Part shown: positions 1 to 64,000 of the stretch, in pieces | Layout of the letters: every line of letters begins with the position of its first letter | Numbering within the stretch: the first letter of the stretch is position 1 | NCBI GenBank assembly: GCA_930367215.1 | Contig: OV884057.1 | Location: 260,232,339-260,296,338 of the forward strand | Direction of reading: 5' to 3' | DNA from: Pollenia angustigena | Taxonomy: Eukaryota > Arthropoda > Insecta > Diptera > Polleniidae | DNA: 64,000 bases | Notes under the pieces: generated by a model | Seen by the model: only the letters and a program-made list of their open reading frames with translations | What the model was told of the DNA's origin: nothing | The model's database searches: none | Translations under genes and position numbers: made by a program

Positions 1-1859
1 AAAGTTATACTCTCTATCTATGGTTGTGTTTTTTCATATTTGTTTTTCATTTCCTCCTTATTGTTAATATAATTTTCTTGTATAACAAGGTGTCGTATTG
101 TTAAGATTAGAAGCAGGAACCTCTCTTCATGCTTGCTATGAAATACACCCTTTGGCGCTAAAGCTGGTCTGTTTTTCTCATCTTTTCCTACTTCCTAACA
201 TCCTTTTATTGGCAAACAAGTTTTAGTAACATTATTTTTTTTAAGTATATGACTACACAAGTACTTTATCATTGAATATTTATTTGTACTCGTATGTGCT
301 GTAGTCCGTAAACATATATTTTATTTTTTTAATTTTTTTTTCACTTTGCCAAAAACTAGAGGGATATACATATTTTACATTTTATACAACATTTATTTGA
401 ATAAGTACTTTCTTTATTATAAAGAAAAACAAACTGACATACAAACATTCTTCAATAGTATCCAAGTTCTGTATGCGAATAATATTTTATAACCAAATCT
501 TTCTCATGAACGAAAATACATACATACCTAAATGTATGTTTGAATGAGATGTTGAGTTGTTTATTTTTTTTTTAAATGTGTGTTAATATAAAGTAAGTGA
601 GCATACGTGTGTGTGGATGTATTAAACACTTATCATATTTTAAAGGGTTTGAACAATTTGTAAGCAAATCGTGTAGAAAAATTGAATTTTTTGTATCCTC
701 TTTTAATCAGATTTATTTAAGATGGGTGCCAATAATAAGAAAATTACAAAAAAAAAAAAAAGAAATAAAAGAAGAAAATTTAATAAGCAAGAATGTAAAA
801 ATAAAAACATAATAATTTTAATAAAATTTAATTTTTTTATTTATATTTAAACTGTCGATATATTCCTTAACTCATCATAACGATGTTGCTTCTACTTAAC
901 GAAAAGTTTTCCTTTCTATTTTGACAGTTTTGTGTATTGTAAAACCACAAAAGCGGAAACCGGATGTTTGATCATGTACAGGAACTAATGTTTGTTTTTA
1001 TTTCCATTTAATTTCTTTCTATAAAATTTCTCATCTCTACTCATTGTTCTTAAGAGCACAAACTTAGTTTCCTCTTTAAGTTTTTTTTTTAGTTTCTTTA
1101 TTGTGATTTTTCTGTATTTAATACAAAATATTGAAGTCTCTATTGAAAACACATTTACTTTGTGTAATTTGTTCTTTGCTTCCCACAGTTGGTAGTTGTT
1201 AGAAAATGGTTTATTGTTTATTTTCATTTCCGGTTCGTATACAATGACTTTCAAATAATATTTCCTTTTTAAATAAAACAGTGTGTTAAAGGATTTTCTA
1301 CAAATATGGATTTTGTTAAATTTTCTTGAATAAAATGCCTCGAGGGAGTGGAGAAAATTTAATATTTTTTTGAATACTTTTTAAGGAATGTAGAATTTTT
1401 TCAAAACGCATTAGGTTTTAGTTAAAAACCATATTATCTTAAGATAATTAAATTGTTTTTTTTTTTTTTAGATAAAGAAAGTAGCAATCGTAATATTTCG
1501 TTTGAAGTGTTTTTTACATAATTTCTTTCAAGTACTAAGTTTTAACCATATAATAGCACGGTGATTCATTCGGTTTCGAATAATTTATCTGTTATTCATT
1601 AACGAATTAGTTTAAAGGTTTGACAGGGATAGTCCCAGAATGCCCTTAAAGCTTTCTACAATTTCCGAAAATGGGATTATAATAAAACAAATTATATTAC
1701 GATAATAGATAGAATATCTTGAAAGATTTGTTAACAGCTGGATGCTACTAGGTGGTGCTCACAAAGTAATTAATCTCGGAATGTCTTGCGAACTTCTTTA
1801 TATTTTACTACGTTGCACAGTGAAAAATTTTGGCCAAAACCCTTTAACTTTGTTACAAG
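1..1859. other. AT-rich stretch without recognised features
   Basis: No reading frame here resembles a protein. The frames found are short and driven by A/T runs. I see no terminal inverted repeats or RNA gene signatures. Confidence 0.5.
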
Positions 1860-1861
1860 TA

Positions 1862-2287
1862 CAGGCTGGCGCAGAATGAGCTATATGGCTTAAACGTTTT
1901 ATAACTTCTTAATTTTTGCGATTATTATAATTTTTTTTTTTAAATACAGGGGAATTTTTTGCAATTAGCTTTGAAAAATGATATCCTGTAGGTGATGTCC
2001 ATTTCTGCTTTGCCCATACGTGCTCTTTTTAGCATATCTTCCATAACTTTCCGAAAAATTTCGGGTGTAAAGGCCATGATTTCATTTCGAATGTTAGTTT
2101 TTAGTTGGAGTATGGTTCTTGGTTTGTTAACGCACCAGGAAGGGTTCTTACAGATCCATGTTGGCGAAAATTTCCAATCAAATTCCCCAAGTCTCCTTCA
2201 CAAAATGCTGAAAAAAAACAAAGAAAGAATAATAATTAAAAAAGTTATAAAGAATTCAAACCATATAGCTCATTCTGCGCCAACCTG
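1862..2287 (-). mobile_element. Tc1/mariner-type deletion derivative (MITE-like)
   Basis: The two ends are inverted copies of each other: CAGGYTGGCGCAGAATGAGC followed by CTATATGG, with weaker similarity for about 30 more bases. The element is flanked on both sides by TA (1860-1861 and 2288-2289), the target duplication typical of Tc1/mariner elements. It retains the 3' end of a transposase gene on the minus strand, described separately, so it looks like an internally deleted copy of a once autonomous element. Length is 426 bases. Confidence 0.75.
1940..2152 (-). pseudogene. C-terminal fragment of a Tc1/mariner-superfamily transposase
   Basis: Read on the minus strand from 2152, about 70 codons are open up to a TAA at 1942-1940. 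The translation contains KPRTILQLKTNIRNEI, then TPEIFRKVMEDMLKRAR, then a short tail. This pattern (proline-rich linker, helix with NIR-x-EI, then FRKVM and a basic helix) is what I know from the C-terminus of insect IS630/Tc1/mariner transposases that end in a 'GGHL..DIIF'-like motif; here the glycines are lost. The catalytic D, D and third acidic residue lie upstream in intact genes and are absent, so this cannot be functional. It sits wholly inside the 1862-2287 element, whose terminal repeats and TA duplications support the assignment. Confidence 0.65.
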
Positions 2288-2289
2288 TA

Positions 2290-3378
2290 TGTATAAGTAA
2301 GACATTGAATTTAATACGTGGGTGAAGTTGCTGAGGGCTGTTGTATAAACGTCCCTTATGCTGCAGTGCCAATTACGCCGCCATTTGTTGTGCAATATAC
2401 AATTTATCAGACTAGTTATTTAAAAACCTGTCAACCAAAGCAATGTGTGAAAATCACGCAAACTGAAAATGGCCCAAAAAATAAAAATTATTATTATCAG
2501 CCATGCCGCAGAGTACAATTTCGTTCGGAAACGAACTTAATTTCGTATTTTGGTGCTTCAGAAAATGACGAAAAACATTTTCGGAATTAAACCATATTTG
2601 TTTTCATGAACGGATTGGGAGTTTTCTGTATCTGAAAGGCAAAAAAACTATGTTTTCTACTCTGTGACATGGCTGTATATCTAAATATGAAGAAAAAGGC
2701 CCAAAAAAAACTTACTGAATTTTTAAATCAAAGTTAGTTTTGGGAATACAAAATTTATCATTAATAGATATCCGTATGATTTATTATTTTTGATAAATAA
2801 ACAAAAAATTATTTTTGAGGGAAAGCTCAAGGCCAGATTATCAGAAAACCTTTTTCCAAAGATTTAAGAAAAGCTAGAAATATTATACAAATAAAACTTT
2901 GAAGCGAATAAGGATTATAAACACTTTCAAAGTCTGGCTTTTAACAATATAAAAGCTTAAACAAAACACCAACAATAAACAGTGAGTTTATCTTTTCTCA
3001 CATTCCCCTAGAATTGGTTGGCTTTTTTCCGAATTTTTATGTTCTTATTTTTATTTGACAATTTTACAAAGGCTTTTAGCCTGGCCGACAATGTCGACCG
3101 ATATCGTTCGTTGGCATTTTCAACGATAAACAGCTGATAAGCGCACCACTAACAGTTTTCATCACGACAGTCGACAGTTCAAAAGAACGGTAACAATTAT
3201 ATTAAACAATATTTTTCTTAACATACCAAAAGTTAATATTTTTTATAATTATATTTTTTTATGAAACAAAACCACTAATAAAACTATATATTTAACGATT
3301 TAGTCTGTTTAACGATTTCGAACGTCAACGTTCGCATAGAAAATTACATTCAAAACCAAAACAAATGTGTACAAAATT
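2290..3378. other. AT-rich spacer with one dispersed repeat
   Basis: Apart from the dispersed repeat at 2850-3010 I recognise nothing. A slightly GC-richer patch at about 3080-3190 contains several GTCGAC/CGATATCG-like words but no clear element. Confidence 0.4.
2850..3010 (+). repeat. Dispersed noncoding repeat, copy 1 (partner at 7500)
   Basis: This stretch aligns with 7500-7665. The clearest shared part is AACAATAAACAGTGAGTTTA followed by TCTYTTCTYACATTC, and the upstream ~110 bases are similar but diverged. Class unknown; it could be the tail of a transposon. Confidence 0.5.
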
Positions 3379-3381
3379 CTG

Positions 3382-3621
3382 GGGCCTGATTCTGGCAGTC
3401 GTGCTCGAGTATTTTTTTGATTTGAAAGCAATTTTGTATCCAATTATTTCAGTCAATACTGAACGAATCGGATCAATTTTACCAGTGTTGTGAAGCATTG
3501 ATTTGAGTTTCACAATATTGAAAAAATAATTTCGATACGTTCAGTATCGACTGAAAGAATGAGAAATAAAATTGCTTTCGAATCGAGAAAGTACTCGATC
3601 ACAACTGCCAGAATTATGCCC
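3382..3621. mobile_element. PIF/Harbinger-like MITE, 240 bp
   Basis: Long terminal inverted repeats of about 55 bases start with GGGCMTRATTCTGGCAGT and include GAAAGCAATTTT. The element is flanked by the direct repeat CTG (3379-3381 and 3622-3624). A 3-base CWG duplication is known for the Harbinger group (for example zebrafish Harbinger), which is the reason for the assignment. There is no coding capacity. Confidence 0.65.
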
Positions 3622-3624
3622 CTG

Positions 3625-6600
3625 CTTTATATTCTTTGTTACCTGCTATATATGTTATTTGATTACTTCTTTGTTTTGTATTCTGCACAGAGTTGTATTT
3701 TTACGGCTAGATTTGTAAGTTTTAACCATGGCCCTATTAGTAGGTCTGCGCGCAACTACAACAATCCAACAATAGAAAAAACAAAACGCATTTTTTTTTG
3801 GGTAAAAAATTATGTCAGGAACCAAAATATTTGTTTCTGTTAAAAATGGTAGAAATGTCAAAAACAATTGCTACAACAGTAATTGCACATAAAGAAAACA
3901 ACTCTGCATAAAATCAGTACGTTTTTCGCACAGAGACTTGATAATTTCAAACTAGCGTTGTATTTGTGGCATTATTGATTGCCACATCATAGTGTCATTT
4001 GCTGTTATATTATTTATCCAAATTTTATATGCATACACATACACAAAAATCAAAAATAATGACTTGAAGGAGTGCCAGTTTTCAAAGACCGAAAAAAAAT
4101 TAAGTAAGGCTTGATTTTGTCGTTTAAGACGCCAAATAATTTTATTGAAAACTAGTAACGAAATATTCTTACTTTCCGGCACTGCTACAGTAAAAGTAGA
4201 CTGCATTGTGATCAAAATATTTATCTATATATTTTGAAGTGTATTGCTTTTTGTTTTAAAAAATACAAAAAAAAAAGTTGTGGCTTTGGCCGTAATATAC
4301 ATACCGCTGCTGTGCAAAGTACAAAATTAAAAATAAATAAAGTTTAAATGCTTCTTATAATATTTTTTTTTTATTCTATTGATTTTTGCTTAAAAGGACA
4401 ACAGCCAACTAACAAATGTCTGTTTTATTTATGTCTTGTAAATAAATTCCCAATTATTTCAAGTTGACATTTTGAGTCGACATATGTTTGTAGCTAGAAT
4501 GCCGCTTAGCTTTTGTATGTAACTTTTGTTTAAAACCCCAATATAATATTTATATATTTAAGGTTGGTCATTGATTGTATCATTAAAGAAATATCTTTCT
4601 GCTTTTAAATATACAAACTTAAGTGGATTTAATATATTTAAGAAACTGAATACAAAACTACCTCAATTTTAAGGTTAAAAACACAACATTCGATTGACAT
4701 CTCTCCCATCCTTTTTATTTTAAATTTTTAAGCTTTTCTTTTTCCCTCAAACTAGTTTTGAGTAAATTCTTTGTATAAAAACTTTATTTATGTTGTCTTT
4801 ATGTCAAAATACACAAAATGTTTAACACTCCATTAGCAAACGACCATCAATGGGAAATTAAGTTAACACCATCCTAAAATCGTAGTCATGTTTCGCTTGT
4901 ATTTGCGTAAGAGTATCAAATAACATGAAACTGGTTAACCGGTTTTCTGCTTGAACATGTTAAAAATTGTGTATTTTTTTACTCACACCACAACAGTGAA
5001 GAGGGTATTATGCATGCGGGTGTGTGTAACACTAAAAATATTGGTTCTTTTAGTATAGCGATTCCAACAGCATCACTTTCTAAGTCGTTATTACGTTTTC
5101 CGTACGGTTGGCAGGTGGTTCTTTCCCCATGTTACCTCTTGTATTAAGTTGAGGTCGCAAGTTCTTAAATATATTTTTATAAATTTTTGTGAATTGAAAA
5201 CGAAGAGAATCGGCTCATAATTTCTCACGGCCTTTATGCCCATAGCCCATCTTATTATGTTTGTTTTAAAATTACAATCATTTTTAACTTATCTGAACAA
5301 ATCGAATTGCAATCGGTCCATATCTGACGTTAGCGCTCATACAAATACAGCGTTATTCATTTAGTGTTTTAAAAACCGTCAGTCTGGCAATGCTGTCGGC
5401 TTTTAAGTCATCTTTCAGACTTTAAATTTCTCAGTTTATTCGTGTGAGAGGTAAGAAGATTGGGGAGGGGAACTCAGTTTCATGCACTCTGAAATTCTGT
5501 TTTGTTTTGGTTTCACAATTGTCAAGTTAAAGTTGGCTTTATTAAAACTATTTTTAATAAATTAGTTTAATAATGTTAATTAACAATTTTTCTATATTGA
5601 GGGAATAAGGCTCTTGTAAAAAGCTTTATACATATATTTAAATTCAACTCATAGAAGCACATTCGAAAAAAATGGTTAATTTAATTAAAATAATTTATGA
5701 AAAAGAAATAATTCACGCATTCTATTTATTTTTAATTAATTTCATCACAATCCAAAACTTTCTATTTTAACAAACTAATTTACGAATAATTTACAATCCG
5801 GTTTTTACAAATTTTTTCGACTATTATCTTCTCTCTGGTCTTCCAATGTTTTCGTCATTGTACAATGAACCATTAAAAGATTTGAAAAGTGACTTTGTGT
5901 TATTGTCAAAACTAAAAGTAGACAAGTTTCTAACTAAAGTGAACAACAAAGTTCTCCTTGTTCGTTTTTTGTATTTTTTCTTTGCAGTTTCTTTGGATTT
6001 CCTAATTAAATTTATATTTTATATATAATTTTTATATAGTTTTTGTAGAAGTTGCTTGTAGAATGTCTTAAAGAATAAAGAAAAATCAAGCTGGAACAAA
6101 AAGTAAAAATCACATATACAAAAACTAACCAACAAATGCATTTCTTCATGCGAAAACTGCAGTCTCCATTAGTGTGTGTGAGTGCTTTTGCTTAAGAGTG
6201 TGGGTGTGAAGCAAAGTAGGTTTTTTCTAATGGATATCTAAGCTTGCATTGTATGTGCAGAAGTTTTTTGGTTTTAAACAGTCAGTGCATACGTGTTGCC
6301 AGTATAGTTTTTGACACTTTTGGAGGTTATTAAAAAATGTTCTTGCTTAAGTAATGCACAGTGGAAAAAAGCATTTTATTATCAATTCGGCTTTAAAAAA
6401 TACACTTTTCAATTAAGAAAATAATACTATTTAATAAGGTAAGTTGTCTTAAAAGGTCCTTTCTTTTTGATCTTAAATTTAAATATTAGATTGGTCTTAT
6501 TATTAAGATGAAGTACGACTGTATAACTGTATAAAGAAGGCAGTTTTTGAAAGGGTCTTTAAAAACAGGACTTTAAAGAAAATATACTTAAAAAATTTTC

Positions 6601-8308
6601 TTTTTAAAATACTAACAAAACTATCAAAGAATTAGACATGGTATTTTAAATTGGCTTGATTTGTTCTTCGACTTAAAATTGATTTAAAAAAAAAATTTAA
6701 GAAAAATATATACGTATAAAAAGGTACCTTTTTTAAAAAAGGAGCTAATTTAGAAAAAATCTCTTTTTTTTGTCCTTTCTTATCAACTTTGTGAGTAGTA
6801 TGCCTCTTGCATACAAACTGGTATTGAATGAAACATCTGTGTTTAACACAAAACTTATTATTTCATTCTTTTCATTTAATTTCATAACTTTTTTAACCCT
6901 CTTTTTTTTTGCCATTCTCAACTATTTTTTTGATAGTCTACGTCCCTTTATTCTTATACTACAACGTTTTTTAGTTGTTTTTGTTCTTCAGACTTTTTTT
7001 TTTTTTTTTTTTTTGTTCACTTTTAGGTTGTTTTGTTCACTCATTTGTAAGTTTTTAATTAAATTGCTGTCACACATATCTTTTCAAAGAGAAAGCAAAA
7101 GAAAATATAAAAGTTTATCAAGAAAAATAGAAAAACGCTTGGAAATAATATGCACTACAAAATCGTAGTCTCATACATACACCCACAGACTTTTGCACAC
7201 ACCCAGGCACAAATAAATAATTCCATTATGATGACTTTTTTCTTAATAAATGACTATTATTAAGGGACATACATCGTGATGAAGTATGTATGTATATTAT
7301 AGAGTAATCGGTTATTCGACTTTTTTAAAAACCGGTTTTTGAATATTTCGAATAGTTGCAATTTTTAAAAACCCGGGCTTCGGTGAAGCAGTTTAAAAAT
7401 AACCAGTTTAAATTCGAATAAATAAAAACGCAAAAATCAAATTAGTTTTTGAAATAAAAAGTTAAAAGATTTTGTTAGTCGTGCTTAATTGCCAATTTTT
7501 ATTCTTGATAAAAAGATTTTAGAAAAACTAAATATATTAAACCAAATAAAGCTGTTAAGCGTATAAGAATTATAAGCAACAGTTCTACTTGTAACAATAT
7601 CAAATTTTTAAACAAAACCATCAACAATAAACAGTGAGTTTATCTCTTCTTACATTCGCCCAAAGTTTATTTCTGTAAAAACTAAACAATCCACAAAGGC
7701 AAGTAACCAACAAAATACATACATGACTTAGAATTTTTAAAGAACTTTTGTTTAAAAAAATTATAGCAATTTAATAAATTTATTACTTGAGATATTTTCA
7801 CAATTTTATTTTAAACTGGCTTAGCTCGAAAGCTATTTACAAATGAGAAGTGAAAAGGAGACAGTGTGTTAAAAATTAAGCTGTGCTCGTTTTTTCTCAA
7901 ATTTCCTCATACATAGAAAAATTAGAAGGGAAAAGAAGGCAAACTATTAAATTAATGTTTCCCCTTAAATTAGTCTAATCAGCCATTCTCATATGATGCG
8001 ATAACTTAAATGGACCGTTTCTTTTCTAAATATATAGATACGTATGTAAACTTAAATCATACTTTTGAAAAGTTACAAACAAAACCTCATAGTCAGGATT
8101 ATATGTATTTTTCAAAAGATTTTGAAGACCACAATTTAAAACATAACGTGACATTAATAAATAAAACTGGTGAAATTTCACCCAATGATTAATTCTGCAA
8201 TACTGCAAATTGTAGTAAAGTCTTATTTGCGGTCTCTTTATAACTACTTCGAACGGAGTCACGTTTCATTTGGCGCACGTAAATGTCAAGTTTGTTGTCT
8301 AATTGATG
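3625..8308. other. Long AT-rich stretch, no genes recognised
   Basis: Contains poly-T and poly-A runs, a degenerate TTTTTAAAAAGGTACC-type low-complexity patch at about 6420-6760, and the dispersed repeat at 7500-7665. A long T-rich frame at 6770-7168 is compositional. Words such as AATCGGTTATT near 7308 recur inverted near 10475, perhaps the ends of an old element, but the match is too weak to call. Confidence 0.4.
7500..7665 (+). repeat. Dispersed noncoding repeat, copy 2
   Basis: Counterpart of 2850-3010, in the same orientation. The best conserved part is the last 50 bases. Confidence 0.5.
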
Positions 8309-8316
8309 GTGATAAA

Positions 8317-9939
8317 CAGGGAAACCATAAATATGGGATTGCATGTTTTTCCTTGTGCGACCAATGAAGGCACAAACAATATATTTATCCGTGTTAGAGC
8401 CTTTTATGAATTTTGGCATCGATTTGTTAGTGCATATTTTTGAATATTTTACCGTTTGCAGCATTTTTGTGCATAATTTAGTTAAACGAGCATTTTTGCA
8501 GCATATTTTAAGTTTATAGCACATATTTATGGTGTTTTCGTTTCTAAAAAATAATGATGCATTATAGTTGTGTAATATATTCATTAGGTTACACGAACCA
8601 TTACAAAGTGATACATTTTTCTAAATTACAATGGAACAAAATAATAGCTACGTTTTACACTCAACACTTATGTGTATTTAGCGTGCTAAATATTGAATGC
8701 AAAGTTTGTAATAAAAGCGATATTCACCACGCTTGTAGCAATTTTTAACATTAAATTTTCTTACAATTCCAATACAGCACTGACTTTCAATAATTAATGT
8801 CAGCTGTTGTTAAAAATTTTGCGACAAAAAAAATATAATAAAAGTAAAACAAACGAAAAACAAAAAGTTTTTATATCCATCACAATATAACTAAAAATCA
8901 CAATATAACGCAAATTGTCCGTAAACACAAGAAAAAATATACTTGATTGCATAAAAAAGTACTTTACGCAGATGCAAAAAGGGGTATTATATCACACTCA
9001 GTTATAACTGCGGGTAAGAAATGGAACAAATTTGCCGTTTATTGTTGCAACATGTTTAGAAAGGAAAACGACAACTTCTCACATATTTGCATATATTTTT
9101 AGAATGGAACAAAAACCCGCACGAATGGTAGCATATATGGAACATTATGGTCAGAAAAGAAAACAACTTTAGCCTTGTTAAGGCATATTTTGATATATGT
9201 CAAATTTTTTTAGATGCTTAAAGAAGCTTTTGCAGAAAATAATTTTTTTTTTCGAAATTCTGTTACTTCAATTTTGCCATCTACATTTAATTTTTACTTT
9301 CAAATTGTTATGCGATGTGTATAATACATAGACATGTAGACCGATCTGTTAGTATACCGATCGACTCAAAATCACTTTTTAAAGTGATATAACGACGTCC
9401 ATCCGCCCGTCTGGCTGGTTGTCTGCCCACGTTAACCTTGTGCGCAAAGTACAGGTTCCAATTTTATGGACAATTTGATCAAATATGGACGAGGTCTGTG
9501 TAAATGGTGGGAATAAGTTATAATTTCACATATTCCCCATAAAAACTTCTTTCCAAATAAGACTCTTAGAGTCAGTATGGTATGATGGCATTTAAATTAG
9601 ATTCGGCCCAAAAATATTTTACTGCAAATTAAATTATTTTTGAGTCGTTTCACATTTGCCAAAAGCTCCCATCCTTAAATAGCTTTAACTTCCTTTAAAT
9701 GTGAACATTTGTTAACAATTTACCGGCCGTACCTAAAATTCCTATAAAACAAATCCCATAAGGATGTTAATATCTAGATAATATTCCGCGCAAACATCTC
9801 TTATATGCATTTTAACCTAATATGGGCTCAAGCGATAATATTTTTAGGTTTTTTTTGGAAGATTTTGTCTTCAAATTAGAAATTTTCGATTTTTTCAGGG
9901 CATAAAACGTGTTTTTAGAGCATATTTCTGGTTTCCCTG
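8317..9939. mobile_element. hAT-like nonautonomous element, 1.6 kb
   Basis: The ends are inverted repeats beginning CAGGGAAACCAKAAATATG (19 bases). The flanks carry an 8-base duplication with one mismatch, GTGATAAA at 8309-8316 and GTTATAAA at 9940-9947. A CAGGG start and 8-base duplications are typical of hAT elements. No transposase-like frame is left inside. The interior holds repeats of GCATATTTTTG-type words and a nested dispersed repeat at about 9335-9500. Confidence 0.7.
9335..9500 (+). repeat. Dispersed fly-type noncoding repeat with ATCGACTC motif
   Basis: Contains GTATACCGATCGACTCAAAA, then AAAGTGAT, then CCATCCGCCCGTCTGGCTGG. This arrangement (palindromic region followed by a GTCCGTCCGTCTG-like run) occurs widely in fly genomes as a noncoding mobile repeat. 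It lies inside the 8317-9939 element. The limits are approximate; the repeat may begin near 8980. Confidence 0.45.
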
Positions 9940-9947
9940 GTTATAAA

Positions 9948-11825
9948 TAAGTCGTGCCGCAGAAGTCCTTTGCAACTAATCGTTTAAGGGCACTTCGAGC
10001 ATCATTTTCTTTTAAGTCCCGTTCGAAAAATCTCCAGAAATGAGATCTGTATAGAAATATATTTTATAGTTAAAATACTCTCACACAAATTGCTATTTAC
10101 CAATTTACCAATTTACCTTGTTAACTGTACATTTTTTTGTAGTATTTTGAATTGTCTTAAGTTTTTTTTTTACAGAAACATAAATTTTTATTAGCGATTT
10201 GTATTTCCATAGTTTATAATATTCTTTGAACATTGTTAGTTAAATTATCTTTTGTTTGAAATTTTTCAAAAAAAGTTTAAGTTTGGCCAATATAATAATT
10301 GGAAAAATACTTAAATAACGGGTACATTTTGAACAAAAGCTTATGTAAATTATACATTATTAAAATTACCGTTTTTTTTTTTTACCAAAATACCCAGTTT
10401 ATTCAATATTCGAAAAATGGAAATTTTAAAATAACCGGCTAGGGCAAAACTAAAATAATCGGCTAAAACAGGTCGTATAATAACCGTTCGATCTCCCTAG
10501 TACATTATTTGCTTTTATACATAAAGAGCTGATGGCTTTGACTAAATTTGAAGATTATATTCGAAAAATCCAAACTTATTGAAATTACCTTTTGTTTCTT
10601 CCTTATTTTTATTTGTTTTCAAATATTCAGTTCAAGAAATACAACAGTTATTTAATTTTATATATAAAATTTTGCTTTTTAGTGTAGGTTTTTATTAAAT
10701 TTTTAAATTTTTCAATGAAATCACTAAATATGTTAAATCGTTATTGTTCGTCTGTGCAGGGCTAATTAGAAAAACTGCAACATGAGGAAAAGCTGAATTT
10801 TTTTCAATATTTATTTATTAAATTTTTATATATGGGTAATTCCAAAGTGTTGAACGTGACAATCGTACGCATCAAAAATGCAATAACATTTAAAACAAAA
10901 ATTTTTTTTACGTTCTCTTAACGCTTAAATTATAGCACTAAGAAAGCACTGTTATTTAAGCTAAAGTTTATGGAGGGTGCGATTCAAGGTCAAAAAACAG
11001 AAGTAGTTTTTGTGGCGATGTATAAAAAGGCGTAATTCAGCAAAACCTGGCACAATTTTTTAGTCAGACTACTTTCAGAATTTTACGTAGCAATTTAACA
11101 TTTAAATGTCTTGGTTTGGTTCCAAAATCTTCTGTATTTTCTTTTTTTTAAGCCAAAATCTGGGTCGATATGTGACATTGCGAACGTGAAATTTTTTCCA
11201 TAATAATTTAATTGAATAATGATTAAAAGAAAATAAAAATTTACCGTTAAACCCAATAACATATTTCTCTTCGAAGTCTTCCTTAGATTTCAGACCATGT
11301 AAGAAAATTTTTTTGGAATAATTTTTATCAAATATCACCTCTTTTAAGAAAGCCAATATTAAAGAAAACATACAATAACACATTCTCATATATAAGAAAT
11401 TACGTTTGTACAACTTTGCAGTCTGATTGTTCATCTAAGTGAACAAATTTATGGGTAAATTTATAAAATTAGTAAAATCTAAATATTTCTCTATAACAAA
11501 ATCGTAAAATAATCAGCTCTTGATAACTTTTAAATTTTCGGTCACGGTGGACCTTTTGACGGAAATGCCCATATTAAATATGAACTCAGAATAATAAATC
11601 ACAACTTATCCTAATTCATTAGTATATGTCTTGCCATGTCCTAACAAAAACTGTTCCCATCACGGCTTCTCTTCACATATGGAGGGCTCAGAGCTGAAGC
11701 AAACTAAATCAAAAAAGAAAATTCGAAAATATTCTCAGTTTAACACTCAAAAATTGATAACAGTAACTGACTGTAGTTTATTAAAATCATTTTCCGTATG
11801 TTCAAACCACATTTGAACAATTAAT
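9948..11825. other. AT-rich stretch, no genes recognised
   Basis: No convincing frame. A segment near 11750-11800 resembles part of the foldback element at about 45295-45350 (both contain ACAGTAACTGA and TTTTCCGTA), suggesting a remnant of the same family. Confidence 0.4.
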
Positions 11826-11975
11826 TAAATATGAAAAAATGAATTTAAAAATCTTTAAATAAAATGTGAAAAAATGAATTTTAAAATCTTTAACAAAAAT
11901 AGGAAAAAATAAATTTAAAAATCTTCAAATAAAAAATGTATGTAAAAATGAATTTAAAATCTGAAAATTTAAGAA
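11826..11975 (+). repeat. Degenerate minisatellite, units of about 40-45 bp
   Basis: Units built around ATGAATTTAAAAATCTTTAA are repeated about four times with small changes. Low complexity; no function apparent. Confidence 0.6.
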
Positions 11976-11987
11976 ATTGAATTTAAA

Positions 11988-12255
11988 GGCCTGACCATAA
12001 TATGCATAGCCTTGCTTAACCTACTGTCAAAAATTAACAAAAAGTCTCTCAAATGTATTTAAAAAAACAAAAACAAAATAAAAAAACATTTGATTCCGTA
12101 CGGAATGTGCGATTAGATTCGCACCTTGCTTAAGCAAATGACAGTTTCATTAAACTTAGCAAAAAGTTTCCTTAAGTTCAATATGGTTTGCCTCATATAA
12201 TAAACATGTATTCGCACATTTGATTAAGCCAACTTAAGCACATTGTGGTTGGGCC
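11988..12255. mobile_element. MITE, 268 bp, TTAAA target duplication
   Basis: Inverted ends begin GGCCYRACCAYAATRTGC, with weaker similarity further in. They are flanked by TTAAA at 11983-11987 and 12256-12260. Superfamily not determined; no coding capacity. Confidence 0.55.
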
Positions 12256-12260
12256 TTAAA

Positions 12261-14979
12261 ACGTAAATCTATTATAATGTAAACAAATTATTTGAATTGT
12301 AACGTCATCTAACCTTTTAGTACTAACGGAATTTGGCTATCTGCTAACCTTTGGCTATCTGCTAACCTAAGACAGGTTAATATCTTAAAATAAATTTATG
12401 TATGGGTCACTAATACCTTATAAGCAACAGAAACAACCAGTTGTAATTGAACAATTTGAAATCTAATTAACTTAACCTAAAGTGCAATTTACTTAATCTA
12501 AATATAATTATTATAACTTAAAACCTAAACAAAAAAAATCAAAATACCTACATTCATCTCCTAAACTCACCAAAGCGTTGTTATTATTTGTCCTCGCTGG
12601 AACAACCCCCAAAACTCAAAAGGTAATTATCAGCCCAAATTATGCTTGGAAAAGAACTAACTAAGTTTATCTTTTTTTCCTTTTACACAATCTCTACACA
12701 ATCTCACTCCTGTGAGTGATAATAATTAAAATACTCTTGAAGAGATCAACTCGCATCTTGTAGTGCCTTGAAGTTCTGCACCCTAAATTAGAACATTGTT
12801 TAAAATTCTGTGTGGCTCCTTAACACAGAATTACACCGTGAATGTAAATATTATTATTTTATTAAGAAATTTATTTTTTAGCTATTTCTTTTTCATAAGT
12901 TATTTTAATTATATTAACCATTTTTTCGAATGTGTGTTGAATTTAAATTTATAAAACTTTTTTTACAGGTATGTTTTAGGTTTCGACTCGAATTGAAAAC
13001 GAAAAATCTTTTAAATCCACATAATTCATAAATTGGTGTTCTCAAATCCGCATGTTTTTGTGTATTTGAAGTTTATGTTAGAAAAAACTTTTGTTGAACT
13101 TAAGATCGCTAATTTGCTAACCTCAGCATGATAAAAAAGTCTACTATTTATTAAAAATCGTGAAAGCTGTAAAGAAACAGAAAACTTCCAGAAACAAATC
13201 GCTTCTATTGCAAACATGGCTAAAATTCGCGAAAAATTGCAAAATTTTAAACAAACCCAAAAACTAATTTGAGATCGCTAAATCGATAAAAAAAAACAAA
13301 TTGTCTGGAAATAACATAAAATACCATAAAAAATGAGCTATAATTACATCATAATCCATGAAAAACTTGATTTTAAATGTATGGTTAGTTAGGGCCTTTT
13401 GCGTTTTATATAACGATAACTTTTTGATTTAATTGAATAAAGAAGATTTTAAGCTAAACACAATATTTATATTTTTGTTAAAAATGTTATCACATATAAG
13501 AATAAATGTCAATTCGTTTTACTTTCACCAACCCATTACTACTCTAATTGAAAACGAATAAAAACATGTGGATGTGAAATGCAGAGCACCAAAAATGCTG
13601 AAGTAATTCACTTTCGAGTGTATTCGGATTCTAGAACACACCCGATAATAGTCTAATTTACTCAATATACCATATGTTTTAAAATTTATTTATTATCAAA
13701 AATTTTTATTGCAAATTTTGATAGGTAACTCATTCGCCTTGTGACGTAGGTATTTGTTGCAAATTTAATTGTTTAGACAGTAAAACTATTGATGTTTTAC
13801 AAGATCCTTTATACCGTAGGAAGAAGAAGAAGTGAAGCATAATTGGTAACGTTGGTTCCAGGGTGAACTTAATTAAATGTTTACCAATAATGGCTCAGAC
13901 GTACATAAATGCCCTTCAGTACTTTCGATTTTGAGGGTTAAGAACGTCTCACTATATAAAAAGTTCGAAGTAGAAACACAATTCACTGATCCAAGTAATG
14001 AGAAACATACGGTTGTGCCCTAGATCAATCTGGCTCGAACGTCGTCATATATTGGCACTAAATAGCTAAACAAAAAAACTTTTCTTAAATAGTTCTAATT
14101 TTCAAGTTTTTAGGAAGATTTTAGTATAAAAGCAAGATGGACACCAAAAATGCTGCCTGAATATCATTAACACTATCTAAAATCAAGTTTTTGGTTAAAA
14201 ATAAAAGTACCATTTTTTGTGCGTGCAAAAATACACACATTTGCACAACAAAATGCACATTTTTAAAATTTGCTCTGTCTTACTTCGTTTGCACTAAAAA
14301 AAACCATGAGAAAAATTAGTAAGTGCATATTTGCTCAGTTGCAAACAAATGCAAACAATAACATTTGACATATTAAGCGCCATATTGTTTTAAAAGAAAC
14401 TTACCCAACAGACCAAAACAGAGAAAAATGTAAATGAGTTGCAGAACAAGCTTACCATAAGAGATCTTCTACAACATGATAACAAATATGATTGCAAATA
14501 ACTTATTCTCGCTATAGTTTTGTAAGTGTTTTTGCGAATGATGTACCGTTATATGACGCGTGCCTTAAGTTTTCAGTCTTTGTGTTTGGTTCGAAGAGTG
14601 AAGTGTTTTAAATTGTTTTAAACAGTGCACAATTGTAAAAAAGTGATTAAATTTTACATAAGTAAAAATCTTTTTGTAAAAAGGCCATATAAATTTAAAC
14701 AGAATGCTCGTAAAGTATGTAGTCAATCTTATTAAAGTTTAGAAAAGTATTTTTCTGTAAGCTTGTTCTAATATTGGCCTTCTTAGCTTACATTATATAA
14801 TATACAAATAATATTATCGCAAGGGATCAGTTTTCATTATTAAATAATTGTTATAAGCCTTTTATAATAGTAATCACAACACTTTTCTAAGCTTAAGGCT
14901 TATGCTAGTAAACTTGCTACAAGTTATTGCTAAATCTTTTTGGTTTGTTGGGTAATAAATCGAACATTTTTAAATATTA
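12261..14979. other. AT-rich stretch, nothing recognised
   Basis: Only short chance frames and A/T runs. A short duplicated phrase at 12340-12368 (TTTGGCTATCTGCTAACCT twice) is a small local duplication. Confidence 0.4.
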
Positions 14980-15246
14980 TACCAACACCACAATGGTGGA
15001 GAGAGTAGAGAGTAGTAGATCCATATCTATATGGATACATAAGCTATACAGTTTTTCAAAACTAGGACCACAAGGGGAGGTAGGGGCAATTTCTGCCTCT
15101 TACAACTTTTCAAACCGATTTTTATGAAGTTTATAAACATAGATGAATCCATATTTATCTGGACAAATAAGCATGATGTATTTTTAAATACTGTGGTGTA
15201 GGGTATCATATGGTCGGGCTTGACCGACTATACTTTCTTACTTGTT
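14980..15246 (+). repeat. Dispersed noncoding repeat with GGGTAT..CTTACTTGTT tail
   Basis: It begins ACACCACAATGGTGGAGAG and ends GGTGTAGGGTATCATATGGT, then a GTCGGGCTTGACCGAC hairpin, then TTTCTTACTTGTTTT. The same tail layout (GGGTAT, small hairpin, TCTTACTTGTT) is seen at 49294-49353 and inverted at about 34805-34860, so this is one family. Class uncertain. Confidence 0.5.
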
Positions 15247-16404
15247 TTACTATTAAATAGAGAATTAAATTTAAGCCATTAAAAATGAAAAATTTTATTT
15301 TAATTTGCTTGTGTATAATTGTAAGCAAATGCAGCTTTCTTACAGCGCTTATCCCATCGACAATAAAATTCAGTTTGTCAATAGTATGAAATGGGAATTT
15401 AGATTCCCATTTCATTTTGAATCCCAAGAAAAACTTTGAAAAGTTTTTTGTGTTGTCACAATAAATTTTAAGAAAAATAGCACATCTGCACAAAAAATAA
15501 GAGTGGTATGCTCATGGTCAGTCGTAATTTGCACTGCAAATTTACAAATTGAAAGTTTGCGCTGTGACCATCGCGATAACCCTTAATATAAGATTAAAAA
15601 TTTTTTCATACCATTAAGAGCTTCTCTGCTGGCTTTAATAAAATTCAACAACAGAAGAAAAGATTTATTCAAATAAAAAAAAATTAGTTTGTGAAAAATA
15701 AAATATTTTGCAAAAGCAAATAAAAAAAATTATTGATAATAAAAAGTGTGGAAAATGTTAAAAGAAAAAATTTCGAATTTTGTTGTTCTTGGGTGTGTTG
15801 AAGTCACCAAACGTATATATTTACATATATGCAATTTACATTTACACAAGGCAGTCTCATTTGGGAGAGCATTACAAAAACATCCGACTTGTTAAAATTG
15901 TATCCATATTAAACCAAAACAATTCAACGAACACATTTTGGCTCATTCATAAGAAATTTTACAATTGGTGTTTTTAACTGTCCGCTAATGAGTCTACCTT
16001 GAATAAATGTACCTTGCATAACATATATGTATATGTGTGATGAGTGTAAATGATGAAACAGAACTGGGGCTGAACGATGTTTTTCATACAGTTTGACATA
16101 AAATTATGCCAGAGAATGCGGTCGAGAAATAAAATCAATTTTATTTTGAGGATGTTTTTTCTAATGCTCTCACATATAGACAGTTATTCTCTTAACAATG
16201 CTACCATACTTTCATTCAGTTTCATACATTTTGTAAACAAAGAAAAAAAAGAACAAAAGAAAACGAAAGAAATGAGAGAGAATTTGAAGTTACTGCCGAC
16301 GTTTTAATTATGGGCTTTAAAATTTTTGCCTGAAGTTGAAGACTCAGTTCTGTTTCATCATTAATTAAAAAACAAGAACGTTCTCTCGATGATCAGAAAT
16401 TAAA
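15247..16404. other. AT-rich stretch, nothing recognised
   Basis: No coding or repeat features that I can support. Confidence 0.4.
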
Positions 16405-16570
16405 ATGAAATGCAGGGCTGCCAAAAAATTAAAAACAAAACCTTAAAAACCTAAACCATTTTCTAAGAATTTGGGGCTTGTTCAATCGGTTTTAGCCATC
16501 CTTAAAATTAACAATAAAAATACATATATCCGGCATTTAATTAATACTTCGTTGCATCATAAGTACTAAA

Positions 16571-16917
16571 GCCTAGATTACACTATCTCACAAGTCATAC
16601 GTATTCCATAATACTTTGTGAGATAGAAATCTAATGAGTTTTGTTGCGACTGTCAAAAAATCTAATGTTACATGACAGTTTGTGTTCACACCTTCACACA
16701 AAGTATAAACACTCACTCATGAAAAAAAAATGCAACCCTGATCCAATGAAAAGTATTGTTGTTTAGAAATTTTTCAAAAAACGATGAAGTCGTATGTCAA
16801 ACTTTTTTCGTAATACTTGTCATTTTCGTGACACATTGCATTCACACTAACACACTTTCTCATATTACTTGAGTTTTTGACATGTATTAATACAAAGTAT
16901 AATAGTGTAATCCAGCA
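16571..16917. mobile_element. Nested MITE, about 350 bp
   Basis: Inverted ends contain the shared core GATTACACTAT (16576-16586 and, inverted, about 16903-16913), set in a less similar context, with a second inverted pair around AATACTTTG. It lies inside the hAT-like element at 16413-19211. Boundaries and superfamily uncertain. Confidence 0.5.
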
Positions 16918-17529
16918 TTAACCAATAGCCCAGCATTATTTATCCCAAACTTTAGTATATTGTCTATCAAATTTACTTATTTTTGGGGAAGACATATTTG
17001 CTTGAACATTTTTTGTAAAAAATCAAAAATTTTATGTGTTGTCAACGGTTTTAGAGCCTTTTTTAAATTCTTAATTAAGTACCTTGTACACACTTAACAA
17101 AAATGGTAATCTTGATTAACCGGTTAATTACCAAAAATTTAAACGTTGAAATTTTTTGTTGAAAATATCAGGAACGTCTTATAATACCATTTTTAACATT
17201 TTCTGAAAAAAAAATTTTTTTTTCGACGAGTAGCTTTTCCGAAAATTGCCGTGTGTTTGACCACACGCTGGTACTGTTAAGTGTTTTGCAATCTTTTGTT
17301 GTGTACAAATTTGTTTAGTTATATATGTTTTTTATGGTACGTATTCCTTGAACGTGTGGAACGGTGTTGTAAATAAAATTGTTTGACTTTGTGGAACAAT
17401 TGTATAGGTGTATGTGGACGTTGCACTTCTCACACTAAAATATGGTGACTTTTGCTGTACACATAACGCAACGGCGACGACTGGTGCTTTTGAAAGGAAC
17501 GTGCAAGCTGTCTACCATCGAAAACTTTT

Positions 17530-18400
17530 GTTGCTAACAATTAGTGAATGAATCCTCTGTAGGCGAAGGTTCGATTCCATCTATTGCATCCTCCGACGAA
17601 AGCAGCAGAGACTTGGACACCGAGTTATTGATGTCAAACTGTAAGATAGGATTCGCGTTTTGCGAAGCTGCTATGAAGAAATGCAGTTTCCACGAATTGA
17701 CCACAGCGCTACCTATGCAAAAGACGGCTACTATCACTTTTTGCTACGAATGACGATAGAGTAATTGGCAACCGCATTGCCATGTAAATCCACGCCACCC
17801 ATATGCCCGTTGTAATTTTTGATGGCGAGGGGCTGTTAAACACGAACACGAACTGCTACTACTGGATCGATTGCGTAATAATTATTTGCGAGTGTAGCTT
17901 TAGAATTGTCCGTCCAACGAATTACCAGAACGTTATTTCGTATATGGAATGCAAAGTCGGGAATTGCACTTTTTCAAGGCTTTTTTTTTTACCAATTTTG
18001 AAGGGGCGCCGGTACCCTGATTGGGTCGAACAGTGCCGCTTGCGCGGAATCCTCTCCCTTTCAACAAGTACAGCAAGTAATGGGAGGTAAACAAAAATGA
18101 CAAACTAGAATTGCGTTGCATTTTATGTTCACAATGTGAAAATAGTTCTATTATGGCGGATGCATCGAGTCTTAAACTTTTATTGAAAATAACGGATACA
18201 CGAGTATGGAACCAAAGGAAACATGTAGCTTATGTTCAAGCAAATCGCCCACAGTTTATATCCGAAACGGATTGTTTTTCATGTATCCGAATCACCGACA
18301 GTAATATCGGGGGACAAATAAATGGCAGTTTCAAACGCGAACGCTCTTTCACCTTGATGTTCATGTTCATCATCGCTCCAGTAGGGTACTCTTCGCGTGA
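17530..18400 (-). pseudogene. piggyBac-like transposase relic
   Basis: Minus-strand translation gives, in several frames, pieces in the order expected of a piggyBac transposase. A VIRWTDNSKATLANNY segment (from about 17930) is followed by AIKNYNGHMGGVDLHGNAVA (plus-strand positions about 17770-17830), then SIVIRSKK, then VFCIGSAVVNSWKLHFF. The MGGVDLH signature and the basic RxKKWWWP region are specific to this family. The copy is dead: it has frameshifts, and where the family has consecutive tryptophans the codons here read TGA, TAG, TAG. An upstream part (18150-18400) gives weaker similarity (YKLWAICLNI). The N-terminus and the terminal repeats were not located with certainty. The stretch is visibly GC-richer than its surroundings. 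Confidence 0.75.
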
Positions 18401-18880
18401 CATTTTAGCCAATCTGATTCTTAATTACAAAACAAAAATAAAATAATTTCAATTGCTGTAGTTGTTTCTTTGGCCAGAGTGATGAATTTATGAATGTTAT
18501 TTTTGTCAAGCTAATAAGGCCTAAATTTCTTCAATGTAAATAAAATTCAATTTTTAATTACAATATTTTGTTCCCTTCAATTTCAAATTAGGAGAATAAG
18601 TATTAAGGATAATAGAAAAAAAAACAACATAAAATGCAGTCACACAAAGAAAATATAAGAAAATCTCTGTCGAATCAATCTCACTTTCGTGTGGTGAAAC
18701 ACACGCTGGTATTTACTGTCGCCTAGCGGCACATATATTTACCAGTTTGATGGGCAAATGGCCTTAGGTTGCTTTTTGGAGATATCGTAACACACGGCAA
18801 TACACATATAATAATTCAGATTATTTTATATATATAATATAATTTATTTAAAAAGAGCCTATTTTTGGACACTTTTTAAA

Positions 18881-18902
18881 CCCCCCTTTTGTGAAAGGGG
18901 GG
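18881..18902. other. Perfect C/G hairpin
   Basis: A 9-base perfect stem (six C and three T against three A and six G) with a TGTG loop, in strongly AT-rich DNA inside the hAT-like element. Function unknown. Confidence 0.6.
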
Positions 18903-19219
18903 AAGCTTGCAAAAATTTTCAAAAATATTTTTTTTGTTGGTAAGACACCAAACTTTAATATACACGCCACACACATTAAGTTTTTTATACTTATCTGTGA
19001 TTTATAATTCCTCAAAGTTAAGAAATTATAAACGTGTGTTCAAACACACGGCGGTAAGAAATGGGATAGAAAAATAAGCGTAAATAATAAAATATATTAA
19101 AAATGTGTAAAATCCCCAAAAAATCCCAGAATTTTTTTTTAGATCCCTAATCACCAAAAAACTTTCTTTGTCCTTTTTGCTCGTATGAAATCCCCAAGTC
19201 TGGCAGCCCTGATGAAATG

Positions 19220-21036
19220 TCAGCTTTAAACACAATTTGTTCCGGAATTTGTTAGTCTCTATCAAAGAAACTATACACATACCAAAAATTTAAAATTTTT
19301 TTTTATAAATGGTGTATTTTGTAACTTACGACATTTTTTGCTTTTTAAGTCTGTCCACATTGAAAATAGAATTATCAATCTGTTTATCTTGGCTACTTCT
19401 TCTTTACAAAACAACATTGTGTGGATTATTTGAGCATCTTTTGCTTTTTTTTATTCATTTTTTCGCATCTTTAAGTTTTTGCTTTTTCGAAAACATAAAT
19501 TTTCTAAGATAAGAACTATTTGCAATTTAACATGTCTGGTCACGTTTGTTATTTATGTTTTCATTCTGCTCGTACTGACTACATCTATTCAACATCTCTA
19601 TTTTAATTTCTTATTCTTGTTTTTTTATTTTCATTTATTATCATTTCGCAATAAAAACATTTTCCACTTCAGCTTAAACAACAAAAAAAGGGGGACTACA
19701 AACGGCAGCAGCATCATTTAAATTCCTTGATATTCTTTCAACTCATAATTTTGTTCTGCGTTTGTACTTGTGCCTGAAAATGTTTGTGTATGCGAATGTT
19801 GTTACTTTTGTTTTAGCCGTAAAACCTCAATGTGTACTTCTATCTCATCTGTTGGATGTTGTTTAAATAAGTACCCCTAAAGTGTCTATGATTGTATGTT
19901 TTGTTGCCTGCTTGCGTTTCCAATTCTTCTTGTTCCGTTTGGACTTTGTCCAAAATTATTATATGGCTGCCAGATAATTATCCGTTGATTATTTTGTGGT
20001 TTTCCGCTATTGAGCATCTCCTAGTTCGTTCGTTTGTTTGTTAAAGTTTTGTAGAGCATGTTTGTCTGTCTGTTTCGCTGTCTGTTCATTAATTTTTCAG
20101 TCCGTCTGACGGATCTGTGTGTTGTCGTAATGTATGTTTTAAAATTCCATTGTTGAATGCAACAATTTTTGTCGATTAAAATTCTCTTCTGCATTACCGA
20201 AGGCATTTTTCAGATATCTACACATGTATAGTTAGTTGTTGGTCATTGATTATATCCTTTCAAATATAGAAATATACATACACATTTTATATATACCGTA
20301 TCTAGCAAAAGCAACCTAATGCCAGCGTATATTCTCACACACACATATTCGAAGGTACATACATATAATAGTAATATTTACTGTAGGGCAAAAAAGCAAA
20401 AACTTTCAAATTAAGATAAATTTTACATAAAAAGTTTTGAAATACACTAAGTATAACACCAATATTAATTGCAATCATATGATTTTTTGATTGAACCCAA
20501 ATGGATTGTATGAGTTTAATTTTATATTAATACGATAAAAATGTTATAGCAATATATTAAAATAAATTCATATATTAATTGATCGCAATGCTTTAAAGTA
20601 ATAAAAATTTAATACTATCAAAATCTTCGTTCAATGCACAATGTCAATTCTTATCTGCAACTACTAAACTAAAAGTGTTTATTATTTCGTTGAACTTTAA
20701 ATATAGTTGTGATTTCAGAGAAGTTTATTGAAATCGCTTGAGTTTAATAATAATTTCATTGCAAGCGAATTGACTGCAATTTAATTAATTGCATTTAATT
20801 ATTTCTACATACAATGATTTTAAAATAATTGCAATCACTTTGCAAGTTTGGCAAGATTCCATTTTGAAATTTTTTATCATATTGATTTCAATATCCATTA
20901 ACTGCAGTTTTTTGCAGCTCTGCCAAATGGCTTGGTTATCTGGTTAATGTAGTCTTAACATTCATTAAGCAGTGGGCTTGTCAAATTTCAGCTGCAAAAT
21001 ACATTCATGTCGTGTTAAAGCAAACAAATATGTGCT
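19220..21036. other. AT-rich stretch, nothing recognised
   Basis: No frame resembles a protein and no bounded repeat was found. The T-rich frames at about 19300-19720 look compositional. Confidence 0.4.
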
Positions 21037-21039
21037 CTG

Positions 21040-21258
21040 GGGTCTAATCACCGCATTCAATACTATCATATCGTATTGTTTTGCATACGATAGATACTGA
21101 CGTATCGAATGAAAACTCGATAAATGTAATGTCGAGTTACTCGATATCAAATGCTATTTTTTCAAATTCAATACATTTCATTCGATATCGAGTTTCATGA
21201 TACCAAAATAAATAATTTCGATAAATTTTGCTCGATATCGTATGCGGTGATTAGACCC
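21040..21258 (+). mobile_element. PIF/Harbinger-like MITE, copy A (219 bp)
   Basis: Terminal inverted repeats GGGTCTAATCACCGCAT, flanked by CTG on both sides (21037-21039 and 21259-21261). The interior is rich in CGATATCGA words and is almost self-complementary. A second copy, in inverted orientation, lies at 30186-30416 with the same ends and also CTG flanks, which fixes the boundaries. No coding capacity. Confidence 0.8.
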
Positions 21259-21261
21259 CTG

Positions 21262-24200
21262 TATATGTCGGCTCGAAAAATTTTCAATTACAGCGTGTTC
21301 TATTTTGGACTGACGAACTATCTAATATAAATTTTTTTGCAAATCATTTGCTAGTGGCGGCAAATACACATTTAAATCTATTTATTTATACATATTCATA
21401 ATTTGATTTACCGAAAACAAGAAACTGTTGTGAATGATTTTAAATAATGGAAGATGCAAACAAAAGCAAATGAGAGAAAGCAAAAATTATAAACATTCTG
21501 TATTTATTTATTTAAACAGACTTGCACAATAACATATGGATTTAACATCTGGAGAGGTCACTGCAAAAAAGTAGTTTTAGTAGTGAGTGGCCCTAGCCTG
21601 CATTGCTCGGTAGAATAACTAAGATTATTATTTTTAACTGTAACATATAATTAAATAAAAAATAATTGTTTTCATTTAGGACACCCTCGATTTTAGCAAT
21701 TCCCAACGTTTATTTCCTTACCCTTTAAACTAAATTTGTTTTCTCTATATTCCTTAACATTTTGATTTTGTTCCACTGTTCCATGTGGGCACATTTGCAG
21801 TAAACGTGTGTACGCATACATACAAGTATTAATATATATACGTGCAAGTGTGTATGTATGATTTTTTTATTAGCTGTGAACTGCAGTACAGGCCCGGCGG
21901 AAGTAAATTATGTCTGTTGGTTGAATTGGAAAATGAGCAAAAGATAATTTTTTTGTATTAGAAAATGTGTGTGTGTGTGATGGGTTTTGTTTGTTTTAAA
22001 GAGATTTTAATCTTTAAAATTGGTAAAAATCTTTGTTTAATTGTGCAGAAAAGTTATGGTCAGATATCTTTTTTTTTCTTTTCACTTTAAATTATAAGCA
22101 AACATTTTATTGAAATGTGAAATTTGTTATTTTGAATCGAACACACAGGGCACACGCACACACAAGTTTGACATGTGTGTAATTTGAACGAGTAGTTTTG
22201 TAATCTTTCCACCTGACTTACTTTTGCAAACATAAAAGCTGTAGTTTTATGAGACGAAAGGGTAATATTCTATGCATTGCCATTAAATGGTTCCGATGAC
22301 AATTTGTTTTTTTGTGTATAATAGTCAAAATAAAATTATAGTAATTTTAAAACCTCCTCGTACTGTTTACGTCCTTTGTTTGAAAGACAATAGAATTTCG
22401 GTTGTTGTTGCATCAGTAGGGAGATCAAAACAATATATAAAGACATACAGAACGATGTTTGAAAATATACCCATTGCGATACTGACATTATAAGTCGAGC
22501 TTAGATTTTAGGAATGGGCCTTCTGTAAGAGTTTTAGCCTATAAGGGATCAAACTATCTATATGCGTCTGAAGGCATATATTTTGTTAAAGGACCAAAAA
22601 TTTAAATGGTCGTTGGTGCTTAGTTTAAATTTTTTTATTAATAAAGCTACAGCTTGAAATTTACATACAGATTGAATTTTCTTTTATTATAAATTATATT
22701 ATATTGACTTATTAACCCTTCGGGATATTGTTATAGTTTGCGATGGAAAAAAATACGCGAAATAATTATGGTTCAACCCTGTGGTGTCTACTTTCCTAGA
22801 CTTTTTTTTAGAATAAAATGAAAAAATTACATATGCATGTAAGATGTAGTCAGTAATTGTGAATCAATAAAGTCCGATCGAAAGTTCGGGTTCGATGTCG
22901 GAGTTCGTCAAAAAGCTATGTTTGGTTGATATACGGCTTTCGGTTACATTTTCGCCGAACACCTACCCTTAAACGAAATTTGTAAACCAAATTTTGTACA
23001 TGTCTTGTGTGAAATCTAATGTGTCGGATGGCACACACATTTTTATCTTAAATGAAAAAAAAACATTTTCTTAATTTTCTAAATCTAAAGAGATAGAAAT
23101 CGTTTAAATATATTAAAAGGACGTAAACAAAAAGTTAATCTTTATGGATAGAACATGACTCACTACCACACTGAGAAGATCCAGAAGAGCATCAAAATGT
23201 TGTTGATAAAGAAACTAGATGACTGAGTTTAAGTTCTAGAAACTCTAAAATACATGAATATAAACATTAAGCCAATAGTGAAAAAATACCACTAACGAGC
23301 GTTTCTACTGAGCAGCTGGACAACTTTTTTCCTACCGAAGAGCACCAGCAAACTAATACCTAAAAAATCGGAAATTTTGACTTAATATCATTAATGAATA
23401 GTAAATCAGTTGTTTTATGAAGTGGTTGTTATTTTATGTCAACTCTTGAGAGTAAAATAAAATTTTCTATTTCTATTATGTTGTCTGCAAATTTAAGACG
23501 TTTTCTGTAAAACTTATATTTTGGAGTTATACCGATGTTGCAGAAAATGAGCGATATGATTTTTTTTGGCAAAAACTTAAAAATTTATTTGTACCAAATT
23601 AGTAAGATATCGCGCGTGGAACTTAATTTATACATTAATTTATCGTTCTTTGATAACAACTCTAGTTTTGTCGATTCAATTTATGGGGAGAATGCACTGT
23701 GCCACGGCACCAACAGTTGTTATTAGTTGTGGCATGAATTTCATGGCAGGCCTTTATATCCCTCATATAATTCTTAAACTCTAAGAAATAATAAATGAAT
23801 ACAACTCTGAGCTTCTCGAGTTTCATATACAGAGATTTCCCGTCCAAAAATTCCCGGCAATTTCAAAAATATATCTCTCCTGGGAAATTTTCTCTCCTAT
23901 ACAAACCACAACACGTTTCGCTGAACACTTTTATCAAAAAATGCCTTGCAAAAAATTTTGAATTATTTTTCCACTCTTCAAATATTTAGACACTTTTTAA
24001 AAGGCTCTTCTAAAATAATTACCCACCCCACATCGAAATTTTAACAATTTTAATTTAAAAAAAATTGCATAATTAAATTTCTCATTAGAAAATTTACTCC
24101 TCCAGTCTTAATAATTTTGTCCCATTCAAATTAATTTCCTTGTGTAATACATCAAAAACTTAAGGAAAATTTAAATAAAAAGTAATAAATTTTGTGTTGA

Positions 24201-27143
24201 AATGCATCCTGTCATTAAGCTGAACGTGTTGATTCTTTTAATTGCAAAGTATTTGTTCCACTTTCGTGGTTCAACATTGACGCAGGCACTATTCCCTTTT
24301 GCTATTTTGCATATTATTATAAGTAATTTTAATTTCTCCGTAAAACCATAAAACTAATGGAATCCATTAGTAAAATCCGTTGTAATTTTAAGCTGTACGT
24401 ACCAACAACGAACGCATTAATACTAGATAAATGGATGGGTTGGTTGGAATGTGATAGTTGAATGTGATGTTGCAATTGTCTCCATCTGCACTGACATCAA
24501 CAATAATGATGATTATAATGTTGATGCCCATGCAGATGCCGATACCGATGCTGGTGGTGATGATGAAGGCATGCATTTGCATGCTTCATCAGAATCATTA
24601 GAAACAACAAAAATGCTAAAAGATCTATGAGTTTGAAATGCTTCTTGGTTGTCGTAGTCATCATCATCATCATTTTCCTTTTCCATCTAATGACAATTCA
24701 TGGCAAACACCGCAAGTGGCCAAAAAGGCTGAACACACTATCGCCATTCATTCATGAATAATGCAACAATTTTTTTGTTGTGGGGTTAGTAGTTGTTGCA
24801 TGTTGATGTGATGTGAGTGTTGTTGTAAAGCTGCATTTATGGTAATGCTTGGAATTGTTTGGTCATTCACGGTGTCACATCTATGGTGGATGGCATTTAT
24901 TTTTTTAACCCATATTGAGGCTGTTCCAATGGATATACCACGATGATTGTGAGGTTTTGGTGGCTACATCGTGTTTTTATTTTGTGTGTTGCAACAAAAA
25001 AGTATTTGAAGTTTCATCATTTTTATGCATCAACACTTTGGGCGCTTGTCTTAAAATAAGGGAAAGGAGAATTTTACGAGCATATCTCTACATTTTACCA
25101 GTTAACCATTAAAAAGGATTGTGGTCGGAAAATAAAAAAAAGATTTATTTATATATAGCAAATTCTTAATGGTGTTTATTTAATCCTTGCAATAAGAACA
25201 ATGGCAACCCAACACCAGAGAACCAGCAACGAAAAGAAATTGAATGTAATTATATTAATGTAAAACTTGTATTATTTGTACCCTTCACCTGAGGATTAGA
25301 TACAATTTGTATTATTTGAGTGTGTGTGCATTATAGGAAAGTACTCATGTAAATTAAGTTTCTCTATACAAACACATACAAACTAGCAGACATGTATCGT
25401 ATCTGTTAGTTTGTATATGTTTGTAGTTTGCCTGAATATAAGAGCATTAAAACCTCGCTAATCACTTTGTTTACCAAACCACATCTAATCAAATTAAGTA
25501 CATTTCATTCGTATTATTTTGTGCGAATTTGCAAAAGCGACTATTGAAGAGGTTTGCAAGAGGAGAAGATTAGAATGTTGGTCTGCAAAAGAGATTGGGA
25601 ATTTAATATTTGTTTGTTTAGCCAGACTGGAGGATTCTAAACTTGTAAAGTGCTTTGAGGTTTTCGTATCGAAAATCCTCTTTTATTAATTAAAGAAGCT
25701 GTAAATAGTTGCATCGTGCCGGACTTTCATTGTTGCAATTAATTTTATTTTTATTGACATTTTTCTTTGTCGATGCTGTTGTCGAAATGCTTTTAAATTA
25801 ATTAATCAATTGGCTTAAAATGGAGCAGCTTTAAAGTCTAGATGAACTGCCTGTTTTTATTTACACATCGCACTGCTTCCTCAAAATTTTTCAATTTTCA
25901 CTTTTTATAAGAAATCGATGTACAGTGGTCATATCTACGCACTGTAAAAATAGAATTGTATCCCCCTTTGAAGTATAAGAATAGATATAAAAATAAAACA
26001 CTTTTTTGTCTTTACTAAAAACTTATAAATTTTGAGTTAAGCCACTTTAGAGGGAGGAACCAGTGCGATGTATTGAAAGCAAAAACTAATTTAATGTTTT
26101 TATTGTCGTGTCAATTTCTAACCGAACATTTTTATTTTATTTTGTAAAACAGGCGGTAAATTTACAAAAAAAATATATTGTTTGTATATCAATGTACAAA
26201 GAAGAAGATAAATTTATTATGTCGGTTGTTTACTTGCTAGCTAAACATTGCACTTAATCGCAAATTTTCAAAGTCGCCAAGTTAAAAATAACTGCGTTAA
26301 TCGCGATTATGCAAACTACTATGTACATATTATAATACAAATAGAGGAAATAAAGTATCCATAATAATTCTTTAAATAATGAGAGCTTTATTCACTTTTA
26401 TAAAGGAATCAAATTTCTTAAATTCTTTGATTTTTTAATAAGATTCCAAAAACTGTAACAATCCAAGAGAATCAAAAATGGGATTTTTCATATATTTTCT
26501 TACAAAGTATATTATTTTTTAACACGCAAGTATATATCTATAGTATTGAAGCTCATAAACCGCTTAAGAATTGTTGCTGCATCTCCGGCTCTAGGAAGAT
26601 AGTGAAAAACTGATTGATACCTCAACTGTCCTAGGCCAAGAACGTATACCCAAGTACAGGTGTACTTGGTGTAATTTTAATGCAAATTCCTGAATTGACT
26701 ACATAATCAAAAAATGTTTTTGTATTGGTAATATAAATTTATGTTTTCTTTTTATATAATAATAATAACAGCATAAATATTATAATAATTATTTATTACA
26801 CTTTAAAGTATTTAAATATTGTCCTCCTTATTGTGATTTGGTTAACATTTAAGGGTACATAATGACAATAAAAAAGTTTTGATTTTTTATGATGTTGATA
26901 AAATAGGCTTTAAAGCTTTTACTATTGCATAGGGCTTAGATCTATCACCCAAAAAATACAAATTAGATCAAGCAGTAATTTATAATCTTTTCTCAGTTGC
27001 ATGTCTTCAAGCTGGCTTTTAATTAAATGCTCAAATCTTCATGTACTGATAAGGGATAAAACTTGCATCAATGTCACTACTTCTGAAACGGATTTTAAGA
27101 TTTTATTGCAAGGCACAGAACAACCGTAATAGTAAGAACCGTA
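21262..27143. other. Long AT-rich stretch with simple repeats
   Basis: Nothing coding is recognised. Local features: an ATC/GAT trinucleotide microsatellite at about 24480-24560 and 24658-24675; a less AT-rich island at about 24180-24900 with ordered, non-repetitive sequence that might be regulatory (speculative); a TTAACCCTTCGGG word at about 22713 that looks like one piggyBac-type end without a partner; and a palindrome CCAAGTACAGGTGTACTTGG at about 26650. Confidence 0.35.
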
Positions 27144-27151
27144 ATTAATGA

Positions 27152-27813
27152 GGCGGGGTGCTTTAATATCATGTGAGAAGGCCATGTGAGAAGGCCATGA
27201 TGGCTTTATCTCTCATTCAATAGGGAGATAAAGCCTTTTTTATTTGAATGGAAGATAAAGCCATCATGGTCTTAGCTCACATTAGCAATATTAGAAAATG
27301 GCTTTATCTCTCATGACAGTTCCGGAGACACTAAAGTTAAGTATTGAAATCTGGCGAACTTTAGTTTTAAGTTTTAACATTACAACATTTTGCTAATACT
27401 TAATTCTGTACTGCAATATGAGACTCTTAGTCTTGTGTATGGAACGACAAATAATTAAATAAATAACAAAATAAAAATAAATACTAAAGTTTTTCTGCGT
27501 GGCGGCCTGCGGCCGTGCTTACGGGTATTCTCCTCCAGTAGGACGCGGCAGGTGGCTTCCCTGAATAAAGTTTTCCTGTGTGCGTCACAAGAGTAAAAAA
27601 ATGTTTTTCAATGATAACTAAGGATTTTCCCTTTTACAGAATGTTTACACCATGAATAACAATATTCACGAAAAAAATATGACTATATCTCTCATTTCGC
27701 AAGATTTTAAATATGACCTTACCTCTCAATAAGGCCATTATGGCTTTATCTCCCATTTAATTGAGCAATGAAGCCATCATGGCCTTATCTCACAAGGTTT
27801 TAAAGCACCCCCC
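27152..27813. mobile_element. hAT-like nonautonomous element with subterminal repeats
   Basis: A perfect 8-base duplication ATTAATGA (27144-27151 and 27814-27821) encloses inverted ends that read GGGGTGCTTTAA, then TGTGAGA and AAGGCCATG. GGCTTTATCTC or close variants recur at least seven times near both ends in both orientations, as expected of subterminal transposase-binding repeats in hAT elements. No transposase gene. The middle contains a strikingly GC-rich patch (about 27497-27560) unlike the rest. Confidence 0.75.
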
Positions 27814-27821
27814 ATTAATGA

Positions 27822-30182
27822 TTTGTTAACAAAGCAAAAGCAAAACTTTTGATATTTTTTGTTTGTTGGGTACTTATGAGTAATAATAATATAAGCTGCG
27901 TACAAAGCTGAAAATCGGTATAACTCAGGAACGGTAAGAGCAAAATCCCAAATATTTGTTTCTTAATTATTTAGAATAAATTGATCTTTCAAACTGCTTT
28001 GTTGGTTTGTTTTATTTTCATAAAAATGTTAAAAGTCATAAAGCATTATTTACAAAATTTTGGGTGCATAAATGAGCAAATGCATTGCAAATCTTATAGT
28101 CTTTGTACACCAAATAAAAGCTTGGACATATTTCTTTTAAATTATTTCCTTAAAAGTGAAGAAAATCGTAGTTTTTGTCAAAGTAATGAAAACAACTTCA
28201 AAGGCCTCACCGAAAAAAATATCTCAAGAAAATTTTTGCCAACACAGTTTGTTAAAAATAAAATTTAAGGTCAACAAACTATTTATTTGATTCAAGGAAA
28301 ATATTTATCAAAATTACACTTTGCAAAACAGCACTTAATAAAACATATTTAATAATAAAATAATTAGATATTTCTTCATATTCAATACAAAAAGTTTTGA
28401 ATCAAAGTAAAGACAGTATTTCTACAACTTTTGTCCATTTTTTAGACATAATTCTCATTCGCTTTACAGTTTTAGTTTTATAATATCTTTAGTTTTTCAA
28501 AAGTAACCAGCGAAATGGGAATAGGAATTAGCTACTTCTGCCACAATAAATATTATTGTATTTATCAAAGAATAAAAAGTATGATAAATTAAAATTAAAA
28601 TATAAATTAAGATAATTATGATTCAATAAATATTTTATTTGATAAATTCAACATTTCCTACAATTTATTTTAACAAATCACGTAAACGTTTTATTGAAAA
28701 AACTTTTTTTGGGCAACAACATTGTTAATTGACTCAATAAAATTGGTTGTCGACTCAAAGCTCAATAATTATACCTACAAACTTTTTTTTCAATACCGCA
28801 AAAATCGTCATCGCAGAAAATTAAAAAATTTTTGTAATCAAATATGCGATTTTAGTATTCAAATATAAAAATTATTTATTTTTGGAAACGTTATAAATCA
28901 CGATTAAAAGCCTAGCATTTTTTTGAGTTTTTAAATAAAAAAAGTGTAAACATTTTTGGGAAAGCATTTTTTTTTTTAATTTAAATTTAATTAAAAATCT
29001 AAATACTTTAAATATTAACTCTTTTCACTTAAATAACACTACAAAAGAATCTCTTATGGATTGAAGTCTCCACTATTTTTTTTTTTTTTTTTTTCTTATC
29101 AGTATCAATTATGTTCTTAATGAAAAGTAAAACATGAAAACTTTTCAAATAATTCTCTGACAGATAGTGAGTATGGCATCATCACTTACATCATGAATTG
29201 GCCTCAATATTACGATACTAATTATCTTTCTATTTAATGATATATGAATAAAAACATGAGTTAAACATATTTTAGCCAATTAGTAATTCATTGTGAAACA
29301 TTCTGCTAATCAAGTGCTAATTACTGCGAATATATAAAAGAAAACTTCTAACAAAAACTTATAGAAACATATGTACTTTGAATTCTACTTAAATAACTTT
29401 ATTTTATCTTACTTACTAACATATGTACTGGCATACAAACACACACACATAGATACATATGAAAGTATATCTTCCTACCCCAACTGGCATTTAGAAGGAA
29501 TTTTTTTTTTAAATTGACAGAAATAATTTTTTTGTTACTACATTCGGTGACTTAAAACTGATTAAATGCCCAGCGCGTTTGAAAGAAAATTTAAAACTGA
29601 TTCGGGCTTAACCCTTTAGATGGCTCAGTTGAGCAAAATGGTACAATAACCGCAAATAGATCATGCAAGCGATTTAAATGTGACTTGTTTAAACGTTGTT
29701 TTAAAACGATGAAATCGGTTTAATGTGCTTAGCAGACATAAAAATAGGATGCTAGACGAGCTGAAACTGCTGTTGTCTTAGTTGGAAGTGGGACTTTTTT
29801 TTGTTTGAATTCTACTTCAAATATTACAACGTAAAAAATATGTATTAAAATTCAGCAGAACAATAAAAACAACAACATAAGCAGCACGAAATTTAACAAT
29901 ATTAAAAAATTTCAAATTTCTTCGTAATCAATTTTCAATGTTTCTACATTTTTTTTTAGTATATATTTTCTGTTTTAGTACGTATTTTTAGTTTATTCAT
30001 GTTTAAACCATACTCACAGCGAAAGCAACTTTTTCAATGGGTGTTTACATCGAAAGCAGCAATATGTGTTTGCCCCGAACAGTTTTACGTATAAATTATT
30101 ATTCCAAACCATTTTGTTCAAATTTTCCTTCAAATTTTACTTTACTAAGTTTTTAGTTATATTGTTTGGTCAAAAAATATGG
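27822..30182. other. AT-rich stretch, nothing recognised
   Basis: Only chance frames. TTAACCCTTTAGATGGC at about 29610 resembles a lone piggyBac-type end (TTAA plus CCC); no opposite end was found nearby. Confidence 0.35.
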
Positions 30183-30185
30183 CTG

Positions 30186-30416
30186 GGGTCTAATCACCGC
30201 ATACGACAACGAGCAAAATTAATCGAAACTTTTTATTTTGGTATCATGACACTCGATATCAAATGAAATGTATTGAATTTGAAATAATAGCATTCGATAT
30301 CGAGCAACTCGACATAACATTTATCGAGTTTTCATTCGATACGTCAGTGTCTATCGTATGCAAAAAAATTCGATAGTTTATTCGATACGATAGTATCGAA
30401 TGCGGTGATTAGACCC
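30186..30416 (-). mobile_element. PIF/Harbinger-like MITE, copy B (231 bp)
   Basis: Same terminal repeats as copy A at 21040-21258 but in opposite orientation internally. It is flanked by CTG at 30183-30185 and 30417-30419. It abuts the 3' side of the non-LTR relic that starts at 30458. Confidence 0.8.
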
Positions 30417-30457
30417 CTGAGTTTCAAAACATCATTTATATTGTCCCGTTGTTCCTT

Positions 30458-31434
30458 TTAGGAGCATATGGCCTCAACGAATGTTTTCCATCTGGGTTTG
30501 TCTGTAGCGATACATTTTATTTCATTCCAAGACATTCCAGCCTCCACAGCTCCCACCTCCACTAATCTGCGCCAGGTTTTTGATGGGCGTCCCCTTCTGC
30601 GGCTTCCTTGACGTATCCATTTTATACCTTGCCTTGTGATATCATCTGGCGATTTGCGTAGGGTGTGTCCTAACCAGGACCATTTGCGCCGCTTTATTTC
30701 CGCATGAATCGGTGTCTGACGGGTTCTTACCCACAAATCACTATTTGTAGAGAATTCTACGGAGGCAACGATTCACAAACGCATGCATTATTTGCAACTG
30801 GCGATTGGATGGATTCCATGTTTCACATGCGTAAAGAAGCACAGACTTTACGTTCGCATTAAAGATTTTTATTTTAGAGTCTCTGGATATAGAGGAAGAT
30901 TGTCAGACCGATGTGAGAACACCGTAGCAGCTTTAGCCTTATTAAGACGTGCTTTTATGTCTTCACTAGAACCACCACTGCAAGAAAAAATGCTCCCGAG
31001 TAAAATGAAGGAGGATACTGAATCTATTTCTGTGCCGTACAAAGTAAAAGGTCTGTTCGTAGTCGTGTTGATGCACACCGATTTTGTTTTGTAGACATTA
31101 ACCTTAAGCCCTCACTCGGTCGCGACATTACATAGTTCCTTTAATTTAGATCACATATAGGAACTTCTATGGGCGAAAAGGCAAATTTCATTAGCATAAT
31201 CTAAGTCATATAGTGTTCCGTGACGACCCCATGTTATTCCAGTGTTACTTGGAGTCGCGTTACTTAGTATGTTGTCTAATACGATCTTGAATAGCTGGGG
31301 TGAGAATACGCATCCTTTTCTAACACCCGTCGTGACCGAAATCCTACCACTTAAGCTTTGATTGTATTTGATGCGACAACTTACACCACGATACATCGCC
31401 TTGATTGAGTTTATAAATTTGGACGGCACTCCCT
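30458..31434 (-). pseudogene. Non-LTR retrotransposon relic: RT core and C-terminus
   Basis: Read from about 31430 downwards, the minus strand first gives a reverse transcriptase core. It shows KFINSIKAMYRG, then VTTGVRKGCVFSPQLFKIVL (RT block with GxxQG-like and SP residues) and then YDLDYANEIC where an active enzyme has the AxDD motif, so a catalytic Asp is lost. The next piece (31078-30869) gives EIDSVSSFILLGSIFS and DIKARLNKAKAA, the thumb region of such enzymes. The last (30736-30458) gives KRRKWSWLGHTLRK, GRRRGRPSKTWRR and DKPRWKTFVEAICS, a conserved C-terminal block of many invertebrate non-LTR elements. Frameshifts between pieces show it is dead. The remainder of the same element probably continues at 32100-32490 beyond an AT-rich insertion. 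Confidence 0.85.
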
Positions 31435-32095
31435 TACACAGAAAAAATTATTTTTCCAATTCAAACAAAAAATTTGTAGAATCAAACAATTTTTTGTCTG
31501 AAATCGGTCCTATAAACAAATTTGCATATTCAAACAATTTATTTGCATTTTGTTTATTGAAAAAAAAACACTGATTTTTTCAAACAAATAATTTAACTGA
31601 ATCAAACAAAAAAAGTTTTTGCACAAGCAATGAAGCGCACACAAGTAAGCACTGTATGAGAAGATGACGGCAGAGCAGAGCCGCCGGCTGGCTTTGAAAC
31701 ACATTTTTTTTGTTGGAATAATTTTTGAACGAAGTCTTATTTATACACACAACACAATGTTTTTCTTTATCACTCTCTGTTGCTGTATCCTTTCCTTTGA
31801 AATGTAACCAAAAACGGCAGCAGACCGACTCGATATGTTTTTCGCCATCATTCTATTTTTGTATTTGATGTATTTAACCAAACAGTTTTAAAAAATTGAA
31901 TACGGGATTTTGTTTCTTGTAATGTTGTTTCTGCTATTGTTTTTCTTATAGTTTGTGTTTTTTGTGTGTGTTTTTTGTTGTTGTTCTTATATTTGTTGGT
32001 TAAATAAAAATCAAACAAAAATATTGTTTGAATCAGTAAAAAAAATTATAGAAATTAAAAAAATTTTCAAACAAGAACGGTATTCACGTGGTCTA
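31435..32095. other. AT-rich insertion splitting the non-LTR relic
   Basis: The coding similarity of the relic stops at about 31434 and resumes at about 32100. The DNA between is rich in TCAAACAAAAAAT-type words in both orientations, especially toward its two ends, so it may be an unrecognised inverted-repeat element. About 250 codons of the RT are missing, so a deletion accompanied the insertion. Confidence 0.45.
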
Positions 32096-32099
32096 TACA

Positions 32100-32490
32100 A
32101 TACCGTTGAGGACGAAAACCGGCTTATTTCTTTTCTTAAATGCGGATCAATGCTTTTCCCAGATTGCAAGCTGTTCTTGCCCTGAGGAAGTAAGAATGCC
32201 CTGTTCATTATCCAAAGGCTTTGTGACATTAACAGTTTTGTTTGTCATCTGTTTTACGATTTTATAGTGATCTTTAGTACGATTGGTGTCAGCAGCCGCC
32301 TGAGCACTTTGAGCTAATTGATTAAACCAACGTCTTTTGTCTTCCTTGCACTTTTCTTCACTTTTTCATCCATCTCGGAATATTTCCTCTGTAATTCTTT
32401 TTTGCTAAATCTGGTTTTTGCCATATTAAGCTCACCTTTGATTTCTTTTCTACTCTGAATCAAATTCCACGTGTAGTCAGAGATCCATTA
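32100..32490 (-). pseudogene. Non-LTR retrotransposon relic: linker before RT
   Basis: Minus-strand pieces read FSKKELQRKYSEMDEKVKK, then CKEDKRRWFNQLAQSAQAAA, DTNRTKDHYKIVKQMTNK and GILTSSGQEQLAIWEKH, with frameshifts. This matches the charged linker between endonuclease and reverse transcriptase in invertebrate non-LTR elements, where a helix is followed by 'LY.I...L' and 'VL.T...QL.RW..HF'. Same strand and family type as 30458-31434, hence probably the 5' part of the same insertion. Confidence 0.65.
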
Positions 32491-33204
32491 TTTTCTTTTA
32501 GTTGCAGTAAAGCCAATATTTCGTTTCGCGACAGTTTCTATTTGTTAAATACATTCAATTTATAAAGTATCACTATCCAGTGTGACACAAAGAATGCTGA
32601 CGAAGGCCGTAGCAGGCCAGAAAATGCATTACATTCTGCTGGTGTCTAATAATTGTAAATTTTTCTGTACATACAATATACCTTATTGATGTCCAAAGGA
32701 AAGCTAAGGTAAAATGTAACAAGAAAATACAATATAATAGTCTAGTCTATAAAGTCATTTCTGAAAACTTGAAGGAGTAAGACTATTACAAAAAAGCTTT
32801 ATAAAATACATAACTGAAATTTAGCTTAGCTCATAGAATTAATTCGAAAAATAAAAAATGTTGAATATAATTTTTTAAATATTTTATGCCGAAAAATTTT
32901 GAGATCGGAATCGCGAGTTTTTGTGGTTACTTCGACTCCAACTCTAGTACTTTATACTCGTCATTTCATGTCTTTCACGGTACAACATTGCAATTACCAC
33001 ACGTACGAGTGTAAAGAAATTTGCATAACTTTTAAACAAATTGAGAGCACGTTATACAACTTTTACAATATAATAAGGACACTTATAAACAGAAGTAAGG
33101 AAAAACATGTAAAATAAATTAAAATGGATAATCATTCAAAGCAAATTTCGATCTACCAAAGGTTAAATACAATTTGGTTTAAGGATTGATGTTTGACTAT
33201 TGAC
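32491..33204. other. AT-rich spacer, nothing recognised
   Basis: No gene or bounded repeat supported. The last ~60 bases (from about 33145) resemble the sequence just upstream of the SINE at 33966 and may belong to the repeat. Confidence 0.4.
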
Positions 33205-33445
33205 GTCAGCAGTCGTCGATGGCTGCGAGTGTTAAACGGCAAGCCCTCTGAAGAGATTGAGTGGTTGCAATCGAAACATATAAGGGTAACCTGTCCGTAA
33301 AAACGCCTGGGTTCGAGCCCAGCTTCAGTCAAGAATGAAAAATTATCAATAAATTTTTATTAATTTCATGTTGTAAAATTCCTTTCTTCATAAAAATAAT
33401 TTAATGAAAATTAAATTTGATGAACTTTAGCCTAATTAAAAAAAT
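33205..33445 (+). repeat. tRNA-derived SINE, copy 1
   Basis: Contains a pol III B-box-like GGTTCGAGCCC (about 33310-33320) followed by the tail shared with the two SINEs below (AAAAATTATCAATAAATTTT ... AATTTGATGAACT ... AGCCTAATTAAA). The 5' head differs from the other two, so it is a related but distinct subfamily. Transcribed region and start are approximate. Confidence 0.55.
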
Positions 33446-33557
33446 TTAAAAATTTGGATTAAAAACCATAAATAGTTCAACAAAATAACTACAATACTCA
33501 TTATTATCCTATATAACAATTTTTGATTTTTAGTTGAACTGTTAATTTTTAATTTCT

Positions 33558-33785
33558 GATATTCTTTAATTAGGCTTGAGTTCATCAAATTTAATTTTCA
33601 TTAAATTATTTTCACCGAGGGAAGGAATTTTATAACTTGGAATTTTTATTAAAATTTATTGATAAATTTTCTTGGCTGAGCTGGGATTTGAACCCGGATT
33701 GATCTTTACATGTTTCAAGAAACACCACTTTCCATCGTCAGAAGATCTTAGTGTTCTACCCACTGCACCGTTAGCCAAATGTCGA
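33558..33785 (-). repeat. tRNA-derived SINE, copy 2
   Basis: On the minus strand it shows a head with TGCAGTGGGTAGAACAC (A-box like), a B-box-like GGTTCAAATCC (plus positions about 33683-33694) and the shared AT-rich tail ending in CTTTAATTAGGC on the plus strand. Forms an inverted pair with copy 3. Confidence 0.65.
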
Positions 33786-33965
33786 CGAAAGTGGACAAAA
33801 AAACCTAATAAACAAATGTATTCAGGTTTTCAAGACAAAGTCTTGACACAAATAATACGAAAAAACAAAGGAAAAAGGAGGCAACATGTAATTTGAAATT
33901 TAAGTGATAATAACAGCAAATTTCGAACTACCAGTACTACTGGTTAAAGATTGATGTTTGACTGT

Positions 33966-34199
33966 TGGCTAACGGGCACCGCAGTGGTGCAGTGGGTAGA
34001 ACACAAAAATCTTCTGACGATAGAAAGTGGTGTTTCTTGAAACATGGAAAGATCAACCCGGGTTCAAATCCCAGCTCCGCCAAGAAAAATTATCAATAAA
34101 TTTTAATAAAAATTCCAAGTTGTAAAATTCCTTCCCTTGGTGAAAATAATTTAATGAAAATTAAATTTGATGAACTCAAGCCTAATTAAAGAATATCAG
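33966..34199 (+). repeat. tRNA-derived SINE, copy 3
   Basis: A-box-like TGGTGCAGTGGG (about 33985-33996) and B-box GGTTCAAATCC (34061-34071) at tRNA-like spacing, then the shared tail ending GCCTAATTAAAGAATATCAG. Similarity to copy 2 extends over its whole length. It is not a functional tRNA gene: no acceptor stem pairs up. Confidence 0.65.
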
Positions 34200-34799
34200 A
34201 AAAAAAAAATTTTCCTATATAACATTTTTTTTTTTTTTTTTTTTTGATTAAAAAAAAAAATTTTTTTGGGAAACTGCAACATTTTACCACCCTATAACTC
34301 GACAAATAAACATCATACAAAAAAATATTTCGCTCACTCATTCATATCTACTAGAACTTGCCAAATATAAAAAATTTTAACTTTTACAACTGTTTGCGAA
34401 AAACGAAAAATTTCTCAACTTTAAGACTGCGCAGAAAGAAAACGAAAATGAAATTTTCAGTAGGGATGTAGGATTTTGTATCCTTTAATCAAGAAATAAG
34501 AATTTTTCAAAAACAAAAAAATCATATATATTATTTCTAAAGCACTTTTTTTTGTCGGTTGCAAATATCTCCCATACCACCGCATCAAATTTAATGAATG
34601 ATATCTCATTTTAAAGCTTATTTCTAACACTAATGACGAAAAATAATTAGAAATTGAAAAATTAATATTTTCATTGATAAAAATTACGGTGCGAAATATT
34701 CGCACGGGTCATCTAGTTTTCAATAAATCTCCATTTTTTGTCGATTTCAACACTCTGTGCGAAGTTTTTGAACTCAGCTTGTATGGAAAAAAGTAAGAG
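34200..34799. other. A/T-run rich spacer
   Basis: Long A and T runs at about 34200-34265, then unremarkable AT-rich DNA. Confidence 0.4.
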
Positions 34800-35260
34800 T
34801 TCTATAATCGGCTATGCCGAGTCTTATATACCCTTCACCATGGTGGGATAAGATCAGAAAGTTAAATAAATACCATTCTTTAGATATTAATAAGTTTATT
34901 TTGTGCACCGCCCAGTTCCCATTACCGTCCTACTATTGTCAGATGTTGTGTATTGATAACCAAGATGTTTGTACCTGCCTAATTTGGAAACTTTGGCTCT
35001 AGCCTTTCTTAAAGTTACAGAAATATGTAACAAAAAGCAACACCAACAATGGATTTATAGGTAATATTAGAGGTTGATGGATTGATTTGGCTGAATCTCA
35101 ATAGCAAACTTTAAATGGGCATATCTGACATAAATATACACCACACAAGTCCCCATCATATCTGGGGTGTTCGGAAAACCCATTTATTAGGGTCAGGGAT
35201 CAACATTGTGTAGGTTACAAACGAAATGACAAACTTATATATGTATACCGTTTTACCTTC
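34800..35260 (-). repeat. Dispersed noncoding repeat with GGCATAGCC hairpin tail
   Basis: Reading on the minus strand, the tail is CACCATGGTGAAGGGTATAT, AAGACTCGGCATAGCCGATT; compare 49294-49353 on the plus strand. The other end near 35215-35250 has GTTACAAACGAAATGACAAA, a motif I associate with the same group of fly repeats. Limits approximate. Confidence 0.5.
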
Positions 35261-36265
35261 GATGAAGGTTTTAAAAATTAGACAGACGATAACTCCAAAA
35301 AGTTGCTTCCATTGTGAATGAAGTTTTATGCTTAAGCTGGAATAAAATTATAAGTTATTTTCAAGCGCACAAGAAGTTAATCAGCTTTAATTCATAAAAA
35401 GTATTAAAAGGAGTCTAAGTTCAGTGACTTATGAAAAAATAATCTTCAAATTGCTGGCTGGGTAGTACAAAAACATAGTTTTTATAAACAAAATAAAAGA
35501 ACAAGAAAAAAAAAATTAACAAACTTTTATATAAAGTTGTTTCTTATAATTTGGTACTTTTGTTTTAAAAACTTATTTTTTTATTTAGTTAAAAAAAAAA
35601 ATCGAAGTAAAGCTAACATTGTGGTTCATTGTAAATTTTGTTGTTTTCATCAATTTATAAGTACTTTATTTATTTTTGTTCACGTGTCGACTAATGTAAC
35701 TAATAATTTAAATTTTTGAAATAATTAAAATGAGAAATAAAGATATTTAATTAATACACAATAACAAATAAATTAATCTTAATACAAAATATGCAAAGAA
35801 TATACAAATTGCAATTTATGCAAAACTAACACGTCGTACGTTTGCTTTATTTACATATTTAATGAAGTTTTTTCCATCCAATCGACCCGTTTTCCGTAAA
35901 TTAATTAAGGTATGTAGATTTTTCTTAATAATCGAGTGGATACGACCTACATACAATATTTTAATTTGCAATTGATGAAATTCATTTTAAATCTTAAATG
36001 TATTTAAAAAAATATTCGAGTTATATTTAGTGGCTCCCTAAATTGTTGATTGTTTTTTTTTTTTAATTATCACAAATTTACAATATTTTTTGTACATGTG
36101 TTATTTAAGCGATTTTTAAAAAAATATACATATTAATTTTTTTTTGGAAAAAAAATTTAATACTTTTTTATTTACATACTTTTTTTTGTTAGATTTTGAG
36201 ATGGTGGTATTCAATGAGATATTTTTTAAACTTAGATTGTTTAGTCTCATCAAGGATAGAGTCTT
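35261..36265. other. AT-rich stretch, nothing recognised
   Basis: A lone TACCCAGC-type word (inverted, about 35460) resembles ends seen elsewhere in the window, but has no partner. Confidence 0.35.
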
Positions 36266-37270
36266 TTAAAAACTGGATAGAATGAGTGCATTTTAGTGCA
36301 ACATACCCTTACAAAAATGTCCTGCGGAATCCTTCCTTGGGGATCATAAACGACAGAACAATATTTAATAACAGCGTCATCATGCCCGGAAATCTCTTTC
36401 ACCTGCCAAAGATCTATTATAAATGTATATGCATCGTAAAAAATTTTGTCAGAACTATTTTGATAATAACCGCAGGAACACAACGAACGTAATAGCAAAT
36501 GACGTAGATACGTTATCAAATTAAAACGTACAATATTTACCAGGCAAAAACTTGGTAATGACTTGCCATTACTGAACAACTTACTTTTCAATGACTACTT
36601 TTAAAACTGGATAGAATGAGTGCATTTTAGTGCAACATACCCTTACAAAAATGTCCTGCGGAATCCTTCCTTGGGGATCATAAACGACATAACAATATTT
36701 AATAACAGCGTCACAATGCCCGGAAATCTCTTTCACCTGCCAAAGATCTATTATAAATGTATATGCATCGTAAGAAACTTTGTCAGAACTATTTTTATAT
36801 TAACCGCAGGAACACAACGAACGTAACAGCAAATGACGTAGATACGTTATCAAATTAAAACGTACAATATTTACCCAGCAAAAACTTGGTAATGACTTGC
36901 CATTACTGAACAACTTACTTTTCAATGACTACTTTTAAAACTGGATAGAATGAGTGCATTTTAGTGCAACATACCCTTACAAAAATGTCCTGCGGAATCC
37001 TTCCTTGGGGATCATAAACGACATAACAATATTTAATAACAGCGTCATCATGCCCGGAAATCTCTTTCACCTGCCAAAGATCTATTATAAATGTATATGC
37101 ATCGTAAAAAATTTTGTCAGAACTATTTTGATAATAACCGCAGGAACACAACGAACGTAACAGCAAATGACGTAGATACGTTATCAAAAATAAAACGTAC
37201 AATATTTACCCAGCAAAAACTTGGTAATGACTTGTCATTACTGAACAACTTACTTTTCAATGACTACTTC
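36266..37270 (+). repeat. Three tandem copies of a 334-bp unit
   Basis: The phrase AAAACTGGATAGAATGAGTG recurs at about 36278, 36610 and 36944; equivalent points in the unit (for example 36286, 36620 and 36954) are exactly 334 bases apart. Copies differ by only a few substitutions and a two-base indel. Each unit is less AT-rich than its surroundings and ends with CCAGCAAAAACTTGGTAATG and a short spacer. On the minus strand a frame stays largely open through each unit (for example FIIDLWQVKEISGHDDAVIK), and a 68-residue frame on the plus strand is also open in all three. I recognise neither product. It could be a recently amplified fragment of an element whose end is the CCCAGC word. Confidence 0.8.
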
Positions 37271-37495
37271 ATACCATCTGCATTACATAGAATAAGTTTA
37301 GTAATGGCTGTCATATAATCTGATACCTAAGTACTTGTGAATGAGTTGATTAACGAAATTTATAATTCATTCATAATAAAATGCATCTACGGTTTAATTT
37401 TTCTAAAATCTAATACAAATTGATTTTAAATATTTGTTCTTACAATTTGTTTTTTTTTTGTTATAAATAAAAAACAATTTGTAATAAATTTGAAT

Positions 37496-37709
37496 ATGAA
37501 AAATTGTGCTGGAAAATTTTGAATTTTTAAAGTCAGTTTTTAATAATATTTCTGTAATATAAGAATTTTATGACAAATACTATAAAAATGTTTCTCTTTT
37601 TAATAGAATTTTATAACAAAAATTAAAAAAAAAAATGTTAATTAAGGTGTATTAAAACCAACTTCCAAATTCTTGCATGTTGCGTTTTCGATTTCCAGAA
37701 CACGCCTGC
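37496..37709. mobile_element. Diverged copy of the 48775-48996 MITE
   Basis: The right end (CAAATTCTTGCATGTTGCG, then TTTTCGATTTCCAGAAC) matches the right end of the 48.8 kb MITE, and the interior is similarly AT-rich with TTTATAACAAAAATT words. The left end (GTGCTGGAAAATTTTGAA) is poorly conserved. Confidence 0.5.
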
Positions 37710-37765
37710 ATATCGTTTTTGAATTCATATCGTTCTCGTGGTTATTGGGTATGAATATGTCTGAC

Positions 37766-37973
37766 TTCATAAACGCAGTATTGCAATGCAACACCAAAAG
37801 GAATAGCTTTATAAACTGTACAACTATTCTGTAGACATTGCTTTGAGTTCATTATAGCATGGTAACTTTATTCACTACACAACGGTTGCGAAATTCTTGC
37901 ATTGTGTAAATTTGTGATGCCTTGTCAAAGAATTTGTTTTTAGTGATGCTTTGCAATACTGCGTTTATGAAAT
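37766..37973. mobile_element. MITE, about 210 bp
   Basis: Inverted ends share TTCATAAACGCAGTATTGCA followed by AxGCAxCACxAAAA (about 35 bases, one to three mismatches). Target duplication not clear. No coding capacity. Confidence 0.55.
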
Positions 37974-38872
37974 TAGCCTATGTCCTTAAAGCAGGGTAGT
38001 CAAATTTTGCATAAGAAAGTAAATAACGTTAAAAACACAATTTTTTTTTACAAATTCAGTTTTATTGATACCAATGTAAGGAGCAAACATGGCTGTAATG
38101 AAATACGATGTTAGGCAAATGTTATCCCGAGAACATCAGCAGCTCCTTCCACAAAATTGTAAACCACATTTGGAAAAATGCTTCGCTTATCTCGTCAATC
38201 ACATCAATCAATGAAATTTTATAGTCATGACATGTTAGTTGTAATTTTGGTGACATCGGAGTAATAAGTTATGTAAGTCCCTTTTTTTAAGCGAATGTGG
38301 TAATGACTTATTTAACTCCCTATTTGTAAGCGAGGGTGGTAAGCACTTGCCTCCAATGATATCACCGTGCTAAAAAAATGAGTTAATATGCCAATGTATA
38401 AGTAGTGAAGAGTCGTTATATTAGCTTTTCAACTCATTACTTTGCAATGTAAGTTTATGCTGGGTAGAACAAAGATCTAATACAGATTAATAACGTAGAA
38501 GTTCCCTTGTAAAGGTTACCAAGTCTGTTTAGTATACAAAAAATGTACGTGTTACGTGATTAACTTACCTAGAGAGTTTTTATAAAATATTATCTCCATC
38601 GACTGTCACAAAAACTAAAAATGTTGCTTAATATTTTATATTGAAAATATTAAACATTTTTAAGCTCGTGTGTTAAATATTGCATAATTAATATTTTAAA
38701 AAAAAGATAGAAGAGAGAATAGAAAGAAAACAACCATGAAGCTTGCAGTGGGCAAATGCCAACAAAGTAACCGCAACGAACAAGTGAGAAATTGTTTAAA
38801 AACGAATTGGTTGCATAGTACTAATTAAATGCTTATATTTTTAACTTAATCCTATGTATATAGACATACAAT

Positions 38873-39120
38873 ATATCGTCCCCTTTAATGCAAACGGACG
38901 TAAATTTCATTTTTTTTACAGGAGAAGCAAAAAACCTTACAAAATCAATAATAATAATAAAGTGTTCTTAGAGTTGAATTTCTTTACTAAAGATCCGTTT
39001 TTATCGCAGGGGTCTAAAAATTGGCGTCAGCATGTAGTTTGTTAAAATGAACCACTATCATTTAAAAACTCCATTTTGAATTTTGTGTAGTAACGTCCGT
39101 TGGCATTAAAGGTGACGATA
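38873..39120. mobile_element. MITE, about 250 bp
   Basis: Inverted ends ATATCGTCMCCTTTAATGC then AACGGACGT. If the ends are taken at CGTC, the flanks share ATAT. Superfamily undetermined. Confidence 0.55.
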
Positions 39121-39524
39121 TGTATGTATGTAAAAAAAAATTATAAAGAAAAAAAAACTTCTTATAAAACATTTTCTGTATTCAAATAATTGTCATAAAC
39201 ATAAAAGTTTGAAAGCTTAAAAATATTAGCCAATAAGAACGCCGATTGTGTTACGTCAGAGTTCCTACATGCACAGTAACATTTTTTTTTCGCCTGCCCG
39301 GTGTTGTGATATAGTTATATTTTATACGTCGTTTGCGAACCCGTATTGTCATAGAAATAGAAAAAATTGTATATTAAATTATAAAATAAAAGAAGGAAAA
39401 AAATGTATAACTATTTATATATTTTTCTATACTTTTTTTAAACACATTTACGACTGAGTTGTGGGTACGAAGAGGTGTTCTCTAAAACGATATAGCAAGC
39501 TTGTTAGCGAGTCTATATCACAAC

Positions 39525-39750
39525 CAAGGCGAATTCATCCCAGGTAATCTCGGTACCACAACAAGTACAACTCGTACAAAAACCACAAGCAATTTTTTTT
39601 TTGTAAAATCATTGTACAATGTCAAAATCAGAAATAAAACAAAACAGAAACAAAGATAATAAATGAGAATAAACAAAATTTTGACATCCAACAGTGATTT
39701 TAGCTAATATCAGCAGGGCTTTTAAGACCACCTGTAATAAATTCGCCTTG
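39525..39750. mobile_element. hAT-type MITE, CAAGGCGAATT family, copy 1
   Basis: Inverted ends CAAGGCGAATTYAT with a perfect 8-base duplication ATCACAAC (39517-39524 and 39751-39758). Same ends as the element at 42558-42712. No coding capacity. Confidence 0.8.
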
Positions 39751-39758
39751 ATCACAAC

Positions 39759-40319
39759 AGTATACTGAAGTACTCTGACGTTATGAATAATAACTTAAAT
39801 TTAATATGTTTTCTTTTTATTTGAATTAATATTAGGAACATATTCTTACAAATTTTGTTAAAAACTGAAAATTAAGGTACTTTTTGATTTGAATAAACAG
39901 AAGATGAAAGCAACATTCCCAAAATACGTCTTTGCAATGCTGGGAAAATACAAAGTTCCTTATCGCAAGCAAAACGCATCAGGTTTAGAACATGCTTGAC
40001 GATCTACAACTCACATGCATTTGACAATTCTGCGAGTATAACAATATATGTATACCAGTTAATTGATTCCACTTAAGTATATACGGTATAAATATATTGT
40101 ATTTGTATTGTATTGTATTCTTCTTTATTTATTTGTTATTTTTCTAAAAAACATTACAAAAGTTTTCTTAATTGTACAAATTATTTACAAATAAACAAAG
40201 AAATTTTACATCTTGGTTTTATAAAAAAAGGTCAGCTGGAAGATATAGTGATTTTTTCCTTTTTTTCCCCCTCTTTTCACAAATTGAATTCTTCTATCAA
40301 CATTTTCCTATATTTTAAA
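39759..40319. other. AT-rich spacer
   Basis: Nothing recognised before the 3' region of the non-LTR relic. Confidence 0.4.
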
Positions 40320-41015
40320 GCAACTCTTACATAGTTATAAAGGTTTGACCAACTAGCAACTTCATCACCATTTAGAATATTAATCATTTGTTCTTCTGTT
40401 AAAAATGTATTACAGAAGTACCGTCATCTTATTTCCTTTAACACTGGACAACGTTCCAAAAAGTGTTGTACAGTGTCCTTCTCTTTAAGGTTGCACAAGG
40501 AACAACAAGGTATAAATATATTTGGTAATAAATACAGTGTGATGTCTGATGGAAAAATATACACTCAATATATTTAAGAGGTATTCAAGTGCCTCGGTTT
40601 TTGAAAACGGTGTACGAGATACTTCGATACACTTGATCTCCTTACTAATTACACAACCTATGCCCAACCGCGAACACCAACTCTCATGTATGGGCAGGTT
40701 CTTAAAGTATATTTTGGAGCTTCTTGACTTTATGTAGGAGAAGGCAGATGTTCTCATTGATGTTAGTAGAGCGAGTATCCAATTCTATTGACTCCATTGC
40801 GCACCGACGCGATTGTTACTACCACGGGATGTGTTCCTCAAGATTAGCCGGTGCATCGTACAAATAATAAAGGGAAAATTCGTTCTTTTGCCGCACCGTT
40901 CTTATGTGCAATAACCTTCCTGCTGAAGTCTTTCCTCCTACTTTCAACACGAATAAGTTTGAGTGGAATGTCCACAAGTACTGCTCCTTCTATCCGGCTC
41001 TCAGTGCTGGTCCTA
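40320..41015 (-). pseudogene. Non-LTR retrotransposon relic, C-terminal zinc-binding region
   Basis: On the minus strand, pieces in order include SESRIEGAVLVDIPLKLIRV, RRKDFSRKVIAHKNGAAKER and IFPLLFVRCTG. After several frameshifted stretches comes CCSLCNLKEKDTVQHFLERC (plus positions about 40437-40500), giving C-x2-C ... H-x4-C. That CCHC-like block near the C-terminus is typical of jockey/I/LOA-type fly elements. Multiple stops and frameshifts make it a fossil. It lacks the reverse transcriptase core, so it is 5'-truncated, as usual for these elements. Confidence 0.75.
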
Positions 41016-42401
41016 ACAAAAAGAAATTAATTAAATTTGAACTTTAAAATTTAATAGAAACTTGTTTAATAAACTTTCCACAAATCGCTAATATCTTCAC
41101 TGTGGGGTCTTCCACCACTGAAACTTCATTGAGCCACAAATTATCTGCAATTAAATTAAATAAACTCTTTTTATCGCTAATATTTTTTTTTTAAAGAGGT
41201 AAAAATGTTTGAAGTAAAATGCATAATGATTTGTGATTATTGTAAATTCTGATGGTTTTTCACTTTTAAAACAAAATCTTCATCACAAAAAATATGTACG
41301 TTTAAAATTCCTTGAATCTTTCCTTGGCTCTTTCAGATCACAAAAGGATTTTATCAAATATTTAGTATTACAATTTTTCCAATAATTTCTTCATTATAAA
41401 AACAAAAGCGTTGTAAGTAAGTATTAATTAAATTTTATTTTTATTAAAAATGTATGAGACATCTGTAAAAATTAAAAAGAAAAAAAAAAAAAATGTAATT
41501 TATTAAGGAAAGTTAAAAAAATAACAACATGCAAGTTTCATTATTAATCCATGACATACAAAGTTATTTTCTTAATGACTTTATTTCATAATTTCTTATT
41601 TTTTACTTTTTATTTCGATCAAGGATAAACAATGACATAAAGAACACATAAACATTTAAAATGTATTGCAGGGGATGGAGGCAGGAAAAAAATCCTTTTT
41701 ACAAGTACAAGTAAAAAAAAACTCTCATTCAGATGATTGATGTTGTAAGAAGGATGATGTTGCTGCTTCTGCTGTTCGTTCTTAATTTTTCTTCTTCTTT
41801 TTTTTCTTGTTCGTGTTGTTTTTAATAAAATAACAAATTATTTTTTATCGTTAAGAATTGATTACTTTATAGCAACCTTGAGACCTTAATGAAACATTAA
41901 TATTTTAATAGCAACAATAGTTGGGTTAAGGTGTTAGTCGCCTATTCTTTAATTTGATGGCTTCGTGCTCGGAATGATTCTTTGAAAGCATTTCTCACCT
42001 AGTTATTAAGATCCAGTTGAAAATTATATAAAAATGTACTACCATTTTCATTTGCAAAGATGCAGAGAAGAGTTAATGTTAGAAGATGATGATTTCTGCT
42101 TTTGGATTCGTAACACGTTTAGATTTTACGCACGTATTTTACTTTTATGATTCCTTTGACACAACATTCACACAAACTCTACAAATGCCACCAGTACTTA
42201 CTTTTACTACTGGTCTTTAGTTTATTTTCATCAATGTTTTTTTTAAGTATTTTTTTCTTTAGTAATTATGCAGGAATGAATAAAGTGAACTAGAGTTTTT
42301 TGAAAGATGGTGTTGCCGAATGTTAAGCCGTACGATATGATTATTCCCATCAAAAGTTGCCAGCGTGTTTTTGTCATTCCTTTCAACAGAATTATGTGGT
42401 G
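41016..42401. other. AT-rich stretch, nothing recognised
   Basis: A/T runs and TTCTTCTTT/CTGCTTCTGCTG low complexity at about 41760-41830. No frame resembles a protein. Confidence 0.4.
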
Positions 42402-42526
42402 TTTATAGAACACGAGCGCCTTACTCGTCCGTTCAACTTACATTTAAAACAAAAACAAATTTCGAAATATTGTTTTTGTTTTAAATGTAAGTTGAACGGA
42501 CGAGTAGGGCGCTCGTGTTCTATAAA
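42402..42526. repeat. Near-perfect 125-bp palindrome
   Basis: The left arm (42402-42458, 57 bases, starting TTTATAGAACACGAGCGCC) is the reverse complement of 42470-42526 with a single mismatch, which would be a G-U pair in one RNA strand. The 11 bases between are themselves nearly self-complementary (ATTTCGAAAT plus one base), leaving practically no loop. The arms are more GC-rich than their surroundings. Could be a foldback insertion or a hairpin RNA source; no target duplication is obvious. Confidence 0.9.
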
Positions 42527-42557
42527 CTACACATTAGTTATTTTCTTTAGTTGAACT

Positions 42558-42712
42558 CAAGGCGAATTAATTTTTCAGGTGGCGTTGAAAGCACAGCTTT
42601 GCTAATTATTTTTCTTAATTAGAGAGAGGAATGTAAAAAGTTACTTGTGTTGTTTTTTTGGTGTTGTTACTTGTTGTAGTATCGCCAAGACCGCTTACAT
42701 AAATTCGCCTTA
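42558..42712. mobile_element. hAT-type MITE, CAAGGCGAATT family, copy 2
   Basis: Inverted ends (C/T)AAGGCGAATTWAT and a perfect 8-base duplication GTTGAACT (42550-42557 and 42713-42720). It is 155 bases long, shorter than copy 1 at 39525-39750. Confidence 0.8.
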
Positions 42713-42720
42713 GTTGAACT

Positions 42721-44010
42721 GTTCTTTACAAGTAGAAAAGAAAAATCTCGAGTAGTATGTTTGTAAGTCGTGGCACCTACACAATGTAGAGTGTGTGGCA
42801 TTAAATTAAATAAAAAATAATCTAATACTCCCTTCTGTTGTTGCTGTTTAATGTTGACAAATTCTCATCTGGCTGGTAAAAAAATTTGCATTGTTGTTAG
42901 ATGCGAATTCAAGACTTAAACTTCTCAAAACAAAGACATTTAAAAACCAAAAAAATTAAAAAAAAAAACACCCTACACATCCCTTTTTAGACAAGACAAG
43001 ACGAGTAAGCTCTAGCAGACACATAAATACATTAAGGAGAATCTACAAATACATTTACTTTTAAAAACTTTGTACACCACTCGCTTTCATTTTATATATT
43101 TGTATTGTGTAAAGGATCCAAAGAATGCCACGTGTTGCATATTAATTTTTGCTAAAATTGAAAAAATAAATAACGCGCTAAAAAAAACAAACCGAAAAAA
43201 ATGTTTAAAGAATTAAAAAAAACAAGGTTTGAAAAATTATGAACAATTCTTTTTTTTATGTTGTGTTTAAAAAGAGTAGGAATGCATAAATGTGTTTTTC
43301 ACTTGTATAAATTATTTTAAATAAGACGTTGCAGTAAAGATACTTTCAATCTATTTTGACTTGATTTTTAATTATATGTTTGCAGTGCCTTATTTGTGAA
43401 AAATATCAAAGGCAAACTTGTGGAATGACAACATTGGCAAAAAATTTACGGGGAAAAAAATGTATCGGATTCTTTTATTTTACACCAGTAATGTAATTAA
43501 AACAATTTTTTTTTTTTTTTTGTAATTCATAATTTACATAATTAAGATTTTTTGAAACCCTGTGCTTGATTGTGATATTCTACAATTAAAGACATTTGAT
43601 AAAAATATGCATTTTCTGATCGGTATCATAAAGGTAATAGTAGTTAAGTCAAGGCTTTTATATTTCTTTGACATTCTACTTAAATGATTTTGATATTAAA
43701 TTATGACGGGGTTCCTCGAATAGTTAGCACGGTATTGCGCCTTCAAGCTTGAAACTATCAGTTCATAATTGGCAAACTTTTAAAAAAGGTAACCTAAGAA
43801 AGATATACTGTCTACCAGAATCCAAGCTATAATCACAGATTAGTGAGACACTTAAAACTAATAAAAATAATGTTTATTTTGATGACTTTCCCATTTTATG
43901 AAGAGAATAGTAACTTTACGAATGATTTATCAGTTATACTTTCTAAAAGGGGCCCTGTAATAAATGTTAATAAAGTTTAATGTATTCTTTCGCTTTTATT
44001 TATTATTCAC
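42721..44010. other. AT-rich stretch, nothing recognised
   Basis: A tRNA-like segment at about 43700-43780 (AGTTAGCACGGTATTGCGCC on the plus strand) may be a SINE head but is a lone partial match. Confidence 0.35.
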
Positions 44011-44013
44011 TTA

Positions 44014-44675
44014 AGGTGTTATGATACTTGCTATTTTTTCTATATTAGAGAACAGTGCAAATACATTTGCATAGGAAAACTGACTAAGTGTAAAGAGTAT
44101 GATTATATCATAAAAACTGTTGAAATGTCAAACAAATATACATGTGTTATCGATAAATAATCTAAGGCTGTCAAAAAAAATATACAAATTTTTAACTTAA
44201 AATTGAAATTTTTTTAGTTTTTGATCGAAAGTAGCGATTTTTTATCTTTTGTTTTGCGATTTTTAGCTTTTTTGGCGGGGTTTTGTGGGGAAAAAAATAT
44301 GGGCAATATTGTTTGTTTTGTTTACATTTTATTTTGGAACCACAAACAATTTTTTTCTTAAATACAATAAAATTTAATGCAAATAATGAAAAACATTAGG
44401 AATTACATCGTGGTATATTCTTTAATTGGAAACTAATTATTTGAAATCCCATATGAAGGGCACCTGCTTCATTTCGTGTATCAAAAACAAAATAGTTTCA
44501 TCTGCCCAAGCTTTTGCCATTTTTTTTTTTTTGTTTTAGTCAAAGAAAAAAAATATAAATGAGAAATGTCAATCAGAAAAAAGGGTTTGTTTACATATTG
44601 TATTGCTTGTTCTTTCTCGCATTTGTTGTTTCATTCCGTCAATCGAATACAAAAATAGCAAGTATCATAACACCT
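44014..44675. mobile_element. PIF/Harbinger-like MITE, 662 bp
   Basis: Inverted ends AGGTGTTATGATACTTGCTA, then TTTTT, flanked by TTA (44011-44013 and 44676-44678), the 3-base duplication usual for PIF/Harbinger. The interior includes a G/T-rich segment at about 44210-44310 that may be a nested insertion. No transposase. Confidence 0.65.
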
Positions 44676-45110
44676 TTACTAATAGCTTACAAACTTGTTT
44701 ATTTGCTAAACTTCTAGTAATGAGACAAATTTGGCAACGTAAGTATGTACGCAATTAACAATGACCACCGTGTGTTATCTATTTGATAAGAATGGTGTTT
44801 TCACGTCTTTGGTTTCAATTCGACAACGTTTTGTTAAAAATTTTAAAACAGATGCTTTGAAAATATGTCAGAAGTTCGTTTCTGTTTTAATACCATTGGT
44901 TAACTATTTTTAACGTCTTTTTTCTGTAAAAAATTGGACAGGATTGGGTAAGTGTACGTGATTTAGTTTGCCCACCACTGGCTTACAGAGTTGAAATATA
45001 TTTAACCATTTTCCACAAGATTCTATACCATATACCTTAATTTTACCTTCATACGTTCCTCACAATAACTTGCAGGAAATTTCGGATGAAAAATCCCCCT
45101 TACTGATTAT

Positions 45111-47128
45111 ACTGTGCAAAAAAAAAACAGCCTCAGCACTTGCAACGCGAAATGAAAGTATACTACTAGTAGAGAAAGTCTGTGAAAGGGTTTTGAAAAG
45201 TTAGCTCGGTTCCCGAAATATGGGCCCCTTAAATTTTTGAATTTTTTGAAAAGGCGTTTGGTTTAAGTCCAAAAAAATATACTAAATGTACACTCATAAA
45301 ATTATTACAGTAACTGATTATGGGTTATTAAATTCGTTTTCCGTACTGTTAAAGTTGAATAAAAATATTATTTATTTTTTAACATTTTTGTTTGTTATTC
45401 AAAAAATAAACTACCAAAATATAATAAGGGTCCTCATGATATCGTTTATAAGTCTCGTAAACTGTGCAAACTGTGCATTCTTACGCCCTCGTAAATGAAC
45501 TGTCAAAAATTGTATGAGAATTCATTTACACAAACTGCTTAAATTTGCCCAACAATTTTGACTCGTAAACTTGCGCAGTTCAATTGTGCATTTATACAGA
45601 CAAATTTTTTTAATGCTTACCGCCGTTTTCAATGAAAACTTCAAGTGTAAATAAATCACAAACAATAAATTCTTGTAATAATATAAGCATATTAGTCTTT
45701 TGGCTTTCTTTATGTATGTTTAAAAACAAATTTCATTTATAATTTACAAATTCCAAGTTTTTTATTATATTTTTGATTATTTTTTTTTAATATATTTTTT
45801 ATTGACGTTTCTGTTTGAAATGACATTAATTGTTTAAAATTACACAAAACTTAAAAAGGATCTTCATGAAACGAGTCTCGCAAGTTTACCCATTTGCACA
45901 AATGGTAATTTTAAGCAACATCATGAAGACCCTTAATGTTTTTCCGTATTTATTTTGTTATGTAGTTTGATTTTTGTCGGTTAAAATATATTTTTTAAAA
46001 GTAAAAACTATTCAATTTTAAGGAATATGAAGTTCAATAAATAAAAAATTTTGAAATTAATGAAAAAATCATTTGTTTTAAATGAAATGTAAATGATCCG
46101 TTTTTTAAATGAATTTTAATTTGTTTAAAATGAATTTTCGTTTGAATTTAACTACATAATATTTTGAGTGTAATTCTGAGTTAAAAAATAATATCAGATG
46201 TCTTCAGTAGAATGGTATGGCAATTCCTTTCTTAGAATTTATTTATCCTCTTACTATCATTTGAAGAGGTAATTTTTGACCCTTTTCCCAACTCTTACTC
46301 ATAAATATACTAAAAGGGCACTTTTAAGGGTTGAAATGTTTTACGAATATTTTCTGCTTCAAATTTCACTAGGGGTCTTCTAAGACTAAAAGTTCGTGTG
46401 ATGTATTTTAAATGGAGTTTCGAAATTTCGGGCATTTACATTTTTGAATTTCTTAAAAAGGCGTTTGGTACAAGTCAACAAAAAAAAACTAAATGTAGTT
46501 CAGAGCTTAAAGACTATTTCAGATGTCTTCAGTGGAATTGTATGGCAATTCTTTTCTTACAATATATTAACCCTCTAACACTCATTTTAAGCGTCATTTT
46601 TTAACTTCAACACAAAAATATACAAGGGGTCTGCTAAGACCAAAAAATCATGCAATGTATGTAAAAGATTTTCGAAATTCCGGGCCTTGAAGTTTTTGAA
46701 TTTTTTTGAAACCCCGTTTTACATACATTGCATGATATTTCGGTCTTTGAAGAAAATATTCGTAAAACATTTTAACCCTTAAAAGTGCCGTTTAAGCATA
46801 TTTTTGTGTATGAGCTTGGAAAAGGGACAAAAATTACCCCTTCAAATGAGAGTTAGAGGGTTAATAAATTCAAAGAAAAGAATCGCCATGCGATTCTACT
46901 GAGACATCTAAAATTATTTTTTTTTACCTCAGAAGTACATTTAGTATATTTTTTTTGACTTACACCAAACGACTTTTCAAAAAATATAAAACTTTAGGGG
47001 ACCATATTTCGGGATCCCGAGCTAACTTTTCAAAACACTTTCGCAGATTTGCTCTACTAGTAGTATAATTTCATTTTGCGCTGCAAGTGTTGAGGGTGGC
47101 GGCGACGACCCGAATTTTGTTGCACAGT
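45111..47128. mobile_element. Foldback-type element with long inverted arms
   Basis: The ends begin ACTGTGCAA (inverted at 47128), and similarity continues for about 170 bases (45111-45285 against 46935-47128). It includes TACTACTAGTAGAG and TTTTGAAAAGTTAGCTCGG. Inside, a further arm segment is present at 46190-46500, again in part at 46500-46690, and inverted at 46720-46930; shared words include TTTTACGAATATTTTCT and TTAACCCTCTAAC. The element is thus built of repeated, inverted arm segments like Foldback/Galileo-type transposons. No transposase frame is seen. A MITE at 45427-45933 interrupts the left arm. No target duplication identified. Confidence 0.65.
45427..45933. mobile_element. Nested MITE, about 507 bp
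   Basis: Inverted ends AGGGTCYTCATGATRT with TA on both sides (45425-45426, 45934-45935), compatible with a Tc1/mariner-type MITE. A second inverted pair inside contains AGTCTCGTAAACT/AAGTTTAC-like words. It sits in the left arm of the foldback element. Confidence 0.6.
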
Positions 47129-48190
47129 GTTATTTAATGAAAATATACAGAGTTTTTTCCTTTATTAAAGGTGTTTTTATTTTTTTTACACAAAATAATA
47201 TTTAATTTAATTAATTTGTTATAACTAAAATCATCCATAATATTCAATCGGATGGCTACCTACATCCGTTACACGTTTTTATAAATGGGTGAAATTTTAC
47301 CCGAGGGACTTTATCGTAATTCTTGAAATAATCTTGTAAAATAGACTTGTAAGATATACCAAAATATATTTTTATATTATTAGTGCAAAATTTAAATTTA
47401 AAAAATTAGAAGAAACTCTCATTTAGATCCAGCAAAATGTTGAAGAGATATTATATTTTGAAACATAAAATGGGTGAAATTTCACCCGAAAACTGTATAA
47501 GGGTTAAATAAAGTAGTAAACAAAAATCTTTACTATCATTTAACCATATAAAATGTACCTAAAAAAATGTATGCGAAAATTTATTTAGAAAAGAAATAAG
47601 AATTGGGAATTTAGCACAATAAAACTTATTCATAGAAATAAAAATAGTTTACGATTTTCATAGACTCGATATAAAACGGTGCTTTGTTTTTGTTAAAATT
47701 ACAAATTAATATTTTGCAATTTTTTATAATGTATGTTTAATACACTGAACACACCTTTTGTATTAATTTTTTTTAATCGTCACTGGTAATGATAAGCTAA
47801 AATAACATTACAGCGTTAAATGACGTTGATTTTAATTTTAAAAAAGCAACTTAAGCGACTTTTGCTTTAAAAATATTAAGCAGGTGCAAATTCCAAACAA
47901 TGTAAAATTTAAAATTAAAAAATTTATGTATATAAGAAAAAATTAAATAATATGTATGTTTAAGTGTGTACATCGTTTAATTTTTTAAGGAAAAACCCAA
48001 AAGTTTTATATTAATAAATAAAAATCGGTTATTTACATGAATGAAAAAAGAGAACTCTTTTTTTTTTGATTACTTCCTACTAATTTAAATTTACGTAATC
48101 ACCACTAGTATTTCTGATTCTTAATCTCTTAAGTGTAATTCCCAACTGAGAGCGTATAGAATTTAGTCAACCAACGAGTTGTTAGATTTG
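47129..48190. other. AT-rich spacer upstream of the secreted-protein gene
   Basis: Contains two GGGTGAAATTTYACCC palindromes (about 47286 and 47470) and a GGGTTAA at about 47508 that looks like one end of a piggyBac-type repeat. No second end found. No gene. Confidence 0.4.
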
Positions 48191-48225
48191 TATTTAAGAA
48201 ACACTTCGTTGATAAGACTGAGCAG
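48191..48225 (+). promoter_or_regulatory. Probable core promoter of the secreted-protein gene
   Basis: A TATA-like TATTTAAG at 48191-48198 is followed about 30 bases downstream by AGCAGTATT, similar to the fly initiator (TCAGTY). The gene's first ATG is at 48283. Spacing fits a TATA-plus-initiator promoter. Inferred only from motifs. Confidence 0.4.
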
Positions 48226-48282
48226 TATTAAGACTGAAACAAGCTGATCAACTACAACAGCTTTGAAAAAAAATTTAAAAAA

Positions 48283-48767
48283 ATGCATGCATATATAATT
48301 ATAAAATTATCAACAGTTTGCGCGATTGTGTCAACAATACAAGCTGGTGAGTCATACAATAACAAAAAAACTTTGTGATGCAAAAAACCTTTATAAACGT
48401 TTTTATTCTTTATACAGCTTCGGCTGAGTTATGCGTAAAAGAACGTGAGAATTTTAAACAGAATATTCAATATCCGATAGAAAGAAAAGTCTATACAAAT
48501 CGTCTTCTATTAAGAGATTGTCCCTCGTATCCCTTCATTGCTAATGCTGTCGACCATATACGCGCACTTGTAATAGGTAAACTAGAACTGGTTCATTTGG
48601 AATGGAACATTTTGCAAGCGACATATACCGATAAGGGTTTACTTTTTGAAATGTGTTCGGAGAAAGATGTCCAAGAAATTTTAGATCAATTCGCGATAAA
48701 ATTTCGTTATAAAGATTGTGTTTTGAAAAGAACTAAAAAAAATTTTTTTGCAATGGAAGTACGCTAA
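48283..48767 (+). CDS. Small secreted protein, unknown function (two exons)
   Basis: Exon 1 is 48283-48346 and exon 2 is 48418-48767, separated by a 71-base intron with GTGAGT donor and TATACAG acceptor. Together they encode about 137 residues. The first ~22 (hydrophobic, ending STIQAASA) look like a signal peptide with a cleavage site around the exon junction. The mature part starts ELCVKERENF, contains cysteines in LC, RDCPSY, EMCSEK and KDCVLK (four in all, so possibly two disulphides), and ends in a basic FFAMEVR tail. I do not recognise the family. The splice sites preserve the frame exactly, codon use is balanced compared with chance frames nearby, and a promoter-like motif lies upstream, so I take it as a real gene. 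A MITE begins eight bases after the stop and holds the nearest AATAAA. Confidence 0.75.
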
Positions 48768-48774
48768 GAGTTAA

Positions 48775-48996
48775 TCAGGGGTTTGCTGGAAATCGAAAAC
48801 GCAAACCGCAAGAATTTTAAACTTCGTTTTTTAATATGATTTCTCTAATAAAATAACTTTATGAAAAATATTATACAAACATTTCTCTATTAACCAGAAT
48901 TTTATAAAAAAAAGTTATAAAAATTTTATTAAAAATGTATTAAATACAGCCTCCAAATTCTTGCGTTTTACGTTTTCGATTTCCAGAACCCCCTGA
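48775..48996. mobile_element. PIF/Harbinger-like MITE directly after the gene
   Basis: Inverted ends start TCAGGGG; just inside, CTGGAAATCGAAAACG on the left pairs with CGTTTTCGATTTCCAG on the right, and further in GCAAGAATTT pairs with AAATTCTTGC. Flanked by TAA on both sides (48772-48774 and 48997-48999). A diverged relative lies at 37496-37709. It contains AATAAA at 48847-48852, about 80 bases after the stop codon of the secreted-protein gene. Confidence 0.65.
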
Positions 48997-49129
48997 TAAT
49001 TGTTTTTAATTTTTTCAAGGTGGACTTTGTATTAATTTTTAAAAAATGTATATTAAAGAGAGATTATAAAAAAATACTATAAAATTTTCATTTCTATCCC
49101 TCTTTTAGGGCCTTTATTTTATTTTTTTA

Positions 49130-49290
49130 CTTTTAACTCCCTACGCTAATCCCCGCGAAGCTCTACGCTAGTCTGCAGGAAAGAAACCAGAGTCTCTGCC
49201 GGTAATCAAACCCGCAACCCCGGTGCTGATAGACTAGCTCATTATTAACTAGCCTATCTAAAGAACGGTATTGATAAAATATCCTGTTCT
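49130..49290 (-). repeat. Possible tRNA-derived SINE
   Basis: On the minus strand CGGGGTTGCGGGTTTGATTA resembles a tRNA T-arm with a B-box-like GGTTTGATTACC, and a GC-richer head precedes it. Neighbouring DNA is plain AT-rich. Limits and identity are tentative. Confidence 0.35.
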
Positions 49291-49293
49291 TAT

Positions 49294-49353
49294 CACACCA
49301 CGGTGAAGGGTATATAAGATTCGGCATAGCCGAATATAGCACTCTTACTTGTT
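49294..49353 (+). repeat. Tail of dispersed repeat with GGCATAGCC hairpin
   Basis: CACCACGGTGAAGGGTATAT, AAGATTCGGCATAGCCGAAT, ATAGCACTCTTACTTGTTAT. The hairpin TTCGGCATAGCCGAA followed by CTTACTTGTT is shared with 15180-15246 and, inverted, 34805-34860. Confidence 0.6.
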
Positions 49354-49359
49354 ATTAAA

Positions 49360-49640
49360 ATGATTTTTTTTCTAAAAGAGAAGAAATGTTTTTTCTTAAA
49401 GCATTTTTATGAAAAGGTACTTTTTTTAAAAACGCACTGTTTATAAAAAGGTATGTTTTTAACAAGTTATTTCCTAACAGTACTTTTGGTAAATAGGCAC
49501 GTTTTTGAATAAGTAATTTTTTTTTTTAAATTGTACTTTTTGTTAAAAAGGGGCTTTTTTTTAAAGTTACTTTTTTTAAAAGGTACTTTTTTAACAGATA
49601 CTTTTTTTAAAAAGGGACTTTTAAAAAAAAGTATTTAAGA
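49360..49640 (+). repeat. Degenerate minisatellite GGTACTTTTTTTAAAAA
   Basis: About ten to twelve loosely conserved units of around 18-25 bases built from a short G/C core (GGTAC, GGCAC, GGGAC) plus a T run and an A run. A weaker version is at about 6420-6760. Confidence 0.6.
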
Positions 49641-50355
49641 TTTTTGACTTTATCTATCTCTTAGTTAGCAAATAAAAATTTCGTGTGTTTAAAGAAACAG
49701 AATGTGGGAATTATTCCAACTTTTTTAGACTAATTGCAATATGAATATAAAAAAACCTTGCAGCCTGCCTATCTGGGGTTTGTAAAAAATTCGATTTAAC
49801 CTACACACGGACAATGTCAAATCGAAAACCTTTTTCATGAGAATCCAGAATGTGCTTAAATAATTTATGAGGTCTAAAGTGATTATTGTATGTATTTGGT
49901 TTAAAATTTCACTCACAATATTATTACAGTAGGGGACTTTAGTTTTTTTAAGAAGTATTTCGTGTAGTAATTTTTAAATAAATAAAGATTTGAAATTCCA
50001 ATCAAATTTATTTTAAACTGATTCTAACTTTTATTAATATTAACTATGTGCACATTAATATGGATTTTTGGTTTCATTTGATATTTTCCGTTTATAACGT
50101 TAAATCTTTTTTTTACGTACGATAAACTGAAGTTGTAATATAAAATAAATGATTAAAAACGATTTGCTTGTTTTGTATAGAAAGAAAAACAACACTAAAA
50201 GAGTTAAAATATACATTATTTTCATGTTTAAAAAGTAAAAAAAAAAAATAATTCTCATTCTGTTTGTTAAATTTAGTTGCATACATTCAAATTTTAAATG
50301 TTTGAGAGTTCTTCTGTAAACAAAGGGGTCAGTACAACAAAATTTAAACGAACAT
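49641..50355. other. AT-rich spacer
   Basis: No supported feature. Confidence 0.4.
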
Positions 50356-50754
50356 CCCAGCGGGAAAATGTAATCAGTAGGAATCGAGAAAGTAATACAT
50401 ATCTTGTATAATATTTGGTTCCAGAATTCATTATTCTAAACACAGATCATGTCCTAGGATTGTAATCAATTGTTTTAATGTACCCTGCGAATGAATTAAA
50501 TAATTCATCCTTGATAATAAAAATTAGGAGATGACATAAAAACAGCAAGAAATAACGAATTTTTTTAAGAAAATATGTAATAGAAAAACACGAATAATAC
50601 TCACGAACGTGGGGATATACGTGGTAATTAATTCATTATTATTTTGTCTGATAAAATTACTTTCTCGATTTCAATGAATGCATTATTATTCTTTTGAAGG
50701 TAATACAATATTTTTTTAATTATTTATGTAATCAATTCCTCATTTTCCTGCTGG
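50356..50754. mobile_element. MITE with CCAGC ends, about 400 bp
   Basis: Inverted ends (C)CCAGCRGGAAAATG, plus an inner inverted pair ATCGAGAAAGTAAT (50383-50396) and ATTACTTTCTCGAT (50658-50671). Similar CCCAGC ends occur around 37214 and 38460. Target duplication not identified. Confidence 0.5.
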
Positions 50755-51985
50755 TCAGTTGCCTATTATTTTTTCGAATTCGGCTCTTTTGGGGATTAAA
50801 TCCTGGTACTGATGTCAAAATGCTTAACTAAATTTTCATTTAATTTATTTAACGTACAGAATATTTTGAGTGTTTCTTTGAATATTATTATGTAAATGCA
50901 TATGCGTTGAGCCAACTTTATAGTATTTATTTTTTAATATTATTAATTTGATGAACTGCCATTATAATTGTTGAAAGTATTTATATCCATGTCAAATGTC
51001 TAACCAAGTGTGTGTGTGTTACGGTTTAATTATTCTAAATTCTCAAATACAATTTACGTCATTAATTGGTTGCTATAACAACTTCAATGACAAGTCAAGC
51101 TATAGTCACGTACACTCGCTCTCTATTTTAAAGAGCAAAAAAAAATAAAAATATTTAGTCAAAATTCAAAACCCTTAAGCGATTAACAATTTTAATTAGC
51201 TTTACATTGCCAATAATCAGGCTTATTAATGCCAAACAAATGATTAAAGGTAAGAGAAAAAGCAGAAGCGAAGAAATGTGGCACTTAAAACATAAAATGC
51301 TGATGTCGCTGATGCTGTCACTATATTGCTTATTCAATATAAGATGGGCAAAGGTAGTTAGTTGTATCTTGAAGGCGCTTATTGAGAGATTGGTTTTAAA
51401 ATTGCTTAAAAAGTTAATAAATAAATTCGTAATGCTTAAAAGTCAAAATAATTTAATTTTTGTGTGTTCATTAATAGAAAATCAATTTTAGGCTTAATTA
51501 AACTTAAGTCCGTAGCAAATATTTCGTTAATTTGCTTCTTTGTTGACACATTTACCAGCAGCGATGACAATTAGCAATTAGTTTTGATACTTATCCAAAA
51601 GGGTAGAAAATTAAAATGATTATAAAAGTATTATAGAAAGAATTAGAATTGAGCATTAAGTTTACTGATTTATTTCTGTTGAAAACTTTCCAAAATAATT
51701 GTCACAGATTCAATTATTTACATATCGTACTCGTATAAACCATCCCACAAAAAAAAAAAAAAAAAATTTAAATCCCTTCTCAGTAATAATTAACAAGGAC
51801 AGATATGACTAACATATCGCACTTGATCATAAGGAAGGTATTTACTTAAAATTTTTATTTCTCACTTTTTGGAAAAAAATCGATACGTAATATTCATATC
51901 CACCCGCTGTAAAAATATCGTGCTCTTTCGTCTACTTTTTGGCAATAAACGGTGGGTTTGAAAAATATGTTGCATATGCCTTTAA
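50755..51985. other. AT-rich spacer
   Basis: No supported feature. Confidence 0.4.
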
Positions 51986-52267
51986 CCCATTAAGGACGGA
52001 TGGGTATTTAAATACCCAAGAACAGAGCCTTCGTAGAAAAATTCTGGCTAACTTCAGGTAAGAGGTATCGGAAATTGGTTTTTACAGATAGATAAAGAAA
52101 GGATAAGACTACTTAAACAAATTTTTGAAATTAAATTTTGCCCACTTTAATTGGGTAAGTTAGCAGCTTACAAGTTAGCAATTTTTAATATTTAGAAAAT
52201 GTGAACGACAACGGCTCAGGAAAATTGGGAGAGTGGAAATTTAAATACCCACTTCGCTGTCAGAGGG
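51986..52267. mobile_element. piggyBac-type MITE, 282 bp
   Basis: Left end TTAA (51982-51985) then CCCATTAAGGACGGATGGG; right end GTCAGAGGG then TTCA, a likely decayed TTAA. Just inside both ends lies TTTAAATACCCA or its complement, which makes the ends inverted repeats. TTAA plus CCC is characteristic of piggyBac ends. Confidence 0.55.
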
Positions 52268-52961
52268 TTCAAAATACATAGTTTTCTTTTTAATTTTTGC
52301 CAAGTAAAAATGCGATGTTTTATGTAAAACGAACTATTTATTAGTAAAAAATAAAGAAATAAATATCACAACTGTGGTCGATTATTGAGATAATTTTATA
52401 TTTTTAATGTTTTTTGGGACACCAGCATGTACAACCAAACTCAGTTTTGCTTCACATTGTCCAAAACGGCCAAGCTGAATAATATGGCTTATTATATGGT
52501 CAAAGCTCTCCATGCGCTTTGCCATTTCTTGTGCATTTGTGACAACTTTTTCTCTTACACCAATCCTTTAACAACGCTCACATGAAATAAAATTGACTCA
52601 TGATTGGAGATCCTTCAGGTAAACAATGTAAATTCCTGGCATACACCATGGCAGCATCCAAAGCATTAGTAAGAAGGCCTCGGCTCTTTTGTATAAAATA
52701 TAAAACATTCAACATTCTCTTCTATGACAACAGAGAAGAGAAGGAGTAACATTTGTTGTTATGTTTTTTCGCACAAGCAAAAGCAAACGAATTTTTTTTT
52801 TTTTTATCCCGTTACCCTTCTTATGTAACTGCAAGAGAAGCGAGAGCAATGACAACGTGTGCAAAATGATATGAGAGTGGAATAAAGCGAGCAAGCCTTG
52901 TAAAGGGCCAATTTTAAATATGAACCTCACCTTATTATGGCTTATTACACAGTACAACAGC
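52268..52961. other. Spacer left of the large DNA transposon
   Basis: AT-rich with a few GC-richer sentences (52400-52700) whose frames are broken; possibly an old transposase remnant, not identifiable. Confidence 0.35.
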
Positions 52962-52964
52962 CAA

Positions 52965-53078
52965 TCTGGGAGGTGAGAAATTCCAAGTCAGGGTGATGGT
53001 ACTAGGTCAGTTTAGTAAAACCCTCAAAGAGTTTGGCGTTAGTATGTGTCAGTTTTTTTTTATGACATTTTAAATTTT
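52965..53078 (+). repeat. Left terminal inverted repeat
   Basis: Starts TCTGGGAGGTGAGAAATTCC and runs to TATGACATTTTAAATTTT. Differs from the right repeat at about five positions (for example GGGAGG here against GGGGGG) and in the length of one T run. Confidence 0.9.
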
Positions 53079-55623
53079 TTCCTTATCTTGATGTTTTTTC
53101 GCTTAGTTGTAACATTTTGGCAAAAACGTAGATTAACTTAACTCGAGAACCACTTGTCCGATTTTGATGAAACACGTTTCTGTTTCTATACCGTTTTCCT
53201 ATATGTGCAACACTTTCGAAGTTAAAAATGAATGTATGAAGAAAAAAAATATTTTTTGCCCAAAAAATTTAAATTTTTTATTTTTGATTCATAAAAAATC
53301 CAAAACAGTAAAAAAAAGTTTCAAGTCCTATTACTTTCACGTGAAGTCGCATAACCTATGAAATAAATGAGACATAAATCATGAAAATCGATGAACGCGT
53401 TTCGCTTTTATTAACAATTAAGTGAAGGTATGCATTTCAAAAATTTGCTCGAGATATGCACAAAATTCTTTGCAAAAACATTTATGACTTTTTTTATGAT
53501 TCTTAGAATTAAAAAAAAAAAAAAGTAATAAACAAAAGGTTATTTGATTTTTATGATTGCGGTAGCAAAGTAATTAGCGGTAATAAATGTGCGTGGACAA
53601 TTGAAAGAAAAAAAGGAAAGTGCACTTTTTTAATTATTTGGGGTTTTCCGTTGGCTATCTGTATGATTTTTTTACAGAAATTCCACCCACATCTATTAGT
53701 GCTCATGTTTTGGAACGTACCTGTCAGTAAAATATTGAAAAATACGTAGTATTTATAGGTGTTCATTTATCGATTTTTGTCATTCAACAAGTGCCGACGA
53801 ACGCGAACAGTAAAAGTGATTTTTCTCCAGTTTTTTAAAAGTGAACAAAAGAGAACAGAATATGGAACTGTGCAAGCCAGATATAAATAGCTCTTGCTAC
53901 CGCTGTGGTCAATATGTCTCAACACATAAAAAAAGGGGAAATTTCAGTACTGATTTTATTCAAACATACGAGATGTACTTCAACCAAAATGTTATAGTGA
54001 ACGAAAATTGGGTACCAAATATAGTGTGTAAAAGCTGCTACAACCGTCTAATGGATTGGAAAAATAGAAGACGTGAAAGTATGCTATTCGGTATCCCAAT
54101 GACTTGGACTAATCCTGGCGAAGGTCACAATCCATTGAATTGCTATGCATGTGCGAATAAAGGAGCCGCAAAAAGGATAAGAAAATCGTATAACTACGTT
54201 GGTGTTGCAAGTGCCGCAACACCATTGCCTCATTCGGATCACATTCCTGTGCCAAAAGCTTCTAGCCCAGATATTTTCTCTTCTACGACTGCTCCGACAT
54301 ATCATGCACGTGATGATCCCCCATATGAGCCATCAGTATCCAATGAGCCAATTTTAATAAATCAAAATAAGCTTGATTCAATTGTTGCCAAGTTGGAATT
54401 AACACAGCATAAATCGGAAGAGCTGGCTTCCATTTTGAAATCAAACAATTTGTTGGCACCCGGTGTGAAAGTCACAGCTTATCGAAGTCGTCAGGCAACA
54501 CTCCAAAGTTTATTCCTTGTGAATGATGAAAATACTTCTGCATATTGCCCGGATGTAGGAATATTGATGGACGCAATGGAAATAAAATATGAAGCAGATG
54601 ACTGGAGATTATTCATTGACAGTTCAAAACTCAGCTTGAAGGCGGTTTTACTGCATAAGACCAATAAAAAACCTTCAGTTCCAATCGCCTATAGTACAGA
54701 AACGAAAGAAACATATGATGCACTGGAAAATATTTTAAAAATGGTTAACTACGCCAAACATATGTGGCGCATATGCTGCGATTTAAAAGTTGTAGCAATG
54801 CTTTGCGGTCTTCAAAGCGGCTATATAAAATATATGTGCTTTTTGTGCGATTGGGACACACGATTTTCCGGTGACCAATATGCATGCCACGGATGGAAAC
54901 TCAGAGAGCACAGTAGGTTACAAACGGCCAATATTGTTCGTGAGCCTCTAGTGCCGAAAAAGAAGATATTGCTGCCTCCACTGCATATTAAACTTGGAAT
55001 TGTTAAGAATTTTATCAAAACCAAAAGAGATGATGTTTTCTTGTGTTTGAAACTAATTTACCCGAGACTCAGCGAAAGTAAAATTAAAGAAGGTAAGTTA
55101 TAATATCACATTCATTTCCCATGATTTTCCATCTTAACAAATTAATTTTGTCCAATCAGGCGTACTAAATGGTCCAGATATACGAAAGCTGATTAAAAGT
55201 GACGCATTCAACAATATTTTGATTGACGCTGAATTGAATGCATGGCAGGCAATCAAAAAAGTAATAGAAGGCTTGTTGGGAAAGCATCGTTCTAACAACT
55301 ACGATGTTTCTGTCGCAAGGATGTTAAGAGCATTCTCGGAAATTGGTGTCCACATGTCCTTGAAAATCCATTATTTACATCATCATCTGGACTACTTCAG
55401 CTACCGAATCTGATGAACAAGGTGAACGCTATCATCAAGTTGCTATGCCATTTGAAATGAGGTAATACTGATTTTTTATTTTTTCAAACTCATTTTAATA
55501 AAACAAAAACTTACAGATATAGAGGCAAAAAGTCGCCGAGTGTAATAATTGCGGAAATTTGCTGGTGGAGTGAGCTTGTGTGGCATGACAAGGATGATCT
55601 TGATGATAAAGAATTTTCAGGAG

Positions 55624-55629
55624 ATGCAG
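55624..55629 (+). repeat. Target-site duplication, left copy
   Basis: ATGCAG precedes the 5' LTR and is repeated at 63294-63299 after the 3' LTR. The exact unit may be 4-6 bases, TGCA fitting the YRYR preference of errantiviruses. Removing the insert and one copy rejoins exon 3 in frame. Confidence 0.85.
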
Positions 55630-55937
55630 TGTTATAACCGCTAGAACATTTATATTATAAATGTTACATTTTTATACATGTATGTGTGTATGACAAATTT
55701 ATTACTAAACAAACGCAAGCCAACACACATACATCTATACTTTAAAATTCTTTATTTTCCAAATCGATTTTATTAAGTACTTAAAATTCTTGGAATTTTA
55801 AGTGTTACAACAAACTCTCGCTTGTTGAACTTTTATTGTCAAAATTTCAAAGAATTTTAAGTGTTACAACAAACTCTCGTTTGTTGAACTTTTATTGTCA
55901 AAATAATATTTCAAAGAATTTTAAGTGTTACAATAAA

Positions 55938-55974
55938 CTCTCGCTTAAATCAAAACTGATGATTTAAGCAAGAG
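55938..55974 (+). other. Hairpin in the LTR
   Basis: CTCTCGCTTAAATCA (55938-55952) pairs with TGATTTAAGCAAGAG (55960-55974) with one mismatch and a 7-base loop. It lies about 50 bases upstream of the TATA-like motif; role unknown. Confidence 0.7.
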
Positions 55975-56022
55975 TATGAACTTTTAGTATTAAGCAATAT
56001 TGTACCCTATTTTTTATTAAGT

Positions 56023-56056
56023 ATATAACATATTGATTTTAATAAAGAAGCGCAGT
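56023..56056 (+). promoter_or_regulatory. LTR promoter and poly(A) signal
   Basis: TATATAA at 56023-56029 precedes a possible initiator GCAGTAAGAAC at about 56051. AATAAA at 56041-56046 would serve as the poly(A) signal in the 3' LTR. The start site is inferred, not shown. Confidence 0.45.
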
Positions 56057-56136
56057 AAGAACTGGGCAGCATTGAACTGAACAACTTTCAAAGTGTTTTT
56101 TTTAATTTATTTCACAAAAGTATTCGGACATTTATT

Positions 56137-56152
56137 TGGCGCAGTCGGTAGG
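56137..56152 (+). other. Primer binding site
   Basis: TGGCGCAGTCGGTAGG, complementary to the 3' end of tRNA-Ser as known for 17.6, 297 and related elements. Its first base overlaps the last base of the LTR. Confidence 0.85.
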
Positions 56153-56230
56153 ATTCCGCGGAGTGTTATCCTTTCAGGAGAAAATAACTTGTTTCAAATC
56201 ATTGAATTAACGCGGTAACGTAAGTCCGTT

Positions 56231-56580
56231 CGAAAGATCGAAGGACGTGAAAAAAAACTTTTGTGAAATTTAAGTCTCTTTGAAAGATCAAAGGACACAA
56301 AAAACACTTATACTTTAAAAAGATTAAAAGTAGTTTTTTCGAATTTTTTTTTGTTTTGTGAAATCCTTCGAAAGATCGAAGGACGTGAAAAAAAAAACAT
56401 TTGTTAAATTTAAGTCTCTTTGAAAGATCAAAGGACACAAAAAAAAAACACATACTTTTAAAAGATTAAAAGTAGTTTCTTCGAATTTTTTGTTGTTTTG
56501 TGAAATCCCTCGAAAGATCGAAGGCAGTGAAAAAAAAAGAACTTTTTGTGAAATTTAATTGCTTTGAAAGTTTAAAAAAA
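56231..56580 (+). repeat. Tandem repeats of about 140 bp in the leader
   Basis: Two full units (56231-56368 and 56369-56510) and a partial third start with CGAAAGATCGAAGGACGTGA. Each also contains CTTTGAAAGATCAAAGGACA in the middle. Leader repeats in gypsy and Idefix act as insulators or regulatory sequences; the gypsy Su(Hw) site motif is not evident here, so a similar role is only a suggestion. Confidence 0.85.
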
Positions 56581-56769
56581 AAAAAACGTAAAGGAAAATA
56601 TTTCTAAATAGAAAAAGAAAGTAATTAAACTTAAAACGTGAAGAACATTCAATAAAAAGTTAAGAAGAAGAAGTTCAATAAAGGAAACAACCTCATAAAA
56701 AAAAAAATACAACTTTAACAACGAAGTCCTGCAACACCAACCAGAGGAAACGAGCAACTCCACTACAAA

Positions 56770-56775
56770 GTAAGG
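56770..56775 (+). other. Possible splice donor for the env mRNA
   Basis: GTAAGG after ACAAA in the leader is the best donor-like site upstream of gag. Errantivirus env is made from a spliced RNA, and the matching acceptor would be at 61286-61287. Inferred. Confidence 0.35.
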
Positions 56776-56859
56776 CGATTCTAAATTATTGTTATTTCAT
56801 TTCCACAAATTTTTTTTTATTATTATTATATTACCCTAAAACTATTTTTAAATGCATAA

Positions 56860-57048
56860 ATGCGTACAATTGAAAAAATTAATATAGAATCGGAGATAGA
56901 AAGAATTATATTATACACGCTTAAAGAAGAAGATATTGAAAGATTACAAAGCTTTTTACGCAAAATAACTTTAATAAAATTAAGAGCAAGGAAAAAATAT
57001 TCAAGAAATAAGAAAAATAATAATAAACAAAAATATATTAGAATTTAA
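56860..57048 (+). CDS. Small leader ORF of the errantivirus
   Basis: A 62-residue frame between the leader repeats and gag: acidic first half (EKINIESEIERIILY), lysine/arginine-rich second half ending in NNNKQKYIRI. It ends 40 bases before the gag ATG in another frame. It could be a translated upstream ORF or chance. The alternation of acidic helix and basic tail is more protein-like than typical chance frames, but I know no homologue. Confidence 0.35.
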   Translation: MRTIEKINIESEIERIILYTLKEEDIERLQSFLRKITLIKLRARKKYSRNKKNNNKQKYIRI

Positions 57049-57088
57049 TTTTTTAAACAGATTTACTGCTGCTCTGAATTTAGTAAAA

Positions 57089-58075
57089 ATGGTAGACGAA
57101 ATACGAAACCAACCCAATAGGCTAGTTATTGACCCACTTAAATATTTAAGTAACTTACCAGACTTCTTTGGAGACAGTAAAGATTTACAAAACTTTACAG
57201 CACTCATAGACAGAATAAATCCTCATTTAGAAACTTACGATGAGCTATCAAAACAACTTTTCTTGGACATTATAAAATCGAAATTAAAAGGTAAGGCCAG
57301 ACAGACTATAGAAATCAACTGTCATGCCACTTCCTGGACACAAATGAAAATTGTACTCCAGAATAATTTTGGAGATCGGCGTACCTGCGACGAACTCTTC
57401 GATGTTCTTCGAGCAACAACGTTCAAGACTAATACTGTAGAATTTTATAACGAAGTTAAGGATAAATTACACAGACTCAATAACAAAATTGTAATCATAT
57501 TAGGAGAAACAGACGCTGCTAGACAAAGTGCTAGAAATAACATGCAAACAGCATTAAATATATTTAAAAGTAAAATACCCGAACCAATGAAGACAATTCT
57601 TTTCTGTAGAAATCCAATAGACATAGAGGAAGCAATGGACATCTTATTCCAAGCAGGATATGCATATTCCAGCAATCCTGATAATCAAAAACACTTTACA
57701 CCTAGACACCAACAAACTCACAATAACGGCAACAATTACAATCGCGGTTCATACAAAAACTCTTCCCATAATCGACAAAATAACCAAAATAATTTCCATA
57801 ACAGTCAGAATTATAGGGAAAACCAAAGATATACTACTTACAACCAAAGACAAAACAACAGAAACCCAGTCCAACAACACTATGGACAAAGCAATGCACC
57901 CGATCTAAGACCCCAAAACCAATTTCACCGACAAAATATACCTAGGGAAAGCATTCAGTGGCACAACAACCACAACTTCCAACCAACACAACGACAGGAA
58001 CCTATGGACGTTAATGTTAACGTAATATCAGAAAATTTTCGGGACAGAGCCTCGGGAAGCAACTTCCACATATAA
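57089..58075 (+). CDS. gag: Errantivirus Gag
   Basis: 328 residues from ATG 57089 to TAA 58073-58075. The N-terminal two thirds look like an errantivirus capsid region: KYLSNLPDFFGDSKDLQNF near the start, then a predominantly helical part with WTQMKIVLQNNFGDRRTCDE and VEFYNEVKDKLHRLNNK. From about residue 200 the chain is dominated by Asn, Gln, His and Arg and contains no CCHC zinc knuckle, as usual for this lineage, where the basic Asn/Gln-rich tail is thought to bind RNA. The frame is fully open. The 3' end overlaps the pol frame by 55 bases and holds the frameshift site. Confidence 0.9.
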   Translation: MVDEIRNQPNRLVIDPLKYLSNLPDFFGDSKDLQNFTALIDRINPHLETYDELSKQLFLDIIKSKLKGKARQTIEINCHATSWTQMKIVLQNNFGDRRTCDELFDVLRATTFKTNTVEFYNEVKDKLHRLNNKIVIILGETDAARQSARNNMQTALNIFKSKIPEPMKTILFCRNPIDIEEAMDILFQAGYAYSSNPDNQKHFTPRHQQTHNNGNNYNRGSYKNSSHNRQNNQNNFHNSQNYRENQRYTTYNQRQNNRNPVQQHYGQSNAPDLRPQNQFHRQNIPRESIQWHNNHNFQPTQRQEPMDVNVNVISENFRDRASGSNFHI

Positions 58076-61000
58076 AAATAAAAACAAAATTAGGACATAT
58101 AAAATTAATAGTGGATACTGGAGCCACCAATTCAATAATTAACCCAGGAATTTGTCATCCAAAGTGGATACACCAAATTAAACCCCTTATAATTAAAACT
58201 ATTCAAAACGAAGTAAACGTAAAAGAAAAAGTAATAATTCCAGCATTCAAAGAATTTAAAATTACTGATAAAATGCTACAGTTTTATGTTTTAAAATTTC
58301 ATAACCATTACGATGGCCTACTAGGCAATGATATACTTAAAACATATAATGCTTGCATAAATTATGCAAATAATTCTATCCAAATAAATGGACAGAATAT
58401 ACCAATATTTTTTGACGATAAAAAAGAGATAAAAAGTAAATCAATTTTTTGTGAAGAACAGTACAACATTTCTAATAGGATGATCGCTACGCAGAAGGTA
58501 GACAATTATAGTAACAATGTGAAAGAATATAAAACCTTGGAACACCAAATTAGAACACAGCACCTTAATTCTGAAGAAAAACAACGTCTCTTACTACTTA
58601 TAAAAAAATATTCATCAATATTTTTCAAAGAAAATACACAACTTAGCTTTACAAACGCCATTAAACATAAAATTAGAACTATAAACGATGTTCCAATAGT
58701 CTCAAAATCTTATAGATACCCCTATATACACAAATTTGAAGTTGAAAGACAAATACAAGAGATGTTAGAAAGTAATATAATAAGAGATAGCAATTCGCCC
58801 TATTCCGCCCCAATCTGGATTGTGCCAAAGAAAGCCGATGCAAGTGGGGAAAGCAAATGGAGACTCGTCATTGATTATCGCAAATTGAATGAGATTACAA
58901 TTGACGATAAATATCCTATACCCAACATAGAGGAGATACTTGATAAACTGGGAAGATGCCAGTATTTCACAACCCTCGACCTCGCAAAAGGATTTCATCA
59001 GATTGAAATCGAAGAAGAGGATATTCATAAGACAGCCTTCAGCGTTGAAGGAGGTCATTATGAATTTTTGAGGATGCCGTTTGGGTTAAAAACAGCCCCA
59101 GCGACGTTTCAAAGATTAATGAATACAGTCCTTAAAGACTATATAAATAAGATATGCTTAGTATATCTAGACGACGTGATTATCTTCTCCACGTCACTAC
59201 AAGAACATTTGAATTCTATAAAATTAATATTTGAAAAATTAAAAGAAGCCAATTTAAAAATTCAGTTAGACAAGTCCGAATTTTTGAAAAAAGAAACAGA
59301 ATTTTTAGGACACATTGTTACAATTGAAGGGATAAAACCAAATCCAAAAAAAATTCAATGCGTATCTAACTTTCGAATTCCAACCACCGTAAAACAAATC
59401 AAACAATTTTTAGGTCTTACGGGTTATTATAGGAAATTCATTAAAGATTATTCAGCAATAGCGAAACCTATGACAAAATACTTAAAAAAGGATATAAAAT
59501 TAAATATTTCCGATCCAGAATATCAAAAAAGTTTCAATACACTAAAAACTTTACTCATTAATGAACCAATATTAGCATACCCCGACTTTACAAAGAAGTT
59601 TACAGTTACCACAGATGCTAGCAATTATGCATTAGGAGCCATTTTATCTCAAGACAACCATCCAATTTGCTATGCTAGTCGAACCCTTAATGATCACGAA
59701 ATAAACTATAGCACCATCGAAAAAGAACTACTTGCTATAGTATGGGCAACAAAATATTTCAGGCCTTACTTATTTGGAAGAAAATTCACTATAGAAACAG
59801 ACCACAAACCATTAACGTGGCTTTTTTCAATTAAAGAACCAAACTCTAAACTCGTGAGATGGCGTCTAAGACTTTCTGAATTTAATTATGATATAAAGTA
59901 TAAAAAGGGAACTAAAAACAGCAATGCCGACGCATTGTCAAGAATAGAAAACGAACCAATTAGTATAAACGTGATGAATTTAAGTGATACAACAATAAAA
60001 GAAACCCCAACAGCTATTAACCTATTTAAAAACCAAATTATTATAAAGAAGATAACGTCCGGATCAGTTAGAATAAGAAATAGGAATGTCTTTAAAAACA
60101 AAAGAAAAACTATCTTTATGAAAGAATTAGATAAAGAATGTGCTATCACTTTGCTAAAAACGCATTTTAATCCCACTCAACTAAATGCAATCTTAATAGA
60201 TGACGATTTTTTCCCTGTTTTCAAAGAGACGTTTGACGAATTGTTCTCAACTAATACAAATTTCAAAATAGTACGATGTTTCAATTTGGTAGAAGACATA
60301 GAAGATGAAGGAAAATTAAGTGAAGAAATAAAAATAGAGCACCATGATAAGAACCATAGAGGTATCACAGCAGTTTTTGAAGAGTTGAAAAACCGAATCT
60401 ACCATCCTCAACTTAAATTAAGAATAACTCAATTTATAAACAATTGTGAAGTATGCAACGTAGAAAAATACGACAGAAAGCCTCCTAAAGTACCCTATAA
60501 AATAACAGAAACACCCAACAAGCCTCGAGACATTATTCATATTGACGTTTTCTATACTTTACAAAAACAACTATTTCTGACTATAATAGACAAATTTACA
60601 AAATTCGCTTCAGCATTTAGAATTTGTGGAAGAACTTGGGTAGAATTTAAATCAAAACTTATTCAATACTTCTCAATATATGGTAAACCAAGAAAAATTG
60701 TTGCAGATAACGAACTCGGGTTTAAAGCAATCCCATTAGTACAATTTTTAAAGGATGAAAACGTTATAATACACTATACCTCCAATAGCAATCACACCTC
60801 GAATGCAGACATCGAGAGACTACATAATACCATTAATGAACATATTAGACTTTTGCGACATGACGAAAGAACCCACAACGAAACTATCGAAGATAAAATA
60901 TCTAGAATAATAGGGTTTTACAATAATGCAATACATAGTACTACAAAGGTAAAACCAATTGACTTCATAAACGGAAAAATCTCAGAAGAAGAATACCCAA

Positions 61001-61257
61001 AATTTTATGAACTAATACTACGAAAAAAAACTAAATATATTAATACATTAAACAAAGACAGGACTGATGTCGAAATAGAGAACGGAGAAAATTTTATTAA
61101 GGAAATAAGAGGCGGGAAAAACCACCGTAAGTATAGGAAAATTAACGCGACCAAAATAGATAATGAACACCTAAAAGAGAATAAAACAAATCTTAAATAT
61201 TACAAAACCCATGTTAAACCATTTAAAAAATTCCAGATTAGAGCAAACAATGCTTAG
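58021..61257 (+). CDS. pol: Errantivirus Pol (protease, RT, RNase H, integrase)
   Basis: Open in the -1 frame relative to gag from 58021 to TAG 61255-61257, expressed as a Gag-Pol fusion by frameshifting; there is no ATG at its head. Counting from the GTG at 58111 as 1: protease DTGATNS at 2-8; reverse transcriptase with VIDYRKLNEIT, TLDLAKGFHQI and the YLDD active site at 352-355; RNase H with TDAS (Asp 502), IEKELLAIVWA and TDHKPLTWL. Integrase has the zinc domain H745-D-K-N-H749 ... C779-x2-C782 and catalytic Asp 812 (IHIDVF), Asp 866 (VADNELG) and Glu 902 (DIERLH); the 35 residues between the last two fit DD35E. No chromodomain. All key residues are present and no stop interrupts the frame, so this enzyme set looks intact. 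Confidence 0.95.
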   Translation, partial: RNIRKFSGQSLGKQLPHIKIKTKLGHIKLIVDTGATNSIINPGICHPKWIHQIKPLIIKTIQNEVNVKEKVIIPAFKEFKITDKMLQFYVLKFHNHYDGLLGNDILKTYNACINYANNSIQINGQNIPIFFDDKKEIKSKSIFCEEQYNISNRMIATQKVDNYSNNVKEYKTLEHQIRTQHLNSEEKQRLLLLIKKYSSIFFKENTQLSFTNAIKHKIRTINDVPIVSKSYRYPYIHKFEVERQIQEMLESNIIRDSNSPYSAPIWIVPKKADASGESKWRLVIDYRKLNEITIDDKYPIPNIEEILDKLGRCQYFTTLDLAKGFHQIEIEEEDIHKTAFSVEGGHYEFLRMPFGLKTAPATFQRLMNTVLKDYINKICLVYLDDVIIFSTSLQEHLNSIKLIFEKLKEANLKIQLDKSEFLKKETEFLGHIVTIEGIKPNPKKIQCVSNFRIPTTVKQIKQFLGLTGYYRKFIKDYSAIAKPMTKYLKKDIKLNISDPEYQKSFNTLKTLLINEPILAYPDFTKKFTVTTDASNYALGAILSQDNHPICYASRTLNDHEINYSTIEKELLAIVWATKYFRPYLFGRKFTIETDHKPLTWLFSIKEPNSKLVRWRLRLSEFNYDIKYKKGTKNSNADALSRIENEPISINVMNLSDTTIKETPTAINLFKNQIIIKKITSGSVRIRNRNVFKNKRKTIFMKELDKECAITLLKTHFNPTQLNAILIDDDFFPVFKETFDELFSTNTNFKIVRCFNLVEDIEDEGKLSEEIKIEHHDKNHRGITAVFEELKNRIYHPQLKLRITQFINNCEVCNVEKYDRKPPKVPYKITETPNKPRDIIHIDVFYTLQKQLFLTIIDKFTKFASAFRICGRTWVEFKSKLIQYFSIYGKPRKIVADNELGFKAIPLVQFLKDENVIIHYTSNSNHTSNADIERLHNTINEHIRLLRHDERTHNETIEDKISRIIGFYNNAIHSTTKVKPIDFINGKISEEEYPKFYELILRKKTKYINTLNKDRTDVEIENGENFIKEIRGGKNHRKYRKINATKIDNEHLKENKTNLKYYKTHVKPFKKFQIRANNA
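58033..58039 (+). promoter_or_regulatory. Probable -1 ribosomal frameshift site (A AAT TTT)
   Basis: The heptamer AAATTTT is set in the gag frame as A-AAT-TTT, exactly the X-XXY-YYZ arrangement. Slipping back one base gives AAA-TTT-TCG in the pol frame, which is open from 58021 (after a TAA at 58018) through protease. It lies 34 bases before the gag stop. A clear downstream pseudoknot was not worked out. Confidence 0.75.
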
Positions 61258-61285
61258 ATATTGATTAACACGCACATATATTTTT

Positions 61286-61287
61286 AG
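61286..61287 (+). other. Probable env splice acceptor
   Basis: The AG of CATATATTTTTAG lies immediately before the env ATG at 61288. Env of this lineage is translated from a spliced subgenomic RNA. Confidence 0.45.
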
Positions 61288-62816
61288 ATGCAAACCTGGA
61301 CTATAATTTTCATCTTATTCACACCCATAAGAGCGCAACTACTGAACATCCAAGACTTGACAAGTAATAATGGTTACCTCCCAATCAAAGTGGACGAAGT
61401 TAAAACAATTGAACAATATAATAAAATCCTTCATGTAATCAACATAACGGCATATACAGACAGTCTTTACCTCTTACAGCAGAACATAAAAACAATAAAC
61501 AGCAGCCTTACTAAAACTAACCCCGAAACAAGCTCTCTACTTGATAGTATAACAAAAAACTATGAGATATTAAATGTAAAAATAAGTAACTTAAAACCGC
61601 ACTTCAGAGAAAAAAGAGGCCTTATTAACGTATTAGGAAAAGGGTTAAAATATATTGCCGGATCTATGGACAGCGACGACGAGACTCAGATAAACAATGC
61701 CCTCAATTCAATGAAAACTCAAGTAAATAATTTCACAACTTTTAATAATCTCATAAGTAATCAAATTAAGAATATTACTAATCACATCAACCAAAAACAA
61801 ATAGTAATCAGCACTTATTTCAATAAATTTAAAAACTTTCTTCAAAATAAAATTAGAGATTTGGAAGACGAATTTAGACTTATAAGCCACATATATCAAG
61901 TAAATAATGACATTACCCTTTTAAAAAACCATGTGGACGACATTGGCCAAATAATTTTTTCCAGCAAATTAGGAATAATCCCAACAGACATACTTACGAA
62001 GACAGAACTAGATTTAATTACCAGCTTTGATAGCTATACTAATATCAAAGTAGCAGTAATATTTGAAAATGAAAACATCGTTATAATTCTTTTAATTCCA
62101 CAATATTCAAATTCTGTACTGTCAAAAATTATATTTGAACCAATACCTAATTCAAAAAACAAATCTATATCACTTAAAAGTAACGGAGTACTTGTTAGCA
62201 AAAATAATAAAATATATGAAACAAATGTTAAAGAAAATCTAAAGAAAATTTAATACAGATTAATGATAATTGCTTAGAAAATATTGTTAATTTTGAAGAA
62301 GCCCATTGCAATATGACAACCATGGATATTACCAGTGTAAACGAAATAATACCAGGTATTCTAATATTTAAGAATTTTTATTCCAAAATAACACATAATT
62401 GTAATAATAAATATGACTTAAAAATAACGGGCACTTTTCTTATCAAATTCGAAAATTGTGAAATTTATACATTAGATAATAATTTTACAAATGTTAAAAT
62501 AAAATTATACGAAAATTTTATCTTACCCAATTTTATAACTAAAATAAAAGAAAACTCTAATACAACTTTTGCTGATTTAAAACTAGAAACTCTATACTTA
62601 GAGCAAATTAAATATGAAGAAACTATTAAAAAAATACTTTACCATAACAATAAATCAAAAATTATTAATATAAGCATTAATATAATAATAATACTTGCAA
62701 TTTTGATATTGATTTTAATTTTATTCTATATGAAACCTAAAAGTAAAGTTCTAATTTCGCCGGAGCCTCAATCTAACGGTGGGGGTGTTATAACCGCTAG
62801 AACATTTATATTATAA
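61288..62816 (+). pseudogene. env: Errantivirus Env, one frame break
   Basis: The first part (61288-62253, 321 residues) has an N-terminal hydrophobic signal-like segment ending near IRAQ, several N-x-S/T sites, a furin-type site REKR at 107-110 and a following GLINVLGKGL stretch that fits the fusion peptide of errantivirus Env. It then meets a TAA at 62251-62253. The second part continues in another frame, which is open across the break (from at least about 62220). Its first in-frame ATG is 62313, it has cysteines and N-glycosylation sites, a transmembrane segment at about residues 117-140 counted from that ATG, and a short basic tail, and it ends at 62816 inside the 3' LTR. A one- or two-base indel near 62225-62250 best explains this. 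As it stands the copy would give a secreted, tail-less Env. A sequencing error in this A-rich stretch cannot be excluded. Confidence 0.85.
62778..62785 (+). other. Polypurine tract
   Basis: GGTGGGGG immediately before the 3' LTR, the primer for plus-strand synthesis. The tract is interrupted by one T. Confidence 0.7.
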
Positions 62817-63293
62817 ATGTTACATTTTTATACATGTATGTGTGTATGACAAATTTATTACTAAACAAACGCAAGCCAACACACATACATCTATACTTTA
62901 AAATTCTTTATTTTCCAAATCGATTTTATTAAGTACTTAAAATTCTTGGAATTTTAAGTGTTACAACAAACTCTCGCTTGTTGAACTTTTATTGTCAAAA
63001 TTTCAAAGAATTTTAAGTGTTACAACAAACTCTCGTTTGTTGAACTTTTATTGTCAAAATAATATTTCAAAGAATTTTAAGTGTTACAATAAACTCTCGC
63101 TTAAATCAAAACTGATGATTTAAGCAAGAGTATGAACTTTTAGTATTAAGCAATATTGTACCCTATTTTTTATTAAGTATATAACATATTGATTTTAATA
63201 AAGAAGCGCAGTAAGAACTGGGCAGCATTGAACTGAACAACTTTCAAAGTGTTTTTTTTAATTTATTTCACAAAAGTATTCGGACATTTATTT
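62786..63293 (+). repeat. 3' LTR, 508 bp
   Basis: By direct reading the same as the 5' LTR over its full length, including the internal repeats and hairpin. The last codons and stop of env lie in its first 31 bases. Confidence 0.95.
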
Positions 63294-63299
63294 ATGCAG
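63294..63299 (+). repeat. Target-site duplication, right copy
   Basis: ATGCAG, matching 55624-55629; after it the coding sequence of the DNA transposon's gene resumes (GAAGGGCCAACAGTGGAG). Confidence 0.85.
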
Positions 63300-63545
63300 A
63301 AGGGCCAACAGTGGAGTCACACATTGACATTATGTGTGGTTCAGAAACTGATGATAGCGATGAATGCGATGCCATTAGTCCCGAACAACCACCATCGAAA
63401 AAGTCTAGGCAATATTTATTAAAATAAATAAAAATAAATAAATAAAAATAAAAAATTATAAAAATGTTTACTCAATTTTTTTAGTAGTTTATGGCCAGAA
63501 GTCTGGAGTTATTGGGGAAAATTTATAAAAAAGGCGATAAATGAC

Positions 63546-63658
63546 AAAATTTAAAATGTCATAAAAAAAACTGACACATACGAACGCCAAACCCTTTGAG
63601 GGTTTTACTATACTGACCTAGTACCATCACCCTGACTTGGAATTTCTCACCCCCCAGA
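63546..63658 (-). repeat. Right terminal inverted repeat
   Basis: Reverse complement starts TCTGGGGGGTGAGAAATTCC and matches the left repeat through ATGACATTTTAAATTTT. Confidence 0.9.
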
Positions 63659-63661
63659 CAA

Positions 63662-64000
63662 TAATCCCAAAAATGTTCCATAGTGTTATTAATATGGGCG
63701 TTCAAATCAAAATGCACATCGTGCACTTCGTGATTCAGTGATGAGGCACATTTTCACCTCAGTGGATTCGGCAATAAGCAGAGTTGCCGCATTTGGACGA
63801 ATGATAATCCAAGAGTGATTGTCGAAAAACCAATGCGCTCACAAGAGTGACTGTTTGGTGCGGCTTATGGGCTGGCGGCATCATCGGGCCGAATTTTTTC
63901 CAAAATACGGCCCGACCATCGGACGGAGGTGTACCGCCGAGGTCGCGGCGGCCATTTGGCCGATATTTTGTTCCATACATGATTGAACCATACCAATATT
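63662..64000 (+). pseudogene. Tc1/mariner-superfamily transposase relic, runs off the window
   Basis: In changing plus-strand frames one reads SDEAHFHLSGFGNKQSCRIW, then NPRVIVEKPMRSQE and, after frameshifts, pieces matching the VWCGLWAGGIIGPNFF block (plus about 63855-63900) and a following YR-containing region. SDEAHFhlsG with one catalytic Asp, and WCGxxAGGIIGPYFF, are conserved in this superfamily. The stretch is clearly GC-richer than the rest of the window, which suggests a younger or differently biased insertion. Several frameshifts make it non-functional; the ends of the element were not located. Confidence 0.75.

Follow-up and report, generated by a model that had tools for sequence, protein, structure and literature searches.

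We analysed a 64,000-nucleotide stretch of the Pollenia angustigena genome (the window), in which a DNA transposon occupies positions 52948–63685 (Table 1). The element begins with 5′-CAC, closes with GTG-3′ and is flanked by a duplication of TTA. An initial annotation had described terminal inverted repeats of about 114 bases enclosing a single three-exon gene. The inverted arms are real, but they are not the ends of the element, as they fall 17 bp (left) and 27 bp (right) short of them, and the outer bases are unique to each end. The length of 114 bp is also partly an artefact of this copy: in copies L015, L022, L024 and L027 a further ~370 bp of inverted repeat (76–78% identity) lies between the arm and the 3′ part of the gene, while in the window the right arm directly follows that 3′ part. 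The three-exon gene was described correctly, but the span also holds a 7.7-kb Ty3/gypsy-like retroelement with an env-like frame, which sits in exon 3 between six-base target duplications and has identical 508-bp LTRs. The gene is thus broken, by the retroelement and by an 11-bp deletion in exon 2 (with L015 DNA as the reference, which the open frame of L024 matches at this site), and the copy is defective.

Table 1. Features of the transposon and of the element inserted into it (positions in the window)
Feature	Position	Strand	Basis
Left target-site duplication TTA (3 bp), preceded by A	52945–52947	.	read in sequence
Left 'short' terminus, starting with CAC, 17 nt ahead of the common inner repeat	52948–52964	+	end comparison
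Left inverted-repeat arm	52965–53078	+	109/114 positions identical to right arm
Exon 1, encoding a ZAD/Chapa-like zinc domain at the N terminus, two candidate catalytic Asp, and the C(2)C and LH motifs	53862–55092	+	
Intron 1, GT..AG	55093–55159	+	read directly; joined frame in line with homologues
Exon 2: H(4)H, SDE.GE motif with candidate catalytic Glu; 11-bp deletion relative to L015	55160–55461	+	
Intron 2, GT..AG	55462–55516	+	read directly
Exon 3, first part, broken off by the retroelement	55517–55629	+	
LTR retroelement, foreign to the transposon	55630–63293	+	LTRs 55630–56137 and 62786–63293; protease, RT, integrase and Gypsy-env matches
Target duplication of the retroelement, followed by the remainder of exon 3 as far as the stop codon	63294–63427	+	
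Right inverted-repeat arm	63545–63658	-	arm comparison
Right 'long' terminus, starting with CAC when read inward, 27 nt ahead of the common inner repeat	63659–63685	-	end comparison
Right target-site duplication TTA, followed by T	63686–63688	.	read in sequence

The element belongs to a high-copy cut-and-paste transposon family. A genome search with the left arm gave 92 candidates, and the 40 that were scored were 96–100% identical to it; the left-end pattern occurred, with at most one mismatch, at 1,274 places genome-wide and nowhere in the reversed control. These numbers exclude chance as the source of the inverted repeats. As had been anticipated, the family can be defined by its ends. In all 28 paired copies these fit the end patterns with no more than four mismatches, the 3-bp duplication is exact in 25 of them, and in 27 it lies between A and T. 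The right end of copy L027 has lost its CAC and, among the first 100 of the 1,274 places listed, two left ends face each other at L079.

Once the true ends had been located, an asymmetry in their spacing emerged. Each end consists of a CAC..ACA terminus and, further inward, a common inner repeat, at a distance of ~20 bp at one end and ~30 bp at the other; in the window the inner repeat begins at base 18 of the short end and base 28 of the long end. The ends are thus bipartite and unequal, with an internal spacing that differs by about one turn of DNA. In every one of the 28 paired copies a single short end stands opposite a single long one; as ends are inherited within a family, these copies do not amount to 28 independent tests.

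We then considered what kind of transposase the gene encodes. As originally proposed, it encodes a DNA-transposon transposase, whose predicted fold is of the RAG1/Transib type. CxxC and LH are invariant in an alignment of 62 sequences, and H(4)H is present in the rows that reach that far; the candidate catalytic residues were placed by motif rather than by superposition. In a profile search of the PDB the sequence-only link to RAG1 was not significant (N-terminal match weak, E 1.1), nor was it in hhalign (probability 0.6%). CxxC and LH nonetheless stood in register in the hhalign alignment. A Pfam-A search with three pieces of the gene gave no family above the cut-off, a literature text search with the protein motifs found no paper, and none of the 240 relatives listed carries a functional name.

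Chapaev3, a CMC/CMCT group named in 2007–08, is known to be distantly related to RAG1, the recombinase of antibody genes, and the CMC/CMCT clade is related to Transib and RAG1. The published hallmarks of Chapaev3, whose families include Garfield, Merrow and Conan besides those in Repbase, are 5′-CAC..GTG-3′ ends, a TWA duplication flanked by A and T, a transposase of ~556 aa, and the motifs C(2)C, LH and H(4)H; non-autonomous derivatives and a wide animal distribution are further points of likeness (PMC4079192). The window element has the same ends, target site and motifs and a transposase of similar size (~550 aa), in addition to its RAG1-like predicted fold. Chapaev3 is further marked by an N-terminal 'Chapa' zinc domain that RAG1 also has; a candidate for it is the ZAD/Chapa-like zinc domain of the window gene, with the RAG1 N-terminal match being weak. 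The best explanation of these features, the pairing of a short with a long end included, is very probably that it is a Chapaev3 transposon with a RAG1/Transib-type core; the initial annotation had put it forward as a candidate undescribed group whose superfamily it could not name. The window gene differs in having three exons, where two are published for Merrow and Garfield and one for most others (PMC4079192).

The unequal spacing recurs outside the window family. Six other families in the same genome have ends whose spacing differs by 9–11 bp, and the transposases of four families (F1, F2, F3 and F6) are 37–47% identical between families. Among 16 loci of other Chapaev3 copies, nine had both ends and a duplication (their ends were located by a TWA-CAC search, so that TWA is partly built in), one had both ends without a duplication (C2:226.4, symmetric and partly F4 sequence), and six had one end or none (C5:155.4, C5:210.6, C5:234.6, C5:30.9, C1:133.9 and C5:194.7). 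The 9–11 bp difference was clear in seven of the nine duplication-bearing loci (L049, C2:158.5, L051, C1:297.8, C1:115.4, C5:67.3 and C2:95.6), although at C1:297.8 the 10-bp register ranks second, behind a 14-bp segment that lies further in, after indels. Of the other two, C2:245.8 has a difference of 11 bp that is no better than in shuffles, which preserved base composition only, and C1:212.9 departs from the spacing and has a long end without the inner block. Two symmetric end pairs exist, both without a duplication. In two of six extra copies the duplication was CTA and ATA. Three of the 42 cross-family control pairings likewise gave 9–11 bp; two of these three (scores 13 and 15) paired the AT-rich families F4 and F6. 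As every family was taken from a single genome and some have end sequence in common, they are not independent. No confirmed relative was found in the viral and genome contigs searched, so no second species is added, and the bracovirus copy described in PMC4079192 was not recovered from the viral ones.

The ends, the duplications, the pairing of short with long ends and a near-constant spacing across families are directly observed. As to how they may work, the transposase would combine an RNase H core of RAG1/Transib type with a zinc domain that a flexible linker tethers at the N terminus, both core fold and linker being predicted. The core would cut beside the terminal CAC, while the N-terminal domain may grip the inner repeat, which is offered at ~20 bp at one end and ~30 bp at the other, that is, 12 and 22 bp beyond a terminus of 7 bp. 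A transposase dimer would then join one short and one long end, and the element would be inserted at A-TWA-T. We infer a functional 12/22-type rule, in which unequal spacing would be required for the reaction. We put at somewhat below one half (about 45%) the probability that Chapaev3 obeys such a rule, with a RAG1-like transposase that pairs only a short-spacer with a long-spacer end; the 12/23 logic of V(D)J recombination would then be older than the Transib/RAG branch or have arisen again in a sister branch.

It is also possible, though rather unlikely, that the element is Chapaev3 but that its unequal spacing goes back to an ancestral indel that was passed on passively to all families and has no function. 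Indeed, F1 and F2 have end sequence in common beside the terminus (CAACAGCCA), so that the state may be inherited, and one duplication-bearing copy deviates in spacing. However, beyond base 12 the sequence of the long-end spacers varies from family to family, with a length that is constant within 1–2 bp, and the divergence of the F1, F2, F3 and F6 transposases also speaks against simple inheritance. Furthermore, the inverted repeats of F2 and F9 (~475–630 bp) are 97–99.5% identical inside and evidently homogenised, yet their tips are still unequal; gene orientation flips, but the pairing of short with long does not.

The identity of the group leaves less room for doubt. An undescribed superfamily that only superficially resembles Chapaev3 would agree with the Pfam-A result and the nameless relatives, the placement having been made by hallmarks and predicted fold; but it is improbable, since the CAC ends, the A-TWA-T target, the motifs, the size and the RAG1-like fold are all as in Chapaev3. 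Membership of hAT, P, Kolobok or KDZ, which the initial annotation had listed for structure comparison, is more improbable still: RAG1/Transib folds score far higher over the same range (Kolobok and KDZ lay outside the direct comparison), and the 3-bp TWA duplication is unlike the 8-bp duplications of hAT and P. In addition, CxxC/H(3–4)H are marks of the CMCT clade (PMC12730594).

The ends resemble the 12/23 recombination signals of vertebrate RAG1 in architecture only: inward of the terminus lies a second element whose two fixed distances are unequal and differ by roughly a helical turn (20/30 in this family and 20/31 for the nonamer in the RSS), short paired with long. A predicted core fold and a CAC at the putative cleavage border are also shared. 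In contrast to the RAG system, the duplication is 3 bp rather than 5 bp, which also sets the family apart from Transib and RAG transposons as groups, no second gene was seen in the window element, the inner repeat is not the nonamer, and the N-terminal zinc domain precedes the core, the nonamer-binding domain lying outside the fold match. In the P element, too, the distances from terminus to transposase-binding site are unequal at the two ends by about one helical turn; it has an 8-bp duplication and a THAP domain, and its fold matches the window transposase much more weakly than RAG1/Transib. ProtoRAG and Transib share the RAG1-type transposase but have 5-bp duplications and other spacings, ProtoRAG working best with unequal 27/31-bp ends (PMC8289069) and some Transibs being described as 12/23 (PMC8355894); the protein similarity is visible by predicted fold only.

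How the 12/23 rule arose is under debate, and abundant, distantly related transposons that combine a RAG1-type transposase with 20/30 ends bear on this question. One review puts forward a Transib with 12/23 ends as the starting point, and names amphioxus ProtoRAG (27/31) as the only case of asymmetric invertebrate RAG-like ends, while its own figure legend also lists oyster (PMC8355894). We found no description of unequal Chapaev ends in the literature searched, Repbase Reports lying outside it, including the available text of PMC4079192, PMC3630058, PMC4411706, PMC12730594, PMC8289069, PMC8355894 and PMC7204232; bipartite ~20/30 ends are not mentioned in the text of PMC4079192 that was searched. 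The group itself is already known, and the bipartite, unequal ends look new. A common protein family that lacks a functional name in database rows can now be called Chapaev3 transposase. Natural, apparently recent families would allow a direct test of the unequal-end rule: of 78 scored matches, 67 have the match range of family F2 and its stop-free frame of 507–508 aa.

The inverted repeats of about 114 bases proposed in the initial annotation are real, as the left arm (52965-53078) and the right arm (63545-63658) agree at 109 of 114 aligned positions. The element had, however, been delimited at 52965-63658, and when the flanks of the fetched loci were compared, similarity between copies extended 17 bases beyond the left arm and 27 bases beyond the right arm, ending at CAC on both sides. 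These CAC borders, therefore, define the complete transposon listed in the table.

Features of the transposon, in window positions
Feature	Position	Length	Remark
Complete transposon	52948-63685	10,738 bp	TTA on either side
Exon 1	53862-55092		read directly from sequence, homologues compared
Exon 2	55160-55461		read directly from sequence, homologues compared
Exon 3	starts 55517		read directly from sequence, homologues compared
LTR retroelement insert	55630-63293		inside exon 3

The search for further copies suggested earlier was run with the left arm against the 31 contigs (1.37 Gb) of the host genome, and 5-10 kb around the matching places were then compared. It returned 92 candidates, and all 40 that were scored were 96-100% identical. 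The left-end pattern, with at most one mismatch, occurred at 1,274 places genome-wide; the reversed control pattern occurred at 0 places in the same search. The fetched loci together with the window contained 67 inner-repeat cores, which yielded 28 end pairs, and 12 ends had no partner inside the stretch examined. Every pair (28 of 28) combined a left-type with a right-type terminus. The expected consistent target duplication was also found: identical 3-bp repeats flanked 25 of the 28 pairs (the exceptions being L015, L027 and L041), with A preceding and T following the duplication in 27. Copy lengths, excluding the window copy, ranged from 685 bp to 3.9 kb, indicating that short non-autonomous derivatives are common.

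The superfamily had been left unnamed, yet it can be named. PMC4079192 characterises Chapaev3 by CAC/GTG termini, a TWA duplication that invariably lies between A and T, and a 556-aa transposase with the motifs C(2)C, LH and H(4)H. As the ends, duplication, transposase size and motifs of the window family all agree with these marks, we conclude from these hallmarks that it probably belongs to Chapaev3.

The predicted three-exon gene was found between the arms. The window copy is inactivated twice over: exon 2 carries an 11-bp deletion relative to L015, and exon 3 is interrupted by a retroelement, which is absent from the copies at L015 and L024. The insert has 508-bp LTRs identical to each other and a six-base duplication, and matches protease, RT, integrase and Gypsy-env; it is a recently inserted Ty3/gypsy-like LTR element that contains an envelope-like frame (Gypsy/Baculo_F). 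The right flank (63690-64000) reads as what we take to be a Tc1/mariner-like transposase fragment (motif WCGLWAGGIIGPNFF); the window transposon may have integrated within, or next to, another transposon.

We defined spacing as the number of bases from the terminus, inward, to the shared TCTGG. In the window family it is 17 at the short (left-type) end and 27 at the long (right-type) end, exactly so in 25 of 28 pairs; in the remaining three TCTGG is absent from one end. Other Chapaev3 families of this genome were analysed by an ungapped offset scan (-40 to +40, first 12 bases left out). The best registers were 10 (F1), 10 (F2), 10 (F3), 9 (F5) and 11 (F6), with 11 for a second F3 copy; in F4, register 10 ranked second, behind an indel-shifted segment, and F9 gave 10. 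The registers of F1-F6 exceeded shuffles, although the F3 score was attained by 2 of 200 and that of the second copy by 5 of 200. Within the first 45 bases (offsets -5 to +24), F1-F6 and F9 gave 10, 10, 10, 10, 9, 11 and 10. By eye, TG lies at 20-21 and 30-31 exactly in five of these seven families; in F5 and F6 it is shifted by a single base. In the cross-family control, F7 included, 3 of 42 pairings fell at 9-11 bp (scores 6, 13 and 15), the latter two being F4 against F6, both AT-rich. Six of six further F2 or F9 copies with both ends visible were short/long with matching 3-bp duplications; a seventh had a single end visible. The TSD-bearing locus C1:212.9 (contig and Mb) deviates from the spacing, and at C2:245.8, also TSD-bearing, it is ambiguous. 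All these data come from one genome, and the families compared share descent.

The inverted repeats of F2 and F9 (~475-630 bp) are 97-99.5% identical and, thus, evidently homogenised in their interiors, yet their tips remain unequal. Gene orientation relative to the short end varies in both families (L051 versus C5:102.7, C2:95.6 versus C5:47.7); inversion between the repeats thus apparently takes place with the short and long ends retained. The two symmetric pairs detected, at L079 and C2:226.4, each have TAA at one border and TTA at the opposite one and therefore lack a duplication. This is consistent with, though not proof of, transposition by unequal pairs alone; on these comparisons the unequal spacing may be functional.

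The arrangement resembles that of RAG signals. The nonamer lies at position 20 in the 12-signal and 31 in the 23-signal; ProtoRAG has 27/31 ends, unequal ends working best (PMC8289069). Chapaev3 here likewise has a CAC terminus, and a second block follows near position 20 at one end and near 30 at the other. Its N-terminal domain precedes the core on a predicted flexible linker, where RAG1 has a hinged nonamer-binding domain; this protein arrangement could underlie the parallel.

The gene cassette is reversed relative to the unequal ends between L077/L078 and L088/L089, within one family, which suggests recombination between long inverted repeats. At L079 (200-2127) two window-family short ends face each other, 1.9 kb apart, flanked by TAA and TTA. 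The symmetric pair at L061/L062 (C2:226.4 Mb) has 163-bp arms at 99% that reach 9 bases into the flanks, has no matching duplication and is partly F4 sequence; it is perhaps a fold-back or rearrangement product. Of 78 scored matches, 67 have the match range of family F2 together with a stop-free frame of 507-508 aa (5 places retrieved), and the F2 inverted repeat in L051 is 629 bp at 99.5% identity; the family looks recently active.
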